64,000 nucleotides of DNA from a virus, in IMG/VR virus record IMGVR_UViG_3300007734_000760, positions 1 to 64,000 of that record; one strand, given 5' to 3'. Within the stretch, counting starts at the first letter, position 1. Each line of letters opens with the position of its first letter. Below the pieces are notes generated by a model, which was not told where the DNA came from, did not search any database, and was given only the letters and a program-made list of their open reading frames with translations. A program made the position numbers and the translations under genes. This document shows positions 1 to 64,000 of this stretch, one piece after another.

Positions 1-689
1 ACTACACTTCCATTACTATAGATTGTATCACTTATTGATAGTTTCATTGTTCCTGCATTAATGATGTCTTCACAATTATGGATATGACCAAACAAGCATA
101 GTTTAGGTTTTAAATCTAACATACGCTTTTTAAGTGAAGCATCACCACAAAATTCTAATTTATTAGTTGTATCATACGATAAGTCTAATATGCCTTTTGG
201 TGGTCCATGTACAACTACAATATCAGTATCATCAGGAATATGCTTCCAAACTTCAGAAGTCTTAGCTCTACTCTTATTGAATGCCCATCCATTACCAAAT
301 GTTGGTGTGATTGGAGAACCCCATATTTTAATGCGTTTAGATGGTACAATAGTTGATCCTATTTCACCACTATTTGCTAAACTAGTCCAACCATCATTTT
401 CATCTATTTCAATCCAATCATTTTCTAAGTAGATAATACCTGCTCTTTCAAAGTCATCCTTTTTAATAAAGTTTCTTTCAATGCAAACATCGTGATTACC
501 TGCTACAAATACTTTATGTTTGATTGGTAGTAAACTATACCAATAGATAAAGTTTTGCATTTCATCTTCACTTAGGTAAGGGTCTCTTGGATTAGTAGCA
601 TCACCACTATGAATCACCATGTCTATGTTTTCTGGGATATCTAATAACCCATGAAACGTGTGAGTATCACTTATGTGCCATATCTTCAT
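1..689 (-). CDS. Metallophosphoesterase (3' end cut by window)
   Basis: Translated by hand from the start codon at 687-689; 229 codons are visible and the frame is still open at base 1. The five blocks of calcineurin-like phosphoesterases are present in order: DTH (residues 8-10), SGDA (28-31), GNHD (64-67), VVHGPP and GHIH near the end of the visible part. This family hydrolyses phosphomono- or diesters with two metal ions; phage members act on nucleotides, RNA or protein phosphates, and the substrate cannot be told here. The plus-strand ORF over 190-432 is its shadow. The start follows the junction repeat AAACAAGACTAATATG seen also before the next genes. Confidence 0.88.
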   Translation of the reverse strand, partial: MKIWHISDTHTFHGLLDIPENIDMVIHSGDATNPRDPYLSEDEMQNFIYWYSLLPIKHKVFVAGNHDVCIERNFIKKDDFERAGIIYLENDWIEIDENDGWTSLANSGEIGSTIVPSKRIKIWGSPITPTFGNGWAFNKSRAKTSEVWKHIPDDTDIVVVHGPPKGILDLSYDTTNKLEFCGDASLKKRMLDLKPKLCLFGHIHNCEDIINAGTMKLSISDTIYSNGSV

Positions 690-700
690 ATTAGTCTTGT

Positions 701-886
701 TTATATAGTAGTTAAAAAATAGTTAAACTCATCAATGTCTCTCATCACATTACCACTAAAGAATGCTCTTTTCATGTCCTCATAAGTATACTTCTTATCA
801 GCCATATCTTCTTGGCATTGAGTGTAGCCTTTTTTATAAGCAACTGTGTATGTAGTTAATGCTATTTCTAATTCTTTTTTCTTCAT
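701..886 (-). CDS. Small hypothetical protein, 61 aa
   Basis: A short, charged, mostly helical protein with no recognised domain. It is one of a run of small genes separated by 1-11 bases, starting with the junction AAACAAGACTAATATG. The context suggests an early accessory protein, but no function can be assigned. Confidence 0.6.
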   Translation of the reverse strand: MKKKELEIALTTYTVAYKKGYTQCQEDMADKKYTYEDMKRAFFSGNVMRDIDEFNYFLTTI

Positions 887-887
887 A

Positions 888-1091
888 TTAGTCTTGTTTG
901 TTTAAACCTGTCATGTAATTTACTTCAATATCCTTATCACCAGTTAAAGCATTTTTAGCATACTGTAAAGCACTTCTAACTTGTCTATCATGTGATGTTT
1001 CTAATTTACCGCTGTCATGTATGTTAGAAGTTATCCTAAGTGCTTCAATGATGTTTTCAAGTTGAAACTTGTATATTGTTATTTCTTCCAT
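888..1091 (-). CDS. Small hypothetical protein, 67 aa
   Basis: Soluble helical protein of unknown role. It ends in NKQD, as does the next gene upstream, because the same intergenic repeat encodes the last codons of both. It overlaps its upstream neighbour by one base (TAATG), which suggests translational coupling. Confidence 0.6.
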   Translation of the reverse strand: MEEITIYKFQLENIIEALRITSNIHDSGKLETSHDRQVRSALQYAKNALTGDKDIEVNYMTGLNKQD

Positions 1092-1294
1092 TAGTCTTGT
1101 TTGTTAGTTTCCCTTTCTAATTTTTCATCTTCAAACCATTTCTCGCAAGACATCCAACCATCTTGATAAGCATCTGAAATTTGCTCTTTTTCTTTTTCTT
1201 TGGCTTGTTCAAGTAATGTTTGAAAAGTTACATCTTCATTAGTCCAATGTGTATGCATTTGTATAATCAACCATTCTACTGCTGTTTGTTTCAT
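1091..1294 (-). CDS. Phage MKQTAVEWL-type small protein
   Basis: The start at 1294 (MKQTAVEWL) is chosen over the longer reading to 1318 because it avoids overlap with the stop of the upstream gene and matches the usual start of a small phage protein family. That family begins MKQTAVEWL and ends with an acidic DAYxxGW...EKWF segment. It occurs in phages of Flavobacteriia and has no known function. 67 residues remain. Confidence 0.6.
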   Translation of the reverse strand: MKQTAVEWLIIQMHTHWTNEDVTFQTLLEQAKEKEKEQISDAYQDGWMSCEKWFEDEKLERETNKQD

Positions 1295-1305
1295 ATTATT
1301 TCTTT

Positions 1306-1794
1306 TTAATGCCACCAATTTCTAATGTTGTGCTGTATTAGTTTCCACACCAATATATCAGCACGCTCTTGTTTTTTATAACCTATACACCGTCTTTTAG
1401 ATTCTATACTATTAATCTCGTTATTGTGAGTTTCATCAACTGCCTTTTCCCAAACCTGTCCAGTATATTCATGCGAACCATCTCCAATATCTTTAAATGT
1501 CATTTCTGATTTACCGTATACTTTTTCCATTTCCGTATAGTATTCATATTCATAATCACCATTTTGTACTTTGTCCATTAGTCTGCATATCATATTAATA
1601 CGTTGAGCACTATCACTACTTGATTCGTGTGTTCCTTTTTCTTTTAAATTCTTAGCCAATCTTTCAAGACTAAACTTGAATATATCTATGGAATAGGAAT
1701 AGTCCCAATCATATCCGGAATATGCCTTTTTACCAAATGCAACTGCTCTACACAATCTGCGATAGTGGCTTTTAATGTGGTTTATAATATACAT
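1306..1794 (-). CDS. Hypothetical protein, 162 aa
   Basis: An aromatic- and charge-rich soluble protein (Y/W/K/E) with no membrane segment and no motif I recognise. It lies two bases from the MSGGHFDY gene and probably belongs to the same transcript. Function unknown. Confidence 0.6.
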   Translation of the reverse strand: MYIINHIKSHYRRLCRAVAFGKKAYSGYDWDYSYSIDIFKFSLERLAKNLKEKGTHESSSDSAQRINMICRLMDKVQNGDYEYEYYTEMEKVYGKSEMTFKDIGDGSHEYTGQVWEKAVDETHNNEINSIESKRRCIGYKKQERADILVWKLIQHNIRNWWH

Positions 1795-1796
1795 GG

Positions 1797-2030
1797 TTAT
1801 CCGCTTAAGTCTTCGTTCAATCTTTCTAAAAATGTTTCAGGTCCGTCATCTCCACTTACCAACCAATCTATACGTTGAGCATATATTTCAGCCTTTTTAA
1901 GTGCATCCAATCCTTCTTTTATTTTTTCAAGTACTTCAGGTGGATATTTATAGTTTTGAATAATGTCTTCAACACTTTCTGCTATCTCTCTGATGCGATA
2001 CTGATGGTAATCAAAATGTCCTCCGCTCAT
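1797..2030 (-). CDS. MSGGHFDY family protein, 77 aa
   Basis: The start MSGGHFDYHQYRIREIA matches a small conserved family, common in phages and prophages, whose members begin SGGHFDY and continue as two amphipathic helices with YAQRIDWLVSGDDG near the end. The function is unknown. The intact conserved start supports this start codon. Confidence 0.72.
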   Translation of the reverse strand: MSGGHFDYHQYRIREIAESVEDIIQNYKYPPEVLEKIKEGLDALKKAEIYAQRIDWLVSGDDGPETFLERLNEDLSG

Positions 2031-2031
2031 A

Positions 2032-2334
2032 TTATTTAGTTATTAGTTCGTAAGTTGAATTTGTTGTTGTAAATTTAATGTATCCTTCTCGTTGTTCTAC
2101 TATCTCAGTGATTGCAGTTGTTGTCCAACCATTATCTAAGATAAGTGATCTTCCTACTTTGATCTCATCGTGTTTACTTTCAAAATGTCCTTCATCAGTC
2201 CATTCAATGTATTGTACTGACCATCTTCCTACTTGTCTGAAGCCATCATTCAATCTCCCTAAGATGTACTTTGGTTTATCTTCTCTTGCTACAACTGAGT
2301 CAGCATTGTATTTATTTTGTGATATCTCGTTCAT
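2032..2334 (-). CDS. Hypothetical protein, 100 aa
   Basis: Predicted mainly beta-rich small protein; no recognised domain. It is packed one base from the MSGGHFDY gene. The overlapping plus-strand ORF at 2078-2350 is antisense shadow, since it ignores the packing of the flanking genes. Confidence 0.55.
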   Translation of the reverse strand: MNEISQNKYNADSVVAREDKPKYILGRLNDGFRQVGRWSVQYIEWTDEGHFESKHDEIKVGRSLILDNGWTTTAITEIVEQREGYIKFTTTNSTYELITK

Positions 2335-2350
2335 TTTAGTTTTTAAATGA

Positions 2351-2443
2351 CTATACTAAAAACGGTATACTAAAGAAAAGTACTATTCCTATTATTAGTA
2401 GCAAATGTGCTATTCCTGATTCTATTTTTTCTTTATTTTTCAT
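2351..2443 (-). CDS. Single-pass membrane microprotein, 30 aa
   Basis: A 30-residue frame (starts MKNKEKIESGIAHLL, ends FFSIPFLV) exactly fills the gap between the two neighbours. It has a charged start and one hydrophobic segment from about residue 12 to 29. Its start codon (TAATATG) follows the stop of the upstream gene by one base, like its neighbours. The exact fit and the membrane-type composition support it; function unknown. Confidence 0.55.
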   Translation of the reverse strand: MKNKEKIESGIAHLLLIIGIVLFFSIPFLV

Positions 2444-2444
2444 A

Positions 2445-2687
2445 TTAGTCAATTAATTCATCTATATTAATGTTATTATCTTCACACACTTTATGAATAT
2501 GATCCATAACCACTTCTACACCTTCCATAAAATCTTCACTTGCATCTTGATAGTTGTGAGCGATAGTCTTTCTTGCATTGCATAGCAAATCAAATAATAC
2601 AATTGCCATATCAGTTGATTTAACACAACGTAAGTGAGCTTTTTGCTCATCTGGAAATTCCAGATTAAATTTTAATGTTGCTTTCAT
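2445..2687 (-). CDS. Phage MKATLKFNL-type small protein
   Basis: From the start at 2687 the protein begins MKATLKFNLEFPDEQ, the usual start of a small phage family of unknown function (about 80 residues, helical, often with a WDL/FDLL motif, here VLFDLL). A longer reading begins at 2702 (MKKKL). It overlaps the end of the upstream membrane protein gene by 23 bases. Confidence 0.6.
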   Translation of the reverse strand: MKATLKFNLEFPDEQKAHLRCVKSTDMAIVLFDLLCNARKTIAHNYQDASEDFMEGVEVVMDHIHKVCEDNNINIDELID

Positions 2688-2940
2688 TAGTTTCTTTTTC
2701 ATTTACAGGTATGATTTCTATTTGTTTAGGTAATGTTGTTCCATATGTTTGAATTAATTGATTATAAATTACATCTCCAGTGTAACATTCAGCGTACAAT
2801 CCTGTTGACTTACCATTACTTACTAATGGTATTTTATAATATTTAAGTTCTAATTTTTGTTTTTTATTTACTTTTATCAATACAATGATTGATATTCCCA
2901 TTACTATTATGGGGAGTATTATGTTTACTATGATTTCCAT
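2665..2940 (-). CDS. Small membrane-anchored protein, 91 aa
   Basis: Residues 3-23 form a hydrophobic segment followed by KVNKKQK, so the protein is probably anchored with its C-terminal 65 residues in the cytoplasm. No known domain. It is the first gene after the conserved promoter at 2954-2986. Confidence 0.6.
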   Translation of the reverse strand: MEIIVNIILPIIVMGISIIVLIKVNKKQKLELKYYKIPLVSNGKSTGLYAECYTGDVIYNQLIQTYGTTLPKQIEIIPVNEKETNESNIKI

Positions 2941-2953
2941 TTTATTAATTTAT

Positions 2954-2986
2954 TTAAATATAATATAAAATATTATGTAAGCCAAA
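2954..2986 (-). promoter_or_regulatory. Conserved promoter (TTTGGCTT-N16-TATATTTAA)
   Basis: On the minus strand TTTGGCTT (2986-2979) is followed after exactly 16 bases by TATATTTAA (2962-2954), 13 bases before the start of the membrane protein gene. One of fourteen copies with the same spacing. It fits the -33 TTG and -7 TAnnTTTG layout of Bacteroidota promoters. Confidence 0.75.
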
Positions 2987-2991
2987 TAAAA

Positions 2992-3015
2992 AAGGTGATT
3001 CTTTCGAATCACCTT
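2992..3015 (-). terminator. Intrinsic terminator after the HTH gene
   Basis: AAGGTGATTC pairs with GAATCACCTT across a four-base loop, and on the minus strand is followed by a run of Ts (TTTTTTA). It lies 21 bases past the stop of the small HTH gene, just before the next promoter. Confidence 0.85.
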
Positions 3016-3035
3016 ATTATTATTAAATAATAAAA

Positions 3036-3233
3036 TTAAGCGTTTACACGACGACGTGAAATGCTATACATAGCATCTGCTAGTTCATTATTAATACTAC
3101 GGCGACCTGAAGTTACATTCGAAATATGAGATTCCGATAATCCAGTCATTATTGATAAACGACTGTTGTCTCCTTGGCGTTTACGAGCATTATAAAATGC
3201 TAACGTTGCTGTTCTGTTCATTGATTTTTTCAT
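3036..3233 (-). CDS. Small helix-turn-helix regulator, 65 aa
   Basis: Residues about 24-60 read RLSIMTGLSESHISNVTSGRRSIN, a Cro/C1-type helix-turn-helix with the usual glycine turn and the S/N recognition helix. At 65 residues it is little more than a DNA-binding domain. It is flanked by its own conserved promoter and a strong terminator, so it is a single-gene unit, as expected for a regulator. An alternative start is at residue 5. Confidence 0.8.
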   Translation of the reverse strand: MKKSMNRTATLAFYNARKRQGDNSRLSIMTGLSESHISNVTSGRRSINNELADAMYSISRRRVNA

Positions 3234-3268
3234 TTTGTTTTTGTTTTTGTTTATAACTTATTTATGAT

Positions 3269-3301
3269 ATAAATGTAATAATAAAAACACAAAAAGCCAA
3301 A
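3269..3301 (-). promoter_or_regulatory. Conserved promoter, divergent -7 box
   Basis: TTTGGCTT (3301-3294) and TACATTTAT (3277-3269) with the invariant 16-base spacer. The -7 box matches seven of nine consensus bases. It precedes the HTH regulator gene by about 35 bases. Confidence 0.65.
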
Positions 3302-3302
3302 C

Positions 3303-3908
3303 TTAAATTCCAATTTCAATAAATTTTTTATATATCTTTTTAGGAGTTTTACTATAATATGATTCAGGCATGAACTTATTAGGACATAATTTCCATAACT
3401 CTTTAGAATATATTAAATGACTTTTATTCCAACGACGAGTTTCTTTTAAGTGGTTGTGAAATAATATATAACAATTTGCTTTTTGAATATAAGTAGGTAT
3501 ATCTATTTTCAACTCATATTTTTTAATATTTTTTACTGCTCGTTTTTCACAATCAAGTTCTAATAATTTTATTTGATCAATTTTAAAATCAATGTTTCTA
3601 ATTGATTCACCTGCTAACCAACTGTCAATATCGTAAGCATATTTAGATATACCCCATATATGAGAACGTTCACTCCATTGTTCTAAATGAGAAAATTCAT
3701 GTACTAATAAACTTTTATATTCAGGACTTTTAATAGCACAAGCTAATTCTCCTTCTTTTTTAGATATATCTGAGAAGTATCCTCCTATGTATGTTTTATT
3801 GTAAATCTTTATTTTAGATGATTTTTTTAATATGAGTTTTACATTATGTTCCTCACATTTGTCTTTAACAGTTTGAAGAAATATATTTTGTGATGAAGTT
3901 CTAGACAT
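3303..3908 (-). CDS. Putative zinc metallopeptidase (HEFSH)
   Basis: The start at 3908 (MSRTSSQNIF) is preferred over the one at 3998, which would overlap the upstream structural gene by 83 bases; 201 residues result. HEFSH (about residue 91) is an HExxH zinc site in the segment LLVHEFSHLEQW, and GESIRNID downstream could supply the third ligand. Small phage proteins of this type are often called putative metallopeptidases; the substrate is unknown. It is next to the fibre genes, so it might process a virion or host-surface protein, but that is a guess. Confidence 0.6.
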   Translation of the reverse strand: MSRTSSQNIFLQTVKDKCEEHNVKLILKKSSKIKIYNKTYIGGYFSDISKKEGELACAIKSPEYKSLLVHEFSHLEQWSERSHIWGISKYAYDIDSWLAGESIRNIDFKIDQIKLLELDCEKRAVKNIKKYELKIDIPTYIQKANCYILFHNHLKETRRWNKSHLIYSKELWKLCPNKFMPESYYSKTPKKIYKKFIEIGI

Positions 3909-3915
3909 ATGTTTA

Positions 3916-4224
3916 TTATTTACATGAAGTTGCTCCACTCCACGTTGTTCCATTCCAATAATAATTTGTTTGTCCTGATCCTCCACTTGTGTCTCCATAA
4001 TATCCAGCGGATGCTAAAGTTGATAGTCCTAAATTTGAATATATAGATGAGTTATTTGTAAATGCACTAACAATTGTAGAATATGTAGAATTATATACTG
4101 TTGTAGCTGAAGTCACTCCAGCACAAAATCTACCAGAGTTAGATCCAACATATGCATTTATAGTTTGAGTACCACCACCTGTGTATTTTTTGCTTGACGC
4201 TACTACTCCTACTAATGTTGCCAT
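3916..4224 (-). CDS. Putative fibre-associated structural protein, 102 aa
   Basis: S/T/G/Y/N-rich with no charged core (GGGTQTINAYVG..., WNGTTWSGATSCK at the end), a composition typical of fibre tips and virion surface proteins. It starts two bases past the stop of the repeat-rich fibre gene and is probably co-transcribed. It could be a fibre tip or a fibre chaperone; no homologous family is recognised. Confidence 0.55.
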   Translation of the reverse strand: MATLVGVVASSKKYTGGGTQTINAYVGSNSGRFCAGVTSATTVYNSTYSTIVSAFTNNSSIYSNLGLSTLASAGYYGDTSGGSGQTNYYWNGTTWSGATSCK

Positions 4225-4226
4225 AT

Positions 4227-5924
4227 TTATGCTTTTAAATCACCAATTAATGCCCAAGTATTTCCAGTAATATATTTAGCTACAGCTGATGAACCTGCTT
4301 TATTGATTTTTAAATTACTATCTGCTGATATTACTGTTTGTCCTGCTCCGGCCATAAATGAAATATCACTTGTTAAATTAGATGCAAATACTGTGAATTC
4401 AAATCCAAAATATGTTGCTGCGTCTAAAGTAATTGTTATTGCTCCTCCAGCGCTTGAAGCATTATAAAACATTCCGTTTATAAGTGAATTTGATGCTTGA
4501 TTACTAGTTAAAGATGCTACATCTGACACTCCACCATACCCACCACTTCCACTTAAAGCAGCAGGTAAACTTTTGATTCCAGTAAAATCTACACTAGTAG
4601 CATTTGCTGCTGTTGATGAATTTAAAGCGTATGATGCACTCACTGCTACAGATGATGATAAGGCATATGATGAGCTTAATGCAGTAGTTGTTGTTAAAGC
4701 ATATGATGATGTTGTTGATGTAGAAGCGTATGACGCACTTAATGCGGTTGTTGATGTAGAAGCATATGATGCACTTAATACACTTGCTGCTGTTAAAGCA
4801 TAACTTGCTGTTAAAGCATAAGATGCAGATAAATTACTTATACTAGTTAATATTGTAGTACCATCACTAGCGTATAGTCTAAGTGATCCTACTCCTGGAT
4901 TAGTTAATGAAGCCCCTAATGTATTTGAATATGAAGCGGTTTGAGCATAAGATGCAGATGTTATTGTTCCATTAACAGATCCACTTAAATTAGCTCCAAT
5001 TGTGTTTGTTGTTATATCATAAGATAATGTTCCAATACCAGCAATAGATGCACTATTAATAAATAGATTTGTGTACCCATCAGTTTGTGCGAAAGTAAGA
5101 TAATATGGATTTGGAGCAGGAACATTAGTTACTACTACATTTGAAGAGTTTATAGCATTTGTAGAATTAAATGCATTAGTAGCATTTAAAGCATATGAAC
5201 TACTTAATGCTGTTGATGAATTATTAGCAAATGAACTACTTACTGTCACTGATGAGGATATAGCATATGATGCGGTTGTAGTATTTAAAGCATATGATGC
5301 ACTAGTAGCATTTAAAGCATATGAACTACTTAATGCTGTTGTGGCATTCAAAGCATATGAACTACTTAACGCTGTTGTAGCATTCAAAGCATACGATGCA
5401 CTAGTAGCATTTAAAGCGTATGATGCAGTTGTAGCATTTAAAGTGTATGATGCAGTTGTAGCATTTAAGGCATATGATGCACTAGTAGTTAAAAACGCTA
5501 CTGATGAACTGTAAGCGTATGATGCACTTGTTGCTATCAAAGCATACGAACTACTAACAGCTACTGATGAGCTATAGGCATATGAAGCACTTGTTGCTAC
5601 AGAAGCAGAAGCAGCATATGATGCACTTGCACCTCCAGAAATAGTTACTGTTGCGTTAGGTGTTGTGCCTGATACTGTTCCTCCACTGAATGTAAGTGTT
5701 GTTACTCCAGTTACGGTTGCTCCACCTACTACTGTTAAACTTCCACCACCACCTCCACCATTCATAGCAAATGAGGCAGTTAAAGCATAAGATGCTGTTC
5801 CGTTTGTTCCAGCGGCCGCTCCTATAGTATTATAAGAAATATTAGATGGAGTACTATTATCAAATAATGTTCCTGATGGATCTCCAAATCCTGAATTATC
5901 AAAGATTATACTACTATTTGACAT
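4227..5924 (-). CDS. Repeat-rich tail fibre / adhesin protein, 565 aa
   Basis: Residues about 100-440 are built of degenerate 9- and 11-residue repeats (SASYALNAT, ALSSSYALNAT), interrupted near residue 265 by a non-repeat segment with PNPYYLTFAQTDG. A poly-Gly linker (about residues 54-60) precedes them. The C-terminal 110 residues (ISFMAGAGQTVIS... WALIGDLKA) form a globular tip. Such alanine/serine repeats form trimeric shafts in phage fibres. Function as a fibre is inferred from composition, repeats and position beside the lysis genes. Confidence 0.7.
   Translation of the reverse strand: MSNSSIIFDNSGFGDPSGTLFDNSTPSNISYNTIGAAAGTNGTASYALTASFAMNGGGGGGSLTVVGGATVTGVTTLTFSGGTVSGTTPNATVTISGGASASYAASASVATSASYAYSSSVAVSSSYALIATSASYAYSSSVAFLTTSASYALNATTASYTLNATTASYALNATSASYALNATTALSSSYALNATTALSSSYALNATSASYALNTTTASYAISSSVTVSSSFANNSSTALSSSYALNATNAFNSTNAINSSNVVVTNVPAPNPYYLTFAQTDGYTNLFINSASIAGIGTLSYDITTNTIGANLSGSVNGTITSASYAQTASYSNTLGASLTNPGVGSLRLYASDGTTILTSISNLSASYALTASYALTAASVLSASYASTSTTALSASYASTSTTSSYALTTTTALSSSYALSSSVAVSASYALNSSTAANATSVDFTGIKSLPAALSGSGGYGGVSDVASLTSNQASNSLINGMFYNASSAGGAITITLDAATYFGFEFTVFASNLTSDISFMAGAGQTVISADSNLKINKAGSSAVAKYITGNTWALIGDLKA
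4600..5620. repeat. Degenerate 27/33-base coding repeats
   Basis: Units such as GCATTTAAAGCATATGATGC recur with a 27- or 33-base period and synonymous drift inside the fibre gene. They encode 9- or 11-residue shaft repeats and could allow length change by recombination. Confidence 0.8.
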
Positions 5925-5930
5925 ATTTTA

Positions 5931-5943
5931 TTATAAATATTTA
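5931..5943 (-). promoter_or_regulatory. AT-rich start element (second class)
   Basis: Plus strand TTATAAATATTTA, read TAAATATTTATAA on the minus strand, seven bases before the fibre gene start. It is one of a set of near-identical elements at gene starts; it may be a promoter with a very short leader. Confidence 0.4.
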
Positions 5944-5952
5944 ATTCCTAAA

Positions 5953-6546
5953 TTATTTTACTTCATATTCTGTAAAATTAGTTTTTGTAGGTTTAATATT
6001 TGGTAAATAATATTGATATGTTTTCTTTGAGTTTTGTAAATATATTGTTTTATAGAATCCTGTTGGAATAGTAGCTCCGGTTGGTAATTTATGATTAAAA
6101 TCAGTGAAAACTATTCTTATAGTAACAGATACAGCTTCACTCTTTGCCCATTCTCTTTCTTGTGCTTCTAACATTTTCCACACACCTCTATTTAAGTATT
6201 GGTTTTGTAAAGCACAATTAACATAAGAGAATGTTTTGTATAACATTTCTTTTGTGCAATTAAAGTCTGCTGCTGGAGCCATGTGACCTTTATCATACAC
6301 ATTATCTACATAGTCTTTTGCATCTGAAGTGTGTATACTCTTGTCAGTGTAAAAATCCATACCAGTTCTTGATGCGGTACCATTAGGACATTTTACTATG
6401 TATTTAATCCATAAAGGTTGTTCTAGTTTTTCAGAGTATGAAACAGTATAAATATCTGTTGATACTAATACGCTATCTTTTTGTTGACTGTAAGAATTTA
6501 AATTTAGTAATGTAAATAAAACAAATATTTTATTTAACATACTCAT
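5953..6546 (-). CDS. Secreted DNA/RNA non-specific endonuclease (NUC1)
   Basis: A signal peptide (residues 1-20, ending SYSQ) precedes a NUC1 nuclease fold. The catalytic DxGH motif is DKGH at 85-88 with His88 as base; Asn119 and Glu127 in LNRGVWKMLE are the expected metal-binding and active-site helix. The enzyme cuts DNA and RNA without sequence preference. The signal peptide means it acts in the periplasm or after lysis. It overlaps the endolysin gene by 17 bases, so it is made with the lysis proteins. Length (197 aa) is short for the family, but the core is complete. Confidence 0.82.
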   Translation of the reverse strand: MSMLNKIFVLFTLLNLNSYSQQKDSVLVSTDIYTVSYSEKLEQPLWIKYIVKCPNGTASRTGMDFYTDKSIHTSDAKDYVDNVYDKGHMAPAADFNCTKEMLYKTFSYVNCALQNQYLNRGVWKMLEAQEREWAKSEAVSVTIRIVFTDFNHKLPTGATIPTGFYKTIYLQNSKKTYQYYLPNIKPTKTNFTEYEVK

Positions 6547-7141
6547 AATACTTTAATGTTAAAGCTTTTCTATGATCTAATCCTAATGTACCACCATTAA
6601 TACGTTTTGTTAAAGCAGTAATTGATGCAACATCAATACCTTTATCACAAATAGTCCATAATTTGTTTTTATCAAAGAAAAACATAGCTGACTCAAAAGC
6701 ATATTCGTTTGCTACTAAATCAGGATTAACTAATATCTCAGGTTTATTTAAGTATTTAGAAAAAGCAGTATAGTTTTCTTTACCAGTTAATTGTAAAGCA
6801 CCTCTACCTCTAAATTTCCAACCTTCTCCACTTGCCTCATCACCATTACCCATTCTATTACCATAAACACGATTTGCAATCTTTTCTGGGTTACGAGCGT
6901 ATCCTTCTGCTAATGTACCAGGAAAGTATTTACCAAATATTTTTTTAAGTCCATCTGTTGAGTAACTTAGGTTTTCTGAAAATACTTTGTATTCTCCTGT
7001 CTCATGTGCTGTTTGAGCAAAAAAGTGAGCAGCACGTAGTGGTGTAAGTTTATAAAAAGCCATTGCCGCTTTTAAAGTTCCAGGTCCAAAAGCTCCGTCA
7101 GCAGTGACACCTATTTTAGTTTGTAATGCTTTAATACTCAT
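6530..7141 (-). CDS. GH19 chitinase-type endolysin
   Basis: Residues 1-30 (LQTKIGVTADGAFGPGTL) resemble a short peptidoglycan-binding repeat; the rest is a GH19 lysozyme domain with AHETGE (catalytic Glu47) and the FRGRGALQLTG signature at 110-120. GH19 endolysins cleave the glycan strand of peptidoglycan. There is no signal peptide, so release would depend on a holin, and two holin-like genes lie directly upstream. Confidence 0.88.
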   Translation of the reverse strand: MSIKALQTKIGVTADGAFGPGTLKAAMAFYKLTPLRAAHFFAQTAHETGEYKVFSENLSYSTDGLKKIFGKYFPGTLAEGYARNPEKIANRVYGNRMGNGDEASGEGWKFRGRGALQLTGKENYTAFSKYLNKPEILVNPDLVANEYAFESAMFFFDKNKLWTICDKGIDVASITALTKRINGGTLGLDHRKALTLKYYEYVK

Positions 7142-7144
7142 GAT

Positions 7145-7387
7145 TTATTTTTTTATAATTTTTTTTAATTCTTTAAGTTGCTTTTTTAATTCTGGTATTG
7201 TTTTGTCTCCATTTTTCTTAGGCTTTTTTTCTAACAAATCAATTTCCGTTGATCTAAGTAGTTTTGTTGGTGACTCTTCACTACTGTTGTCTTTAGCATC
7301 AAAGTGCATTAAAAGTATTTTTCTTAATACAAGTGCTATGATAAGTCCTAATAAGGCGGTTACTATAGCTTCAGTTATTGCGCTCAT
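7145..7387 (-). CDS. Membrane-anchored lysis-cluster protein, 80 aa
   Basis: One membrane segment (about 8-27) followed by a highly charged tail rich in Lys and Glu (PELKKQLKELKK), probably a coiled coil. It lies between the endolysin and a two-segment holin candidate, overlapping the latter by one base. It could be a holin, an antiholin or an inner-membrane spanin; sequence alone does not decide. Confidence 0.6.
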   Translation of the reverse strand: MSAITEAIVTALLGLIIALVLRKILLMHFDAKDNSSEESPTKLLRSTEIDLLEKKPKKNGDKTIPELKKQLKELKKIIKK

Positions 7388-7629
7388 TATTCTTCAGTTT
7401 TTTCTTCAGTTTTTTTACTACCAACAAACTTTTCAACTACATTACCACCTATACAAACTAAAACAATTACTTTAACTGCATCAACTAAATCAGCTGATGG
7501 TTCAATGTCTTTGTGTTCATATGAATTAAGTAACATTGTTACTGCAATAAATAAAAAGCCTAAAAAAGCTATCACTCGTTTAATAGAAGTATCACCTCCA
7601 GCAAACATGTTTTTAATAAATTTAATCAT
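7387..7629 (-). CDS. Putative holin, 80 aa
   Basis: Two hydrophobic segments (about 18-36 and 49-68) joined by a short polar loop and followed by a charged tail (KKTEEKTEE), the usual shape of class II holins. It sits two genes upstream of the endolysin. An AT-rich start element lies 19 bases before its start codon. Confidence 0.65.
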   Translation of the reverse strand: MIKFIKNMFAGGDTSIKRVIAFLGFLFIAVTMLLNSYEHKDIEPSADLVDAVKVIVLVCIGGNVVEKFVGSKKTEEKTEE

Positions 7630-7647
7630 AGTGTATGTTTTTGTTTG

Positions 7648-7660
7648 TTATAAATATTAA
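7648..7660 (-). promoter_or_regulatory. AT-rich start element (second class)
   Basis: Exact plus-strand TTATAAATATTAA, upstream of the putative holin, overlapping the last codons of the GAF gene. It may start a lysis transcript. Confidence 0.4.
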
Positions 7661-8700
7661 TTGTTTTTGTTTTCTGATGCATATTTTACTCCCATTAGTG
7701 TACCTACAATACTAAAGGCATTTGTAAGCAATATGCCGAACATATTAGACCAAGTTGATCCAATTATTTGTGTGTCTTTGTTTATTACCATAGCCAATAC
7801 ATACATTAAACTAGTAATTATACCTACACCTACTATAACATATAAGGCTACTTTAACAATAGTACCTATTAATGCTGTTTGTGATTTCTTTTGTAATATA
7901 TCTAAATCACTTAATGCTAATGCTTTTGCTTCTTCAGCTTGTTTATAGGCTTCTTCAGCAGCGGCTTTAGCAATTAAAGCTTCTTCAGCTAAACTTTCTG
8001 ACTTTATACTTTCTGCTACTGCTTCATCTTTTGCTTTAATTGCTTCTCTTTTAGCAACCTCTGCTTCAGTTAATGCTTTTTCTACCTGTCTATTAATACG
8101 TGCGTTTTCTTTTTCAGATCTTTGTAGTTCTATATTTTTCTCATCTGCCTTTTTAGTTATGCAGTTTATTATTTTCACTGAGTGAGCAAAGGAGTACAAA
8201 GCTGCTATCATTTGTACAAAATCTATTTCAGGCTTAAGCCAATATCTTGAAGACAGTTGTTCAATACAAACAACTCCTATTATCTCACCTCTGTAAATTA
8301 TAGGAACATCAAGCATTGATTTAATGCCTAATGGTTTTAGATAGCTCTCAGCAAAACAAGAAGTTGCTTCATGTGTTACAGCATCTTCAGCTATGATTAT
8401 TGGATCTTTGAGTAATGAATCGAAATAAGGCTTAAAATCCTTTTTATGTAATTCTGTGTTTTGATACCATGCGTCTTCAGACTTAATGTAAAGTTGTTGG
8501 CATATAATTGATGTTTTGTTATCGTTGTATAACCAAACTGAGCATCTGTCTACATCTAATGATACAGTTACTTGCTTGGTTAATGATTTAGCTCCTTCAA
8601 CAACCTTACCTTCATAAAATAAAGGATTTCCAGACTCTGTTACAAGTATTGATGTAAGTTTTTCAACGTATTTAATAGCCATGGATGAGTAGTGAATCAT
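7657..8700 (-). CDS. GAF-domain sensor with coiled coil and membrane segments
   Basis: Residues about 15-180 look like a GAF domain (DRCSVWLYND..., the segment around IKSMLDVPIIYRGEIIGVV is typical). Then comes an alanine/glutamate-rich coiled coil (about 180-262, EEAYKQAEEAKALAL) and two membrane segments near 272-300 and 312-338. GAF domains bind small ligands or mediate dimerisation. With the sensor at the N-terminus and the membrane anchor at the C-terminus, it could report a cytoplasmic signal to the membrane. It is directly upstream of the holin and endolysin genes. An alternative start at 8682 (MAIKYVEK) is possible. Confidence 0.75.
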   Translation of the reverse strand: MIHYSSMAIKYVEKLTSILVTESGNPLFYEGKVVEGAKSLTKQVTVSLDVDRCSVWLYNDNKTSIICQQLYIKSEDAWYQNTELHKKDFKPYFDSLLKDPIIIAEDAVTHEATSCFAESYLKPLGIKSMLDVPIIYRGEIIGVVCIEQLSSRYWLKPEIDFVQMIAALYSFAHSVKIINCITKKADEKNIELQRSEKENARINRQVEKALTEAEVAKREAIKAKDEAVAESIKSESLAEEALIAKAAAEEAYKQAEEAKALALSDLDILQKKSQTALIGTIVKVALYVIVGVGIITSLMYVLAMVINKDTQIIGSTWSNMFGILLTNAFSIVGTLMGVKYASENKNN

Positions 8701-8701
8701 C

Positions 8702-8713
8702 CATAAATATTAA
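8702..8713 (-). promoter_or_regulatory. AT-rich start element (second class)
   Basis: CATAAATATTAA on the plus strand, directly before the GAF gene. Same family as the elements at 7648 and 54652. Confidence 0.35.
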
Positions 8714-9349
8714 TTAATCAAAGATTATATTAAATATTTGTTCTTTTATTTCTTTTTCTCCTATGTCACTATTATATACTACTTTAATAAAAATCTGAGC
8801 GGTATCGTTTTTCATGTATTTACTTAAATATAGATTTTGTTTTGGAGTATAATTATATTTACTGTGAGTACCTAATATTGTTGGAAAATACGGACATTCC
8901 CAACATGCGTGAGAATTAATCTGATAGCCAGCAATATTTAATGGAGGATGAATATTTGATATATCTTTTAAAGTATAAGTATAATTACCGATGGGTATAG
9001 GTGTATTAAATTGTTTATCATTATACCAACCTAAAACAGAATACATAGGTGTTGTGAATTTAATAGTGTCAAATATTACCCAATAATCTGAATCATATGT
9101 TACTTCAATTAAAGGTACTTTATTAATTACATACTCAGAATCAAGTTCTGCTAATTTTCCTTTAATTGAAAAATAATTTACTCCTACCCACTTAACATGA
9201 GTATAATTATTTGCATCTATACTACTTGGAGATGGACCTTCAATCCAAAATTTTGTTTCACACGTTCCATCTAAACATGGATATGGTTTAATTTTTTGTT
9301 TTTCACAACTAATTAGCAATACTATTGCTAAACATAACATTTTTTTCAT
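8714..9349 (-). CDS. Lipoprotein, 211 aa
   Basis: MKKMLCLAIVLLISC is a lipoprotein signal with lipobox LISC (Cys15), followed by EKQK. The mature part is mostly beta-rich, with Cys at 24, 29 and in the HACWECPYF region, and no domain I recognise. It should be exported and lipid-anchored in a Gram-negative envelope. Phage lipoproteins can act in superinfection exclusion, as spanins or in surface conversion; none is specifically supported. Confidence 0.68.
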   Translation of the reverse strand: MKKMLCLAIVLLISCEKQKIKPYPCLDGTCETKFWIEGPSPSSIDANNYTHVKWVGVNYFSIKGKLAELDSEYVINKVPLIEVTYDSDYWVIFDTIKFTTPMYSVLGWYNDKQFNTPIPIGNYTYTLKDISNIHPPLNIAGYQINSHACWECPYFPTILGTHSKYNYTPKQNLYLSKYMKNDTAQIFIKVVYNSDIGEKEIKEQIFNIIFD

Positions 9350-9369
9350 AACCTTTATTTTTTAATTTA

Positions 9370-9591
9370 TTAATCTACTTTTCTTAAATATTTTAATCGT
9401 TCTTTTACTTCCATTTTTAAATTTTTTATATACAATATATAATAATCATAAGGTAAGTGTTCACTTAAACATAATACTACTAAATTACTAATCATACTAT
9501 TTACAACGGCAATGTGCTCATCAGTAATACTAGTTTTAATTGTTGCTTTTATTTTATCGTAAGCATCAATTATTTTCTTGTGATCGTTCAT
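9370..9591 (-). CDS. Hypothetical protein, 73 aa
   Basis: Helical small protein (KMEVKERLKYLRKVD at the end) without known motif. It overlaps the end of the upstream gene by 26 bases in another frame. Confidence 0.5.
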   Translation of the reverse strand: MNDHKKIIDAYDKIKATIKTSITDEHIAVVNSMISNLVVLCLSEHLPYDYYILYIKNLKMEVKERLKYLRKVD

Positions 9592-9856
9592 TTTCTCGTT
9601 TATTTAATTTTTTTCTTGGATCTACATCATTTACATGTTGTATTCCTATCACTTTTGGTTCTTTTACTATAGTATTAGTATCCCATAAATATATTGGACC
9701 ATTATATTCTATTTCTGTTATACGACGTGGAGCATTAAATGAACGAAAATCTCTAGGTGTTACTCTATACCATATTGTTTTTAATTGTACTTCTAAATTA
9801 TCAGCTTGATTAAAGTCATATTTTAATTTACCTGTATGTCCTCGTTTTTCAGCCAT
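9566..9856 (-). CDS. Hypothetical protein, 96 aa
   Basis: A basic protein with a conserved-looking middle (WYRVTPRDFRSFNAPRRI) and a strongly charged tail. Not recognised. It is tightly packed with both neighbours. Confidence 0.55.
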   Translation of the reverse strand: MAEKRGHTGKLKYDFNQADNLEVQLKTIWYRVTPRDFRSFNAPRRITEIEYNGPIYLWDTNTIVKEPKVIGIQHVNDVDPRKKLNKRENERSQENN

Positions 9857-9859
9857 ATT

Positions 9860-10117
9860 TTAAAATTTCCAATTTTGTTCATAGTCAGATCTTGTAGGCC
9901 AAATATAATTTTCAGTTGTGACCCAAAATCTTTCTTTCCACACTTCCATTTTTATTCCCTCAAGTAAATCTTTATCACCATATCCGTTTATAGTAGATTG
10001 AGTTAATAATACTATTCCTTTATCTAAAACTTGTTCAGCTTTTTTTAATTGTTCTGTTTTAATTAATTCCCTTGCTTCAAGCCATGTTCTTGTAACAATT
10101 CCTTTTGTTTTTTTCAT
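9860..10117 (-). CDS. Hypothetical protein, 85 aa
   Basis: Basic start (MKKTKGIVTRTWLEAR) and a tryptophan-rich end (WKERFWVTTENYIWPTR). No recognised domain. Overlaps the upstream gene by four bases (ATGA), suggesting coupled translation. Confidence 0.55.
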   Translation of the reverse strand: MKKTKGIVTRTWLEARELIKTEQLKKAEQVLDKGIVLLTQSTINGYGDKDLLEGIKMEVWKERFWVTTENYIWPTRSDYEQNWKF

Positions 10118-10323
10118 AACTTATTCTTCTTTGCTTTTTTAGCCGCCTTTTTAATTAATATATCTTCCTCTGCTGACGTTAACCATTTTGGGTAATTAGT
10201 AGTTATTTTAAATAATACTTTAGTACCTTTTTCATAATGCCAAATTTGGGTGACATCATGCGCTAATTTATATTCACGTGTGTAGAACTCTTTAGGTTCT
10301 TTAAATTTTACCATAACCTCCAT
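10114..10323 (-). CDS. Hypothetical basic protein, 69 aa
   Basis: Small protein with a Lys-rich end (KKAAKKAKKNKL) that could bind nucleic acid. The -7 box of a conserved promoter ends four bases upstream, so the inner start at residue 4 (10314) is also possible. Function unknown. Confidence 0.55.
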   Translation of the reverse strand: MEVMVKFKEPKEFYTREYKLAHDVTQIWHYEKGTKVLFKITTNYPKWLTSAEEDILIKKAAKKAKKNKL

Positions 10324-10326
10324 TTT

Positions 10327-10359
10327 GTAAATATATAAAAAAGAGTTAGGTAAGCCTAA
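10327..10359 (-). promoter_or_regulatory. Conserved promoter overlapping a terminator
   Basis: TAGGCTT (10358-10352) and TATATTTAC (10335-10327) with the 16-base spacer. The -33 box lies in the stem of the terminator at 10344-10361, so termination of the upstream unit and initiation of the next share bases. Confidence 0.6.
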
Positions 10360-10361
10360 CT
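10344..10361 (-). terminator. Intrinsic terminator
   Basis: AGTTAGG and CCTAACT pair across a four-base loop, followed on the minus strand by CTTTTTT. It lies two bases past the stop of the gene that ends at 10363. Confidence 0.75.
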
Positions 10362-10362
10362 T

Positions 10363-10746
10363 TTAAATTATTTTAAATTTACTTGATGCTCTAGGAGCTT
10401 CTTGTTTTGCTTTTTTAAGTGCTTCTTCTTCACTTGATGCTTCAACTTCTATAGTTTCTGGATCTCCACCGTATTGGTCGTAAGTCCAATATCCTACTTT
10501 ATATTTTTGTGTTCTAAATTTATTAGCTCCAGTTGAAGGTTCAACTCCTGCTCGCATTCCTAAATTATCCATAGCTTTTTTAAAATGATCTGGATCATTA
10601 AGAGGACCATCTATAGACGGACCATCATTTTCCCAATATTCATCTTTTTCTAATAAAGCTTTAAAAAGTTGTTCTTTAACTAATTCTTTTAATTCTGATT
10701 TTTTCATATTATTCCAAAAATATTGAGTTTGATATTCGTCGTTCAC
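10363..10746 (-). CDS. Hypothetical protein with MKKSELKELVKEQL motif
   Basis: Residues 14-25 (MKKSELKELVKEQL) match the start of the gene at 11695 (MKKLELRQLIREEV), an N-terminal tag that recurs in unrelated phage proteins. The inner methionine (10707) may be the real start. The C-terminal half (VGYWTYDQYGG, EVEASSEEEALKKAKQ) resembles a small alpha/beta domain. Function unknown; the tag may direct assembly or processing. Confidence 0.55.
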   Translation of the reverse strand: MNDEYQTQYFWNNMKKSELKELVKEQLFKALLEKDEYWENDGPSIDGPLNDPDHFKKAMDNLGMRAGVEPSTGANKFRTQKYKVGYWTYDQYGGDPETIEVEASSEEEALKKAKQEAPRASSKFKII

Positions 10747-10766
10747 TAATCATAAATATGTTAAGG

Positions 10767-11279
10767 TTATTGTTTCTTTGGTCTTCCTCGTTTTCCATCA
10801 CTAAGTTCACGTTTTGCTAATTTTTCTGCTTCTTTTGCTGCTTTTACAATTGGATCTAACTTTTTACGGCCTCGTTGTCCTCCTGTAGGCACATATGATT
10901 CTTTATATCCTTCAGGATTAATACGTTTACGACCACGTTTACCTTGAGAAGCATTTGGATCTTTAATTTTTTCTTTAATTATAGTTTGTGATTTAGAAAA
11001 ATAATTAACCATTCGTAATTCAAATGGATGTACAATTACTTGATCTAATTCATAATTGTATGTTGCTCCTTCAATGTGTTTTACTTCAAAACCACCATTA
11101 GGAAAATATTTATTTTCACCTGGTTCATAACGTGCTTTTAAAGTAAACACCGTATTATAATCATTATAGTAATTAACGGGTAATACTCTACACCTATCAG
11201 TAAAATTAATAAATTTAGGATCAATATCCTCATAATGTTTACGAGGGGGAGATAAGGTTTTGTCTTCTATAACTTTCAT
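10767..11279 (-). CDS. AT-hook DNA-binding protein, 170 aa
   Basis: The C-terminal third carries three AT-hook-like motifs: GKRGRKR (113-119), GQRGRKK (134-140) and GKRGRPKK (162-169), the last a canonical GRP core. AT-hooks bind the minor groove of AT-rich DNA, which this genome is. The N-terminal 105 residues are not recognised. A genome-organising or host-regulating role is plausible. It has its own conserved promoter six bases upstream. Confidence 0.7.
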   Translation of the reverse strand: MKVIEDKTLSPPRKHYEDIDPKFINFTDRCRVLPVNYYNDYNTVFTLKARYEPGENKYFPNGGFEVKHIEGATYNYELDQVIVHPFELRMVNYFSKSQTIIKEKIKDPNASQGKRGRKRINPEGYKESYVPTGGQRGRKKLDPIVKAAKEAEKLAKRELSDGKRGRPKKQ

Positions 11280-11284
11280 ATACT

Positions 11285-11317
11285 TTAAATATATGAAATA
11301 AAATTATGGAAGCCAAA
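11285..11317 (-). promoter_or_regulatory. Conserved promoter (TTTGGCTT-N16-TATATTTAA)
   Basis: Exact TTTGGCTT (11317-11310) and TATATTTAA (11293-11285), 16-base spacer, just upstream of the AT-hook gene. Confidence 0.75.
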
Positions 11318-11320
11318 TTT

Positions 11321-11695
11321 TTATTTTTTCTTATTTGCTTGTAAAGCAGTAAAGTCAGCACCGGTTATTTCATCTTCTGGTGGAGCGGCGGATGCTATTT
11401 TCTTTTGTTTAGGTGAAAGTTGTTTCTTTTCTTCTAATCCAGTTGGTGCTTTTTTGTGTATTAAAAAATTATATACTTCTTCTACATCATCTTTTGATGT
11501 AGCCATATGATCTTCAGCCCAATCATGTCCATCAGATAAAATATCATCAACCATTTGTTTATCTAAATTAAGCATTTCATCAACTGCTTTTTTAATAATT
11601 TTAAGATTTTCAAAAAACATATAGTGTTCTCCATCCTCTTTAAGCACCTTTTTAACTTCTTCGCGGATTAGCTGTCTTAATTCTAGTTTTTTCAT
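11321..11695 (-). CDS. Hypothetical protein with MKKLELRQLIREEV motif
   Basis: The first 20 residues repeat the tag seen near 10707. The rest is acidic and helical, with a tail rich in K/P/A. Its ATG overlaps the stop of the upstream basic microprotein (ATGA). Function unknown; similar N-terminal tags occur in phage virion-associated proteins, which is suggestive only. Confidence 0.55.
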   Translation of the reverse strand: MKKLELRQLIREEVKKVLKEDGEHYMFFENLKIIKKAVDEMLNLDKQMVDDILSDGHDWAEDHMATSKDDVEEVYNFLIHKKAPTGLEEKKQLSPKQKKIASAAPPEDEITGADFTALQANKKK

Positions 11696-11832
11696 TTGCC
11701 TTGCCCTTTATACGGTTTTTTGTAATTTTTACTTTTTTTATTTTTACTAGTTTTGGTTTTGGCGTGAACACCTGGACTTTTCTTTTTAAATCTTCCAATA
11801 AAACTATTAATAATATCTTTAAGTTTAGCCAT
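11692..11832 (-). CDS. Very basic small protein, 46 aa
   Basis: Read by hand: starts MAKLKDIINSFIGRFKKKS and ends KKPYKGQGK, with about 16 lysines. Its TGA overlaps the ATG of the next gene, a junction typical of this genome. An alternative frame over 11652-11849 overlaps the next gene more and is rejected. An N-terminal amphipathic helix and a Lys-rich tail suggest nucleic-acid or membrane binding. Confidence 0.6.
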   Translation of the reverse strand: MAKLKDIINSFIGRFKKKSPGVHAKTKTSKNKKSKNYKKPYKGQGK

Positions 11833-11857
11833 AATATTTTAATATACATATGTTATA

Positions 11858-12163
11858 TTATTTAGTTTTAATTAAAGATTTAATAGCTGTGTTAATTTTT
11901 GCACATTCTTCATACATTTCTTTTAATTCAAAATACTCTAAATTTTCTTTTAATGTATCTACAAAGTGGTTGCGTTCTAATGTTATGTCAAATATTGCTT
12001 TTTCATCAGTACAATTTACAGAAAACATATGGATATTTTTTTTCCTAGTCTTTAAATTGTTTAAAATTGAACCTACTATAGCTTTATGAACATTTAAATC
12101 TTTTTTATTTACCATTTCTTGAAAATCTTCAATATTGTTTACTTTAAATTCATTCGGTTTCAT
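11858..12163 (-). CDS. Hypothetical protein, 101 aa
   Basis: Helical, charged, with no recognised family. One small gene among several in this region; two bases separate it from the next gene upstream. Confidence 0.5.
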   Translation of the reverse strand: MKPNEFKVNNIEDFQEMVNKKDLNVHKAIVGSILNNLKTRKKNIHMFSVNCTDEKAIFDITLERNHFVDTLKENLEYFELKEMYEECAKINTAIKSLIKTK

Positions 12164-12165
12164 AA

Positions 12166-12324
12166 TTAAAATAAGTTTAAAAGGTTTGGGTTAATCTTCT
12201 TACTGCGCAACTTTTGCATTTTTTCATCATGCTTGAGTATTTTAGTAGCTATTTTTTCTAAATGATTTGATTTCTTTTTTTCATATTCACGAACAACTTT
12301 ATCATGATTTTTATGTTTATCCAT
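12166..12324 (-). CDS. Small charged protein, 52 aa
   Basis: The start at 12324 (MDKHKNHDKV) is preferred because an AT-rich start element lies five bases before it and because the longer frame overlaps the HTH-HNH gene. Highly charged, helical, probably a coiled coil. Function unknown. Confidence 0.5.
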   Translation of the reverse strand: MDKHKNHDKVVREYEKKKSNHLEKIATKILKHDEKMQKLRSKKINPNLLNLF

Positions 12325-12328
12325 CTTA

Positions 12329-12340
12329 TTATAAATATTA
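12329..12340 (-). promoter_or_regulatory. AT-rich start element (second class)
   Basis: TTATAAATATTA on the plus strand, inside the end of the HTH-HNH gene and just before the 52-residue protein. Confidence 0.4.
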
Positions 12341-12985
12341 TATCCTAGAAATAAATTCAGAACCATCATCAGGTTTAGGAATATCATATAATCCTAATTC
12401 CTGTAATCTCTGTAGTTGATAGTTGTCTAATTGAAAATCTACCTCTTTAGATGTATTAGATGTAGGTTCATGTGTTTCTATTTGCCTAATATCATTTTTA
12501 TTAAATATGTCTCCAATATTAAGAAAAAAATGATTATAACATAAAAATCGAATGTTATTTAAATTATAATGATTTGAGTCATTATCTTTAAAATTTAATA
12601 TTAACGGTACCTTATAGTCAGTTACTCGTCGTTCATGAAATCCACACATAGCACATTCTTCTTTTAAATATCCTTCCTCAATCATTTTCTTCTTTATCTT
12701 TTCAGGAGAAAAATGTTTAACAGATATTCGACCTTCAATTACATCTAGTATGTTCCATTCTTTTTTAGAACTACTTTTAGTTAAGAATTTAGGTATTCCT
12801 TTACCTGACTGATTTTTATGTGATTCAAAAAGTGATGGACCGCCTTCTACAGTATGATATCTTTTAGCCCACATTTTATAGTGGATATATGAACAATTTA
12901 AATAACGAGCTGCAGAACGATTTGATTTAGTGTGCCGCATTGCTAAAAGAATTTGTTCTTTAGTTAAGTGCTTTGCTTTAGGCAT
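12338..12985 (-). CDS. HTH plus HNH-like protein, 215 aa
   Basis: Residues about 7-42 form a helix-turn-helix (ILLAMRHTKSNRSAARYL). Later an HNH-like finger follows: ECAMCGF, then LILNFKDNDSNHYNLNN and RFLCYNHFF. The final CxxC pair of the usual finger is reduced to one Cys, so cutting activity is uncertain. Proteins of this layout are common in large marine phages and may be homing endonucleases or regulators. Confidence 0.65.
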   Translation of the reverse strand: MPKAKHLTKEQILLAMRHTKSNRSAARYLNCSYIHYKMWAKRYHTVEGGPSLFESHKNQSGKGIPKFLTKSSSKKEWNILDVIEGRISVKHFSPEKIKKKMIEEGYLKEECAMCGFHERRVTDYKVPLILNFKDNDSNHYNLNNIRFLCYNHFFLNIGDIFNKNDIRQIETHEPTSNTSKEVDFQLDNYQLQRLQELGLYDIPKPDDGSEFISRI

Positions 12986-13317
12986 TATTCTTCTTCTAAT
13001 TTAAAATAATTAGATAAATCTTTTATTTCTCCTTCAATTGGTACTTCTTCAAATTCTTCTTTAACTATTACTTCTTCTTCATCATTTACATCTTCAAATG
13101 GAACACCAGTAAACACAGCTTCCATTTGTTGATATTTAACATAATCATCATGTTCCATAATAACAGTTTCAGTATAAGTATGATCACCTTCTCCTCTCAT
13201 AATTACTACTCCACCTTTTGGTTTAGCGGTTGAACAACTAACACATCTGTTAGTTTTAGGTAAAATTTCTAATCGTTTTGGATGGATTAGTTCTCCACAA
13301 TTAATACAGTTTTTCAT
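12985..13317 (-). CDS. TraR/DksA-type zinc finger protein, 110 aa
   Basis: CINCG (4-8) and CVSC (25-28) with IHPKRLEILPKTNR between them match the C4 finger of TraR/DksA. DksA-family proteins bind the RNA polymerase secondary channel and change promoter choice. Here the coiled-coil arm is missing and the C-terminal half is very acidic. A role in host polymerase takeover is possible but inferred. Its stop overlaps the next start by one base. Confidence 0.65.
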   Translation of the reverse strand: MKNCINCGELIHPKRLEILPKTNRCVSCSTAKPKGGVVIMRGEGDHTYTETVIMEHDDYVKYQQMEAVFTGVPFEDVNDEEEVIVKEEFEEVPIEGEIKDLSNYFKLEEE

Positions 13318-13320
13318 AAC

Positions 13321-13728
13321 TTATTTTTTATTTTGTTTTTCTTTTTCTAACCTAACTATAAAGTCCCATAGTTGGGTAGGAGTGTTTATTATTACTTCTT
13401 CTTTTTCTTTTTTATGTTTAGAAGACAACATTAATGAATAAAGATTACCTTCATCATCTATTCTACCATACACATACCAAAGTATAATTTCGGTTTTCCA
13501 ATCTCCAAAATGTAATGAAATTAAATCTTCAATTAATGAGAAAAAATTTTCTTCATATTCTGCTAAATTAATTTTAAATTTTTCATATAACTCATTTGAT
13601 GCATTCCAATTATTTTCTAATTGAGTGACTAAATCAATAAATTTTTCTTTTTCAGTTAATGGTTTTAATGAACTAGAACGTTTATTAAATTTTAATTGTT
13701 TTCCTAACTTATTTAAATCTATTTTCAT
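13321..13728 (-). CDS. Hypothetical protein, 135 aa
   Basis: Soluble helical protein with an aromatic centre (WKTEIILWYVYGR) and a Lys-rich end. No known family. Follows the zinc-finger gene's upstream side with four bases spacing. Confidence 0.5.
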   Translation of the reverse strand: MKIDLNKLGKQLKFNKRSSSLKPLTEKEKFIDLVTQLENNWNASNELYEKFKINLAEYEENFFSLIEDLISLHFGDWKTEIILWYVYGRIDDEGNLYSLMLSSKHKKEKEEVIINTPTQLWDFIVRLEKEKQNKK

Positions 13729-13891
13729 ATGTTTCTATATTATAAAGTGATATAAATAAGCTTACATCTATTTGTTTTCTATTTGTAAAATGTTCTAAAG
13801 CATCTTCATAATTTAAAGCTACTACTTTATCAATAGCTTCTTTTTTAGTATCATTTTTTGAATAAAAGTAATAAGTTTTATACTCTATCAT
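13709..13891 (-). CDS. Hypothetical protein, 60 aa
   Basis: Short alpha/beta protein (IEYKTYYFYSKND start). It is the first gene behind a conserved promoter and overlaps the next gene by 20 bases. Function unknown. Confidence 0.5.
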   Translation of the reverse strand: MIEYKTYYFYSKNDTKKEAIDKVVALNYEDALEHFTNRKQIDVSLFISLYNIETYENRFK

Positions 13892-13902
13892 CTGTAGATT
13901 TT

Positions 13903-13935
13903 TTAAATATACTAATAAATATTATGCTAGCCTAG
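13903..13935 (-). promoter_or_regulatory. Conserved promoter, variant -33 box
   Basis: TATATTTAA (13911-13903) with TAGGCTA (13934-13928) after the 16-base spacer. It overlaps the last codon of the carbohydrate cassette. Confidence 0.6.
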
Positions 13936-14684
13936 ATAAATTTTAAATTATTTTGAGGATTATGTTTTATATATGAACCCCATTTATACTTTGCGTATTC
14001 ATGACCATTCATTTCAGCTTGTTTTCTTTTTTCTCCATTTATAGATATTGAAGCAAAGTGATAAAAACAGCATTCATATATTCTATACATATTCATTCCT
14101 GATAACTGACATTTAAGGAAAAAATCCCAATCTGCTACCATTCCTTGTTCATAATTTTCATCCCATCCTCCTACTTTTAAATAATCTATTTTAGACATAA
14201 AAATAGGTAATGTAGAACCAGTTTCATCTTTTTTAGGCATTAAATTTATATATTCCTCCCAGAATGTATCTAAATTAAACATTTTTGGATCACGTCCAAA
14301 ATCCTTAATAACAAATTGAGGAAACATACTAGGTGTAGGTTCTACTTGATTAGGTGATATAACTGAATTTGGTTGATAACTTTTGTTTAATATATCATCC
14401 CATTTGTGTGGGAACACATTATCATCATTTACTATGAGTATCAATTCATATTTTGCGTTATAAACGCCTAAATTGGTTGCTCGACAAAGTCCTACATTTT
14501 CTTCTAAATTAAGTATATCAATTGATTTAGCGTGTTTTTCCAATATTTCTTTATTAATATCATAAAAACCATCTACCACTACTATAATTTGATTTTCTTC
14601 TATTTGACCTTGAATAGCTGAACGAAGACATAAATCAAGTGCTTCGGGTGATTGGTAAGTTGGAATAATAACACTACATTTCAT
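13932..14684 (-). CDS. Family 2 glycosyltransferase, 250 aa
   Basis: GT-A fold: SVIIPTYQSPE at the N-terminus binds the nucleotide sugar, and NDDN (86-89) is the metal-binding DxD-like motif; WDENYEQGMVADWDFFLK is the acceptor-side segment. It transfers a sugar from a nucleotide donor; donor and acceptor are unknown. It overlaps the GIY-YIG endonuclease gene by 11 bases. Confidence 0.85.
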   Translation of the reverse strand: MKCSVIIPTYQSPEALDLCLRSAIQGQIEENQIIVVVDGFYDINKEILEKHAKSIDILNLEENVGLCRATNLGVYNAKYELILIVNDDNVFPHKWDDILNKSYQPNSVISPNQVEPTPSMFPQFVIKDFGRDPKMFNLDTFWEEYINLMPKKDETGSTLPIFMSKIDYLKVGGWDENYEQGMVADWDFFLKCQLSGMNMYRIYECCFYHFASISINGEKRKQAEMNGHEYAKYKWGSYIKHNPQNNLKFI

Positions 14685-15351
14685 TTATTTTATTTTTAAA
14701 TTTCCAAATAAATCCCCCTGAGGTTTTGCTTAAGTTTTTTAAACAGTTGGATATACTTGGTTGGTTAATATTTAATATTTGGCTAGCTTCAGTTTGGCTA
14801 ACCCACTCTTTAATGAAGTTATTTTTTAAATCATATTGAATAATTGGTTTTTGTAACTTTTCTTTTATTTTTTTATTCCTTTCAGGGGTGATTTCACCTT
14901 TTTTTCTATTTTTATATTGGAGACTTTGTTTTACTTCTTCAGAATGTATTCTTCCTAAATTATATTTATTACCCATTTTAGATTGGCTAATTTTTTGTTT
15001 TACTTCTTGGCTTAGTTTTCTTCCTGTTGCTTTTAATCGTATTATATTTTTTGTTTCTTCAGTGTGTTTTCCATTACTACCCCCTCCATTAGTTAAATTC
15101 ATTCCTTCATTTAAACTATTATAAAAATCAATCCAATATATTTCTCGTTCGTTTAGTTGTTCAATAAGACATTCTTCTATAATTTCAAATATGTGATTTT
15201 TAGGACTATATTTTTTAAGTGAATTATATATGTGTCTTCCCATTCCTGTTTTTTGAATATTTTGATATTGATTCCATCTTTTTTTAATGTTTACACTTTG
15301 ACCAATATATATTTTACCACTAGGATTTGTTATTTTGTAAATTCCTACCAT
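14674..15351 (-). CDS. GIY-YIG homing endonuclease with NUMOD3 repeats
   Basis: GIYKIT (3-8) and IYIGQS (14-19) are the GIY-YIG core, with Arg (KRW) and Glu (NEREIYWI) following. The C-terminal part holds two NUMOD3-like segments (GRKLSQEVKQKISQ, GRIHSEEVKQSL) and a helix-turn-helix, as in SegE-like enzymes. It is a free-standing endonuclease that presumably spreads this locus by cutting rivals. An element like the second-class start motif (15363-15374) precedes it. Confidence 0.9.
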   Translation of the reverse strand: MVGIYKITNPSGKIYIGQSVNIKKRWNQYQNIQKTGMGRHIYNSLKKYSPKNHIFEIIEECLIEQLNEREIYWIDFYNSLNEGMNLTNGGGSNGKHTEETKNIIRLKATGRKLSQEVKQKISQSKMGNKYNLGRIHSEEVKQSLQYKNRKKGEITPERNKKIKEKLQKPIIQYDLKNNFIKEWVSQTEASQILNINQPSISNCLKNLSKTSGGFIWKFKNKINEM

Positions 15352-15362
15352 ATGTTATTTTA

Positions 15363-15374
15363 TTATACATATTA
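15363..15374 (-). promoter_or_regulatory. AT-rich start element (second class, variant)
   Basis: TTATACATATTA on the plus strand, 12 bases before the GIY-YIG gene; other endonuclease genes here have the same element. Confidence 0.35.
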
Positions 15375-15404
15375 GAAGGAATGGGAATTATTACTGATAT
15401 CATA

Positions 15405-16094
15405 TTAGTTATTTATTTGTTTCCAATTAATAGTTGGACTTAATAGTCCATCCATACAGTGTGTTGATAAACCAGGCATTGGAGTTAATATAAATCTTTC
15501 TTTATGTTCATTAAGATAAAGCCATTTATTATGATCTCCAATTACTTTAGTGTGTATGTCATAATCTTCTAAAAATATTTTTTTAGGAACAACATATGAA
15601 CCACAAGTGCTAGGAGTAGTTCTCCAATGATGAGTTTCAGTAACAATTATTTTTGAAGATAAATCATCATATAATGGTAAAAAATATTTATCATTATGAT
15701 CGTATAAACTAGTATATCCTAAATTTGAAAATGTATTATATAATTCATGTATTTTTTCAACCCAATTATTTAAATGTAAATAATCATTTTCAAGAAAATA
15801 AAATAAATCTTTATCTTCCATATTTTTAGATAAATCTTTAGCTATTTTATACATTTCCATAGCTGCACTTTCCATTGTACCACCTTGTATTTCATGAAGG
15901 GTGTAAAAGTTTTTATAACTATTTATCCAATTTTGATCTACTCTACCTCGAGTCACATCATATACAACATGAATTTCTACTTCTGATGCTGTTAGGATTA
16001 AATTTTTAAAACACTTTTCAAAATCAAACCATTGAGGTCTCATTTTATAATCTGTTCCAGACACATTTAAGTGACTATATAATATTTTTATCAT
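15405..16094 (-). CDS. Glycosyltransferase-like protein, 229 aa
   Basis: IEVHVVYDV-type strand, FLENDYLHL (a possible metal-binding motif) and a conserved-looking THHWRTTPSTCGSYV stretch suggest a GT-A-like enzyme. It is packed in the carbohydrate cassette and overlaps the PhyH gene by four bases. The family is not named with confidence; similar proteins occur in surface-polysaccharide clusters. Confidence 0.6.
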   Translation of the reverse strand: MIKILYSHLNVSGTDYKMRPQWFDFEKCFKNLILTASEVEIHVVYDVTRGRVDQNWINSYKNFYTLHEIQGGTMESAAMEMYKIAKDLSKNMEDKDLFYFLENDYLHLNNWVEKIHELYNTFSNLGYTSLYDHNDKYFLPLYDDLSSKIIVTETHHWRTTPSTCGSYVVPKKIFLEDYDIHTKVIGDHNKWLYLNEHKERFILTPMPGLSTHCMDGLLSPTINWKQINN

Positions 16095-16855
16095 TTTGTT
16101 ACAGGTTTATAAATATATGGGTTTGGATAACCACGATTAATAAAATCTTGTTCTAACATATCTGTATATCTAAAATGACAAGACCATCTAATAGAATCAT
16201 CTAATATGTCTCCTGATTTATGTACTAACATAGTTGAAAATATTACTATGTCTCCTACTTCTAATTCAGGTTGAATTGATTCTCCTTTATATTCTACTTG
16301 AGCAAATCCTCCATTTGTTTTAAAAGGTAATACTCCATTTTTATGAGAACCAGGATAAATAATTATACTTCCATTTTTTATATTTGCATCAACTAATGGA
16401 ACCCATATTACTAATGAATTAAGAGATGCTTCCATTGATGACCAATCTTGATGATTTGGTGTTTTATAATATACTTCTTCTTTAGCTAGTTCAGGATGAT
16501 TAAAAAATAAAACAGGTCTAGTACACATATTAGGAAACTCAATTCCTAATTCTTCTAAATATGTTATTAACTCAGGATCTGATGCTAGTTGATATAATGG
16601 AATTAATCCAGTTTGAATTAATTTTCCACAGTTTTTAAAAATTTCTTCATGTTCATTAAATAAACGAACCATATTGTCTTTAAATTCTTCTTTATATCCA
16701 AACGTATCAAATTGAATTTGAAAAATAGCTTCTGCTGATTTTCTTATGTTTGTGACAAAGTCTTTGTTAAGAAATTTTTTAAAAATTACATAACCATCTT
16801 TATCTAATTGGCTGCGTAGCATATCCAATCCCTGTTTTTCCGAAGTTGTTTCCAT
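16091..16855 (-). CDS. PhyH family Fe(II)/2-oxoglutarate dioxygenase
   Basis: Phytanoyl-CoA dioxygenase fold: iron ligands HQD (His135, Asp137) and His212, with Arg223 placed to hold 2-oxoglutarate; WVPLVDANIKNGSI and PGSHK are family signatures. It hydroxylates an unknown substrate, here probably a sugar or lipid-linked intermediate. An inner start at 16822 is possible, since the first residues overlap the upstream propeller gene by 56 bases. Confidence 0.83.
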   Translation of the reverse strand: METTSEKQGLDMLRSQLDKDGYVIFKKFLNKDFVTNIRKSAEAIFQIQFDTFGYKEEFKDNMVRLFNEHEEIFKNCGKLIQTGLIPLYQLASDPELITYLEELGIEFPNMCTRPVLFFNHPELAKEEVYYKTPNHQDWSSMEASLNSLVIWVPLVDANIKNGSIIIYPGSHKNGVLPFKTNGGFAQVEYKGESIQPELEVGDIVIFSTMLVHKSGDILDDSIRWSCHFRYTDMLEQDFINRGYPNPYIYKPVTK

Positions 16856-17678
16856 TGTAAAACATTATTAAATTATTATTTTCTTTTATTATATATGGGT
16901 AAGCTACCATTTCTGAGTCCCATCCTTCTTGAGATATATCTAAATCAACATTTTTATCTCTAATCCATTTATCTCCTATTAATGTAGCGGTTTTAATTTT
17001 ATAAGATTCTTTTGGATTATTCCTATAATATACTTTACCTCTAACTGAAAACCAAGCTTTATTATCTATTTTTTGAAAAGACGCTATTCCTCCTTCATTT
17101 TCTTCTAACGGAATAATTATTTTATTAGTTGGTATCCAATCTATTCCATTACTTGAAGTGGCTGATTTAATATCATAAATTGGTTCTAAATTTTCAGTCC
17201 ATTCTCTACATGATAAATAATACATTGTCCATTTGTTATTTTCTTTAAATACTTTAGCTGTACCAATAAAACCTGGTTCTAAATAACTAGAATTAAAAAT
17301 AGGTCCATCAGACATTTTTTTCCAATTAACTCCATTATCTTTACTTATTGCTAAACCTAATGTATTATGAAATGGTACATCTTTTCTTAATGACCAACCT
17401 ATATAATAAAGATATTTAGTTCCATCTTCTAAAGTTACAATGTCTGTAGGCATAACTCCATAATGATCAAACATTCCGGGTTTGCCTAAAGGAATATTAA
17501 TTTCAATGGGATGAAGATATTGTTTTAAATTATCTTTAAAAACTGAAATAGACATAGGAATGCTACATCCGTTTTTATTTCTAGTTGAATAGTATATTTT
17601 ATATGTATCAAAATAAACATCTACAACTGGGAGTTGAGCATGATGTTCATTAAATATATTTCCATGCTTTATCCACAT
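16800..17678 (-). CDS. GH43/GH117-like five-bladed propeller protein
   Basis: The start at 17678 is chosen because its ATG overlaps the stop of the acyltransferase (TAATG). Repeated blades are visible (DIVTLEDGTKYLYYIGW, LGLAISKDNGVNW, MYYLSCREW, SATSSNGIDWIP, LIMFYNGNN), typical of beta-propeller glycosidases. Similar proteins sit in O-antigen loci where they may act on, or be scaffolds for, unusual sugars. Catalytic residues are not certain. Confidence 0.7.
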   Translation of the reverse strand: MWIKHGNIFNEHHAQLPVVDVYFDTYKIYYSTRNKNGCSIPMSISVFKDNLKQYLHPIEINIPLGKPGMFDHYGVMPTDIVTLEDGTKYLYYIGWSLRKDVPFHNTLGLAISKDNGVNWKKMSDGPIFNSSYLEPGFIGTAKVFKENNKWTMYYLSCREWTENLEPIYDIKSATSSNGIDWIPTNKIIIPLEENEGGIASFQKIDNKAWFSVRGKVYYRNNPKESYKIKTATLIGDKWIRDKNVDLDISQEGWDSEMVAYPYIIKENNNLIMFYNGNNFGKTGIGYATQPIR

Positions 17679-18283
17679 TATTTTTTCTTTGCTGGTGAGC
17701 CAATCCATATTTCATTATCAGGAACACTTTTAGTAACTAATGAACCCATTCCTATAATACTATTTTCTCCAATTGTAATTCCATCTCTAAGTGTTGAGTT
17801 AACTCCTAAAAATGCTCCATTTTTAATGTGACAGTGTCCTGACATTACTACATGAGAAGTAAAGAAAACATTATCTTCAATTATACTGTGATGTCCAATG
17901 TGGTTACCACTCCATAATATGACATTATCTCCTATTGTTGTAAATGGCTGTAATGTATTATTTTCTAATATAAAGCAATTTTTTCCAATTGAAGAAGCAT
18001 AATTAGTACAATTTGGAGAAATATAAGATGTAAATTCATATCCTTTTTTTATTCCTTCATTATAAATTTTTTCTCTTAATTTATTATCTGTTACAGGAGC
18101 AAATAAGTAGTAATCTGAAGGTGGATAATGTTGTTCTAACTCTTCAAATGGTACAACAGGTAATTCATGAAATTCATTTTGGGTTAAATACTCTTTATTA
18201 ACAGTAAATGCTTCTAAATTATCCATGTAAAACCAAGCTAACTCAGCTAAATCATTTATACCAAATATAATTATTTTCTTCAT
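17678..18283 (-). CDS. NeuD/PglD-type acyltransferase, 201 aa
   Basis: An N-terminal Rossmann-like part (IIIFGINDLAELAWF) is followed from about residue 90 by left-handed beta-helix hexapeptides (NHIGHHSIIEDNVFF, GITIGENSIIGMGSLV) ending WIGSPAKK. This is the architecture of NeuD/PglD acetyltransferases, which use acetyl-CoA to acetylate amino sugars. Together with the DegT-like protein it suggests an N-acylated amino sugar. Confidence 0.85.
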   Translation of the reverse strand: MKKIIIFGINDLAELAWFYMDNLEAFTVNKEYLTQNEFHELPVVPFEELEQHYPPSDYYLFAPVTDNKLREKIYNEGIKKGYEFTSYISPNCTNYASSIGKNCFILENNTLQPFTTIGDNVILWSGNHIGHHSIIEDNVFFTSHVVMSGHCHIKNGAFLGVNSTLRDGITIGENSIIGMGSLVTKSVPDNEIWIGSPAKKK

Positions 18284-19059
18284 AATTCGTTGTATCCTTT
18301 TTTCATTTCAATTCCTTCATATTCAGATAAATAAGGAACAGAAGCAAATCCTAAAATTGATTTTTCTTTTTGTGATAATTGATTTTTAATTTCTTCAGGC
18401 AATGCTTTAGTTATATCAAAATGTTGTTTAATCCACCATCTTGTAAATGTAGCTATAATTGTCCATCTAGTATCCTCTGTTTTATTATTTGTTGTGCCAT
18501 GCCAAATTCTACTATCCCAAATAGCTATATCTCCAGCTTTTAATAATAATGGAGTAGCATCATTAAATTTAGTATTATCAGCATATTTTCCAATTTGGTG
18601 AGAACCTGGAATGACTACTGTACATCCATTTTCTATAGACATATCTTCAAGTACAATTACCATTTGCATAGCTATTACTTCTTCTCCTTGATATGGTATA
18701 AATGAATCTATATGTAATGGTAAAGCTGAGTTGCTTGATCTGGCTCCAAATGATCTTAAAATGTAATTTGGTTGATCTTGTGGAATTTGTTTATACCATT
18801 TATCATTTAGATGTTTAATTAATATATGTTCTATTTCTTTATTATCAAATAATAATTTAATAAAATTAATATCTTTATTTTGAAGATTATAAACATTAGG
18901 TTGATTAGTGTTTAAATATGGAGTATCTTGACAAATTTTATCTTTTGTTTCTTTATATAATTCTTTAATTTTAGTTAAAAAATTATTTACTTGATTTTGA
19001 GATAACACTTGAGGTAATACACAATATCCATCTTTTTTTATTTGTTCTAAATAATTCAT
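18280..19059 (-). CDS. PhyH family dioxygenase (second copy)
   Basis: A complete Fe(II)/2-oxoglutarate oxygenase: HID (His116, Asp118), His187 and Arg198, with PGSHQIG and AGDIAIWDSRIWHG. It is only distantly like the first PhyH protein, so it is not a recent duplication and probably has another substrate. It overlaps the acyltransferase by four bases. Confidence 0.85.
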   Translation of the reverse strand: MNYLEQIKKDGYCVLPQVLSQNQVNNFLTKIKELYKETKDKICQDTPYLNTNQPNVYNLQNKDINFIKLLFDNKEIEHILIKHLNDKWYKQIPQDQPNYILRSFGARSSNSALPLHIDSFIPYQGEEVIAMQMVIVLEDMSIENGCTVVIPGSHQIGKYADNTKFNDATPLLLKAGDIAIWDSRIWHGTTNNKTEDTRWTIIATFTRWWIKQHFDITKALPEEIKNQLSQKEKSILGFASVPYLSEYEGIEMKKGYNEL

Positions 19060-19062
19060 ATT

Positions 19063-19689
19063 TTAATTTTTATAAACATAAACTGTGTATTCATATAATC
19101 CATAATTGTTTTTAATTACAAAATTACGAGATAAATTATCTACTAACCACTGTCCTAATTGATCTATTGAAACATGAAATAAATCATCTCTTTCCCAATC
19201 AACTAATTTAGACATAACATTAAATGCTATTCCTTTATTTGTTTTAGTCCAAAGTTTTTCTAATGTGCTACACATAAAATTAGTCATTTCTTCTTGTGTA
19301 AGAGTATCTTTAACTGTAAATGTACCATTACATATTATGTAATCAAAATTTAAATCAAAAAGATTTTTATGTATGTCAGAATTAATCCATGTTGTTTTAG
19401 GATATTTTTCTTCAGCAATTTTAAGTACTTCTTTATTAATATCTAAACCTGTATATTCTACTAGTTTTTCATGTTCTTTAATCCATTTATAAAATCCTCC
19501 ATATCCACATCCAAAATCTAAAACTGTAGTATTTGGAGTTATTTGTGTAGGATATTTAATTAAATCAAACATTACTTCATATCTTTTATTTAGATTTATT
19601 TGGTTATCCCAAGCTAATCCTTCAGGTGTTTCACCATGTTTGTTAAATGCTTTATTATAATAGTCTGCTATTTTGTTATATGAGTTCAT
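19063..19689 (-). CDS. Class I SAM methyltransferase, 208 aa
   Basis: VLDFGCGYGG (57-66) is motif I for S-adenosylmethionine, GLDINKEVLKIAEE is motif II and FDYIICNGTF is motif III. The start MNSYNKIADYYNKAF is common in sugar-cluster methyltransferases. It probably methylates a sugar or lipid carrier intermediate. Confidence 0.82.
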   Translation of the reverse strand: MNSYNKIADYYNKAFNKHGETPEGLAWDNQINLNKRYEVMFDLIKYPTQITPNTTVLDFGCGYGGFYKWIKEHEKLVEYTGLDINKEVLKIAEEKYPKTTWINSDIHKNLFDLNFDYIICNGTFTVKDTLTQEEMTNFMCSTLEKLWTKTNKGIAFNVMSKLVDWERDDLFHVSIDQLGQWLVDNLSRNFVIKNNYGLYEYTVYVYKN

Positions 19690-20335
19690 AATTATTTAAT
19701 TCTTGTTTTATTAATTCTTTATCATATTTAAAAAGTAAATCAAGAATAGAAGTTGTTGGTAACTCAGATTTATTTTTTATAAATTTAAGATCTATATTTT
19801 GAGAAGCAAAATTCTCTTTATTATAAAGACTCTGTCCTCCAATAGCATTAATATAATTGTCTCCTTTAAAATGTTTTACTATATCTTGTAATCCTTCATT
19901 TTTCTTTCTAGTAGTTATACCTTCTGATGAATCAATAATTTTAGTTTTAATATCTAAATATTTACAAATTCTTTTAATGTAAAATAAATTAATTTGAGAA
20001 ATAGAATGTCCTAAACTATTTGTATCGGTAGTAAAAATTTGTTGAACTATATTTTTATAGTTTTCTTCTTTACTATATAAATGATGAATAGTTTTAGGAA
20101 AATTAATTATAAATTTATCATCTGATTTTACTATTACTTCATTACATTTTTTATTTTGACTACCTCCAATAACTGGAACTGACATTTGAACATTATTTTT
20201 TAAAGTATTTCTAGTCATGTAACTTGCTTTCATAAACGAAACATGATCTAAATTTACATATATGTCAACAGCATTTATAAGTTGAAAATAACCTATATAA
20301 GGAAAAAAATATGGTTGCATTATGCCTATAGTCAT
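19676..20335 (-). CDS. WbqC-like family protein, 219 aa
   Basis: The start TIGIMQPYFFPYIGYFQLI is the hallmark of the WbqC-like family, found in O-antigen clusters beside DegT-type aminotransferases. Its reaction is not well established. It overlaps the methyltransferase gene by 14 bases and the DegT-like gene by one, so all three are likely co-translated. Confidence 0.85.
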   Translation of the reverse strand: MTIGIMQPYFFPYIGYFQLINAVDIYVNLDHVSFMKASYMTRNTLKNNVQMSVPVIGGSQNKKCNEVIVKSDDKFIINFPKTIHHLYSKEENYKNIVQQIFTTDTNSLGHSISQINLFYIKRICKYLDIKTKIIDSSEGITTRKKNEGLQDIVKHFKGDNYINAIGGQSLYNKENFASQNIDLKFIKNKSELPTTSILDLLFKYDKELIKQELNNYELI

Positions 20336-20988
20336 TATCTATTAGCTTTAGTGTATATTTCAAATTGACTTAAATCAGGATATGGTAATTCTTTATCTGG
20401 TATGTTAATTGGTTTTCCATCTTTATAAAATCCACTCATTAATATTAATCCCCTAACTGCTAACTCAGGATTTAAATAAAAATTCCATCCAAGCATATCT
20501 AAATTATCTTCCATATATGGAATTTCTCTACGTCCTGAAAATCTAGCTCGTTTAAACCAAGCTGCTGCTTCAGCATTATCACAAAGAATAGCTCCTGCTT
20601 TACTTCCCATTTTAAAGTTTTTTAACCCTCCAGTCATTGAAATACACATAAATGTTCCTGGTTTGTACATATTATGAGTAAAACATAAAGCTGAATCCCA
20701 AACATTTGATCCTTCTAATTGATATGCTCCTTTAAGTGTTTTTTTAGTAGGAGGATAAAAATCAACTTTTAATCCATTTCTAATAATTTCAGGTGGTACA
20801 CCTGGATATGTTCGAGCTGGAATCCTAATAGTATCTGCTGTTAATGTTTTAGCAATATTTTTTTCATAATGTAAACATAAAAATAAAGCATTACAAGCAT
20901 TATCTATAGTTACTACATATGGTGCTCCTGTATAATCTGATAGTGCTTCTTCAAATTCTTCAGTTATTCTATATACTCCTTTACTCAT
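20335..20988 (-). CDS. DegT/AHBA-synthase-like protein, truncated
   Basis: The N-terminal and middle parts resemble PLP-dependent sugar aminotransferases: FEEALSDYTGAPYVVTIDNAC, RIPARTYPGVP, and SMTGGLKNFKMGSKAGAIL where the Schiff-base lysine is normally found. Only 217 residues exist against about 370 usual, so the C-terminal small domain is missing. It may be a reduced enzyme or a partner protein; activity cannot be assumed. Confidence 0.75.
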   Translation of the reverse strand: MSKGVYRITEEFEEALSDYTGAPYVVTIDNACNALFLCLHYEKNIAKTLTADTIRIPARTYPGVPPEIIRNGLKVDFYPPTKKTLKGAYQLEGSNVWDSALCFTHNMYKPGTFMCISMTGGLKNFKMGSKAGAILCDNAEAAAWFKRARFSGRREIPYMEDNLDMLGWNFYLNPELAVRGLILMSGFYKDGKPINIPDKELPYPDLSQFEIYTKANR

Positions 20989-20991
20989 ATT

Positions 20992-21705
20992 TTATTTTTT
21001 AATTATTGAGGATGTTATACTTCTTTTTTTAAATTGAGGTTCTTGTTTAGGATTAAAACGATTATGAATATCTATAGTTTCAATATTATCATTTAAATAT
21101 TTATTTTGTTCATCTGTTAAATAAACACTTTTTAAAGATTCCATTAAATAAAATAAAGTAGTATTTTTTCTATTTTCTTGTATGTCTAATTGTTTACCAT
21201 AAAGTGGATATCCGCTATCTGCTAATGATGTGTGTAAATCTTCAATTATGTAAATACCTTTAGATTTTAATAACGGGAAAAAATAAGCTAAAGTAATTTG
21301 TTGATCACGCATATGATGACTACCATCATCAATTATAATATCAAACTCATAACCATTTAATTTACATTGATTAACAAAATTAACTAACTCAGATTCATTT
21401 GATTGATCTAATTGAAAAACATGAACTCTATCGTTAGAAAGATCTCGTTCATCATTTATGTCTAAAGCTATGATAGTAGCTTTTGGAAAATATTCATACC
21501 ACATTTTTAATGATCCACCACCACAAACTCCAATTTCTAATATTAAAACTGGTTTATCTCTTAAAGGTGATAATAATTTATCATAATAGTAAGTGTAACT
21601 ATGACCTGCGTTACGTTGAGTACCTTTATCTATTCCATCTGATCCTTCATCTTGGGCTTTAAAAAGAATAGGACAATCAGCAATTTCAGTTAATGTTTTA
21701 TTCAT
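20992..21705 (-). CDS. SAM methyltransferase, cephalosporin-hydroxylase/MycE-like
   Basis: ILEIGVCGGGSLKMW binds S-adenosylmethionine, ALDINDE is the acidic loop and IIDDGSHHM is typical of MycE/TylF-like sugar O-methyltransferases, where the Asp and His pair bind metal and substrate. RNAGHSYTYYYDKLL at the start fits too. It probably O-methylates a sugar. Confidence 0.8.
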   Translation of the reverse strand: MNKTLTEIADCPILFKAQDEGSDGIDKGTQRNAGHSYTYYYDKLLSPLRDKPVLILEIGVCGGGSLKMWYEYFPKATIIALDINDERDLSNDRVHVFQLDQSNESELVNFVNQCKLNGYEFDIIIDDGSHHMRDQQITLAYFFPLLKSKGIYIIEDLHTSLADSGYPLYGKQLDIQENRKNTTLFYLMESLKSVYLTDEQNKYLNDNIETIDIHNRFNPKQEPQFKKRSITSSIIKK

Positions 21706-21724
21706 AATTTATTTGTTAAATATA

Positions 21725-22603
21725 TTAATTATTTAATGAGTTTTCAAACTTAATTAACTCTTTTTGAAAACTTTCATGAGCTATTTTTTTAAATTCTTCT
21801 TGTTTATTTATTACTGTTAAAAATTCTTTATATGGATTAAATCTATATAAGTGATCTTCTACTATAATTTCATTTTCTATAACATATTGAGTGACTCCTA
21901 AACCTTTTTGTTGCATCATATGTGAACAATACATTATAAATGTATCTTCTAATCCATAATGTCCTAATGATTCAGGTATTCCTATTTTTTTAGCTAATTG
22001 AGTACTAATTACTGTAGCCCATCCTCCTCCAAATTTAAATCCATCTATAGGTTTAATCATTACATCATTTGATAAACGTTGAAAATGTTTGTAAGGATCT
22101 CTACTTTGAAAATGAATACCATCATTTTTAAATTCATTATTAACAATTGGATCCCAACTATTATCCCACATTGGAGTTGTTTGAGGTGTTAATATAAAAT
22201 ATGGATTTTCATTTTTTAATGTTTCAACAGCATTATATGTAAAATAAAGTAATGTGTTATTAAAGAAAATATCTGTGTCTAAAATTAGTAAAGCATCAGA
22301 TTCTGTTTCTTGAATTGATTTTCTTCTATGTGATACACATCCTTGAATTGTTCCATCTTCATTTACTTCAAATTTAGTATCAGCCCAAGTTTTAGTTAAT
22401 TGTTCTAATTGATCAAATTTATTTATAAAAAATGATTTAGGTAAAATTGAAGTGTTCCAATCAACTAAATTACAATTTAAAACAACATCTACTAATATTT
22501 TTTCATCATTAATTAAATAATTAGAATTATATTTTAAACGAATTAAAAGTTGTTCTAATTGATCTATTTCATGCGGAAGAGTATGTATTAATACTTGAAT
22601 CAT
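21725..22603 (-). CDS. Glycosyltransferase-like protein, 292 aa
   Basis: ALLILDTDIFF carries a DxD motif, GCVSHRRKSI and GGGWATVISTQLAKK are donor and acceptor-side segments of GT-A enzymes. The substrate is unknown. It overlaps the GT10-like gene by four bases. Confidence 0.68.
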   Translation of the reverse strand: MIQVLIHTLPHEIDQLEQLLIRLKYNSNYLINDEKILVDVVLNCNLVDWNTSILPKSFFINKFDQLEQLTKTWADTKFEVNEDGTIQGCVSHRRKSIQETESDALLILDTDIFFNNTLLYFTYNAVETLKNENPYFILTPQTTPMWDNSWDPIVNNEFKNDGIHFQSRDPYKHFQRLSNDVMIKPIDGFKFGGGWATVISTQLAKKIGIPESLGHYGLEDTFIMYCSHMMQQKGLGVTQYVIENEIIVEDHLYRFNPYKEFLTVINKQEEFKKIAHESFQKELIKFENSLNN

Positions 22604-23418
22604 AAATTATTTAATTTAAATATTTTTTCTATTTTATTTACAATACTTTGTTCATAATTAATATACTGTAGTGCTATTTGGTAATTATCTTCTATAGCTT
22701 CTTTATGAGAATTATAATAATCAGGAGTTAATCCGTTTGATAAGTAAATTAAATCATCTACATTTTTAAATGGAATTATTCCAGACGGATTAAAAAATTC
22801 AAAAATATCTGAACATCCCCAATATATAGGAATAGTTTTCATTAAAAAGCAATCTAATATCTTTTCACTAAAATAACCTCTATGAGAAAAATTTTCAATT
22901 ACTATTCCAAATTGTGAATTTCCAAATACTGTTTCTTTACCAATACGTGCATCATCTTCATTATGTCTATCTCCTATTGTTTTATAAAAATTAGTAGGTG
23001 TTTTAAATTCATTTTCTCTAACTAAAATTTCATGACGCATTTGATGTCCATAAGATTTTAATAAAACACCACATAAATGAGCTAATTCAAATTTTTTATC
23101 ATGCTCTTTTTCATACTGATCTGGTTTAAACCAAGTTTGTCCAAATGGAAAAAATAAAGCATTATCACAAGTATTTAATATTTTATCATTCCAAGTTAAT
23201 ATAGCTTGAAACATATTTTTATTTTGAATAGTCCAATCATGTAAATTAAAATATTCATTTGGTTCAGCTAGTACTATTATATTAATAGAAGAAAAATCAT
23301 CTTGTTTTTGAGGAATTTCATCTACAAATAAAGAAAAATCTACATGTTTTAAATGTGATAATTTTTCCTCAAATGTTTTTGGATTAAAAAATTTGCTAAA
23401 TATTTTCATTATTTTCAT
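22600..23418 (-). CDS. GT10-like fucosyltransferase, 272 aa
   Basis: The C-terminal half shows GT10 features: FGIVIENFSHRGYFSEKILD, then KTIPIYWGCSDIFEFFNP. These correspond to the alpha-1,3-fucosyltransferase GDP-fucose site (EN...YxTEK, PxYWG). The N-terminal half is divergent, so the donor may not be GDP-fucose. It overlaps the next methyltransferase gene by 23 bases; an inner start at residue 4 is possible. Confidence 0.78.
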   Translation of the reverse strand: MKIMKIFSKFFNPKTFEEKLSHLKHVDFSLFVDEIPQKQDDFSSINIIVLAEPNEYFNLHDWTIQNKNMFQAILTWNDKILNTCDNALFFPFGQTWFKPDQYEKEHDKKFELAHLCGVLLKSYGHQMRHEILVRENEFKTPTNFYKTIGDRHNEDDARIGKETVFGNSQFGIVIENFSHRGYFSEKILDCFLMKTIPIYWGCSDIFEFFNPSGIIPFKNVDDLIYLSNGLTPDYYNSHKEAIEDNYQIALQYINYEQSIVNKIEKIFKLNNL

Positions 23419-23965
23419 TTAATAAAACAAACCAACATCCTTCAGATTCATAAATTGTTTTATTTTTAAAAAATTCATTAACTGCTCTTCTTACATCATC
23501 ACACCATGTATAATCATGTCCACCTATTATTCCTTCTTTTTTAACTTTAGGATACCAAGCATTAATATCTTTTTTAACACTTTCATAATCATGAGCCGCG
23601 TCAATAAAAACAAAATCTAATGAATTATCTTTATAAAATGCTGCTCCGTCCCAAGATAATGCTTTAACAGGATTTATTTGATGTTTTACAGGTTCTATAT
23701 TTTTTAAAAATACTTCATATAAGTTATCAAACATATGTAAAGGTATTTCTGTTTGTGAAGGAACAAAATCCCAAGTGTCTACACAATCAAATTTAATATT
23801 CTTTCCTGAGTTAATAATTTCTACAGCCATATAAGCTGCGCTCATTCCTTTCCAAGTACCTACTTCAACAAAGTGAGAGTTAGTTGGAAATTTATTTACT
23901 ATGTAAGTGTAAAGTTCAGGATATGTAAACCATTCTTCTCCTAAATTTTTATAAAAATGTTCCAT
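23396..23965 (-). CDS. SAM methyltransferase (Methyltransf_24 type)
   Basis: HFVEVGTWKGMSAAYMA is motif I and FVFIDAAHDYESVKKDI is the signature of this family, followed by GIIGGHDYTW. These enzymes methylate sugars or small molecules. Two bases separate it from the next methyltransferase upstream, so adjacent methylations may act in one pathway. Confidence 0.82.
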   Translation of the reverse strand: MEHFYKNLGEEWFTYPELYTYIVNKFPTNSHFVEVGTWKGMSAAYMAVEIINSGKNIKFDCVDTWDFVPSQTEIPLHMFDNLYEVFLKNIEPVKHQINPVKALSWDGAAFYKDNSLDFVFIDAAHDYESVKKDINAWYPKVKKEGIIGGHDYTWCDDVRRAVNEFFKNKTIYESEGCWFVLLNENNENI

Positions 23966-23966
23966 G

Positions 23967-24485
23967 TTATTTTATTGCTAATATATTTAAACTCATTAAT
24001 GTTCCACTTTTATCCATATGTGGTAAATATGATTTACTAAAATCATCTACTGGGTAATTTGATTCGTTCCAAGTCTCAATAGTTTTATATCCTATATCTC
24101 TTAAATCATTAGATAAAGTATGATAATCAAAAGTAATATAATGATAATTTTCATCATAATCTTGACCACCATAAAGTAATCCAATTAATGATTTTAAATC
24201 ACCGGTTTTAGTGTAATAAGAACAAATAGCACTAAAATTAGGAATTGCTAAACGTAATCGTCCTCCTGGTTTTAAAATTTCAAACCAACGTCTAAGTACT
24301 TCTTTATATTCCCATCTACCAAAATGTTCTAAAACATGACAAGCATATATTTCATCTACTGTATTTTCTTTATAATTTCGTAAAAAACGAATATTATTTA
24401 CTTCATCTACTCCAGGTAAATATCTAATATCAATGTTAGTATATCCACTAAGATGTTTTGTTCCGCAACCTAAATGTAACTTCAT
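23967..24485 (-). CDS. SAM methyltransferase (type 11), 172 aa
   Basis: MKLHLGCGTKHLSGYTNID is the shortened motif I of small type-11 methyltransferases, and IYACHVLEHFGRWE plus LKPGGRLRLAIPNF complete the fold. It overlaps the family 2 glycosyltransferase gene by four bases. Confidence 0.82.
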   Translation of the reverse strand: MKLHLGCGTKHLSGYTNIDIRYLPGVDEVNNIRFLRNYKENTVDEIYACHVLEHFGRWEYKEVLRRWFEILKPGGRLRLAIPNFSAICSYYTKTGDLKSLIGLLYGGQDYDENYHYITFDYHTLSNDLRDIGYKTIETWNESNYPVDDFSKSYLPHMDKSGTLMSLNILAIK

Positions 24486-25114
24486 AATGTATTATAATAA
24501 TTGTTTTGTTTTTCTTGTTTTTCTATTGTTTTGTGGTGTAATAAACAATACTCTACTGCTGATGGTAAGTTAGCATATGTATTAAATCCTGATAAGCGTT
24601 CATGTACTTTATTTACCCAAACAATTTTAGGATCGTTTTTATAAATTCTCCATTGATAATCAGGAAAATTTATCCATTTGTCTTGATTTACATTCCAACC
24701 CCATTTTTTAATATGATCTTGTGTTAATCCATCTACTGTATTAATTCTGGGAATTAAATAAACTTCATTATTGGGATTATATTCTAAAATATCAGGTAAG
24801 TTTTGAATTAGTATTTCACTAACCATCTCATCAGCGTCTATTTGAAAAATATAACTTCCTTTACAATAACTATTAAGTTTGTTTTTCCAATTTCCAAAAT
24901 GACCTTCAAACTCACTTCTCCAAACACACATATGATCATGATTATGACTTTCATACTGATACAGTAATGATATCATTTCATCATCTTCACCTCCTGGATT
25001 ATCAACTAAGACTACAATCTCATCTTGCTTTCTTTTATTAGCAAGAAGAAAATCAAGTAAGCGCTGAATCTCTATTAATTCATTGCATACTGTAATTGCA
25101 TAACTAATTTTCAT
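24482..25114 (-). CDS. Family 2 glycosyltransferase, 210 aa
   Basis: ISYAITVCNELIEIQRLL starts the GT-A fold; FQIDADEMVSE contains the DxD motif; VHERLSG is typical of the acceptor loop. It is the first gene behind a conserved promoter at 25120-25152, which probably reads through the whole cassette towards 13932. Confidence 0.85.
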   Translation of the reverse strand: MKISYAITVCNELIEIQRLLDFLLANKRKQDEIVVLVDNPGGEDDEMISLLYQYESHNHDHMCVWRSEFEGHFGNWKNKLNSYCKGSYIFQIDADEMVSEILIQNLPDILEYNPNNEVYLIPRINTVDGLTQDHIKKWGWNVNQDKWINFPDYQWRIYKNDPKIVWVNKVHERLSGFNTYANLPSAVEYCLLHHKTIEKQEKQNNYYNTL

Positions 25115-25119
25115 ATTAT

Positions 25120-25152
25120 CTAAATATACAAAACTTTTTTTAGTAAGCCTAT
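25120..25152 (-). promoter_or_regulatory. Conserved promoter for the carbohydrate cassette
   Basis: TAGGCTT (25151-25145) and TATATTTAG (25128-25120), spacer 16 bases, six bases before the glycosyltransferase gene. Confidence 0.7.
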
Positions 25153-25611
25153 TTATTCTGGTAAAACTTCAATGTAAGATAAAGCTTCCATAAAGTCTTT
25201 CATTTCAAAAGATTTTATAGTAGTCATATCCATTCTCCATTCATAAAATTCTCCTGGTTTATTTTTTATTGGATATTTTTCTTTTTCTGTTTCTTCTACT
25301 TTAACAGCTTTTACTCCAGCCCACTTAGCATTTTCTTTATTTGTACCATTATAAAATACCATTCCGTTTTGAGGTAAATTAATAGTTACAGGCATCCATA
25401 CTTTTCCATCTTTGTCTGTAAAGAGTACATCTTTATAAAGATCAGGTAATATTTCTATTTGTTGATTATAAAATTCTTCTCCTTCTTTCATTAAAGAATT
25501 TGTTGTAAACCCACAACCAAAACAAGAATATGTTTTGATTGTAGGAGAGTTTTCAGTTACATAGCAAGCATCTGAGTTGCAATGTGAACATATAATTAAG
25601 TTATCGTTCAT
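25153..25611 (-). CDS. Zinc-ribbon protein, 152 aa
   Basis: CSHCNSDAC (8-16) and CFGCG (30-34) form a four-cysteine zinc ribbon, and the rest is an alpha/beta domain (WMPVTINLPQNGMVFYNG, WRMDMTTIKSFEM). Proteins like this occur in large marine phages without known function; nucleic-acid binding is possible. It overlaps the GT4 gene by one base. Confidence 0.65.
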   Translation of the reverse strand: MNDNLIICSHCNSDACYVTENSPTIKTYSCFGCGFTTNSLMKEGEEFYNQQIEILPDLYKDVLFTDKDGKVWMPVTINLPQNGMVFYNGTNKENAKWAGVKAVKVEETEKEKYPIKNKPGEFYEWRMDMTTIKSFEMKDFMEALSYIEVLPE

Positions 25612-26897
25612 TATATTTTAGTTAATTTAGGTAATTTAAGTTGAATTTGTTTAGGAAACTCAGGTAATTTATTTAATTCTAATTTAATAACCTTTTTCAT
25701 AGCATCAAAACTAAATTTTTCAATATTTAATTCAGTTTGTTTACGAGCGCTAGGTAAATATTTATCATAATTTTTAAATACATCATTTAATGTTTCTCCT
25801 ATTTCTGAAAAGTTTGGACTAAACCAAGAACTTTCTTTAAGTAAAAACTGATTTGCTACTGAAGGGTGTACTAGTGTTAGTGTTCCATCAATTAAAGTAG
25901 TATACTGTTTACTTAAAAAATCAATATGTCCACTCCAATTTGTTGCTATAATTGGTTTTTTAACTAAACTAAATTCAAGTAATGGACGACCAAAACCTTC
26001 ACCTTTAGTTAATGAAACCATTGCTTTTACTTTTGGATGATTATATAATTCATTAATTTCAGTATCTGAAAAATCACCATGTAATAAATAAATATTAGGT
26101 AACAATTTAGAATTTACTGTGTTTTTAATCGCATTAATCATTTTTAAGATATTTTCTCTATCCATATATGAATTAACAGCACTTGATGTTTTAAGAATTA
26201 AAGCAGGCATATTTGCACTTGATTTATTTTTAAATGTTTCAAAAAATGCTTTAATTAATAATCCTACATTTTTTCTATCTTCACCTATTGGAGCTTGAAT
26301 ATTTATCCAGTGACCTACAAATAAATAACAAAATGATTCTTTAATATCTTTTAAATCAATATTAGTAATATCTTTTGCTTCAAGTATTTTATAAGTATTT
26401 AAATCAGCTCCTTCAAATACTACTTCTATTGGTTTTTCTAATTGAACTATCCCTACTACTTTTCCAGATTGATCTTTTTTCTCAAATTTAGAATTTTCAA
26501 ATACGTTTTTAGAGTGTTGAGATGAAATCCATGTTGTATTCATTCTATTTACTCCTTCAATCCATTCTGGTGGGCAAATAGTTGATTCAATTCCAGCTGT
26601 AACTCCGATATTATATTTTCCTAATGTTTGAAATTCATTAGGTACTGTTATTTGTATCCAAGTATCAGGTTGAGTATTTATTTGAGATGAATCTACAGTG
26701 TATTCATTTAAAAATAACCATTCTGGGTTATCATTAATGAATCCCCAACTGCAATCACCCCAACGTTGAGGAAGAATTTTTATATTCCATTCATCTTTTT
26801 TTAATTCAATAATGGCTTTAACTAAATCTCGAGAACGAGCTCCGTAACCACTATAAGTGTCAATAGGACAACTTATTACACATAACGATTTATTCAT
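25611..26897 (-). CDS. Family 4 (GT-B) glycosyltransferase, 428 aa
   Basis: GYGARSRDLVKAII at the N-terminus and the C-terminal SLTKGEGFGRPLLE (with the E-x7-E arrangement that binds the nucleotide sugar) identify a GT-B glycosyltransferase. It follows a second GT4 enzyme by ten bases. The acceptor may be a glycan, a virion protein or modified DNA; nothing in the sequence decides. Confidence 0.83.
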   Translation of the reverse strand: MNKSLCVISCPIDTYSGYGARSRDLVKAIIELKKDEWNIKILPQRWGDCSWGFINDNPEWLFLNEYTVDSSQINTQPDTWIQITVPNEFQTLGKYNIGVTAGIESTICPPEWIEGVNRMNTTWISSQHSKNVFENSKFEKKDQSGKVVGIVQLEKPIEVVFEGADLNTYKILEAKDITNIDLKDIKESFCYLFVGHWINIQAPIGEDRKNVGLLIKAFFETFKNKSSANMPALILKTSSAVNSYMDRENILKMINAIKNTVNSKLLPNIYLLHGDFSDTEINELYNHPKVKAMVSLTKGEGFGRPLLEFSLVKKPIIATNWSGHIDFLSKQYTTLIDGTLTLVHPSVANQFLLKESSWFSPNFSEIGETLNDVFKNYDKYLPSARKQTELNIEKFSFDAMKKVIKLELNKLPEFPKQIQLKLPKLTKI

Positions 26898-26907
26898 TTT
26901 TTTATTT

Positions 26908-28359
26908 TTAGTATATTAATTTATGTTTTCTTGTTATATCAGGTTGGTATTGTGTTGCATTAATTAATTCATATTTTTCTCTTGGTTTCCAAGTTTTAAA
27001 TAATTCGTCTATAAATTCAATAAAACGTTTTGCTTGATGTTTACTTGTAAAACCAGCCTCATCACTTATTGCCCATTCTCTACCTTCTAAACCAAGTTTT
27101 GTTCTAATTTCTGCAGACATATGATATAATTTAGCAATTTCTTCAGCGGCATCTTCAGGTTTAACTCTATCTGAGCTAATATAAGGCGTTTGAGGAGATC
27201 CTTGAATTGAAATGTTAGATGGATAAACTGGAAACGCCCATGAACCATGTTTTTTATAAGTACCTCTATGGTTTGATGGAAAATCAATACTAAAATCAAT
27301 CCATTTTCCTTTTTCATCTTCAAAACGCATTTGATCTTGCATACCTCCTTGACAATTAGCTATAATAGGTCTTCCAGTTAATAATGCTTCTGTTAAACTT
27401 AAACCCCATCCTTCATTATCTGTTAATAAAATTTGATGATCAGAGCAATTATACAACCAATTCATTTGTTCTACTCCTAAAGGTTGTTGATGAATTATTA
27501 TAGCATTTGGATAATCAGCTAATAAATATTCTTTTACAGCATGTAAATCAGTTCCATGTTCACTTATTAATTCAGTGTGAAGTAACAAACAACATTTATC
27601 TGCTTTTTCTTTTGTTAATTTATCTAAAAACATTCTAAATGCTAAAATAGTATCTGGAATTTGTTTACGACGAATGTTTCTTGAATTAAAAAATGTTACA
27701 AAATCATATTCTTTACCTCCAAATAGTTGTTTTTTAAATTCTTTAAATTCATTATACTTTGGATATTCAGGTGTAATAGGAAAATAATTATTTGAATCTA
27801 AACCATGAGGAAGATATTTTATAATTTTATTTTTTACTTTATCACCTAAAACTACTTCATTAATATTTTTAGTTTGTTTAGAAATAGCTAATAAAGCATC
27901 ACATGATTCATAAAAATCTTTATTCCACAATGGATAAGGAAATGGTGAATCCCAAATGTTTAAATAAATAATAGGCATTTTCTTCCTAATTTCATTTTCA
28001 ATATTAAATAACCAAGTAAAATATCTTGGATCAGTAATTAACATTATTGCATCTGGTTTTTCTAAATTGATTAAAGTACGAATAAGTGTAGTATCTCCAT
28101 AACCATCAGATGGATATAAAAATACACTTGCATCATCTATACCTACTACTTTACCGGTTTCTGCTGACGCATCAAACCGTTTTCCTTTATCAGGATGTGT
28201 CACAGCTCCAGCTATATTTACCCAATTAAAATGTTGAGCAGTATGAAGTACTATTTCTCTAGCTACAGTAGATACGCCTGAATGGGCTCTAATATCATCA
28301 CAAATTAATAAGATTTTTTTCCTCTCCTTTTGAGGAACATAAGCAAAACTTTCTTTCAT
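26908..28359 (-). CDS. Family 4 (GT-B) glycosyltransferase, 483 aa
   Basis: HSGVSTVAREIVLHTAQ at the N-terminus and ILLTDNEGWGLSLTEALL at the C-terminus mark a GT4 glycosyltransferase; a central DFVTFFNSRNIRRKQ segment is where the two lobes meet. A conserved pair with the neighbouring GT4, of the kind seen in large marine phages. Confidence 0.85.
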   Translation of the reverse strand: MKESFAYVPQKERKKILLICDDIRAHSGVSTVAREIVLHTAQHFNWVNIAGAVTHPDKGKRFDASAETGKVVGIDDASVFLYPSDGYGDTTLIRTLINLEKPDAIMLITDPRYFTWLFNIENEIRKKMPIIYLNIWDSPFPYPLWNKDFYESCDALLAISKQTKNINEVVLGDKVKNKIIKYLPHGLDSNNYFPITPEYPKYNEFKEFKKQLFGGKEYDFVTFFNSRNIRRKQIPDTILAFRMFLDKLTKEKADKCCLLLHTELISEHGTDLHAVKEYLLADYPNAIIIHQQPLGVEQMNWLYNCSDHQILLTDNEGWGLSLTEALLTGRPIIANCQGGMQDQMRFEDEKGKWIDFSIDFPSNHRGTYKKHGSWAFPVYPSNISIQGSPQTPYISSDRVKPEDAAEEIAKLYHMSAEIRTKLGLEGREWAISDEAGFTSKHQAKRFIEFIDELFKTWKPREKYELINATQYQPDITRKHKLIY

Positions 28360-28369
28360 AAAAACTTTT

Positions 28370-28558
28370 TTAGTCGTTAATTTTTAATTGATTGTTGGTG
28401 ATTTGTTTTCTAAAATTTTCGTCTTTAAGATATAAATCCATTGCTTGATTTACAAGCTTATTTAATGAAAATTTTCTCTTAACGCACTCTATTTTAAAAT
28501 TGTCAAATAAATCACAATTTACTTTGACTGATGTTAATTGTGTAATGTTTTTTTCCAT
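28370..28558 (-). CDS. Ribbon-helix-helix regulator, 62 aa
   Basis: LTSVKVNCDLFDNFKIECV is a beta-strand followed by helix 1, and FSLNKLVNQAMDLYL is helix 2 of a CopG/Arc ribbon-helix-helix fold. Such proteins bind DNA as dimers. It lies between the replication block and the carbohydrate cassette and could control the latter. Confidence 0.7.
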   Translation of the reverse strand: MEKNITQLTSVKVNCDLFDNFKIECVKRKFSLNKLVNQAMDLYLKDENFRKQITNNQLKIND

Positions 28559-28596
28559 AACGTTAATATTAAATGTATATATATAAATATGTATAC

Positions 28597-29544
28597 TTAT
28601 TTTAAAATCGCCTTATCACATAACTCTTTTTTAGTTTTATAAGAGCAATAAGTACAATTATGTTTTGCTGGAGTAGCTTGAAAATCTGTTGATTTATATG
28701 AACCATCTAAATTAAATACTTCATTTATAAAAGTATCTAAAGCTGTTTTTGCTTTTTTTACTTTAGTTTTACCATTTGCAGGTGCAAATTGTTGAATTCT
28801 TTTTTGAGGAAATTCACTTTCTTCCCATATTTTACGTTTTACAATAAAAAATTCTACATCAATGTTTTCTTCAGGTACTCCAAACTGTTCACTAAAAAAT
28901 GATTTATAAAGTAATATTTGAAATTGTTTAATTTGATCTTTTTTTTCTTTATCTCCCCACCCACGAGTACTTGTTTTTATATCGTATATAACAAATTTAT
29001 TTGTTCCTTCATGATACATTACTAAGTCAATAAATCCATTAAATAAAACGTTGTTATGTGTTTTATTAGGCGCTATAACAATTGGAATCTCAATTCCTAC
29101 TAAGTGCCATCCTTTAATGGTAAAATATTCTCCTCGTTTCTTTTTAATAAAATCTAAAATTGCTAATCCGTCATTATAAAACTCTCTCATTTCTTCTGAA
29201 TTACTAAAATGGATACTTTTATTGTCTTTATATCCTTTAGTATAATTTTCTCTAAATCTATCTTCAAAGTATTCTTCTATATTTATTTCATCTGCTTTTA
29301 CTCCACTTTCAGTATACATTACATGTAAGTAGTTCTGTAGTGTTTCATGCATACTTGTTCCAAAAGTCATATTAATAGAGAAACTAGGTATTTTATGTCC
29401 GTCTCTATATTGTAATGACCATTTTTTAGGACAAGATAAATACATTGATAACTGTGAAAATGATATAGTTTTTTGAAATGCTAAATCAACAGTTATAGGT
29501 TTATATTCCTGTATTTGTTTAATTATTGATAGAGTTTTTGCCAT
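28597..29544 (-). CDS. RecB/Cas4-like Fe-S exonuclease, 315 aa
   Basis: PD-(D/E)xK nuclease of the RecB/Cas4 type: FSQLSMYLSCPKKW near the start, FGTSMHE, GFIDLVM, and YDIKTST with the catalytic Asp and Lys. Cys38 with Cys297, Cys300 and Cys309 (CX2CX8C) forms the one-plus-three cysteine set that holds a 4Fe-4S cluster in Cas4 and AddB. It probably processes DNA ends in replication or recombination, fitting its place beside the clamp loader genes. Confidence 0.83.
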   Translation of the reverse strand: MAKTLSIIKQIQEYKPITVDLAFQKTISFSQLSMYLSCPKKWSLQYRDGHKIPSFSINMTFGTSMHETLQNYLHVMYTESGVKADEINIEEYFEDRFRENYTKGYKDNKSIHFSNSEEMREFYNDGLAILDFIKKKRGEYFTIKGWHLVGIEIPIVIAPNKTHNNVLFNGFIDLVMYHEGTNKFVIYDIKTSTRGWGDKEKKDQIKQFQILLYKSFFSEQFGVPEENIDVEFFIVKRKIWEESEFPQKRIQQFAPANGKTKVKKAKTALDTFINEVFNLDGSYKSTDFQATPAKHNCTYCSYKTKKELCDKAILK

Positions 29545-29892
29545 TTATTTTTTCCACAATCCTCTCTCTACTAATTGAGCTATAATACCATAATTAGTAA
29601 TATCTTGATATGTGTCAGTTAATGCTTCATTTTTAGCTACTTGTTTAGTTACAATAAGATTTTTCCATCTACTTACTTTATCATTTAATCTAAAAAATAA
29701 ACCTGTTAAAGCGAATTGTTTTTCTTCATCGTTTGCTAATTGTGTACCTGCTGCTACATTAGTTAAACCATAGTCTAAATGTTTTTGAGCAAACAAAGTA
29801 TATTGTTCTTTAATTATTTGTTTGTATCCTTGAGCAATTGTAGGATATTCTTTTTCTAGCTGTTCAATAACAGACATTTCTTCTTTAGCCAT
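29545..29892 (-). CDS. Nmad1 (DUF1599) family protein, 115 aa
   Basis: KHLDYGLTNV, FFRLNDKVSRWKNL and DTYQDITNYGIIAQL match the DUF1599 pattern, renamed nucleotide modification associated domain 1 because it occurs beside phage base-modification genes. The biochemical role is not proven. Its presence agrees with a modified genome (see the 7-deazaguanine genes). It overlaps the gp62-like gene by eight bases. Confidence 0.75.
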   Translation of the reverse strand: MAKEEMSVIEQLEKEYPTIAQGYKQIIKEQYTLFAQKHLDYGLTNVAAGTQLANDEEKQFALTGLFFRLNDKVSRWKNLIVTKQVAKNEALTDTYQDITNYGIIAQLVERGLWKK

Positions 29893-30343
29893 TTTTAATT
29901 AGTTTTTTAATTTCTTTTTCATCAATACCTTGTTTAACTAAAATATCTTCTACAAAATCTTTACCTGTTAATATAATGTATTCTTCTGCTTCAGTTATTG
30001 AACATTCAAAATGTTCAGAAATATATTTTGACAATTCAGGTAAAACTACTTTTTTATTTGTTGATTTTATAAAAGGTGAAAATGTATTTTTTGATTGTGG
30101 AATCATCCAACAATATACTTCATATATTTTCTTATTATCTTTAATATTTAAACCTTGAACATAATTTACAGTTTCAATGTATTTTGAATTCATGCTTAAA
30201 AATTTATTAATCATGTATCCATTAAATAATTTTTGTTGTTCTAATGTAAATGATTCCCAAGGTTGTTTTGTATCAATTATTGCCTTTATAAAATCAAATA
30301 TAGAAAACGTTTTAGGTTTAGATACTTTTGTTGTACTCTTCAT
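29885..30343 (-). CDS. Clamp loader small subunit (gp62-like)
   Basis: FDFIKAIIDTKQPWESF, YMINKFLSMN and YIETVNYVQGLN agree with gp62-like clamp loader subunits of T4-type marine phages. With the gp44-like ATPase two genes upstream it would open the gp45-like clamp. It is short (152 aa) and lacks nucleotide-binding motifs, as expected. Confidence 0.78.
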   Translation of the reverse strand: MKSTTKVSKPKTFSIFDFIKAIIDTKQPWESFTLEQQKLFNGYMINKFLSMNSKYIETVNYVQGLNIKDNKKIYEVYCWMIPQSKNTFSPFIKSTNKKVVLPELSKYISEHFECSITEAEEYIILTGKDFVEDILVKQGIDEKEIKKLIKNG

Positions 30344-30566
30344 ATTCTACTTTTAATTCTTTAGGCATTAATTCAGTTAAAATTTTACCTGTTTTTAAAT
30401 CAATAAATACTGGAATTGGAATAACTGCATCTTCACTTGTACCTGTTAAAAATTTACTCATTTTTCTTAAAATTACAGCTTCTTGAAATACTTGATTTCC
30501 TTCTTCTGATTTAATTGGGGTAGACTGTTTAATGTCTACATTCATTTTTGTTTTTTGTTCTTGCAT
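30318..30566 (-). CDS. Hypothetical protein between clamp loader genes, 82 aa
   Basis: Helical start, then PIPVFIDLKTGKILTELMPKEL. No recognised motif. Lies between the gp44-like and gp62-like genes and overlaps the latter by 26 bases, so it is probably co-expressed with the clamp loader. Function unknown. Confidence 0.55.
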   Translation of the reverse strand: MQEQKTKMNVDIKQSTPIKSEEGNQVFQEAVILRKMSKFLTGTSEDAVIPIPVFIDLKTGKILTELMPKELKVEYEEYNKSI

Positions 30567-30567
30567 T

Positions 30568-31503
30568 TTATATGATTTTTTTAGTTGATATTGTTTCTAA
30601 TATTTTAGCTATACAAGCCATAATATTAATTTCTTTGTCTATTCTAAATGTTGCATGGTACATATACTCTTCTAAATAACATATAATTATACCTTCATTT
30701 CCGTTAGCATATTCACTTAATTTATTGTATAAAAACACATACATCGATTCAAAATCATCTGTTTCAGTATTAGCAATAAGTTGTCTAATAGCGTTAAACG
30801 ATTTTATAGACGGTTTTTTTAATTCATCTAGTATTTTACTTTGATAGTTATCATCTGTATTAGACATTGTGTCTAATCTTAAAGCACCATCTATAGTATA
30901 TTTTTGACAGTTATTAATAATTTTTCTAAAATCAGGAAAATATTTATTTATAATAGTAACTAAATCAGGTATTTCATATTCAATATTTTCTTTATCTAAA
31001 ATAACTGAAATATGTTGAGCTATTATTTTTTTAGACGGTGGTTGTAAATCAAACTCTTGACATCTACTTCTTAGTGGATCAATTAATCGTTCTGGATAAT
31101 TTCCTGTTAAAATAAAACGAGTAGTTAAACTATATGTTTCCATCATGTTTAACAGTATAACCTGTGATGCTTGAAGTAAATGAGTTGCTTCATCTAAAAT
31201 CACTACTTTAAGTGGTTTAAATGATCCAGCAGCAGCAAATGCTCCTACTTTGTCTCTCATTACTTCTATTGAACGTTCATCAGTAGCATTGATGTATAAG
31301 TAATCACAATCTATATTTTTAACTAATATTTTAGCGATTGTTGTTTTACCTGCACCTGGTTTACCTGCAAATAAAAGATGAGGAATATCTTGATTCTTAA
31401 TAAATTCCTCAAATTTAGTTTTAATATCTTCTTTACAAATATAACCTTCTAAAGTATTAGGACGATATTTTTCGTTTAATATTGTGTGTAACCTTTTTGA
31501 CAT
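30568..31503 (-). CDS. Clamp loader AAA+ ATPase (gp44-like)
   Basis: Walker A GKPGAGKTT (47-55), Walker B VVILDEATH (100-108) and the SRC motif (146-148, arginine finger) define an RFC-type AAA+ ATPase. At 311 residues it matches T4 gp44. It loads the sliding clamp on primer-template ends with the gp62-like partner. The gene begins behind a conserved promoter. Confidence 0.92.
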   Translation of the reverse strand: MSKRLHTILNEKYRPNTLEGYICKEDIKTKFEEFIKNQDIPHLLFAGKPGAGKTTIAKILVKNIDCDYLYINATDERSIEVMRDKVGAFAAAGSFKPLKVVILDEATHLLQASQVILLNMMETYSLTTRFILTGNYPERLIDPLRSRCQEFDLQPPSKKIIAQHISVILDKENIEYEIPDLVTIINKYFPDFRKIINNCQKYTIDGALRLDTMSNTDDNYQSKILDELKKPSIKSFNAIRQLIANTETDDFESMYVFLYNKLSEYANGNEGIIICYLEEYMYHATFRIDKEINIMACIAKILETISTKKII

Positions 31504-31517
31504 AACTTTTATTTTAA

Positions 31518-31550
31518 TTAAATATACAAAACTTTTTTTAGAAAGCCAAA
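31518..31550 (-). promoter_or_regulatory. Conserved promoter (TTTGGCTT-N16-TATATTTAA)
   Basis: TTTGGCTT (31550-31543) and TATATTTAA (31526-31518), exact consensus and spacing, 14 bases before the gp44-like gene. Confidence 0.78.
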
Positions 31551-31551
31551 T

Positions 31552-31794
31552 TTAATAATCACCGTAAATGTTAAATTTTTTAGGTGGTTCAGGAGTAATT
31601 TCTTCAGTTGATATCATATGTAATTCACCTTTTAGCGGTGAAAGTCTAAAATCACATCCTACTCCTGATTTTTTGAAATATGCTTCTAATGTTTCAGTTA
31701 ATGAAGTATAAACTTTATCTTCATTAAGTAGCGACCAGCGGTCCCCAGGTGGGACACGCTTCGCTATTAATATATTTTTTTCTACTTGTTCCAT
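31552..31794 (-). CDS. Hypothetical protein, 80 aa
   Basis: RVPPGDRWSLLNEDKVYTSL and VGCDFRLSPLKG are the most ordered-looking stretches. Not recognised. It follows groEL by one base and ends just before the gp44 promoter, so it belongs to the groES-groEL unit. Confidence 0.55.
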   Translation of the reverse strand: MEQVEKNILIAKRVPPGDRWSLLNEDKVYTSLTETLEAYFKKSGVGCDFRLSPLKGELHMISTEEITPEPPKKFNIYGDY

Positions 31795-31795
31795 A

Positions 31796-33433
31796 TTACA
31801 TCATACCAGCCATTCCAGCCATTGGATCACTTTGATTTTTATCTAAATTTATTTCAACAATTGCTGCTTCAGTTAATAATACTGTACCTGCTACTGATGC
31901 TGCATTTTCTAATGCGTTACGAGTAACTTTAGATGGATCAATAATACCAGCTTCTGCCATATTTACAAATGTTTCTGTTTTTAAATTATAACCTGTAAAG
32001 TTATTTTCTAAGCCCATTTGATTAATTAAACCGTAACATTCTCCTTCTGTGTAACCAGCATTAGTTAAAATTTTCATAAATGGAGCAGCACATGCTTTAT
32101 AAACAATATTTTTACCAATGTGAACATCAGAATCTAATTCGGTTCTATTTTTAGTAATAGCTTCACGAGCGTATAATAATGCTGATCCTCCACCTGGTAC
32201 AATACCTTCTTCAATCGCTGCTTTTGTGGCGTGTAAAGCATCGTCAACTCTATCTTTAGTTTCTTTCATTTCTAATTCTGAATTTCCACCTACGTGAATA
32301 ATTGCTATTCCACCTACAAATTTTGCTAAACGTTCTTGTAGTTTTTCTTTTTCAAATGCTACAGTTGATTTTTCAATTTGATTTTGTAATTCATCAATAC
32401 GCTCTTCAATTTTTTCAGTTTTACCTTTACCATCAACAAGTGTTGTTTGATCTTTAGATATTGTAACTAAACGAGCATTTCCAAACCAATCCCAAGAAAA
32501 TTTATCTAATTTCATTCCTTTTTCAGAACTAAATACTTGACCACCAGTTAACACAGCAATGTCTTCTAAAATTAATTTACGACGATCTCCAAAATCAGGA
32601 GCTTTTACTGCTGCTACTTTTAAAGTACCTCTCATTTTATTTACTACTAATGTTGATAAAGCCTCGTTGTCAATGTCTTCAGCAATGATTAATAATGATT
32701 TACCTGATGATGAAACACCTTCTAAAATTGGTAGTAAATCTTTTACTTGTGTAAATTTTCTATCTGCAATTAAAATGTACGGATCTTCTAAAGTACAAGT
32801 CATATCAGCATTGTTTGTAACAAAATAATGTGATTTATAACCACGATCAAATTGCATACCTTCTACTGTTTCTAAGTATGTGTCTCCAGATTTACTTTCT
32901 TCAATGTGAACTACTCCTTCACGTCCTACTTTTTCTATTGCTGTGGCAATTAATTTTCCAATTTCAGGATCATTATTTGATGAAATAGTTGCAATTTGTT
33001 CTAATTGATTTTCTGATGTGATATCTTTAGATATTTCTTTACGTAAACAAGTTATTACTTCTTTTACTGCTAAATCAATTCCTCTTTTAATTTCAACTGC
33101 ATTTGCTCCTTTGTCTAAATAATTTAGACCTTCATTAATAATACTTTGAGCTAACAAAGTAGAAGTAGTTGTACCATCACCTGCATTGTTTGCTGTTTTA
33201 ATAGATGCTTGTTTAATCATCTGTACTCCTAATTCTTCAATTGGATCTTCTAAATTAGAAATTTGTTTTGCAACAGTAACTCCATCTTTAGTGCTTCTTA
33301 CTTCACCATATTCTGTGTAAATAACATTTCGTCCGTTTGGACCTAAAGTAGAAGTAACAGCATTTGCTACTTTGTTAATACCCTTGACTAATTTTTTTCG
33401 GGCGTCGGACCCCGATTCTACAACTTTATTCAT
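31796..33433 (-). CDS. groEL: GroEL chaperonin
   Basis: A full-length (545 aa) group I chaperonin subunit: the ATP-binding GPNGRNV and DGVTVAK, DGTTTSTLLAQ, DDALHATKAAIEEGIVPGGG near the hinge, and a short DPMAGMAGMM tail. It folds proteins in a 14-subunit ring with GroES. Bacterial GroEL usually starts MAKxI; this one starts MNKVVESGSDARKK and its apical domain is divergent. A phage copy presumably folds virion or replication proteins or replaces the host ring. Confidence 0.96.
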   Translation of the reverse strand: MNKVVESGSDARKKLVKGINKVANAVTSTLGPNGRNVIYTEYGEVRSTKDGVTVAKQISNLEDPIEELGVQMIKQASIKTANNAGDGTTTSTLLAQSIINEGLNYLDKGANAVEIKRGIDLAVKEVITCLRKEISKDITSENQLEQIATISSNNDPEIGKLIATAIEKVGREGVVHIEESKSGDTYLETVEGMQFDRGYKSHYFVTNNADMTCTLEDPYILIADRKFTQVKDLLPILEGVSSSGKSLLIIAEDIDNEALSTLVVNKMRGTLKVAAVKAPDFGDRRKLILEDIAVLTGGQVFSSEKGMKLDKFSWDWFGNARLVTISKDQTTLVDGKGKTEKIEERIDELQNQIEKSTVAFEKEKLQERLAKFVGGIAIIHVGGNSELEMKETKDRVDDALHATKAAIEEGIVPGGGSALLYAREAITKNRTELDSDVHIGKNIVYKACAAPFMKILTNAGYTEGECYGLINQMGLENNFTGYNLKTETFVNMAEAGIIDPSKVTRNALENAASVAGTVLLTEAAIVEINLDKNQSDPMAGMAGMM

Positions 33434-33444
33434 TTGTTTTGATT

Positions 33445-33744
33445 TTAATCGTTAATAATTGCTAATACTTGGTTTTCATTACACCCAAGATATTCTACTC
33501 CTTCACTTTCAATCTTAACAGGACCCATTGGAGGCAAAATTACTTTTTGTCCTACTTTAAGTGTAGTTGGGATAAATGCTCCTGTTACAGTATAAGAACC
33601 TTCACCAACAGATACAATAGTACCTGATAAGTGTTTTTCTTTTCCTAAATCTGGAACTACGATTGAACCATAAGTTGTTTCCTCTTCTTCATGAGGTTTA
33701 ACAATGATGCTGTTAAATACAGCTTGTAACTTTATTTTTTCCAT
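33445..33744 (-). CDS. groES: GroES co-chaperonin
   Basis: A 99-residue protein with YGSIVVPDLGKEKHLSGTIV as mobile loop and following strand, GQKVILPPMGPV as roof segment and YLGCNENQVLAII at the end. It caps the GroEL ring and is encoded 11 bases upstream of it. The mobile loop differs from the bacterial GGIVLP type, as in phage co-chaperonins. An AT-rich element lies about 13 bases before the start. Confidence 0.9.
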   Translation of the reverse strand: MEKIKLQAVFNSIIVKPHEEEETTYGSIVVPDLGKEKHLSGTIVSVGEGSYTVTGAFIPTTLKVGQKVILPPMGPVKIESEGVEYLGCNENQVLAIIND

Positions 33745-33767
33745 GACTTTTATTTAGTATAAATATA

Positions 33768-33992
33768 TTAACTTTCAACTGATTCTCCAAGCTTAACATT
33801 GTTTTCTTCAATAATTTGCGCTTCATCTACTTTTTGTAAAAAATAAAGTAAACCATCTTTTTTAAGAACAGTATCTACACTTAGATATTCTTTCCAATCA
33901 TCAAGAATTGGACGTGAACTTTCTTTAATTACTCTTTTAAGAATATATAGATCTTGATTGTAGTCTATAAATGTGATAGGAATTGTAAACAT
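33768..33992 (-). CDS. Hypothetical protein, 74 aa
   Basis: Small alpha/beta protein (IPITFIDYNQDLYILKRVI). It overlaps the sliding clamp gene by one base (TAATG), so it is translated with it. Not recognised. Confidence 0.55.
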   Translation of the reverse strand: MFTIPITFIDYNQDLYILKRVIKESSRPILDDWKEYLSVDTVLKKDGLLYFLQKVDEAQIIEENNVKLGESVES

Positions 33993-34732
33993 TATATATC
34001 TTTTTTAACAATGTAATAAATTGATTTTATATTTTCAGTTTCAAACTCTAATTTCATTAATCCTTCTAAATTAATACTCATCTTAGCTTTAGTTGCTTCT
34101 TTATTTACGTTTAATATTTCTTTAAGTAAATCAGAACCAAATCCTAATGTGAATTGAGACGGTAAATCTTTTTGTGTAAAATTAGATATAAAATAAGATA
34201 TTTTATTTGCATACTCTATGTCACCACCAAACATTAATTCTAGTTGAAATTCACCATCTAAACTTAACATTGGAGTTAACATAACTGTAGTACTTTCAGG
34301 CAATGATGATTTTGCTTTTATTAAAGCATTTATAATTTCAGTGTTTAATTCTGTTTCTAAATTATATTCTTCAGGACCTGTGTAATTACCTGATTTAGGT
34401 ATAGTTAATATGTCTGCTAAAGTATAATTAATAGTAAATTGATTGTCTGAAATTATTAGTTTGGAAAATATTTTATTATTTTTAATATAATTTAACATTA
34501 CCTCTCCTCCTGTAGTACTAATTAATTTAAGTAATTGTGTTGTATTACTTATTCCTACTGTTGAATCAGGTAATTCAAACTTATTATGAGTTACTTCTCC
34601 AATCATTTCTTTTGTTGGTGAAGTAAATTTAATAGTTATAGATTTATCTTTAATGTCCCATTTAACGGCTTCATTTATTCCGTTTAGATAATATTTGTTT
34701 ATAACACTTAGTAATTCAAATTTTGAAATCAT
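33992..34732 (-). CDS. Sliding clamp (gp45-like)
   Basis: At 246 residues it fits T4 gp45-type trimeric clamps. The call rests on its place between polymerase and clamp loader genes and on clamp-like strands (KSITIKFTSPTKEMIG, FTLGFGSDLLKEIL). It would tether the polymerase and possibly late transcription. Clamp sequence conservation is low, so family assignment is from context plus length. Confidence 0.82.
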   Translation of the reverse strand: MISKFELLSVINKYYLNGINEAVKWDIKDKSITIKFTSPTKEMIGEVTHNKFELPDSTVGISNTTQLLKLISTTGGEVMLNYIKNNKIFSKLIISDNQFTINYTLADILTIPKSGNYTGPEEYNLETELNTEIINALIKAKSSLPESTTVMLTPMLSLDGEFQLELMFGGDIEYANKISYFISNFTQKDLPSQFTLGFGSDLLKEILNVNKEATKAKMSINLEGLMKLEFETENIKSIYYIVKKDI

Positions 34733-34735
34733 AAC

Positions 34736-34768
34736 TTTAATATATGTATTTTTTATTGGAAAGCAAAA
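34736..34768 (-). promoter_or_regulatory. Conserved promoter, variant, inside polymerase 3' end
   Basis: TTTTGCTT (34768-34761) and TATATTAAA (34744-34736), one mismatch in each box, exact 16-base spacer. It would drive the clamp, groES and groEL. Confidence 0.6.
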
Positions 34769-37341
34769 AACTTTTTAACATTTGGATTAAGAGTTGGAAA
34801 CTCCCACTTTAAATCATTATACAACGATTTTAATTTATTAGCTAATAATGAGTCAAATATTTCCTCAACATCAATATATGTTTTAACAAATTCTTCTATT
34901 TCGGGGGGCACTTGGGCATTTGGAACACCTATTGTTTCTATGTTAAATGGATTTTGTTTTAAATTAATTACAAATAATTTATCTCCTTCAATAATAGATT
35001 CATATTTTTTGTCTAACTTTTTAAATTTAAGTAAATCATTGTAACGAACCGCAGCTTTTGTGTTAAAAGGCGCTTTTAATTTAAATCGACTAAATATTTC
35101 TCCAGTGTTTGCTTTAATTTGATAATTTGTTATTTGTTTTACTCCTGTAGGTTTGCCTAGTACTTTAGGATCTAATGTTTTAAGTGATTTATAAAAGTCA
35201 ACTATTGAATTGTCTATTTCAGTTTTATCTTTACCAAATAAAACATTCTTAATAAAGTCTTCACCAAACTTTTTAAATAATTTATTCATGTTAGACTTCA
35301 TTAATTCAAGTCCTTTCATGTCTAATTCATCAACTGGTACTCCTTCTTTGTTAGTAACGTACATTGCATAACGACGTTTACCTGTAGTTAATACTCCAGC
35401 ACATATTACTTCTTGTTTTAGTTGAAAATGGTGAGTATCTGGAGTTATGTTAAATAAACGCTTACTTAACTCATTTAAATAAAAATTAGCATCATTTTGG
35501 ATTTCTTGAGCTAATGTTAATATAAAATTATTTTTTTCTTCAGGTTTAAAATTTGGATGTCTAAATTTAAGTAAATCACCTAACACAATGTATAATGAAT
35601 CAGTATCTGAAATGCAAATATTTTGTTTTTCTTCTTTTATTTCAGTATTAATTTTATCATTTACAAACACAATAGATTCTTGTGTTAATCTTTGACCACT
35701 GTTAGTTATAGCAGCACTACAAATTAAATGTCCATCAGTGTATCTCCAACCGTTTTTAGCAAATGTACCATACATTGCGTTCTGTAAAATCTTAAATGAA
35801 TGTTGAAATAAATCATATAATTTATAATTTGCCCAATCCTCTGCTTTACCAGCTGTTTTCTTTAGTCCTCTATAGTGCTCTCGTTTTTCAAACCAACCTG
35901 CTAAAATAGTTGACACAACACTTTTTTCATTAGTGTCAAATATAGCTCCAGAGGCAGCAATTGTGTAATCATTTTGTTCAATTAAATTAATTACATCTTT
36001 TAATTTTACTTGTGCTGCTTTTAAAGTATAATTCTTTTTATTTAATTTTTCAATTATAATTAGTTCTTCAGGATTTCTTTCTTTAAGTTTTTCTAATGAA
36101 TGATTTTGTTCATAAGTTGGATTATCTTCTATTTTAATTCTACCTATTAGTGTTTCAATGCCTAAATTAAGTGATTTAATAATAGATGGATACAGTGATG
36201 TAAAGTCTAAGTCAATAACATCAAAATACAAACCAGGTATTGGTTCTAGTAAATACCCACCAGCATAAGATATATTCACCGCTTTTAAAGCGGGATTATG
36301 AGTAGTTGGCTTATTTGGTGATATTATACCTTCTCGTTTTAAATGTTTTAATATTGCGCCTTCATTCATAACTGTATTATAATACACACTTTCATAAGGT
36401 ATATTACAAATATGAGAAATCATTATTGTTAATTCGATAAATTTTAATTTTTCTTCTAATTTCTCAATAATTTCAACATCACGTAAGTTATAGTCTATAA
36501 AACGATTTATGTCATTTTTAAATAAAGTATTTAAATTACCTTCATATTCTACTTTACCTAAATTAACATATTTAGTTCCTATGTCTCCTAATTTATATGA
36601 TGATTCTTCCTTCATAATGTACTTTTTATGAAGTAACATATAGTCTAAGTGATTTATTCCTCCTATAGTTACTTGTAAAGCACCTGCAAATTCTCTAAAA
36701 CTTACTTTTCTAATAGGAGACATTCTGTTTATTTCATTTTCACCTAATATTTGTTTAATTCTAAAGTACATATAAGGAATGTCAAAGTAAGCTGAATTGT
36801 ATCCTACTACTATTGTTGGATCTAATTCTTCCCATTTGTCTAAGAATTTTTTAACTAATTCTTTTTCTGAGTAGCAAGGAATAATATGTTTACCATCTTG
36901 AATTGTTTCTTGTATTTCTTTACTTTTATCTACAATAAAACAAATATATTGTTTAGTAGTAACATCTCTTAAAGCAATAGATGTGATAGGCATAGGAGCA
37001 GCTTTAATATATTCAGGTGTTAAAGCACCTCCCATTTCAATCTCAATGTCTAAATAAACAATGTTATGCCAAGAAGGAACAACATCATCTAATTTATAAT
37101 ATAGCTCTCGTAATACTAATAATGATTTATCAATGTCCTTTTCTAGTAAATTAGGATCTTCTTTGTCTAATTTTTTAGTAGGAACAGCCCATCCTCCAGT
37201 TAAAACAGGTTGAGCATTTTCTTGCCATTTATCAACACGTTTCCAATAAGTTGGTTGATATTGAAATTCAGACCAACCAATTTCATCATCACGAAGATAA
37301 TAAGTATAGGTTTTAAAATCGTAGTAAACACTTTGATACAC
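34753..37341 (-). CDS. Family B DNA polymerase (gp43-like)
   Basis: Exonuclease motifs: DIE (Asp98, Glu100), VGYNSAYFDIPY and YNLRDVEIIEKL. Polymerase motifs: A DLDFTSLYPSII, B KILQNAMYGTF, C ISDTDSLYI, then KRRYAMYV. At 862 residues it is a complete replicative polymerase with proofreading, matching T4 gp43 in size (898). It overlaps the MazG-like gene by one base and precedes the clamp gene. Confidence 0.97.
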   Translation of the reverse strand: MYQSVYYDFKTYTYYLRDDEIGWSEFQYQPTYWKRVDKWQENAQPVLTGGWAVPTKKLDKEDPNLLEKDIDKSLLVLRELYYKLDDVVPSWHNIVYLDIEIEMGGALTPEYIKAAPMPITSIALRDVTTKQYICFIVDKSKEIQETIQDGKHIIPCYSEKELVKKFLDKWEELDPTIVVGYNSAYFDIPYMYFRIKQILGENEINRMSPIRKVSFREFAGALQVTIGGINHLDYMLLHKKYIMKEESSYKLGDIGTKYVNLGKVEYEGNLNTLFKNDINRFIDYNLRDVEIIEKLEEKLKFIELTIMISHICNIPYESVYYNTVMNEGAILKHLKREGIISPNKPTTHNPALKAVNISYAGGYLLEPIPGLYFDVIDLDFTSLYPSIIKSLNLGIETLIGRIKIEDNPTYEQNHSLEKLKERNPEELIIIEKLNKKNYTLKAAQVKLKDVINLIEQNDYTIAASGAIFDTNEKSVVSTILAGWFEKREHYRGLKKTAGKAEDWANYKLYDLFQHSFKILQNAMYGTFAKNGWRYTDGHLICSAAITNSGQRLTQESIVFVNDKINTEIKEEKQNICISDTDSLYIVLGDLLKFRHPNFKPEEKNNFILTLAQEIQNDANFYLNELSKRLFNITPDTHHFQLKQEVICAGVLTTGKRRYAMYVTNKEGVPVDELDMKGLELMKSNMNKLFKKFGEDFIKNVLFGKDKTEIDNSIVDFYKSLKTLDPKVLGKPTGVKQITNYQIKANTGEIFSRFKLKAPFNTKAAVRYNDLLKFKKLDKKYESIIEGDKLFVINLKQNPFNIETIGVPNAQVPPEIEEFVKTYIDVEEIFDSLLANKLKSLYNDLKWEFPTLNPNVKKFFAFQ

Positions 37342-37814
37342 TAGAAAAATTTCTTAAGATCTGGTTTGAAATAATTTATTGATTTCATTACTTTCATATC
37401 ATCTCTATAGACAATCCAATTGTCTCCTACTTTTACATAATGGCATGGACGACCTTGTTCAGCAGAACGTTTAATAACTGTTAAACGTGCTTCTTCTTCA
37501 GTTTTACAAACTTTAGATAAATTAGATGCTTGTACTTCAGCATAACCTTCTTCAATTTTGTCTTTTAAACCAAATACTAAAGCTCCATTTCCTAATCCTA
37601 CATAAGTAATATCTAAAATAGCATCAAGTACTCCTACAATATTGTTTTCTTCTACTGCTTGTTTTAATTCATCAAGTTCTTCTTGAATAAAATTAATTAC
37701 AAAATCAGCATCTGATTTATCAATAGTTGGAGTGGTTCTATTTTGCCACTCTTTACCCATTATAATGTTAAACTCCTCTACTTCGGAGATAAACGGTACG
37801 TGTTTTTTTTCCAT
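37341..37814 (-). CDS. MazG-like NTP pyrophosphohydrolase
   Basis: EELDELKQAVEE and DAILDITYVGLG give the EExxE and ExxD-type metal sites of all-alpha NTP pyrophosphatases, and VQASNLSKV is typical of the phage form. Such enzymes hydrolyse nucleotide triphosphates to monophosphates and may adjust pools or alarmones. The C-terminal 60 residues extend beyond the usual domain. Confidence 0.8.
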   Translation of the reverse strand: MEKKHVPFISEVEEFNIIMGKEWQNRTTPTIDKSDADFVINFIQEELDELKQAVEENNIVGVLDAILDITYVGLGNGALVFGLKDKIEEGYAEVQASNLSKVCKTEEEARLTVIKRSAEQGRPCHYVKVGDNWIVYRDDMKVMKSINYFKPDLKKFF

Positions 37815-37816
37815 GT

Positions 37817-38119
37817 TTATATGTTTGTTAATATTAAATAAGATATTTTATATCCAGCAAATGCTCCTAAAGCAGATGGAATTGGAAATACAATTAATTG
37901 TCCTAAAGAAGTAACATATTTTGGTCTGTTAACTATTTTACCCATAAAAAAGTAATATGCTATGTAACCTACTAAAACAGCTAAATCAGCTTTAGTAGCA
38001 ATAAATACCACTAATGTTGCTCCTATAAAACCAAATGTAAAGTTATCTCTTACACCTTCCCATATTTCTAAGGCTGATGCATCTTTATATTCTTTAATTA
38101 TCTTTTTGTATCTTGCCAT
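37817..38119 (-). CDS. Phage membrane protein, 100 aa
   Basis: The start at 38119 (MARYKKIIKEYKD) is preferred to a GTG at 38152. Three hydrophobic segments lie near 29-45, 48-62 and 75-98. Phage membrane proteins with this DASALEIWEGVRDNFTFGF start occur in T4-like marine phages; function is not known. Confidence 0.6.
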   Translation of the reverse strand: MARYKKIIKEYKDASALEIWEGVRDNFTFGFIGATLVVFIATKADLAVLVGYIAYYFFMGKIVNRPKYVTSLGQLIVFPIPSALGAFAGYKISYLILTNI

Positions 38120-38249
38120 CTTGTTTTGGTTCTTCATCAAATAAATCTTCACCCTTATAGTCTGGATGATTTTTATGCATGTAATCTATTCCGTTAACCC
38201 ATACTATGGCTACTAACATTACTATTGTAAACGCTGCGAATTGTATCAT
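38094..38249 (-). CDS. Small membrane protein, 51 aa
   Basis: Found by hand: MIQFAAFTIVMLVAIVW is a membrane segment and the rest (HKNHPDYKGEDLFDEEP) is hydrophilic. It overlaps its upstream neighbour by four bases (ATGA) and its downstream neighbour by 26. Overlap pattern and composition support it. Function unknown. Confidence 0.6.
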   Translation of the reverse strand: MIQFAAFTIVMLVAIVWVNGIDYMHKNHPDYKGEDLFDEEPKQDGKIQKDN

Positions 38250-38485
38250 TGTTCTATTTTTATTTGGTTTGTATCAGATTTTATTTTTTCTATCCATTGA
38301 ATTTTTTTAACTTTAATTGTATCATAGTATAGTACTTTTACTTTAATTGTATCATAATATTTTTCTGGCTTTTCTATAAGTGGTGGTTTTACTTCATATG
38401 AACTTAAAGTAACAACTATTATTATAAGTAATGGAGTTAATATAATAAATAATCCTGAGTAAAACAAGCTATTAAATTTTTTCAT
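38246..38485 (-). CDS. Membrane-anchored protein with internal repeat, 79 aa
   Basis: One membrane segment (about 9-30) and a tail containing YYDTIKVKVL followed directly by YYDTIKVKKI. No known family. Confidence 0.6.
   Translation of the reverse strand: MKKFNSLFYSGLFIILTPLLIIIVVTLSSYEVKPPLIEKPEKYYDTIKVKVLYYDTIKVKKIQWIEKIKSDTNQIKIEQ
38311..38360. repeat. 30-base tandem repeat in a coding region
   Basis: CTTTAATTGTATCATAGTAT recurs 30 bases later with one change and keeps frame, adding ten residues to the protein. Confidence 0.8.
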
Positions 38486-38885
38486 GAGTTAAGTTTTTAT
38501 AAATGTTAGATAATGAATGTTTTACATTTGAGCGTATTTCTGTTTCCATTTTTTCTCTACGTTTTTCTACTTCAATGTCAAATATATTTGATATTAAATC
38601 ATATGTTTTAGTCCAAATATTAATATTATAACTGTATTGATGATTTACAATTGTAAGTTGTTTTGATTCAATAATAATAAATAATTGACTGTCACCACTT
38701 TCAATGTATCTTTTACCTGATATAGGAGAAATAAGTAATGTACTATCTTCTTGATGTATTAATTCTTTACAAATAGTTATACTTTCTTTCTCATACTCAT
38801 TAAAATGAGTATCTTGTTTAGGATTCATTGTTTTAAACAATTTAAGAGCTGTTTTTTGAAATAATCTTTTTAATTTATGTTTCAT
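38472..38885 (-). CDS. Hypothetical protein, 137 aa
   Basis: Basic start (MKHKLKRLFQKTALKLFK, an amphipathic helix), then ESITICKELIHQEDSTLLISP and a helical end. Not recognised. It overlaps its downstream neighbour by 14 bases. Confidence 0.55.
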   Translation of the reverse strand: MKHKLKRLFQKTALKLFKTMNPKQDTHFNEYEKESITICKELIHQEDSTLLISPISGKRYIESGDSQLFIIIESKQLTIVNHQYSYNINIWTKTYDLISNIFDIEVEKRREKMETEIRSNVKHSLSNIYKNLTHEKI

Positions 38886-38898
38886 AACCTTTTTTTAT

Positions 38899-39192
38899 TT
38901 ATTTTATAATGTAATAACCTAATCCAATACTGTTTATAACAAATATCCATTTATAAATTTTTTGTCTTTTAAGTTGTTTTTTTGTTTTAACAAGACTTTC
39001 ATTTAATAAATCAATTTCAATTAATTTTGCTTTTAAATTAGTATTTTGAAAATTTATATTATTTTGTAATTTAACTTCTAATTTTTTATACATGTTAATT
39101 GTTCTTACATAATCAACAGAATCCATATGTTTAGTTTGTGATAACGTTGTTAAACTTAATAACAACATAGTATATAATAATATATTTTTCAT
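38899..39192 (-). CDS. Exported coiled-coil protein with C-terminal membrane segment
   Basis: A signal peptide (1-18, LSLTTLSQT) is followed by a coiled coil (about 28-75) and a hydrophobic end (about 78-96, YKWIFVINSIGLGYYII). It could bridge periplasm and membrane like a spanin. That is inference from layout only. Confidence 0.5.
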   Translation of the reverse strand: MKNILLYTMLLLSLTTLSQTKHMDSVDYVRTINMYKKLEVKLQNNINFQNTNLKAKLIEIDLLNESLVKTKKQLKRQKIYKWIFVINSIGLGYYIIK

Positions 39193-39269
39193 GTTTTGTT
39201 TCCGTTAGTAAAAAACCATGCAAAGTGTTTATTAAACCAATGTTCTAATTTTATTAGTTTTATTTTCAT
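39189..39269 (-). CDS. Microprotein, 26 aa
   Basis: MKIKLIKLEHWFNKHF start; its TGA overlaps the next start codon (ATGA) and its own ATG overlaps the preceding stop in the same way. This double coupling is the support. Confidence 0.4.
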   Translation of the reverse strand: MKIKLIKLEHWFNKHFAWFFTNGNKT

Positions 39270-39349
39270 ATTTTACCCCACCCTTGATGAATCATACATT
39301 TAATTCTATATGACTCGATTAGTGTTAAAAATTTAATTATTTTTTTCAT
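39266..39349 (-). CDS. Microprotein, 27 aa
   Basis: MKKIIKFLTLIESYRIK start, basic. Its TGA overlaps the ATG of the next microprotein (ATGA) and its ATG is two bases past the stop of the lipoprotein gene. No function known. Confidence 0.4.
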   Translation of the reverse strand: MKKIIKFLTLIESYRIKCMIHQGWGKI

Positions 39350-39350
39350 A

Positions 39351-39704
39351 TTATTTTATTATTCTTATTCCTTTATAATTAGTGTTAACAAACTTAATTA
39401 GTTTATTATTCCATTCTATATTCTTTTTGTTTTGTACTATTAATGTTTCTAATGTATTAATTCCATGTATTGATTCATAGTGCTCTTTACTTTTATAATC
39501 TTTTGAACGATCACAAGTACTGTTTATTGGTATAGCAGTTGCTTTTTCCCAAACTACAATTTTTGCTACTGGTTCATCTAAATAATATATTATATTTTTA
39601 TTTACTGACCATTCATCTAATTCATCAATAAGTAACTCAGGTTGAACTGTACATCTAATTAATAGAATTAATAGAATTAATAATATAGATAATACTTTTT
39701 TCAT
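39351..39704 (-). CDS. Putative lipoprotein, 117 aa
   Basis: MKKVLSILLILLILLIRC looks like a lipoprotein signal with LIRC as lipobox (Arg at -1 is unusual). The mature part is beta-like with one further Cys. It overlaps the upstream anchored coiled-coil gene by four bases. The pair resembles an inner-membrane plus outer-membrane spanin set in layout, but the lysis genes are 32 kb away. Confidence 0.55.
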   Translation of the reverse strand: MKKVLSILLILLILLIRCTVQPELLIDELDEWSVNKNIIYYLDEPVAKIVVWEKATAIPINSTCDRSKDYKSKEHYESIHGINTLETLIVQNKKNIEWNNKLIKFVNTNYKGIRIIK

Positions 39705-39964
39705 TTGTGTTTTTGTTTAATTGAATCATACTTATGACCCCAATAACTAATTTCAGATTCTTTAAATTGTAGTTCATCTCTTAAAAAGTGTATTTGATCT
39801 TTTTGATCTACAATAATTTCATTTAGTGAGTCTACTAAATCTGTACAAATGTCTTTTTTATTTTCATTAGATCTATTTGTGTTTATTGTATCTACTTCTA
39901 AAATTATACAATTTATAAATACAATTGCTCCAAAAAATAATATTGTGCTTTTAATTGATGTCAT
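39701..39964 (-). CDS. Membrane-anchored coiled-coil protein, 87 aa
   Basis: One membrane segment (about 6-22), then a helical coil with two Cys near 20 and 40 (VDSLNEIIVDQKDQIHFLRD). It is coupled by ATGA to the lipoprotein. Layout matches an i-spanin; identity not established. Confidence 0.55.
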   Translation of the reverse strand: MTSIKSTILFFGAIVFINCIILEVDTINTNRSNENKKDICTDLVDSLNEIIVDQKDQIHFLRDELQFKESEISYWGHKYDSIKQKHK

Positions 39965-39967
39965 AAT

Positions 39968-40600
39968 TTAAAATTTAGTGCCATTCATTTCAATAGCGTG
40001 TAAAAATTCTTCTCTAATCATATTACTTTTTTCCATAAATACGCCACTAAATTTATTTGTAGTCATTACAGATGGATGTTTAATTCCTCTATGTGAACAA
40101 CAAGTGTGTTTACAAGCAACACTTACTGCTACAGATCTACATTCCATTTTATTAGCTATATAATCATGAATTTGTTGTGTTAATGATTCTTGCATTTGTG
40201 GTCTACGAGCAAACCATTCTACAATACGATTTAGTTTTGATAAACCAATTACTTTTTCACTAGGCACATAAGCTACAGTAGCAAATCCTGTAAATGCTAA
40301 ATTATGGTGAGCACACATACTAGTAATAGGAATACCTGATTGAATTACTAATCCATCATAATTTTCATCATTTGGAAAAGTAGTAATGTTTGGTTCATTT
40401 GACACTGATCCTACAATTAAGTCTTTTAACCATGCTTTTGCTACTCGACGTGGTGTATCTTCTGTTTGTTTATCAGCTGTAAAATCAAAACCTACTGCTT
40501 TTAAAAAATGTCCATAATGTAATTCAGCTTCACTAATCATTTGTTCTATTTCTTCCGGAGTACGAGCTATACTACCATTTGATTTTTTTAATAATTCCAT
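39968..40600 (-). CDS. folE: GTP cyclohydrolase I
   Basis: MCAHHNLAFTG, PSEKVIGLSKLNRIVEWFARRPQ split over the active site, and HTCCSHRG hold the zinc-binding Cys/His residues of FolE. The enzyme opens GTP to 7,8-dihydroneopterin triphosphate, the first step to 7-deazaguanines as well as folate. With queD, queE and queC in the same unit it most likely feeds DNA modification. It is the first gene behind a conserved promoter. Confidence 0.96.
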   Translation of the reverse strand: MELLKKSNGSIARTPEEIEQMISEAELHYGHFLKAVGFDFTADKQTEDTPRRVAKAWLKDLIVGSVSNEPNITTFPNDENYDGLVIQSGIPITSMCAHHNLAFTGFATVAYVPSEKVIGLSKLNRIVEWFARRPQMQESLTQQIHDYIANKMECRSVAVSVACKHTCCSHRGIKHPSVMTTNKFSGVFMEKSNMIREEFLHAIEMNGTKF

Positions 40601-40616
40601 TTTTTATTTTATTTAA

Positions 40617-40649
40617 TTAAATATAAGTATTTTATTTTTGGAAGCCTAA
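40617..40649 (-). promoter_or_regulatory. Conserved promoter (variant -33) for folE
   Basis: TAGGCTT (40648-40642) and TATATTTAA (40625-40617), spacer 16 bases, 16 bases before folE. Confidence 0.72.
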
Positions 40650-40651
40650 CT

Positions 40652-41428
40652 TTATACTCCTCTTTTATCATTATAAGCTACAATGTGAGCTCTTCCAGTA
40701 AAATTATATCCTCTTTTAATACACTCCTCCATCACATAAGGATAGTTGGGTTGTAGTTTGTCTAAAGTATCTCCTGCAGGCATAACCCATACTTTGTTTT
40801 TAGGTATGCTGTGTGTTGTAATAAACTCTTCTATTTCATTCCATACTTCAGGATCATTTCTATCTACAACTGGTTTGAAATGATAATCTAAATGATAGCT
40901 TAACATGTTTTTAATTGCTTCATGATTCATTCTAAACTTGTTATGTTGTGTAATAATCTTTTCATCTACAGCTACTCCTAATGGTGTTTCAGTTCCTAAT
41001 TTTGGAATTGAGTTTTTAAACTTAGGTGATAATGATATTAAATCTATTTTATAATTAGTTTCAACAAAATGACTTCCTTCAGTCTCTATTGTAACATGCA
41101 TTGATCTCATGTTCTTAGCCATAGTGACTAATTCATCTATTAACTTAGGATGCATAGTTGGAGAACCACCTGATATCATTAAATGATTGATTTGTGGATT
41201 AGTTTCAAATAATTCTTTAATAGCGTTAAGAGTCCAAGTTCCTTTTTCTGGATGAATACTTGTATACCAAGAATCACACCATCCTCCTTCACCAAAATAA
41301 CATCTGTGAGTACAGCCTGTTGTTCTAATTAAAAAGTTAGGATATCCTGCTTTTGAACCTTCAGTTTGAACACAAGTATATGCTTCAATGATAGGTTGAA
41401 TCTTATTGTAATCTAATTTATTTTCCAT
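40652..41428 (-). CDS. queE: 7-carboxy-7-deazaguanine synthase (QueE)
   Basis: A radical SAM enzyme: RTTGCTHRC...WC gives Cys39, Cys43 and Cys51, and HLMISGGSPTMH corresponds to the GGEP motif. QueE converts carboxytetrahydropterin to carboxydeazaguanine. The cysteine spacing is CX3CX7C rather than CX3CX2C, so the loop over the cluster is longer. Pathway neighbours make the assignment strong. Confidence 0.9.
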   Translation of the reverse strand: MENKLDYNKIQPIIEAYTCVQTEGSKAGYPNFLIRTTGCTHRCYFGEGGWCDSWYTSIHPEKGTWTLNAIKELFETNPQINHLMISGGSPTMHPKLIDELVTMAKNMRSMHVTIETEGSHFVETNYKIDLISLSPKFKNSIPKLGTETPLGVAVDEKIITQHNKFRMNHEAIKNMLSYHLDYHFKPVVDRNDPEVWNEIEEFITTHSIPKNKVWVMPAGDTLDKLQPNYPYVMEECIKRGYNFTGRAHIVAYNDKRGV

Positions 41429-41445
41429 TTATTATATTTTTTATT

Positions 41446-42015
41446 TTAAATTGCTGCAAATCTTACCATACATCCTATGTATCCTATTGGTCTATATTCT
41501 TCAGGATTATCCAATACTTTTTCTAACATATTACGAATCATTTGTTTATCATCTTCATATGTTCTTACCGGAGCATCAATGTCTTGAGGAAAATCAGGTG
41601 ACCAAGATATAGTAATACTTTGTTTAGGCTCAAATGTTTCTGAATCGTATATTGTGGGTGCAAATACACACCCATCTTTTACTGGTTTGTACATTTCTCC
41701 TGATTGATACATTTTTGGTGTAAATCCTACAGTGTAAACATATCCTACTTTATGTTTATAAGTTGGATTTTCTAAATCAGATATTCTTATAGATTTCACA
41801 ACAAATGGTGTTTTTCCGTCTTCTGCAATACCTGCAGGCAACTCTATCCATATAATTTTATCAAACTCAAAATGTTTAATTAGTTGTACTTCAATTTGAA
41901 CACGCTGTTCTTCGGTTAAATTGTTTACACCATATACTCCTGAAAAAGGTGTTAGTGGGTCAACTTTACTGCTTTCACATATTGATAATAGTTTTTCTGT
42001 TAAATTTGATTTCAT
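41446..42015 (-). CDS. Unknown protein inside the 7-deazaguanine unit, 189 aa
   Basis: I do not recognise the family. Stretches such as DKIIWIELPAGIAEDGKTPF, VGYVYTVGFTPKMYQ and ITISWSPDFPQ are ordered-looking. It lies between queE and queD in a compact operon, so a role in the pathway or in DNA modification is likely. It lacks the QueF signature, so reduction to preQ1 is not supported. Confidence 0.6.
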   Translation of the reverse strand: MKSNLTEKLLSICESSKVDPLTPFSGVYGVNNLTEEQRVQIEVQLIKHFEFDKIIWIELPAGIAEDGKTPFVVKSIRISDLENPTYKHKVGYVYTVGFTPKMYQSGEMYKPVKDGCVFAPTIYDSETFEPKQSITISWSPDFPQDIDAPVRTYEDDKQMIRNMLEKVLDNPEEYRPIGYIGCMVRFAAI

Positions 42016-42026
42016 GATTTATTTTT

Positions 42027-42104
42027 TTAATAATTTTTACCATATATGTAATTTATTTTAATGTCTCCGAATGTGGTTGTTGTAATCCAATAACTATTCT
42101 CCAT
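42027..42104 (-). CDS. Possible microprotein, 25 aa
   Basis: MENSYWITTTTFGDIKINY start; overlaps the queD stop by 11 bases and fills the gap to the next gene. Weak support, from packing only. Confidence 0.3.
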   Translation of the reverse strand: MENSYWITTTTFGDIKINYIYGKNY

Positions 42105-42561
42105 AACTTGCACTGTTTCTTTCATGTTCATAAACTTCTACTTTTACTGCTTTAACTCTTCCATTTGTTTCTTCAAACAAAAACTTATTAATTGCTTCAT
42201 ACAAATACTCAGCAAACTTTTCACATCCAGTTGCTGAAATTACTCTTAGTTGAATGATACCGTCCTTATCCATTTGAATAAACTTATCTAAATAAGGATC
42301 ATCTTGAGCTACAACAACAGTATGATCTAGAAGATAATTAAAATAGTCTTTAGGAGACATTCCATTAATTTGTGTTTTAGATCTCTTCATTCCACCAAAG
42401 TCCCATACCCAGTTTCTATAATCCAACTCACCTTCAAACCATACCCTAAAAGATATGGCATAACCATGTAAAAATTTACAATGTGTATCTTCTGCTTTCC
42501 ATTGACGAAAACAAGCACTGTATCCGTCAAATAATTTTGATGATGTAAATTTCTTATCCAT
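42094..42561 (-). CDS. queD: 6-carboxytetrahydropterin synthase (QueD)
   Basis: CKFLHGYAISFRVWFEG contains a Cys and His of the zinc site and LLDHTVVVAQDDPYLD the catalytic His/Asp; VEVYEHERNSA supplies the conserved Glu. QueD makes carboxytetrahydropterin from the FolE product. It overlaps the thioredoxin gene by eight bases. Confidence 0.88.
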   Translation of the reverse strand: MDKKFTSSKLFDGYSACFRQWKAEDTHCKFLHGYAISFRVWFEGELDYRNWVWDFGGMKRSKTQINGMSPKDYFNYLLDHTVVVAQDDPYLDKFIQMDKDGIIQLRVISATGCEKFAEYLYEAINKFLFEETNGRVKAVKVEVYEHERNSASYGE

Positions 42562-42805
42562 TGATAAATTCTTTTATTTTGTTTTCAGATTGAGTACCTA
42601 CTATACGTTTAATTTCTTGACCGTTTTCTAACAAAATTAATGTTGGAACACTTTTTACTCCATAATCAGCTGTATAAGATACATCATAATCAGTATCTAT
42701 TTTATTAATAGGAATACCCATTTGTTTACTTATTTGTTCTACTGTTGGCTTCATTGCTTGACAAGCTGAGCACCAATTTGCTGAAAAGAAAATTAATTGT
42801 TTCAT
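42554..42805 (-). CDS. Thioredoxin-like protein, 83 aa
   Basis: WCSAC (11-15) is the redox site and VPTLILLENG contains the cis-proline loop. It is short (83 aa), like phage glutaredoxin/thioredoxin proteins. It may reduce ribonucleotide reductase (nrdA/B are near) or keep QueE or QueD reduced; it overlaps queD by eight bases. Confidence 0.88.
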   Translation of the reverse strand: MKQLIFFSANWCSACQAMKPTVEQISKQMGIPINKIDTDYDVSYTADYGVKSVPTLILLENGQEIKRIVGTQSENKIKEFING

Positions 42806-42807
42806 AT

Positions 42808-43665
42808 TTATTTTTTATAGTTGTTTAAAATTACTTTAACCCACACTGCTGCTTCATCCCAAGTTCTTGGAAGAAAATCACCGTTAGGCAATACTTCAGC
42901 ATACTCAATTGGATCTGGTCTTCCTATTTTTAAAAAAGCTTCAATACGTTCTATTGAAGATGCTGATCTATAATCTGAATACCATTTATTTGTTTCTTTA
43001 ATAAAAATAGGTTTATAAGATGTATTAGTACGTTTATATACTTCATCAAAATTTAATTTTAATTTGTCACAACATTCAACTCCATCTTTTAAAATATCAA
43101 ATTTATCTCCTAATAAATAAGGTGTATAAACATTTACTTTTTCAGCACCCCAATTACCTATTTTAAATGCTTCAAAATCAATATCTCTAAATTCTTGTCT
43201 ACAATCAGGATAAATACTATGATCACCAGCATGAATTCCCATTGCTATAGAACATTCAGTATTATTTTTATCTGCTATTGATAAAGCAACAGCTTGAATA
43301 ATACTTGAAAATATTTTATTACGATTAGGTACTACTGTATCTTTCATATTTTCTTCAGCGTAATGTCCTTCAGGAACATCTGCTCCACCTTCTACTAATG
43401 TAGAATTTAATAATTGACCTAAACCATCTATTTTGATAATTTGATGTTTAATATAATGTGGATAATCTACAGTTTTAGATTCTTCATCAATTATAAATGT
43501 TCCATTTAAATATTCTACTAATTCAGTAGCTCTTTCTAATTCAATTTTATGTTTTTGACCATAATCAAATGATAAAGCAGTTACCTCGTAACCGTTTGAT
43601 AATAAGTGGAGTAGTAATGTACTACTATCCATTCCTCCACTTAATGATAATACCGCGTGTTTCAT
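42808..43665 (-). CDS. queC: 7-cyano-7-deazaguanine synthase (QueC), zinc site lost
   Basis: Start at 43665 (MKHAVLSLSGGMDSS); a longer reading overlaps the upstream gene. SGGMDSS (9-15) is the PP-loop that binds ATP, and the fold runs on with SFDYGQKH and ADVPEGHY. QueC makes preQ0 from carboxydeazaguanine. The C-terminal zinc Cys quartet of normal QueC is replaced: Ser216, Asp231, Ser234 and Ser237 stand where cysteines are expected, in the segment TSYK... to YRSASSIERIEAF. Confidence 0.88.
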   Translation of the reverse strand: MKHAVLSLSGGMDSSTLLLHLLSNGYEVTALSFDYGQKHKIELERATELVEYLNGTFIIDEESKTVDYPHYIKHQIIKIDGLGQLLNSTLVEGGADVPEGHYAEENMKDTVVPNRNKIFSSIIQAVALSIADKNNTECSIAMGIHAGDHSIYPDCRQEFRDIDFEAFKIGNWGAEKVNVYTPYLLGDKFDILKDGVECCDKLKLNFDEVYKRTNTSYKPIFIKETNKWYSDYRSASSIERIEAFLKIGRPDPIEYAEVLPNGDFLPRTWDEAAVWVKVILNNYKK

Positions 43666-43666
43666 A

Positions 43667-43927
43667 TTAAAATGGAAGTTCATATCCATCTGAATCTTTA
43701 GATTCAAATGATGGTAAATTACTATCAGCTTTAATTCCGTTAAAGTACTCTGTTAAAAAACTACGTTCATATGTTAATACTTTACCTGTATACTTAGGAT
43801 TACTTACTTCTCTTTGTTTTACAGTTTTATTTAATTCTTTAGCTTTAGCATAAACTTCTTTACCTAAAGTTCCTCCTGCTGAATGTCCTAGAAATTCAAA
43901 CAGTGATATAAATTTTTCTTCTTCCAT
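43667..43927 (-). CDS. Hypothetical protein, 86 aa
   Basis: Helical protein with GHSAGGTLGKEVYAKAKEL and a tail rich in S/D. It is the first gene behind a promoter at 43931 and is followed by queC one base later. Not recognised; because it shares the unit with queC it may belong to the modification system. Confidence 0.55.
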   Translation of the reverse strand: MEEEKFISLFEFLGHSAGGTLGKEVYAKAKELNKTVKQREVSNPKYTGKVLTYERSFLTEYFNGIKADSNLPSFESKDSDGYELPF

Positions 43928-43930
43928 AAT

Positions 43931-43963
43931 TTAAATATAATAATTATTTTTTTGTAAGCCAAA
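43931..43963 (-). promoter_or_regulatory. Conserved promoter (TTTGGCTT-N16-TATATTTAA)
   Basis: Exact boxes, TTTGGCTT (43963-43956) and TATATTTAA (43939-43931), spacer 16 bases, four bases from the start codon. Confidence 0.76.
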
Positions 43964-43965
43964 CT

Positions 43966-44760
43966 CTATAACCCATTTATTAATCTAAATAATTTTGTAT
44001 TTTTACTTAATAAATTTAAATTAACATCTTTTATATCAATATTAAAATTATCATTCATACATGACTTAGGTTTATTTATTAATCCATAACCTTTATATTC
44101 AATTCCATCTAATGTTGCCATAGTTGGATTTGATGTATCTATTGATTCAATAAAAGACATATTTTTATACCATCCAAATTCTTGAGGTACAGCACATCCT
44201 AATAAATGTACTCTATCTGTTTTATCAATAATATTTAAATTAAATAATTCAGATATTACTTTAATACGCCCCATTGCTTTACCTAAATCTTTATTTGGAT
44301 GAGGACAAAGATCATTATAATAAGATGCTCCATAACTAAATGCTATTTTTTTATATCCTAAATCTTTATATGTTTGATAACAAATTATTGCTTCATATAA
44401 ATTTTGAGCTTGTACAACTGCTACTTTAGTAACTTCTTTAGGTAAATTTACTCCAATCCATGATTTAGCATTTACTACAGACTGTGTTTTATCTTCCCAA
44501 ACATCAGGAACAATAAATTCATTTGGTTTTAATTCATTTATCCAGTATAATAAACGTTTTGTATCATAAGCAACACCTAATTCATGTAATGAATTATCCA
44601 TAATTGTATATCTACCTAACTCTTTAGATTTTATAAAGAAATTCTTATATTCTTCATATTGATCTAATAAATGAGGAAGACAATAATCGTAATTGTTAAA
44701 TTTTAAACTTTCCTCTAAAAGACATAGAGGCACTTCATGTGAGATTTTTATTTTATTCAT
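43966..44760 (-). CDS. DpdA-like transglycosylase for DNA 7-deazaguanine
   Basis: EVPLCLLEES and YCLPHLL near the start, IMDNSLHELG (53-62) and IVPDVWED (83-90) match the phage DpdA group, distant relatives of tRNA-guanine transglycosylase. GASYYN and LLGCAVPQEFGWY follow. These enzymes exchange guanine in DNA for preQ0-type bases. Asp55, Asp86 or Asp90 could be catalytic. The gene is next to queC and the other pathway genes, which supports the role. Confidence 0.75.
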   Translation of the reverse strand: MNKIKISHEVPLCLLEESLKFNNYDYCLPHLLDQYEEYKNFFIKSKELGRYTIMDNSLHELGVAYDTKRLLYWINELKPNEFIVPDVWEDKTQSVVNAKSWIGVNLPKEVTKVAVVQAQNLYEAIICYQTYKDLGYKKIAFSYGASYYNDLCPHPNKDLGKAMGRIKVISELFNLNIIDKTDRVHLLGCAVPQEFGWYKNMSFIESIDTSNPTMATLDGIEYKGYGLINKPKSCMNDNFNIDIKDVNLNLLSKNTKLFRLINGL

Positions 44761-44774
44761 AACTTTTTCTATAT

Positions 44775-44807
44775 TTAAATATAATAAACTTAATTAAGAA
44801 AGCCTAA
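44775..44807 (-). promoter_or_regulatory. Conserved promoter for the dpdA-like gene
   Basis: TTAGGCTT (44807-44800) and TATATTTAA (44783-44775), 16-base spacer, 14 bases upstream of the gene. Confidence 0.7.
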
Positions 44808-45796
44808 TAAGTAATTATATCATCATCATCATTTCTTTTTTTCTTAAAAATAGGAGGAATAAATGAAAATGGTTGTGATTTTTCTTCAAATTGTTTAGAT
44901 TGAAAAGTATTTGGAGGTAATGTTGGATTTGGTCGTTCATTATATATAGGTTCTTCTTGAGATTCTATAGGTTTTTCATTGTATATAGTAAAAGATTCAG
45001 GTGATTTTAGTTGGTTAAATGCAAAATTAGCCGCTATAACTAAACTAATAGCTAAGGGATCAAACACCATTATAATAACTAATAAAAACCAATTAATAAT
45101 TCTATCCATAGATATTCCAGTTAGTTTATTAATATATTTTAAAGGTCCTAATTCACCAGCTAGTTCAGCATTTGATTCTTTAGTTAATTTTTCTTCAGAC
45201 AGTATTAATAAAGTAGAATCTAAATTATTTATTTTACTATTTATAGTTTTTTCTTCTTTTAAAGCAAATTCAAGTTGTTTTTCATATGATTTTCTATTTG
45301 ATGAAGATGTAGTAGTTAAAATGTTTCCTTCTTTATCTTTATAAGTTTGAGTATTATTACCTAATGCTCCTCTTAGTTGAGCAATACTTTGTTGAGTTTG
45401 TTTTAATTGTTGTAAAGTAAATTCTTTACTTGATTCTTGTGTTTTTATTCTGTTATCAATTAAAGCAATTTCTTTATCTACAACACCCGTTTTATTAGCT
45501 GTATCTTGATAGCCTGAAGACAGATAACCATATATTCCAGCTGATGTAATTGCCATTAATATAATTAAAGCTAAAGTTAAATACAATTTAAGCATCCAAT
45601 TTACTTTTTTCCAATATTGATAAAGTAAAGAAGCTACTACTAATTTAGCTACTTCAAGAGATGAAGCCATCCATATAACAGCAGTTTCAGCTCCTGCAAA
45701 TAATTTTGCTAAACCTGTAACACTATAAAAAGCAGCTGCTGCACTAATTGATAGTGCAGACAGTGCTATTAAAATTGGTAGTAAGTATTTTTTCAT
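44804..45796 (-). CDS. Membrane protein with central coiled coil, 330 aa
   Basis: Hydrophobic segments near 5-35, 40-60, 68-90 and 235-262; between them a long coiled coil (about 100-215, EIALIDNRIKTQESSKE...). The end is polar and proline-rich (FIPPIFKKKRNDDDD). The layout suggests a membrane protein with a large periplasmic or cytoplasmic coil. It may anchor replication or block superinfection; both are guesses. Confidence 0.6.
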   Translation of the reverse strand: MKKYLLPILIALSALSISAAAAFYSVTGLAKLFAGAETAVIWMASSLEVAKLVVASLLYQYWKKVNWMLKLYLTLALIILMAITSAGIYGYLSSGYQDTANKTGVVDKEIALIDNRIKTQESSKEFTLQQLKQTQQSIAQLRGALGNNTQTYKDKEGNILTTTSSSNRKSYEKQLEFALKEEKTINSKINNLDSTLLILSEEKLTKESNAELAGELGPLKYINKLTGISMDRIINWFLLVIIMVFDPLAISLVIAANFAFNQLKSPESFTIYNEKPIESQEEPIYNERPNPTLPPNTFQSKQFEEKSQPFSFIPPIFKKKRNDDDDIITY

Positions 45797-45808
45797 AATT
45801 TAAATTGT

Positions 45809-47533
45809 TTAACCTTCACAACTAACACATTCTGATAAACGTTGTAAATTATCTCCTCTTAATACACTTTCAGTGCGTAAATAATATAGTGTTTTAATTC
45901 CTAATTTATGTGCTTCTTTATGTACTTGAGAAATCCACTTAGGTGTATCATTTGGATCAAAACATAAATTTAATGAAATTGCTTGATCAACATATTTTTG
46001 TCTAATAGCATTTTGACGAACAATTTCTAATTGATTAATTTCTTTAAATGTTAAAAATATTTCTTTTTCTTCATCAGTTAAAATATAATCAGGTAAACCT
46101 AAAACAGAACCTTGATCTTTAAGAATTTGTTCCCAAACACTGTCAATATTATATCCTTTTGACTCAAGTAATTGTTCTAAAATTTTATTACGTTTAATAA
46201 AAACACCTTTTGCTGTTTTTAAATTATAAACATTAGCAGGAATGGGTTCAATTGAAGGTGAAACTCCTCCTGATATGTGAGCATTAGATACTGTAGGAGC
46301 AGGTGCTAAAAGATGTGTATGTCTTAATCCTGTACCTTTACACCATTCTGGTTCGCCATACATTTCTACTTGAGCTCGAGATGCTTTTATTGATTCTTTT
46401 TCAATAAATTCAAATATCATTCTTGTGTAAGCATTTGCTTGAATGCCTATAAATGGTAATCCTTTTAATTGTAAAAACGTATGCCATCCTAAAATTCCTA
46501 AACCAATTGCTCTACCTTTAGTAGCAGAACGAACTGTATTTTCCATGAATTTAATATTTTTAGCTCTATCAATAAATTCTTGTAACACACCTTCTAAAAA
46601 CCAAGTTGATAATTCAGGTAATGTCATTCCGTTTTCAAATTTATAATCTTTCCATTCATCCCAACGAGCTAAATTTAATGAAGACAAACAACAAATAAAA
46701 GAATGTAATTCATCAGTGTAAAGAGCAATTTCAGTACAAATGTTAGTCATTGATACTTTTAAATTATTTTTCTTGTACGCTTCAGGATTTGCATTATTTA
46801 TATTGTCTCCAAACATGATGTAAGGTTCGCCTGTTTCAAGACGTGTTTTTAATATTTCACCCCATAACTTTACTGCTTTAGGATCTTTATTTTCTAATTT
46901 ATTCATAAATTCATCATCAATAACAACACATTGATGTAAATTTAAACATTGACGGTTAACATCTCCTTTAGGACGACGAATCATTAAAAATTCTTCAATG
47001 TCTGAATGGTTAATATTTAAATTAACTGATGCTGCTCCTCTACGAACTGATCCTTGATTAGTAGCTAATATAGTTGAATCATAAATTTTAGCCCAAGGTA
47101 CTATACCTTCAGATGTACCATTATCTTTAATTTGTTTTCCTCTACTTCTAATGCGAGATAAACCAATTCCTACTCCTCCACCTTGAGATGATAAACGCAT
47201 TAGTTCTGAATTTGCATCTGCAATTCCTTCAATACTATCACCTACATCAATTCCAAAACATGAAATAGGCATTCCGCGTTCTGTTCCCATATTAGATAAA
47301 ACAGGTGATGCTAAGCATAACCAATTTTTTTCAATTGCTTCATAAAAAAACGGTTGTAATTCTTTACGTTTTAATCTTCTTGCTGCTGCTTTACTTACTC
47401 GTTTATAAGCATCAAATACATCTTCATCCGGTAATAAATATCCTTTTGAAATCATACTGATGGCTATTTCGTCTAACCACTCTGGGTAGTTTTTCCCTTT
47501 AATCCATTTACTGGTGTCTGTTTGTATACTCAT
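45809..47533 (-). CDS. nrdA: Ribonucleotide reductase large subunit (NrdA)
   Basis: A class I alpha chain without the N-terminal ATP cone: SPVLSNMGTERGMPISCFG, SSQGGGVGIGLSRIRSRG, MTNICTEIAL (with the active-site N-C-E) and LYYLRTES with the radical-transfer tyrosines. A C-terminal CVSCEG carries the redox pair. 574 residues is short against about 750 in bacteria. It makes deoxynucleotides with NrdB, encoded upstream. Confidence 0.94.
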   Translation of the reverse strand: MSIQTDTSKWIKGKNYPEWLDEIAISMISKGYLLPDEDVFDAYKRVSKAAARRLKRKELQPFFYEAIEKNWLCLASPVLSNMGTERGMPISCFGIDVGDSIEGIADANSELMRLSSQGGGVGIGLSRIRSRGKQIKDNGTSEGIVPWAKIYDSTILATNQGSVRRGAASVNLNINHSDIEEFLMIRRPKGDVNRQCLNLHQCVVIDDEFMNKLENKDPKAVKLWGEILKTRLETGEPYIMFGDNINNANPEAYKKNNLKVSMTNICTEIALYTDELHSFICCLSSLNLARWDEWKDYKFENGMTLPELSTWFLEGVLQEFIDRAKNIKFMENTVRSATKGRAIGLGILGWHTFLQLKGLPFIGIQANAYTRMIFEFIEKESIKASRAQVEMYGEPEWCKGTGLRHTHLLAPAPTVSNAHISGGVSPSIEPIPANVYNLKTAKGVFIKRNKILEQLLESKGYNIDSVWEQILKDQGSVLGLPDYILTDEEKEIFLTFKEINQLEIVRQNAIRQKYVDQAISLNLCFDPNDTPKWISQVHKEAHKLGIKTLYYLRTESVLRGDNLQRLSECVSCEG

Positions 47534-47537
47534 ATTT

Positions 47538-47789
47538 TTAGTCTAGTCCTTTTACTACTAATATTCCTGGATCTTTTTCTCCGTTAGATGTTAATACTTT
47601 TTCTTTTGGAACAATTTTAATGTGTACTTTTTTAATGGTTATTTCTCCACCTTGTTTAAGCATTTTTTTAAATAAATTTTCTTGAGCATCAGTCCAATCT
47701 GAGCTTAAATCTATTACTTCTTGTTTTTCAGCATCTTTTCCATTTAATTTAATGGAAGTACCTTTTCTAATTGATTGGGGTTTTAACAT
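47538..47789 (-). CDS. Hypothetical protein between nrdA and nrdB, 83 aa
   Basis: Start at 47789 (MLKPQSIRKGTS) is chosen because the longer frame overlaps nrdB by 80 bases. IKLNGKDAEKQEVIDLS and GEITIKKVHIKIV look like a small beta domain. No recognised family. It shares the nrd operon. Confidence 0.55.
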   Translation of the reverse strand: MLKPQSIRKGTSIKLNGKDAEKQEVIDLSSDWTDAQENLFKKMLKQGGEITIKKVHIKIVPKEKVLTSNGEKDPGILVVKGLD

Positions 47790-47796
47790 TTTTTTT

Positions 47797-48747
47797 TTAT
47801 AAATCTGACCAGTCAGATGTTGATTTTGAATAATTTGTAACTCGTCCTGCAAAAAAATCTTGGTGTGTTTTACCACTTGTTAAATGACCAAACCATTCCA
47901 TTTGTTTTAATAAATTAGGATCAATATCATTATAAATTGCTTGATATCCTAATTCAATTACTTTTTCATTTGCTCTTGCTTTTATAAATGCTTTTAGTTG
48001 TTCTTTATTTAAACCTTCTATATCACCCATTTCAAACGCTTTATCAATAAAATCATATTCTAATTTAACTGATAATTCACATGCTTCTGTAATTTTATTT
48101 CTTAACTCAAGATTATTTAATTCTGGTTGTTCTTCTAATAATTTTCTAAACAACCAACATCCAGCTTTTGAATGTAATGATTCATCTCTAACACTCCATT
48201 CTACAATTTGACCTGTTCCTTTCATTAAGTTTCTTAATTGAAAACTCATCAATATAGCAAATGAAGAAAATAAATTTACTCCTTCAGTAAATGCTGAAAA
48301 TATAGCTAATGAAACTGCTTTTTCTTCTATTGTGTCACCTGGTACTTCAATTAAACGATCTATTTTATTTTTTGACGCTTCATCTTCCATAAATGCAGCA
48401 AAATTATCTAATCCTAATTCTTCATTTAAACGAGCATATGCTTCAGCATGGATTGACTCAAAATCAGCAAACACACGAGCCATTGCTTGTATTTCAGGTT
48501 TAGGAAACCAAATTGATACTTTTGTTGACCAATAATCATTAACGTGTACTTCTGTTTGTGCAAATGATTTTAAAATGTTACCAATTAAATTCTTTTCAGA
48601 TTCATTAAGTTTTTGTAACCAATCATTTAAGTCAGATGCTAATGGTACTTCATCAGCTAACCAATGAGCTCTGTGTTGATCTTTATAAAAATTAAATGCC
48701 TCTTGATATTCAAAAGGTTTGTAAAAATGTCTAGGTTCAGTTATCAT
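47797..48747 (-). CDS. nrdB: Ribonucleotide reductase small subunit (NrdB)
   Basis: Diiron ligands are visible: Glu66, Glu97 and His100 (FESIHAEAY), Glu155, Glu189 and His192 (RDESLH), and Tyr104 sits four after His100 as the radical tyrosine. 316 residues is usual for the class I small subunit. It provides the radical for NrdA and leads the nrd unit behind a conserved promoter. Confidence 0.95.
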   Translation of the reverse strand: MITEPRHFYKPFEYQEAFNFYKDQHRAHWLADEVPLASDLNDWLQKLNESEKNLIGNILKSFAQTEVHVNDYWSTKVSIWFPKPEIQAMARVFADFESIHAEAYARLNEELGLDNFAAFMEDEASKNKIDRLIEVPGDTIEEKAVSLAIFSAFTEGVNLFSSFAILMSFQLRNLMKGTGQIVEWSVRDESLHSKAGCWLFRKLLEEQPELNNLELRNKITEACELSVKLEYDFIDKAFEMGDIEGLNKEQLKAFIKARANEKVIELGYQAIYNDIDPNLLKQMEWFGHLTSGKTHQDFFAGRVTNYSKSTSDWSDL

Positions 48748-48755
48748 AAATTCTA

Positions 48756-48788
48756 TTAAATATATTAAAAATTTTAAAGTAAGCCAAA
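48756..48788 (-). promoter_or_regulatory. Conserved promoter (TTTGGCTT-N16-TATATTTAA)
   Basis: TTTGGCTT (48788-48781) and TATATTTAA (48764-48756), exact, nine bases before nrdB. Confidence 0.78.
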
Positions 48789-48795
48789 TAAATTA

Positions 48796-50172
48796 TTATT
48801 TATTTAATGCAAAAAATTGTTTAGATAAATAGTCTTTATCAAATTGATCTAAATTAGTAGAAGATTTTGGAAATGTTGATTTAACGTTTTGTGGTTGTTC
48901 TTCATCATCTTCATCTAATTCACCTAAAATATCAATGTGGCCAGTAGATGTATCTACTTTAACATTAAATGTCATACCATCTACACCATATCTGTTTTTC
49001 ATAATATGGAATCTACCTGTTCCATTAAGTTTATCTTTCTTTTGTCTTGATAAAGACATTGCAAAATCTGCGATCATAATTTTGTCATAAGATCCTGCGG
49101 CTTTATCTCCTTCAATTATATTATCTTTTGCTCCTGCTCTATTTACTTGTGACACGCTCCATATTGGTAATTTTAATTCTCGAGCTAATCCTTTAGTACT
49201 GGTATAAATATCATCTATTTCTTCTTTACGCTCACTATTTTTTCTTCTTGATGAAAGTAAATCAATGTAATCAATAATAATTAAATCAGGTTTAAAATCT
49301 AAATCAATACATTTTTTAATATGCGATTCTATTGTATGCATTGATGCTTTACCCATCGGATATTCTTTAATAATTAAATTACCAGGCAAATCAGATGTAG
49401 CAGCTTCAACTTTATCTTTATTTTGTGCTATAATGTTTACAGGTATTTTAGTAAAAAATGAATCATATCGTCTTCCAACGTATCCTTCACCTAATTCTAA
49501 TGTATAATGTATAACATTGTATCCAGATTGTACAGCAAACGCGCCTAATGCAACTAAACTCCATGATTTGCCTCCACCTGGATTTCCAAATATTAATCCA
49601 AAATCACCTTCACCTAAACCACCTTGAAGATATTCATTAAACTTCTCCCATGGAGTTGGTATTGGATTGCGATCATCCATTCTATATCGAGATTCAACAT
49701 CTTTATTATATTCATGTCCAATATTTTTATCTTGACCTGATCGTAAAGCGCTATCTACTAATAATCTAATAGAATCATAATCTCCTGCTTTTAATAAATC
49801 TACCGAGTTTAATAATGCTTTTTTTAATTGTTGATTTTTACAAAAATTAGAAAATTCTTGTTTAATGTAAGTTAAATCACTTTCATCAGATGATCTATAT
49901 GCTTCTTTTAATTGTTCTTTAATTGAAAGTTGAAGTATTTCGTTTTCAACTTTTTTCATTTCTACTTTAAGTACATCCATTGTAGGATTAGTATGATACT
50001 TTCCATAGTATTTTAACACCTCATTTATAATCCATTTGTGTGAAACATTTGGAAAATAATCTTCTGTTAAAACATCATTAATGTTTTGCAGGAATGGTTT
50101 ATCAGTTAATAATGCTGATATTACTTTTGTTTGGAATGAAATTCCATAACTTTCTAACTGATTGAGTGTCAA
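48796..50172 (-). CDS. Replicative DNA helicase (DnaB/gp41-like)
   Basis: FGNPGGGKSW is Walker A, LIIIDYIDLLSS Walker B, and WSVSQVNRAG the H3-type glutamine motif; an N-terminal primase-interacting part covers about 150 residues. It would be the hexameric helicase of the phage fork. A homing endonuclease gene follows on its upstream side. Confidence 0.93.
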   Translation of the reverse strand: MTLNQLESYGISFQTKVISALLTDKPFLQNINDVLTEDYFPNVSHKWIINEVLKYYGKYHTNPTMDVLKVEMKKVENEILQLSIKEQLKEAYRSSDESDLTYIKQEFSNFCKNQQLKKALLNSVDLLKAGDYDSIRLLVDSALRSGQDKNIGHEYNKDVESRYRMDDRNPIPTPWEKFNEYLQGGLGEGDFGLIFGNPGGGKSWSLVALGAFAVQSGYNVIHYTLELGEGYVGRRYDSFFTKIPVNIIAQNKDKVEAATSDLPGNLIIKEYPMGKASMHTIESHIKKCIDLDFKPDLIIIDYIDLLSSRRKNSERKEEIDDIYTSTKGLARELKLPIWSVSQVNRAGAKDNIIEGDKAAGSYDKIMIADFAMSLSRQKKDKLNGTGRFHIMKNRYGVDGMTFNVKVDTSTGHIDILGELDEDDEEQPQNVKSTFPKSSTNLDQFDKDYLSKQFFALNK

Positions 50173-50188
50173 AATTTTTATTTTTAAA

Positions 50189-50881
50189 TTAATAATTAAT
50201 TATATTTCCGTTTTTATCTACATATGCCCAATATCCATCCTTATATAATTTTAAATGAATTCGTATAGCATTTTTTACTCCTTTATTGTCAATTTCTGCT
50301 TTTTTAAGACTATCATATGTTTTTAAAATTTCTAAAGTAGTTGGATTTAATTTTACAACTTTTCTTGGATTTGTATTTCTTGGTTTTTTTCTTCTACAAG
50401 CTAATATTTTTTCAGTAACTATAAAATTAATTCTTTTTTTACCTTTTTTAGCTTTACTAATTAACTGTCCAAATCCATCATGTTTTTTACTACCTTTTTT
50501 TGGACCAGTAACATATGTTTTTTTCTTTCCTTTTTGGAATAAAGAAGTTCCAGGTTTTAATTTGCCTTTAACATTAATGATAAATCCTTGTTTTAGTCGT
50601 TCATAATCTCTACTACTAACTTTATAAATATTTAATTTATGTTTTTGTTTACCTATAGTCATTAACCAAAGTGCATACCATAATTTTGTTTCTTTAGGAT
50701 GTATTTCAACTAATAAACGATGACATAAAAAATGTTCTCTTGCTGTTAGTTCTACTATATTTTTTTTATTGTTTAATCCACCTAAACATTTAGGTATGAC
50801 ATGGTGTTTTTCTTTATAACCTTGTATTTGACGAATTTTAGCACGTTCTATTATTTGACTGTATATTCTTTGGTAATCCAT
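50189..50881 (-). CDS. HNH homing endonuclease, 230 aa
   Basis: KHHVIPKCLGGLNNKKNIV and LTAREHFLCHRLL form the HNH core; the C-terminal part (VVKLNPTTLEILKTYDSLKK) is a NUMOD1-like DNA-binding motif. It sits between helicase and 5'-nuclease genes, a usual place for phage homing endonucleases, and has its own AT-rich start element. Confidence 0.88.
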   Translation of the reverse strand: MDYQRIYSQIIERAKIRQIQGYKEKHHVIPKCLGGLNNKKNIVELTAREHFLCHRLLVEIHPKETKLWYALWLMTIGKQKHKLNIYKVSSRDYERLKQGFIINVKGKLKPGTSLFQKGKKKTYVTGPKKGSKKHDGFGQLISKAKKGKKRINFIVTEKILACRRKKPRNTNPRKVVKLNPTTLEILKTYDSLKKAEIDNKGVKNAIRIHLKLYKDGYWAYVDKNGNIINY

Positions 50882-50887
50882 ATTTTA

Positions 50888-50900
50888 TTATAAATATTGA
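50888..50900 (-). promoter_or_regulatory. AT-rich start element (second class)
   Basis: TTATAAATATTGA on the plus strand, seven bases before the HNH gene. Confidence 0.4.
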
Positions 50901-50917
50901 ACTGTATTCGTAAAATA

Positions 50918-51970
50918 TTATTTGTTTTTTGCTTTATTATATCTATCAATTATATTCCAATTCTCTCTAATCCAATAATCTACATTCTTTAAAACATTAC
51001 CTAATCCATCTTTATGATAAAATTTTAAAAACGTTTCTACATTTAATTCATATGGAGGTTCTTTAACTTGTTCTAATATATATTCTTTTTCTTGATCATC
51101 CAACATAGGATTACTTAAATTCATAATCTTATAAGCCTTTCTTAAATTGTCAAAATTTTCTAATGCCCTACAGTATATAATATGTTCTTTAAATTTTAAA
51201 GCACAAATATCATATATGTCATCAAGTGATATATTTTTTTCATTCATTACTTCAGGAAAATATTTTTCAAATTTATTTTGACCTAATCCTTTTACACCAC
51301 CTACTTTATCTGATTTGTCTCCCATTAATGTTTTATAAATAAGAAAATTGTGTGGATGAACACCATATTTTATTTTTACATCTTTAGGTGTAACAAATTC
51401 TTTTTCTACAGATCTATACATTAAGATATTTTCATCTACTAATTGAAGAAAATCATTATCAGCAGATACTAAATATACTTTATTTTTTTTATCTTGAGTA
51501 AGATTTTTACTTAAAAAAGCTATAATATCATCTGCTTCAACTCCATCAATAGATAAAAGTTTAATAGGTAAACATTGTAAATAATGAATTAAATGAATAA
51601 TTTGATCTGTTTTAGATTCATTTTCTTTTTCAACACTATCAAAAGAATTTTTATTAACTCGATTAACACTTCTTCCTGATTTGTATTCTGGAAGTAAGTT
51701 CTTTCTGTTTACAGAAGAACCTACTCCATCAAATACAACATAAATTGATGTTGGTTTTAGTTGTTTAACTAAAGATCCTAATGAACGTAAAAATCCACCT
51801 AAACCTCCTATGTGAGTACCTTCAGCATTTATATAATTTAATACTGCAAAGTTTCTTAAAAATAAATTTAAACCATCTACTATTAAAATTCTTTCTCCTG
51901 TTTCTTCAGGATTAGGTACTGTATCTTCTTTAATACTGTCAAGAAGTTTAAGTAAATCTTTATTATTCAT
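50918..51970 (-). CDS. 5'-3' exonuclease (RNase H/FEN-like)
   Basis: IDVDG-type start ILIVDGLNLFLRN, FDGVGSSVNRKNLLPEYKSGR, GVEADDIIAF, SADNDFLQL and MGDKSDKVGGVKGLG are the metal-binding and helix-two-turn-helix blocks of FEN-type nucleases. It should remove RNA primers as T4 RNase H does. It lies three bases from the uvsX-like gene. Confidence 0.9.
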   Translation of the reverse strand: MNNKDLLKLLDSIKEDTVPNPEETGERILIVDGLNLFLRNFAVLNYINAEGTHIGGLGGFLRSLGSLVKQLKPTSIYVVFDGVGSSVNRKNLLPEYKSGRSVNRVNKNSFDSVEKENESKTDQIIHLIHYLQCLPIKLLSIDGVEADDIIAFLSKNLTQDKKNKVYLVSADNDFLQLVDENILMYRSVEKEFVTPKDVKIKYGVHPHNFLIYKTLMGDKSDKVGGVKGLGQNKFEKYFPEVMNEKNISLDDIYDICALKFKEHIIYCRALENFDNLRKAYKIMNLSNPMLDDQEKEYILEQVKEPPYELNVETFLKFYHKDGLGNVLKNVDYWIRENWNIIDRYNKAKNK

Positions 51971-51972
51971 AT

Positions 51973-53061
51973 TTAGTCTTCAGATTCTACAATATCAGAA
52001 ATATCAGCTTTTTCATTCCATTCACTATTATCCTCTATTGTTTTATAGTTACCTTCTCCTAATATAGCAGCCCACTCATGTGAATGTTCTTTTTTATATT
52101 TAGTAACGTCTTTAGGATCATCTGAGATAAAACCGTGTACTGTACTAATAACTGTGTTTTTAGTAGTTATACCATTTACATGATTTTTATCACAGGCTAC
52201 TTTTGTTCTTAAAGCAAACTCTACATCTTTACCATCTTTTTGTGCTTTAATTTTAGATGTTCCACTATTAGTAACATTACCAAAAGTTAAACATAATGAT
52301 GAATCATAGTAAAATGTATTTCCACCTTTATTTGTCATTCTAGGTTGTGAAAATACGTTTTCAGCAGGTGCTACTCCGGTTTTATTAATAATCAAGAAGG
52401 TATTTGTGTGTTTACTTTCTTCTTTTCTTGATAATATAATTCTTTGGTTTATAAAATTACCAAATTGAGTTGCTATTGCTCCTGCATTCCACATAGGATT
52501 GTTTTTACCTTGTTCTATACTCATTCTACAAGCAATAGAACCTACCGAATCCCATAAAAATAATAAGTCGTAAGGTAAGTTTCCTTTATCTTGTTCATTT
52601 AGCATATCTAAAATAAATTCAGCTACATCTTCAATTGAATTAAGTTTTCCTCTATCTCTATATAGAAAAAATCCTTCATAATCAATAACATTTCCTTTAT
52701 TATCTTTAACTTCATCCATTTCAAATCCCATAGTTTTCCAATGTTCCCAACTGTGTTTCATTTCAGTAATAATAAGAACTGGTAAAATTCCCATCTTTTG
52801 AGCTGATACAGCTGTTTCAATAGACGTGGTAGTTTTACCTGTGTTACTTCCACCACGTACTATATTAATATGTCCCATTGCTATTCCTGGGATTGACAAA
52901 GCATCTTGCATTGCTTTTGAAAATGGAATCCATTTTTGTTCTTTGAATTTAACATTTCCACTTAATAGCTTTTTCTCTTTAAATTTATTTAAATCAAATT
53001 TAGATTTAAGTTCTTTAGAGACTGCTTCCATTAACGAATCTTTGTCGTTTGTTTTAGCCAT
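51973..53061 (-). CDS. UvsX/RecA-like recombinase
   Basis: GGSNTGKTTT is Walker A; LLFLWDSVGSIACR is Walker B-like; TNKGGNTFYYDSSL occupies loop 2. At 362 residues it fits T4 UvsX. It would pair strands in recombination-dependent replication, together with the gp32-like protein upstream. Confidence 0.88.
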   Translation of the reverse strand: MAKTNDKDSLMEAVSKELKSKFDLNKFKEKKLLSGNVKFKEQKWIPFSKAMQDALSIPGIAMGHINIVRGGSNTGKTTTSIETAVSAQKMGILPVLIITEMKHSWEHWKTMGFEMDEVKDNKGNVIDYEGFFLYRDRGKLNSIEDVAEFILDMLNEQDKGNLPYDLLFLWDSVGSIACRMSIEQGKNNPMWNAGAIATQFGNFINQRIILSRKEESKHTNTFLIINKTGVAPAENVFSQPRMTNKGGNTFYYDSSLCLTFGNVTNSGTSKIKAQKDGKDVEFALRTKVACDKNHVNGITTKNTVISTVHGFISDDPKDVTKYKKEHSHEWAAILGEGNYKTIEDNSEWNEKADISDIVESED

Positions 53062-53080
53062 TTTAAATTAATTTTAGATT

Positions 53081-53926
53081 TTAGTCTTCGTCTTCAAATA
53101 ATGCATCAAACTTGTCTGCTTTTGATGGTTTTGTTTCTTTTAACTTGTAATTAGATGCTTTTGGAGTAACAGTAGTTTCTTCATCTTTCCAAGGTAAATC
53201 ATTACCTGGTGTTGTTGGTTCTTCTATAGCTTCATCAGTTTCTTCTTCAGCTTCAGGATTTAAAAAGTTTTGTAATACTTCTTTTAATTTTTCAAAATCC
53301 ATTTTATATAAAGTTTGAATTTCTAAAATGTCTGGTTGTTCATTTAAGAATTTTTCTACTTCTGCTTTATTTGGACTTACTTGAGAAGTTTTAGGTTTAA
53401 TACGAATTGATGATTTAAGACCTTGACGACCACCAATGTCACCTGTTACAGCTTCAAGTGTAAAATCACGACCTTCATTAATGTCAGTATAATCACCATA
53501 ATCTTCATCATCAGCAATTCCTAATAATTGCATGTAAATTTCTTTACCAAATTCCCAAAGGCGAACACCTTTATCTTCTTCACCCCTAATAATTACTGGA
53601 GCGAAAATTCTCATTTTTGGTTCTAATTTTTTAGATAATTTCCAATTTTCTTTGTCATTGGTTGTACGAAGTTGTTTTACGAATTCTACAATTGGATCTT
53701 TTTCACCCCAATTAGTTAAAGCATAGACAGGAAATTTTGAAAATCCATAGTGTACAAACACTTCTTTAAATGGATTGCTTTTGTCTAGTTTAGAGGGAAT
53801 AATTCTAATTTGATACTTACCTTCTTGTTTTGGTTTCCATAGATATTTTGAATAATCTACTTTTTCTTTTTTCTGCCCGGATGTCTGTAAGGCACTCAGT
53901 TTGTTTTTGATTGATTTTAAATCCAT
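53081..53926 (-). CDS. Single-stranded DNA-binding protein (gp32-like)
   Basis: The core begins WKPKQEGKYQIRIIPSKLDKSNPF, as in gp32-like proteins; the end is acidic (KADKFDALFEDED), typical of SSB tails that recruit other proteins. Zinc cysteines known from T4 gp32 are not evident. 281 residues. It heads the recombination unit behind a conserved promoter. Confidence 0.85.
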   Translation of the reverse strand: MDLKSIKNKLSALQTSGQKKEKVDYSKYLWKPKQEGKYQIRIIPSKLDKSNPFKEVFVHYGFSKFPVYALTNWGEKDPIVEFVKQLRTTNDKENWKLSKKLEPKMRIFAPVIIRGEEDKGVRLWEFGKEIYMQLLGIADDEDYGDYTDINEGRDFTLEAVTGDIGGRQGLKSSIRIKPKTSQVSPNKAEVEKFLNEQPDILEIQTLYKMDFEKLKEVLQNFLNPEAEEETDEAIEEPTTPGNDLPWKDEETTVTPKASNYKLKETKPSKADKFDALFEDED

Positions 53927-53954
53927 CTTTTTATTTGTTTTTATTGGTTACTAT

Positions 53955-53987
53955 TTAAATATACTACTTATTTTTCTGCAGGCCAAA
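53955..53987 (-). promoter_or_regulatory. Conserved promoter (one mismatch) for the gp32-like gene
   Basis: TTTGGCCT (53987-53980) and TATATTTAA (53963-53955), spacer 16. It drives the gp32-like gene and the genes after it. Confidence 0.73.
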
Positions 53988-54052
53988 TTTAGCTTATAAA
54001 GCTCTTGAATGCCTTTTTATTTGTAGTGTAATACTAGTTTATATATTGTAAT

Positions 54053-54649
54053 TTAAATATCTAACATTTTTAATTCTCCTTTTGAATTATATCCAAAATT
54101 TTCATCATTTATATCTTTTTCTATTTTTGAATCCCATGAAATATTCTTTACATTTTGAAGTAAGGGATACCAATTTTTAATTAAAGAATTATATAAATTA
54201 CTTGGTAGTTCTTTTTGTAATTGAGATTTTAATTCACTATCATCTAAATTATTATATATTAATTGAATCATCTCAGAATTATACCAATTTGGTCCTTTAA
54301 TTCGAGATCTTTGAACTAATTTAGCGATATGTTGATTTTTAGGTGGAATTTCTGATGATTGTGAAAACAAATATTTTTTACATTCCCACATTTCTGAATT
54401 AGCTTTATTATCGTCTAATTTTTCTAGAATAACATAATCTTCACCTATATCATAAACTTTTGGAAATATCTCAGGATATTTATCAAATATTTTTATATGA
54501 TCAGATATAGGTTCACCTTGATTTTGATTAAATTTTATAACTTTATCTTTACCATAATTATATACTATATGTATACTTCCTTCTCCATGTTCATCTCCTA
54601 TCAAATTTTTATTGTAAAGTTCTTTTAATAAATTAACCAATTTAATCAT
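54053..54649 (-). CDS. Protein-kinase-fold protein, 198 aa
   Basis: Kinase-like features in order: Gly-rich loop GEGSIHIVY (22-30), Lys36 or Lys39 in DKVIKFN, hinge-like DYVILEKLD, and a C-terminal DINDENFG (Asp179, Asn184, D-x4-N) followed by LDI (Asp197) like the DFG or DxD of aminoglycoside kinases. It is short and may lack part of the C-lobe. It could phosphorylate host proteins or a small molecule. An AT-rich start element is three bases upstream. Confidence 0.65.
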   Translation of the reverse strand: MIKLVNLLKELYNKNLIGDEHGEGSIHIVYNYGKDKVIKFNQNQGEPISDHIKIFDKYPEIFPKVYDIGEDYVILEKLDDNKANSEMWECKKYLFSQSSEIPPKNQHIAKLVQRSRIKGPNWYNSEMIQLIYNNLDDSELKSQLQKELPSNLYNSLIKNWYPLLQNVKNISWDSKIEKDINDENFGYNSKGELKMLDI

Positions 54650-54651
54650 GG

Positions 54652-54664
54652 TTATAAATATTAA
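54652..54664 (-). promoter_or_regulatory. AT-rich start element (second class)
   Basis: Exact TTATAAATATTAA on the plus strand, three bases before the kinase-like gene. Confidence 0.4.
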
Positions 54665-55116
54665 AGATCTATAATTTTGTAAATTTTAGTGTTAAGCTGT
54701 TTTATATCCCCATGTTGGGTAAGTAAGATACAGTTACGATAATGAGGCCATTCTATTCTATAAGATGGATCAACTACTCCCCCATTTAATTTTTTAATTA
54801 AATCATTTAAAGCATTGATTGTATATAAAGTGTTTGATTCTTTTTTACGATGTACTAATATAGTATTTGCAGGAATGTTTTCAACGTTACCTTGTTCTAC
54901 ATTATACGTAATAACGTATTCATTTGTACTTTTAACAAAAAGTATAAACATTTTTTTATACATTATGTTGTAGGTAGTTGATAAATTTTCAACTAGTATT
55001 TCAATTGACTCTTGCGGGGTAAAAGTAGCAAATAACCTGTTATTCATATTGTCCGTATCAGTTGTATTATAATCATACATATTGAAAGCGGGTGTTGAAA
55101 TAATATTTAAATTCAT
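54661..55116 (-). CDS. Hypothetical protein, 151 aa
   Basis: Alpha/beta composition with FTPQESIEILVENL and YRIEWPHYRNCILL. Not recognised. It is one base from the HNH gene upstream. Confidence 0.55.
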   Translation of the reverse strand: MNLNIISTPAFNMYDYNTTDTDNMNNRLFATFTPQESIEILVENLSTTYNIMYKKMFILFVKSTNEYVITYNVEQGNVENIPANTILVHRKKESNTLYTINALNDLIKKLNGGVVDPSYRIEWPHYRNCILLTQHGDIKQLNTKIYKIIDL

Positions 55117-55117
55117 T

Positions 55118-55732
55118 TTATATTGATTTAGAGCGGTTTTGATTACCTATATATCCTTTGTAACCTAAGGATTCAGCAATTTTTGTATTTATAAATAGAG
55201 GCCTAGTATTAGTATAGTGAAAAGCACGCATCTGTTGCATATGATCAGTCATATCAAAACTAAATAGTGGTTGAATATGATCTATTTCCCAAATTTTACT
55301 TTGATTTTCCCAAGTCATTTCTGGGAGAAATTGATTTTCTAAATATACTTTCCATTCACTAGCGGTGCATCCTAAAAGTTTTTGAGAGTTCATTGACGTA
55401 TTTTTGTTTTTTAAATAATTATTAATACTTGATCTTAATATCATAGAAATTCTAAAAGAAGGATCAGTATTATATTTGTTTTTAAAATAAATTCGATAAT
55501 ATTCTAGATGTTTTTCTTTATTCTCACATCTCCATTTTTTATCATATTCTTTTTTCTTTTCTAAGTTGTCTAAGCGCCACTGTTTATTAATTTCAGTATT
55601 ATGTTGTTTGTTTTTGTTATTGTATTCTTTTTTACAAGACCTACATATATTATTTAATCCATCTTTTTGAGATTGATTTTTAGAAAATTCAATTTTATCT
55701 TTTTTTATTTTACATTTAATACAGTTTTTCAT
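55118..55732 (-). CDS. HNH endonuclease with zinc finger, 204 aa
   Basis: An N-terminal CIKCKIKKDKIEF...CRSC finger, a basic linker, and WEIDHIQPLFSFD with the HNH His; NTRPLFI follows. This is the layout of phage HNH homing endonucleases of the zinc-finger type. It lies between the polymerase-like gene and the kinase-like gene. Confidence 0.85.
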   Translation of the reverse strand: MKNCIKCKIKKDKIEFSKNQSQKDGLNNICRSCKKEYNNKNKQHNTEINKQWRLDNLEKKKEYDKKWRCENKEKHLEYYRIYFKNKYNTDPSFRISMILRSSINNYLKNKNTSMNSQKLLGCTASEWKVYLENQFLPEMTWENQSKIWEIDHIQPLFSFDMTDHMQQMRAFHYTNTRPLFINTKIAESLGYKGYIGNQNRSKSI

Positions 55733-55736
55733 TTTA

Positions 55737-55749
55737 TTATAAATATATA
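55737..55749 (-). promoter_or_regulatory. AT-rich start element (second class)
   Basis: TTATAAATATATA on the plus strand, five bases before the HNH gene; both HNH genes have it. Confidence 0.4.
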
Positions 55750-55770
55750 ACAGTATGACTTTTTCATATA

Positions 55771-57051
55771 TTATTGTAATGGCGACATTACGCCATAATT
55801 TTTGCCTTTTGTTAGTTTAATTTTTAAATTATGTTTATTGAATTGATTTTGTATATCTTTTAATATATTATCGTCCTTATTATAGTCTAATAATATAGAA
55901 TCATAAGTATACAGTACTATTTGTGTTTCTTTACTTTTTAATAATTTAATAACGTCCCACATTATACAAACATTGTTTGCAGTTTCCAAATTTTGGAGCG
56001 TATAATTAAATAACTTTTGTGGATTAATATCTTTTATACCTTTATAAAATTTATGACCTGATATAGGACATTCAATAAATCCATCAACCGTATATTTTTT
56101 CCACATTTTATTAACATGTTCCTGTATTAATTGAAAGTATTCTATGTATTGATATTCTTTATAAATTCCACCGTACAATTGTTTAAACATTAATATTTTT
56201 GCTTCACTTATTTCAATGTCTGCTTCTCGTGCAAAGTATTCATATGGTGTGTCCTTTCCAAAATCATATCCTATTAATTGAGCAGCTAATGTTGGATGAT
56301 AAGCACTTATGTCTATTTCAATAAAATAATCATTTTTAGGTATAAATGCATTTCTACAACCATTGTCTTTAGACAAAGCAGCAAAATTAATAGTGTTAAA
56401 ACTATTTGATGGTCTTCCTGTTGTAGTACATAAGTTATACTGAGTGTGTATTATGTCATTTTTAATAGATAAAAATTCATTATTTAGTTCAAAATGTTTA
56501 TCTAATGTTTTTTTATCTATTTTTATACCATTACTTTCAATATAATTAAAAATACTAGTTATTTGATTATTAAATTTATTGTTTTTAGGTTTAACACAAT
56601 ATTCTTTTATTTTACGGTATATATTTTCACATCTTTCATAATGTTTAACTAATGGTATAACAGTGTTAATATCCTCTACATTGTGTGTTCTGTAAAAAAA
56701 ACTGTGAGCAGGTGTTGTAATTTCTGAGTATTCTGGGGTGTTAAATGAAATGTCTATTAAATTTTTAAGTGGGAATAGATTAATAAATGATTTTCTATCT
56801 CGTACATAAATTTCACTATAAGAAGCGAGTAAATCGTTTATAACAACGGAATTCAATAAAAGTGCCTCATTATGACTAATACTTAATATATAACCTTTAT
56901 CCCCGTTTAATGGTTTGATATACAATAAAGATATATCGTTTAGTGATGGATGAACAAAATCATTAAAATATATAGGTTCAATAAATACTTTATCATAACC
57001 TATTTCAAAAAATTCATTTAGTTGTTCATTATTTTCAATAATGTAAAACAT
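55771..57051 (-). CDS. Short family-A DNA polymerase-like protein, 426 aa
   Basis: The palm of a family A polymerase is recognisable: TTTGRPSNSFNTINFAAL, then motif A IEIDISAYHPTLAAQL (Asp247), motif B KILMFKQLYGG (285-295), LFNYTLQNLETANN in place of the QGTAAD motif, and motif C LYTYDSILLD (Asp384) where HDE is usual. The thumb and exonuclease parts are missing or very divergent. It could be a repair or primer-related polymerase; activity is unproven. A full family B polymerase is also encoded. Confidence 0.8.
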   Translation of the reverse strand: MFYIIENNEQLNEFFEIGYDKVFIEPIYFNDFVHPSLNDISLLYIKPLNGDKGYILSISHNEALLLNSVVINDLLASYSEIYVRDRKSFINLFPLKNLIDISFNTPEYSEITTPAHSFFYRTHNVEDINTVIPLVKHYERCENIYRKIKEYCVKPKNNKFNNQITSIFNYIESNGIKIDKKTLDKHFELNNEFLSIKNDIIHTQYNLCTTTGRPSNSFNTINFAALSKDNGCRNAFIPKNDYFIEIDISAYHPTLAAQLIGYDFGKDTPYEYFAREADIEISEAKILMFKQLYGGIYKEYQYIEYFQLIQEHVNKMWKKYTVDGFIECPISGHKFYKGIKDINPQKLFNYTLQNLETANNVCIMWDVIKLLKSKETQIVLYTYDSILLDYNKDDNILKDIQNQFNKHNLKIKLTKGKNYGVMSPLQ

Positions 57052-57068
57052 AACCTTAATTTATATAA

Positions 57069-57101
57069 TTAAATATAAAATAAAATTTTATGTAATCCAA
57101 A
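57069..57101 (-). promoter_or_regulatory. Conserved promoter, variant -33 box
   Basis: TTTGGATT (57101-57094) and TATATTTAA (57077-57069), exact 16-base spacer. It leads the polymerase-like gene. Confidence 0.72.
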
Positions 57102-57110
57102 TTTAAAAGA

Positions 57111-57146
57111 AAAAACACCCCAGATAGCGAATCAAAGGGTGTTTTT
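57111..57146 (-). terminator. Terminator of the tail operon
   Basis: AAAAACACCC (57111-57120) and GGGTGTTTTT (57137-57146) pair across a 16-base loop, with T-runs on both strands. It follows the tail genes ending at 57185. Confidence 0.85.
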
Positions 57147-57147
57147 A

Positions 57148-57177
57148 ATAGCCGAAGCTATAACGGTCCTAATCCGT
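57148..57177 (-). other. Two hairpins in the tail-operon 3' UTR
   Basis: On the minus strand ACGG-ATTAGGA-CCGT is followed by ATAGC-TTCG-GCTAT, the latter a cUUCGg tetraloop, then the terminator. The stacked hairpins may protect the long tail transcript from 3' exonucleases. No RNA family is recognised. Confidence 0.55.
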
Positions 57178-57184
57178 ATGTCTT

Positions 57185-57805
57185 TTATTTATAAAATTTA
57201 AGATAATCTTCTCTAAGAAACTTATCAAACATAATAAATTTAAAATTATCCATCATGTACTTAGTTACATTTTTATTAGTTTTATATACTTGTTCTTTAT
57301 TACCAGATATTGTCCACTGATATTTAAAAGGAATGTACATTTGCCAAAGATAATCTGGATTTTTATTTGCTAGTTTAGTGTATATATCTTTATTTATTTC
57401 TGTGTAAATTACTTCATTTGTTTTTTTACAAAAATATCTTGTAAATTCTCCTAAAGTATAATCATTATCTGTAAGTTGAGGTTGAGATGAGTTAGGTAGT
57501 AAAAATCCTGTGTATTTGTATTTAGGGTAATCTAGTGGTGTAAATAAACTTGGTTGAGGTTTAAAATCATTTACATTAAGTTTATTAGATGTATCTGTTT
57601 GAGGTTCATTACCTATATCAGTTTGATTAACTTTTGGTTTTATTAATTCATTGTTAGGTCCATCATTAGGTACTTTTCCTGTAAAATATTTACCTTTAGA
57701 GGTTTTAAAATAAAAACCTTTATAATTTAAATTATTATTAAGATATGCTAGTTCTCCTCCATTAGTATATAAATTAGTTGTTATTTGAGATTTAGGATAA
57801 TACAT
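57185..57805 (-). CDS. Virion structural protein, 206 aa
   Basis: MYYPKSQITTNLYTNGGEL at the start and YKGFYFKTSKGKYFTGKVPN are familiar from baseplate-region proteins of large marine phages, where the role is unknown. It has a disordered proline-rich middle. It is the last gene of the tail operon. Confidence 0.65.
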   Translation of the reverse strand: MYYPKSQITTNLYTNGGELAYLNNNLNYKGFYFKTSKGKYFTGKVPNDGPNNELIKPKVNQTDIGNEPQTDTSNKLNVNDFKPQPSLFTPLDYPKYKYTGFLLPNSSQPQLTDNDYTLGEFTRYFCKKTNEVIYTEINKDIYTKLANKNPDYLWQMYIPFKYQWTISGNKEQVYKTNKNVTKYMMDNFKFIMFDKFLREDYLKFYK

Positions 57806-57806
57806 T

Positions 57807-60800
57807 TTAATTTAATTTTCTGACAGGTAAAAGTGTGCCAGCCATTCCTAAATTAATAAGCATTTGTACTAATTTAGGAGAAGGAAAAGTATCAACATGA
57901 GTTCCTTCTCTTGCTCTACCGTGACCATATATTCCTGGTCCAGGATCTCCTGTTACTTTAGTGTGTGTTGAAGCCATTGGTGCTCCTCCAAATACCATAG
58001 CGTAAACATCTTTTCCTAAAAATCCAGGTTTAATTTTAGGATGTCTATTACAAATACCTGTTATTAAAGTTTGTAAAGCAGTCATTTGTGCTGGTAAAAA
58101 ATCTGAGTATACGTATGTTCCCTCCCACTTATGATCAAAACTTATTACATCCCTACCATAAGAATTTACATATTTGTTAGTACTATAATTATCACTTTCT
58201 CTATACCAAGACTCAGGTATAGGATCTCCAGGTTTCCATCCTCCTCCTTTTTTATTTAAACGCCCATCAGTAGCTATTTCAATAGCTATACTTCTATAAT
58301 TTAAATCATTAGATGCTGGAAAATTTTGGAGTTCAAATTTAGCTAAATCACTACCATTTTGTGCAAACCATGGATTTTTATTTATAGTTCCATCATAATT
58401 TATAGCATAATGTACTGAATCAAGTGGACCTATTCTATCAGTAACAGTGTGGTGTAATATTATTTTATCTATAAATTGATTTGTTCCTTGGCTACCACCT
58501 CCACCACCTCCACCACTACTTTGGTTTGCACCTCCTAAAGGTCCTCCATTAACACCATCTTCAATTACTGGGGTTGAAATTGTTTCTAATGTAGTTGTCC
58601 ATCCATCTTTATCAATTTTATTTGTTACTCCTTTTATAATAAATTTTAAAATACCAGGATATGTAACTGGTAAGAAATTAGCATTGATTTGTAGTTTTTG
58701 ATAAATTTTTATTCCAGACATTCCATCTAGTGTCATTGATAAGTTTAATGGAAGAAATCCTTTACTACTTGTTGAAGTAGGAGTAATATCATTATTTATT
58801 TTTTTTTGTAGTGTTTTAAGATACTTTACATGTTTTAAAAAATTTGTTACTATTTCTTTTGTAGTATCAGATTGATCTGGCTCTATATCTATTTCAGTAC
58901 CATTCTCATCTGTGTATCTTTCTGTTAAATATTCTTCATATGAACTAGCAAGTTCTTTACTTTGTTCTATTGCTTCAGCAATTAATTTAGAATTTGTTTT
59001 TATTGGGGGTGCAGGAACTGTATTAAGTGGTTTGTAAGTAAGAGTTTCATGTATTATAGGTTTTAATCCTTCATTCCATTTAGAAAAAGCAGTAGCATCT
59101 TCACCAACCATAGCGCCATTAGCTGTAGCTCCTATAGTCATCATAGCCATAGAAGCATTAGTAAGTTCAGTTTTTATTGATACATCTTTAACAAATCCAG
59201 CATTTGATCCATCATATCCTATAACTACAAAAGGTTCAGAAAGTTTTTCTGTTTCTTCAAAAGTATCATCTGCTAAAGGAGTACTATCTATTATTTTAAC
59301 TGTATTAATATTTTCATCAACTATAACTTCTAGTTGGTTAATTCCTCCTAATGCTCCATTTATTGATGAAACTATATCTTTAAGTAAATCAATTAAAAGA
59401 ACTTCATTAGTTTCAGTATCTTGTAAACTAATTAATTTACTTAAAATAAATTCAGCATTAACATATATATTATTAATATTTCCTAAAACTACACTTTTTC
59501 CTGGAGGTGAAATTTTAAATGAATATTCATTAATTTCCGCTAATATCTCAGCTTTTATATGTGAATATTCATTATCTCCTTGAAGAGAAAATCCACCAAT
59601 GTAACATATTCTTGCGTCACCAGAAATTTGAAAAACTTCTGTGTACATATATTGAGGTTTTTCTTCTTTTGTTGTGTCATCTATTTCTATCATTTTTACT
59701 AATGGTTCTCCTGTTTTGGCATCACAAGGTAATACACTTTCTAATATTTTTAAAAATTCTCCAAATCGTACACAATATAAATTAGCATCTTCTGATCCTA
59801 AAATAATATAATTTTTATCTTCAGAAGATTTTATTTCTTGTAAGGTGTTCTCTTCACCTAAAAGACCAGAAGTTGTTAGTGGAAACTTTTCAAAAAATAT
59901 TTTGCCTATTGTATTAGTACTTTTATATCTATCAATCCATTTTTTTCCTTGATTTGCTTTTACTTCGTCTTGTTTTTCTCCTTTTCCTAAATCTTCTGAT
60001 ATAGAAGTATCAGTGAGTAAATTTACTTTAAATGATTCAACTATGGCACCTACACTTATTAATTTTAAAGTAATATTATATGAATTATCTTTGTTTAAAG
60101 TCCAATCAAAATTAACTACTTTACTCCACATTCCATCATAATTGCCTCCTGACGATTTTCTTTTGTCTTCTAATGCTGTTAAAACTTCAGTGTCTTTTGT
60201 ATATTTTGAAAGTAAAAGATCATTAGAAATGCTATAATTAGGATTAACATCTATTACTCCATTTGCTCCTACAATTATTGAATGTCCCCATTCTAACAAC
60301 ATAGGAAAGCCTAATCTTAAATATAATATATCAATTATTTCTAATTGAGCTTTATTAAAAGCTTTTATGTTAATAGTTCCTTCACGAATTGAACCTCTAT
60401 TTCTAAATTTTGTTTCAGTTGAAGTTATACCAGGCATAGGTCTAAAACCTTGTTCTAGTCCTCCAATACCATAAGTTACTTTACTTAAAATACCATAACT
60501 ACTTAAATTTATTCCAGAATATGGTTGGCCAGAAGTATCAGATGTGCCATTAAATAAAATAAACTGTTTAGCTAAACCTGTGCCTAAAAGACTAGTGTCA
60601 CTAAGACCTATAGTACTTAATCTATCTAAAGCAGTATTATTATCTCCTGCTATTGTTACTCCAGATGTAAGTTTAATCCAACTAGTTTTAGAATGTAAAT
60701 AAGATAAAGTATTTTTATCTCTATTACTATTTAAACCTTGACCGTGTGTTTTTTGTCTATCTTTTATTTGTTTATTTACATATTCATCAAATGGTTCTCC

Positions 60801-60815
60801 TACTATATTACTCAT
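57807..60815 (-). CDS. Baseplate hub protein with C-terminal amidase
   Basis: 1002 residues. About 1-765 are a hub-like structural part (GGLEQGFRPMPGITST early, later IRIGE-free beta-rich stretches). A poly-Gly linker follows, then from about residue 778 an N-acetylmuramoyl-L-alanine amidase domain (type 2): FIDKIILHHTV with the zinc His, IAIEIATDG, and EGTHVDTFPSPKL with the last ligands. It would cut peptidoglycan peptides from glycan during infection. Hub and lysozyme functions are separate genes or domains (gp27 and gp5) in T4; here they are fused. Confidence 0.82.
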   Translation of the reverse strand: MSNIVGEPFDEYVNKQIKDRQKTHGQGLNSNRDKNTLSYLHSKTSWIKLTSGVTIAGDNNTALDRLSTIGLSDTSLLGTGLAKQFILFNGTSDTSGQPYSGINLSSYGILSKVTYGIGGLEQGFRPMPGITSTETKFRNRGSIREGTINIKAFNKAQLEIIDILYLRLGFPMLLEWGHSIIVGANGVIDVNPNYSISNDLLLSKYTKDTEVLTALEDKRKSSGGNYDGMWSKVVNFDWTLNKDNSYNITLKLISVGAIVESFKVNLLTDTSISEDLGKGEKQDEVKANQGKKWIDRYKSTNTIGKIFFEKFPLTTSGLLGEENTLQEIKSSEDKNYIILGSEDANLYCVRFGEFLKILESVLPCDAKTGEPLVKMIEIDDTTKEEKPQYMYTEVFQISGDARICYIGGFSLQGDNEYSHIKAEILAEINEYSFKISPPGKSVVLGNINNIYVNAEFILSKLISLQDTETNEVLLIDLLKDIVSSINGALGGINQLEVIVDENINTVKIIDSTPLADDTFEETEKLSEPFVVIGYDGSNAGFVKDVSIKTELTNASMAMMTIGATANGAMVGEDATAFSKWNEGLKPIIHETLTYKPLNTVPAPPIKTNSKLIAEAIEQSKELASSYEEYLTERYTDENGTEIDIEPDQSDTTKEIVTNFLKHVKYLKTLQKKINNDITPTSTSSKGFLPLNLSMTLDGMSGIKIYQKLQINANFLPVTYPGILKFIIKGVTNKIDKDGWTTTLETISTPVIEDGVNGGPLGGANQSSGGGGGGGSQGTNQFIDKIILHHTVTDRIGPLDSVHYAINYDGTINKNPWFAQNGSDLAKFELQNFPASNDLNYRSIAIEIATDGRLNKKGGGWKPGDPIPESWYRESDNYSTNKYVNSYGRDVISFDHKWEGTYVYSDFLPAQMTALQTLITGICNRHPKIKPGFLGKDVYAMVFGGAPMASTHTKVTGDPGPGIYGHGRAREGTHVDTFPSPKLVQMLINLGMAGTLLPVRKLN

Positions 60816-60818
60816 AAC

Positions 60819-61115
60819 TTATGAATTTAAATTGTTAAAACTACTTTTAATGTTTTCTATATTAACAGGTATTCTAAGTTGAATACCTTCAGGTATAATT
60901 AATGAATTTTGAGGTAATGAAGCGTTTGCAATAGATATAACCCACCACATACTTTCATCTTGATAGTATTGTCCTGCTAAAACATCAAATCTATCTCCTT
61001 GAACTGTTGTAACATACATATCATTTTCATCTAAAGGAATTTCAGGATATTTAACTGTTCTATAAACCGGTTTTTGATTTATTTTAATTGTAGGTATATT
61101 TTGATAGCGATTCAT
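60819..61115 (-). CDS. LysM baseplate protein (gp53-like), 98 aa
   Basis: YVTTVQGDRFDVLAGQYY and WWVISIANA followed by IPEGIQLRIP are the two ends of a LysM-like domain, as in T4 gp53 baseplate wedge proteins. It probably contacts peptidoglycan or hub parts. It is packed between two large tail genes. Confidence 0.75.
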   Translation of the reverse strand: MNRYQNIPTIKINQKPVYRTVKYPEIPLDENDMYVTTVQGDRFDVLAGQYYQDESMWWVISIANASLPQNSLIIPEGIQLRIPVNIENIKSSFNNLNS

Positions 61116-61122
61116 TTATAAA

Positions 61123-63705
61123 TTATTTTCCAAATTTTCGAAATATTAAATTATTGTTTTGTCTTTGATCATCTTTAGTTATATCAGCAGTAAAAGGATC
61201 TTTATTTCTTTCCTGTTTAGGGATAACTCCTTTTCTTTCTAAATCACGTGTTATAGCATCAATTAATTGTTGTTTTCCTGCTACTTGTGAAGTAGTAGTA
61301 TCAGATATTATTTTTTTAGATGTAGGCTTAGAATCTGTTTTAGGCTTAGGAGTAGGATTAGGCTTAGGCTTAGGTTTAGGAGTAGGTGGAGTAGGTGGAG
61401 TAGGTGGAGTAGGAGCAGTCTTAGGCTCTCCACAATTTAATATATAAGGTGTAGCTCCTAAATTTTTCCAATCTGCTTTTTTAACAGCAAATTTATGAAT
61501 TGGAGTAAAGCTAAATCCACTTACTTTTATTACATGAGCTAGTTGAGGATTTATATCTGTATAACCATCATATCCAGCCATTTTAGTCATTTTTCCATCT
61601 TCATCAATTCCTATTTCCCAAGTTGTATCTTCACCCATTTCAACAGTTAAACCAGTTATAAATCCAGGTTGATCACATATGTATCCTCCAATAGTTAAAG
61701 TAACTAAAGGACCTCTCATTAAACCTGCTCTACTATAGTCTGGAGCCATTTGTGATATTAAATAATTTAATTTTTTATACATAGGTATTAACTCTACTCT
61801 TGATTGAGCAGCTAATGTGAACGATAATGAAATTTTTCTATCAAATCCATCGTAAGTGTAAAAGTTTTCGCCTCTTCCAACATATTTTTGAGGATTCCAA
61901 TTTGCGCTATAATTATCACTAATTGATCCTAAAAATGCTCTAAAATGCATGTATATTTCTTCACTTGGATTATTATTACTAATAGAAGTAATTCTAAAAT
62001 TTACTAAATCATTTTGTTTTTTTAATATATCTGAAAAATCTTTATCTTCACTACTATATAATTTTTGTGTTGTTATTTTATCATATGATGTAAAAGAAGC
62101 TGCTCCTGTATTTCCGTCAAGTTTAACTCTACCTTTAGTAAATTTATAAAGATGTTTATCATAAGGATTGCCTGAATCTCCTACTCCAATTCTTTTTTCT
62201 ATTCTATTTATTTCATAATCATTACAATATGGAATAATATTATTAAATTCCTTTATACCTAATAATTGAGTATAGTCTTCAGGATTAGATATATTATTAT
62301 CTAATTCTACTCGAAATCGTATATTAGCTCTAAAGTCTATCATTAGATTAGGATTATATCTATATAACTCCTCTAATTTTATTTTATCAATATCTGTTTG
62401 TCGGTATGTAAAAGTATTACGTGGTTCATCTACATCACTTAATGTTCCTACTTCTATTTCATCCATTTTGCGTGGTTGATAATTTGAGTTTGGATCATTT
62501 ACATTTTTTCTATCTACTCCATCTGTTACAAATTGAATTGCTAAATAATCATTAGGATATGATAAGTGATTATATTCGTACATATTACTAGCACCTGGTT
62601 TTAAACCATATGTATTTAAATTTTCAACAGAATCTTTTAAAGATATAGGAGATGTTACAGAAAATGGTAATTTATATGTTTGTGTTAATAATTGTTTATT
62701 TCTAAATCCTACACCAGAATCAGTCATTAATCCTACATTTTTTTTAGAATAATCATAATGAACAGTCATATGTTTTTCTTCATATTTAGCATTATTTGAT
62801 AATATATTACGTGGGAATAACTCAATTGCATCTAAATCATTTAATATATTTGATACTCCTATAGGAGGATGAGGATATTGCTTTAATGAAGAATTTGTTG
62901 AATTATCTTTATAACGAGAATCTATTGTAGAATTATTGTAATTACTAGTATAAAAATTTGTAGAATTTGTATTATATTTAAAAAAAGTACCATTAACACC
63001 TGTTCGTAAAACATCTCCAGTTGCTCTATCTGTAGCAAATCTAATGCGAGTAAAGCCTATACCTAAAACAGATCCTGGGCCTCCTCCATATTTATAAACA
63101 TTTTCTCTTCCTCCAAATACTCCTAGTTCTTTTTTATACTTTTCATCATATATTCGTATTAATCTATTGTCAGTATTAGGTTTATTTAAAGATATATTAA
63201 TTATGTTAGCGTAAGATGTACCAGGATTAATCTTTTTAAGTATATTAGGATGTAAAGCATCTTGATAAGTAGGTAATGAAAGAAATGAGTTAGGAATTGG
63301 ATTTAAACCTTGTTTGTTTAAATGAGTTCCAAGAAATCCAAGACCTGCTTGACCTAAAGTAGACAATGGAGTGTAAATACCCCCATTAAGTAACAATCCA
63401 CTAGCTTGTGTTTGTACTGCTATTCTAGATAATACTAGTTGTTTAGCAATAAATAAAAGACCGTTTGGTGATTTTGTGTCTGTAAAGTATTTCCCTAACC
63501 TGATTACATCATTAACTGCTGCTAATGGTGCTCCAGGTATTCCGCCTCTTATTAAAAAATCAGTACTTAAAAATCCTAAATTAGGTAATTTAATGTTAAT
63601 AGGAGTCTCAATGTATGGTTGATTACTTGATCCTCCTTCTGCTCTATCATGACCAAATTTTAGATTTTTAAGATTAGTACTGTTAAGTAGATCTATTAAA
63701 GCCAT
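61123..63705 (-). CDS. Large baseplate/tail protein, 860 aa
   Basis: A beta-rich structural protein (GGRENVYKYGGGPGSVLG, VTLTIGGYICDQPG, VEMGEDTTWEIGIDEDGKM) with a proline/lysine-rich linker near residue 780 (PTPPTPPTPKPKPKP) and a charged end. The segment around FITGLTVEMGED resembles baseplate proteins that dock on the tail tube. Exact role unknown; operon position suggests baseplate. Confidence 0.65.
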   Translation of the reverse strand: MALIDLLNSTNLKNLKFGHDRAEGGSSNQPYIETPINIKLPNLGFLSTDFLIRGGIPGAPLAAVNDVIRLGKYFTDTKSPNGLLFIAKQLVLSRIAVQTQASGLLLNGGIYTPLSTLGQAGLGFLGTHLNKQGLNPIPNSFLSLPTYQDALHPNILKKINPGTSYANIINISLNKPNTDNRLIRIYDEKYKKELGVFGGRENVYKYGGGPGSVLGIGFTRIRFATDRATGDVLRTGVNGTFFKYNTNSTNFYTSNYNNSTIDSRYKDNSTNSSLKQYPHPPIGVSNILNDLDAIELFPRNILSNNAKYEEKHMTVHYDYSKKNVGLMTDSGVGFRNKQLLTQTYKLPFSVTSPISLKDSVENLNTYGLKPGASNMYEYNHLSYPNDYLAIQFVTDGVDRKNVNDPNSNYQPRKMDEIEVGTLSDVDEPRNTFTYRQTDIDKIKLEELYRYNPNLMIDFRANIRFRVELDNNISNPEDYTQLLGIKEFNNIIPYCNDYEINRIEKRIGVGDSGNPYDKHLYKFTKGRVKLDGNTGAASFTSYDKITTQKLYSSEDKDFSDILKKQNDLVNFRITSISNNNPSEEIYMHFRAFLGSISDNYSANWNPQKYVGRGENFYTYDGFDRKISLSFTLAAQSRVELIPMYKKLNYLISQMAPDYSRAGLMRGPLVTLTIGGYICDQPGFITGLTVEMGEDTTWEIGIDEDGKMTKMAGYDGYTDINPQLAHVIKVSGFSFTPIHKFAVKKADWKNLGATPYILNCGEPKTAPTPPTPPTPPTPKPKPKPNPTPKPKTDSKPTSKKIISDTTTSQVAGKQQLIDAITRDLERKGVIPKQERNKDPFTADITKDDQRQNNNLIFRKFGK

Positions 63706-63708
63706 TCA

Positions 63709-63981
63709 TTAAGTTGGCAAGTTATTAAGATATTCAGTTGGTGTAGCACCATTTAAATCTAATAATGAGGGTTGAGGTAACACATTAACTGCTCCATCGT
63801 TATATTGTTGATATTGAGAGTTAACTGTACCTACTCCATTTCCGTTTAATGAATATCCTGGTAAGTTACCAGCAGCATGCATTTTTGATGCTTGTGTTGC
63901 TAAAGGATTAATAGCTATTGGTCCTCCGTTTGCTACAGATAATATTGAACCAGCAAGTTGTAATTTTGTTAGTAAGCCCAT
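63709..63981 (-). CDS. Small tail structural protein, 90 aa
   Basis: Gly/Asn-rich (NGGPIAINPLATQASKMHAAG), with no charged core, typical of small virion proteins. It starts the tail operon in this window, four bases before the 860-residue protein, and further tail genes likely lie beyond the edge. Confidence 0.6.
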   Translation of the reverse strand: MGLLTKLQLAGSILSVANGGPIAINPLATQASKMHAAGNLPGYSLNGNGVGTVNSQYQQYNDGAVNVLPQPSLLDLNGATPTEYLNNLPT

Positions 63982-64000
63982 GTTGTTTGTTGTTTAAATT

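Follow-up and report, generated by a model that had tools for sequence, protein, structure and literature searches.

The stretch of DNA that we analysed, referred to below as the window, covers 64,000 nt of a virus record of 159,934 bases (~160 kb). Between positions 39968 and 44760 it holds a single minus-strand run of genes in the order dpdA-u86-queC-trx-queD-u189-queE-folE, in which neighbours either overlap or are separated by no more than 78 nt. The gene at 43966..44760 encodes a 264-aa protein that resembles DpdA, the DNA-guanine transglycosylase. Between it and queC lies u86 (43667..43927), a small conserved protein of 86 aa. The queC variant (42808..43665, 285 aa; PF06508, E=1.6e-38) is followed by an 83-aa thioredoxin with a CxxC motif (trx, 42554..42805; PF00085, E=2.5e-19), which synteny shows to be kept in the cassette, and by a 6-carboxytetrahydropterin synthase-like queD (42094..42561; PF01242, E=1.5e-14; phrog_2389, E=3.8e-36). 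The run continues with an open reading frame for a 189-aa protein (u189, 41446..42015), the radical SAM 7-carboxy-7-deazaguanine synthase gene queE (40652..41428; PF04055 above cut-off, phrog_2076, E=1.8e-49), whose alignment reveals the cluster spacing CX3CX7C, and folE for GTP cyclohydrolase I (39968..40600; PF01227, E=9.6e-49). The gene content proposed in the initial annotation, namely folE, queE, queD, queC, a DpdA-like gene, a thioredoxin and two uncharacterised proteins on one strand, was confirmed in its coordinates, and family matches support folE, queE, queD, queC and the thioredoxin.

The queC reading frame extends to a TTG at 43707, the start listed at first. In the alignment, relatives begin with a methionine that matches the ATG at 43665, which is most likely the true start; queC therefore opens 1 nt past the stop codon of u86. 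In QueD the zinc-histidine motifs are altered (HGY), and the alignment revealed the same in QueD of Seurat, a Seuratvirus.

The surroundings of the unit consist of phage replication and nucleotide genes. Among them is a MazG-like nucleotide pyrophosphohydrolase on the minus strand (37341..37814), recognised by PF01503, phrog_671, synteny and the annotation of the phage immuto record. In relatives this gene adjoins folE and either the DNA polymerase gene or dpdA, and it is a possible accessory to the pathway. A gp32-like ssDNA-binding protein (53081..53926, minus strand; PF08804, E=1e-12) lies outside the unit. Dozens of viral contigs show the order dpdA-(u86)-queC-trx-queD-queE-folE again, in more or less varied form, so that the unit is not a product of chance. 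Related contigs were recovered from many metagenomes, which makes the system look common among phages of the Flavobacterium type. The host is probably Flavobacterium-like or another member of Bacteroidota, judging from the Flavobacterium phage relatives.

It had been proposed to check the assignment of the 264-aa protein by a family search against the tRNA-guanine transglycosylases (TGT) and by structure prediction. The two approaches gave different answers. No match to the Pfam TGT family PF01702 was found at E<=1 anywhere in the record of the window, and the protein had neither a match above threshold among the curated families of Pfam and NCBIfam nor a significant sequence match in PDB. Its sole PHROG match was the unnamed phrog_19058. 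The name DpdA-like consequently rests on fold and motifs. The AlphaFold2 model (pLDDT 94.6, pTM 0.91) matched, among the best 50 solved structures listed by Foldseek, nothing other than tRNA-guanine transglycosylases and the DpdA crystal structure 7ui4 (E 1e-7 to 3e-7, probability 1.00, TMq 0.56-0.64). Among viral proteins, a structural match was a protein of Cellulophaga phage phiST (TM 0.83).

An alignment of 31 sequences revealed 38 invariant columns, including D55 (in DNS), H185LLG188 and D208 (in DTSNP). In a profile search, the segment VHLLGxxxPxEF...SIDxxxP aligned with the same stretch of 7ui4; the match is weak (E=0.17) and lies in the expected catalytic register. D208 is aligned by this weak match to the SID motif of 7ui4, while D55 is placed by motif position, and the two residues are the putative catalytic aspartates. 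The protein is a minimal barrel that lacks the CxCxxC zinc site of TGT, and the model is consistent with a minimal DpdA-like enzyme.

With tblastn we found homologues at 37-38% identity in the Campylobacter Firehammervirus phages CP220 and CPt10 and at 36.6% in Flavobacterium phage immuto, where the protein bears a DpdA annotation in its record. The DpdA tree falls into three main groups: the clade of the window, the immuto clade, which includes CP220 on a long branch, and a divergent clade. Homology to the CP220-type proteins suggests that the window enzyme may belong to DpdA3, reportedly described by Cui in 2023 as a DpdA subfamily giving complete replacement of G.

For canonical QueC (PF06508 cluster 1), a 2026 family survey gives the motifs SGGxDS, YxQxHxxE, VPxRN, YPDC and C(x)8CxxCxxC together with an essential tyrosine of the zinc region (PMC13329287). 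The window protein keeps SGGMDS, YGQKHKIE, VPNRN and YPDC as well as the zinc-region tyrosine (TSY); all four zinc cysteines are replaced, by S, D, S and S, within a conserved block SDY[KR]SAS. As the zinc motif is absent, we class the protein as a QueC-like variant and not as canonical QueC. The loss of the cysteines is common to 31 of the 35 distinct relatives in a first set (the exceptions being loci L043-L046), and a larger survey of QueC gave the same pattern. The QueC of immuto, 59% identical to that of the window, is likewise zinc-less. The cysteines are kept in QueC of CPt10, phi38:2 and Seurat.

In its accessible text, the 2026 survey describes the zinc motif as lost only from clusters whose catalytic QueC motifs are likewise lost or changed (PMC13329287), so that a zinc-less QueC with an intact signature appears to be undescribed there. 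With the hallmark motif absent, the variant could conceivably form another product or be inactive. As a simple marker of ADG the zinc-less QueC was ruled out, because CPt10, which carries dADG, has the cysteines, while immuto, which encodes QueF, is without them. A zinc-free QueC that keeps its catalytic signature offers a test of the need for zinc in the synthesis of preQ0 or ADG.

The absence of a QueF-like reductase, noted already in the initial annotation, held in a search of the whole record. No QueF (PF14489) was found above the cut-off, and the lone match, below it, was FolE, a relative with the same T-fold. The weak QueF matches in the window record (G000) and in two other genomes (G009 and G013) were read as FolE, for G000 by position. 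Eight other genomes, of window type or clade 1, likewise had no QueF, and none was found in CP220. It scored above the cut-off in five records of the immuto clade. In immuto and the viral contigs of its clade, dpdA is followed by a formyltransferase, a kinase and QueF; the window record contains no formyltransferase.

The initial annotation had put forward both uncharacterised proteins as candidates for new pathway parts, and this holds for one of them. Relatives of u189 were found in 29 viral loci, most of them beside thyA or replication genes and without que genes, and u189 gave no convincing match to families, phage records or PDB. It was rejected as a pathway part because of its neighbourhood in most loci, and it probably travels as a passenger with nucleotide or replication modules. 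An Nmad1-like gene (29545-29892) had been taken as a second hint of base modification. The gene is genuine, scoring 27.2 bits with PF07659 (cut-off 25), but roughly half of the related genomes that were tested lack it, as do immuto and CP220. Being scattered and located in the replication module, it provides no evidence for deazaguanine modification.

The case of u86 is different. We scanned viral contigs with u86 alone and obtained 33 loci; queC adjoins u86 in all 33, and dpdA is present in 32. The converse fails, as a profile search revealed many dpdA loci without u86, and several loci combine dpdA and zinc-less QueC in the absence of u86. The idea that u86 is an obligate partner of the zinc-less QueC was weakened further by loci in which u86 accompanies a non-variant (L043) or a divergent (L130) QueC. 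It is worth adding that u86 is also borne by two genome contigs (bins).

Members of the u86 family share a conserved core of ~62 residues, followed by a variable linker and, in many, by a distinct tip. The window protein ends in ...DGYELPF, and the family consensus for the tip is DDLPF. Of 48 distinct members, 28 have an acidic C-terminal tip ending in [LI]PF or similar. Such a tip was found in six of the 4,612 other distinct ORFs of the same loci, namely five gp32-like ssDNA-binding proteins of those phages and one small uncharacterised protein. As this control was run without looking for SSBs, its outcome points to the tip as a mark of SSB-type tails in the phages concerned. Of the 505 ORFs with at least 40 aa in the window genome, u86 alone ends in [ILMVFA]PF. 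The window's own gp32-like protein ends in FEDED; its homologues carry DDLPF like u86. Most of the window clade carries the tail. In the divergent DpdA clade it is missing, except in L121, which sits on a long branch. The immuto homologue of u86 has no LPF tip.

The SSB of Flavobacterium psychrophilum ends in DLPF (PMC3991886). Like the tail of bacterial SSB, that of u86 combines a variable disordered linker with a DDLPF tip: its model (pLDDT 73) shows a compact N-terminal domain and low-confidence residues 69-81, consistent with a disordered linker or tail. Unlike bacterial SSB, u86 revealed no OB-fold, either by family match or among the structure matches listed, a weak negative given the pLDDT of 73; in the same fold search no match fell below E=0.36. 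The simplest reading of the tip and of the gene linkage is that u86 may act together with DpdA and/or QueC and dock on those proteins to which SSB tails ordinarily bind.

The family matches, the fold and the conserved cassette thus bear out the initial proposal of a preQ0-type pathway joined to a DpdA-like base exchanger, and we are highly confident that the unit is a self-contained cassette for hypermodification of phage DNA, which would work as follows. FolE, QueD and QueE would convert GTP to 7-carboxy-7-deazaguanine, and the QueC variant would turn the latter into ADG and preQ0. The minimal DpdA-family transglycosylase would then put the free 7-deaza base in place of guanine in already synthesised phage DNA; a large fraction of the guanines, or all of them, would probably be exchanged in this way. 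The modified DNA would thereby be shielded from restriction. In this scheme u86 would work with DpdA and/or QueC, and its SSB-type tip suggests docking of the machinery at replicating ssDNA. The accessible literature does not settle how a transglycosylase can exchange guanines on a large scale, or completely, in double-stranded genomes, and a u86 with an SSB tail, linked to dpdA and queC, provides a concrete and removable candidate for a link to DNA synthesis.

One might argue that the que genes meet a need for tRNA modification (queuosine) or for metabolites and that the 264-aa protein acts on RNA and not on DNA, given that its fold is common to tRNA TGT and that FolE, QueD, QueE and QueC make up the bacterial Q pathway. 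We regard this as very improbable, because a search for QueF found none, the surrounding genes are phage genes of replication and nucleotide metabolism, and DNA is what such pathways modify in phages (PMC6884629). Furthermore, the related protein of CP220 occurs in a phage whose DNA is fully substituted: according to PMC8306585, which cites Crippen 2019, dADG replaces 100% of dG in CP220 and CPt10. The same observation bears on the base itself. With no QueF in the window genome, the final base should be preQ0 or ADG, and we favour preQ0, with ADG second. The earlier statement that preQ0 is most likely therefore still fits, but it is not secure, for the DNA of CP220, a phage that likewise lacks QueF and has a related DpdA, contains dADG and not dPreQ0. 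A pathway of the same make-up might insert ADG if the zinc-less QueC stopped at the amide or if DpdA selected ADG, as in CP220/CPt10, whose DpdA homologues are 37-38% identical to that of the window; ADG is moreover an intermediate made by QueC (PMC13329287). We hold this to be possible, although clearly the less likely outcome, since loss of the cysteines is not the cause in CPt10, where QueC has them, and the immuto QueC, zinc-less and 59% identical, must supply a QueF, which needs preQ0. By analogy with CP220, guanine replacement in the window phage may be near-complete; this may not be transferable, as the CP220 protein falls outside the clade of the window and joins the immuto clade by a long branch.

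For u86, partnership with the base-exchange enzymes has to be weighed against a function unrelated to base exchange, in which the LPF tip would be a tag for degradation of the ClpXP type, or u86 would be a decoy engaging host proteins that normally bind SSB. A C-terminal LPF does act as a ClpXP tag in some strains of Streptococcus mutans, but E. coli and other streptococci did not recognise it (PMC5143411). The likeness of the tip to that of the Flavobacterium SSB also counts in favour of a tag or decoy, while the near confinement of u86 to loci with dpdA and queC is something that a general decoy would not need. We consider such an unrelated function doubtful. A more specific version of the partnership, in which u86 is an adaptor whose SSB-type tail brings the minimal DpdA, along with the zinc-free QueC, to ssDNA at the fork, so coupling exchange to replication and enabling completeness, is speculative and rather improbable. 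If true, it would amount to a replisome-docked base-exchange machine.

Among known systems, CAjan and Rosebush carry dPreQ0, and ~28-32% of G is replaced in such systems (Hutinet 2019, PMC6884629). The window is similar to these phages in having folE, queD, queE, queC and a transglycosylase but no QueF. It differs from them in its DpdA, a minimal barrel unmatched by PF01702, in a QueC without zinc cysteines and in the linked u86. With CP220 and CPt10 it shares the homologous small transglycosylase (38%) and an encoded QueC and, in the case of CP220, the lack of QueF. In contrast to the window, their QueC has the zinc cysteines and is encoded far from dpdA, no u86 lies beside dpdA, and the CP220 dpdA groups with the immuto clade. 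Flavobacterium phage immuto (Immutovirus) resembles the window in its zinc-less QueC, QueD, QueE, FolE, thioredoxin, u86 homologue and dpdA. It differs in that its cluster is split in two, its u86 homologue is tipless, and dpdA precedes the genes for formyltransferase, kinase and QueF, from which its final base should be a preQ1 derivative. Hence, the type of pathway is already known; what the window adds to it is the QueC without its zinc site and u86 with its SSB tail.

A natural swap of the QueC type is seen in the viral-contig locus L043, in which dpdA and u86 (the 86-aa protein encoded between dpdA and queC) are of the window type, while the accompanying QueC (L043:4139-4846) is non-variant and keeps its cysteines. 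In another locus, L009, u86 is missing and an unknown 79-aa protein with a C-terminal KEELPF is encoded upstream of dpdA (L009:6350-6589). The family of u189, the 189-aa protein of the unit, occurs twice in one locus in L082 and L092 (5001-5543, 10255-end), together with queC, queD, queE and thyA-like genes.

Immediately upstream of the window dpdA lies a gene for a membrane-like protein with a central coiled coil (44804-45796). It is kept in many relatives (38-88%), and a family search with it gave no clear family. Elsewhere in the window, phage-encoded GroEL (31796-33433) and GroES (33445-33744) adjoin the DNA polymerase region. An 80-aa protein (31552-31794) shares 41% identity with the small protein immuto26A_70, whose gene stands immediately after QueF in the Flavobacterium phage immuto, and a glycosyltransferase-like protein (25611-26897) corresponds to phrog_2170.

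Alignment of the window QueD (42094-42561) revealed that the first usual zinc histidine is missing and that HGY replaces HGH, as is also the case in relatives. The radical-SAM cysteines of the window QueE (40652-41428) are spaced CX3CX7C in the alignment, a pattern common to relatives in window-related phages, whereas the QueE proteins of the phages Seurat and phi38:2 carry CX3CX2C and CX3CX5C, respectively.
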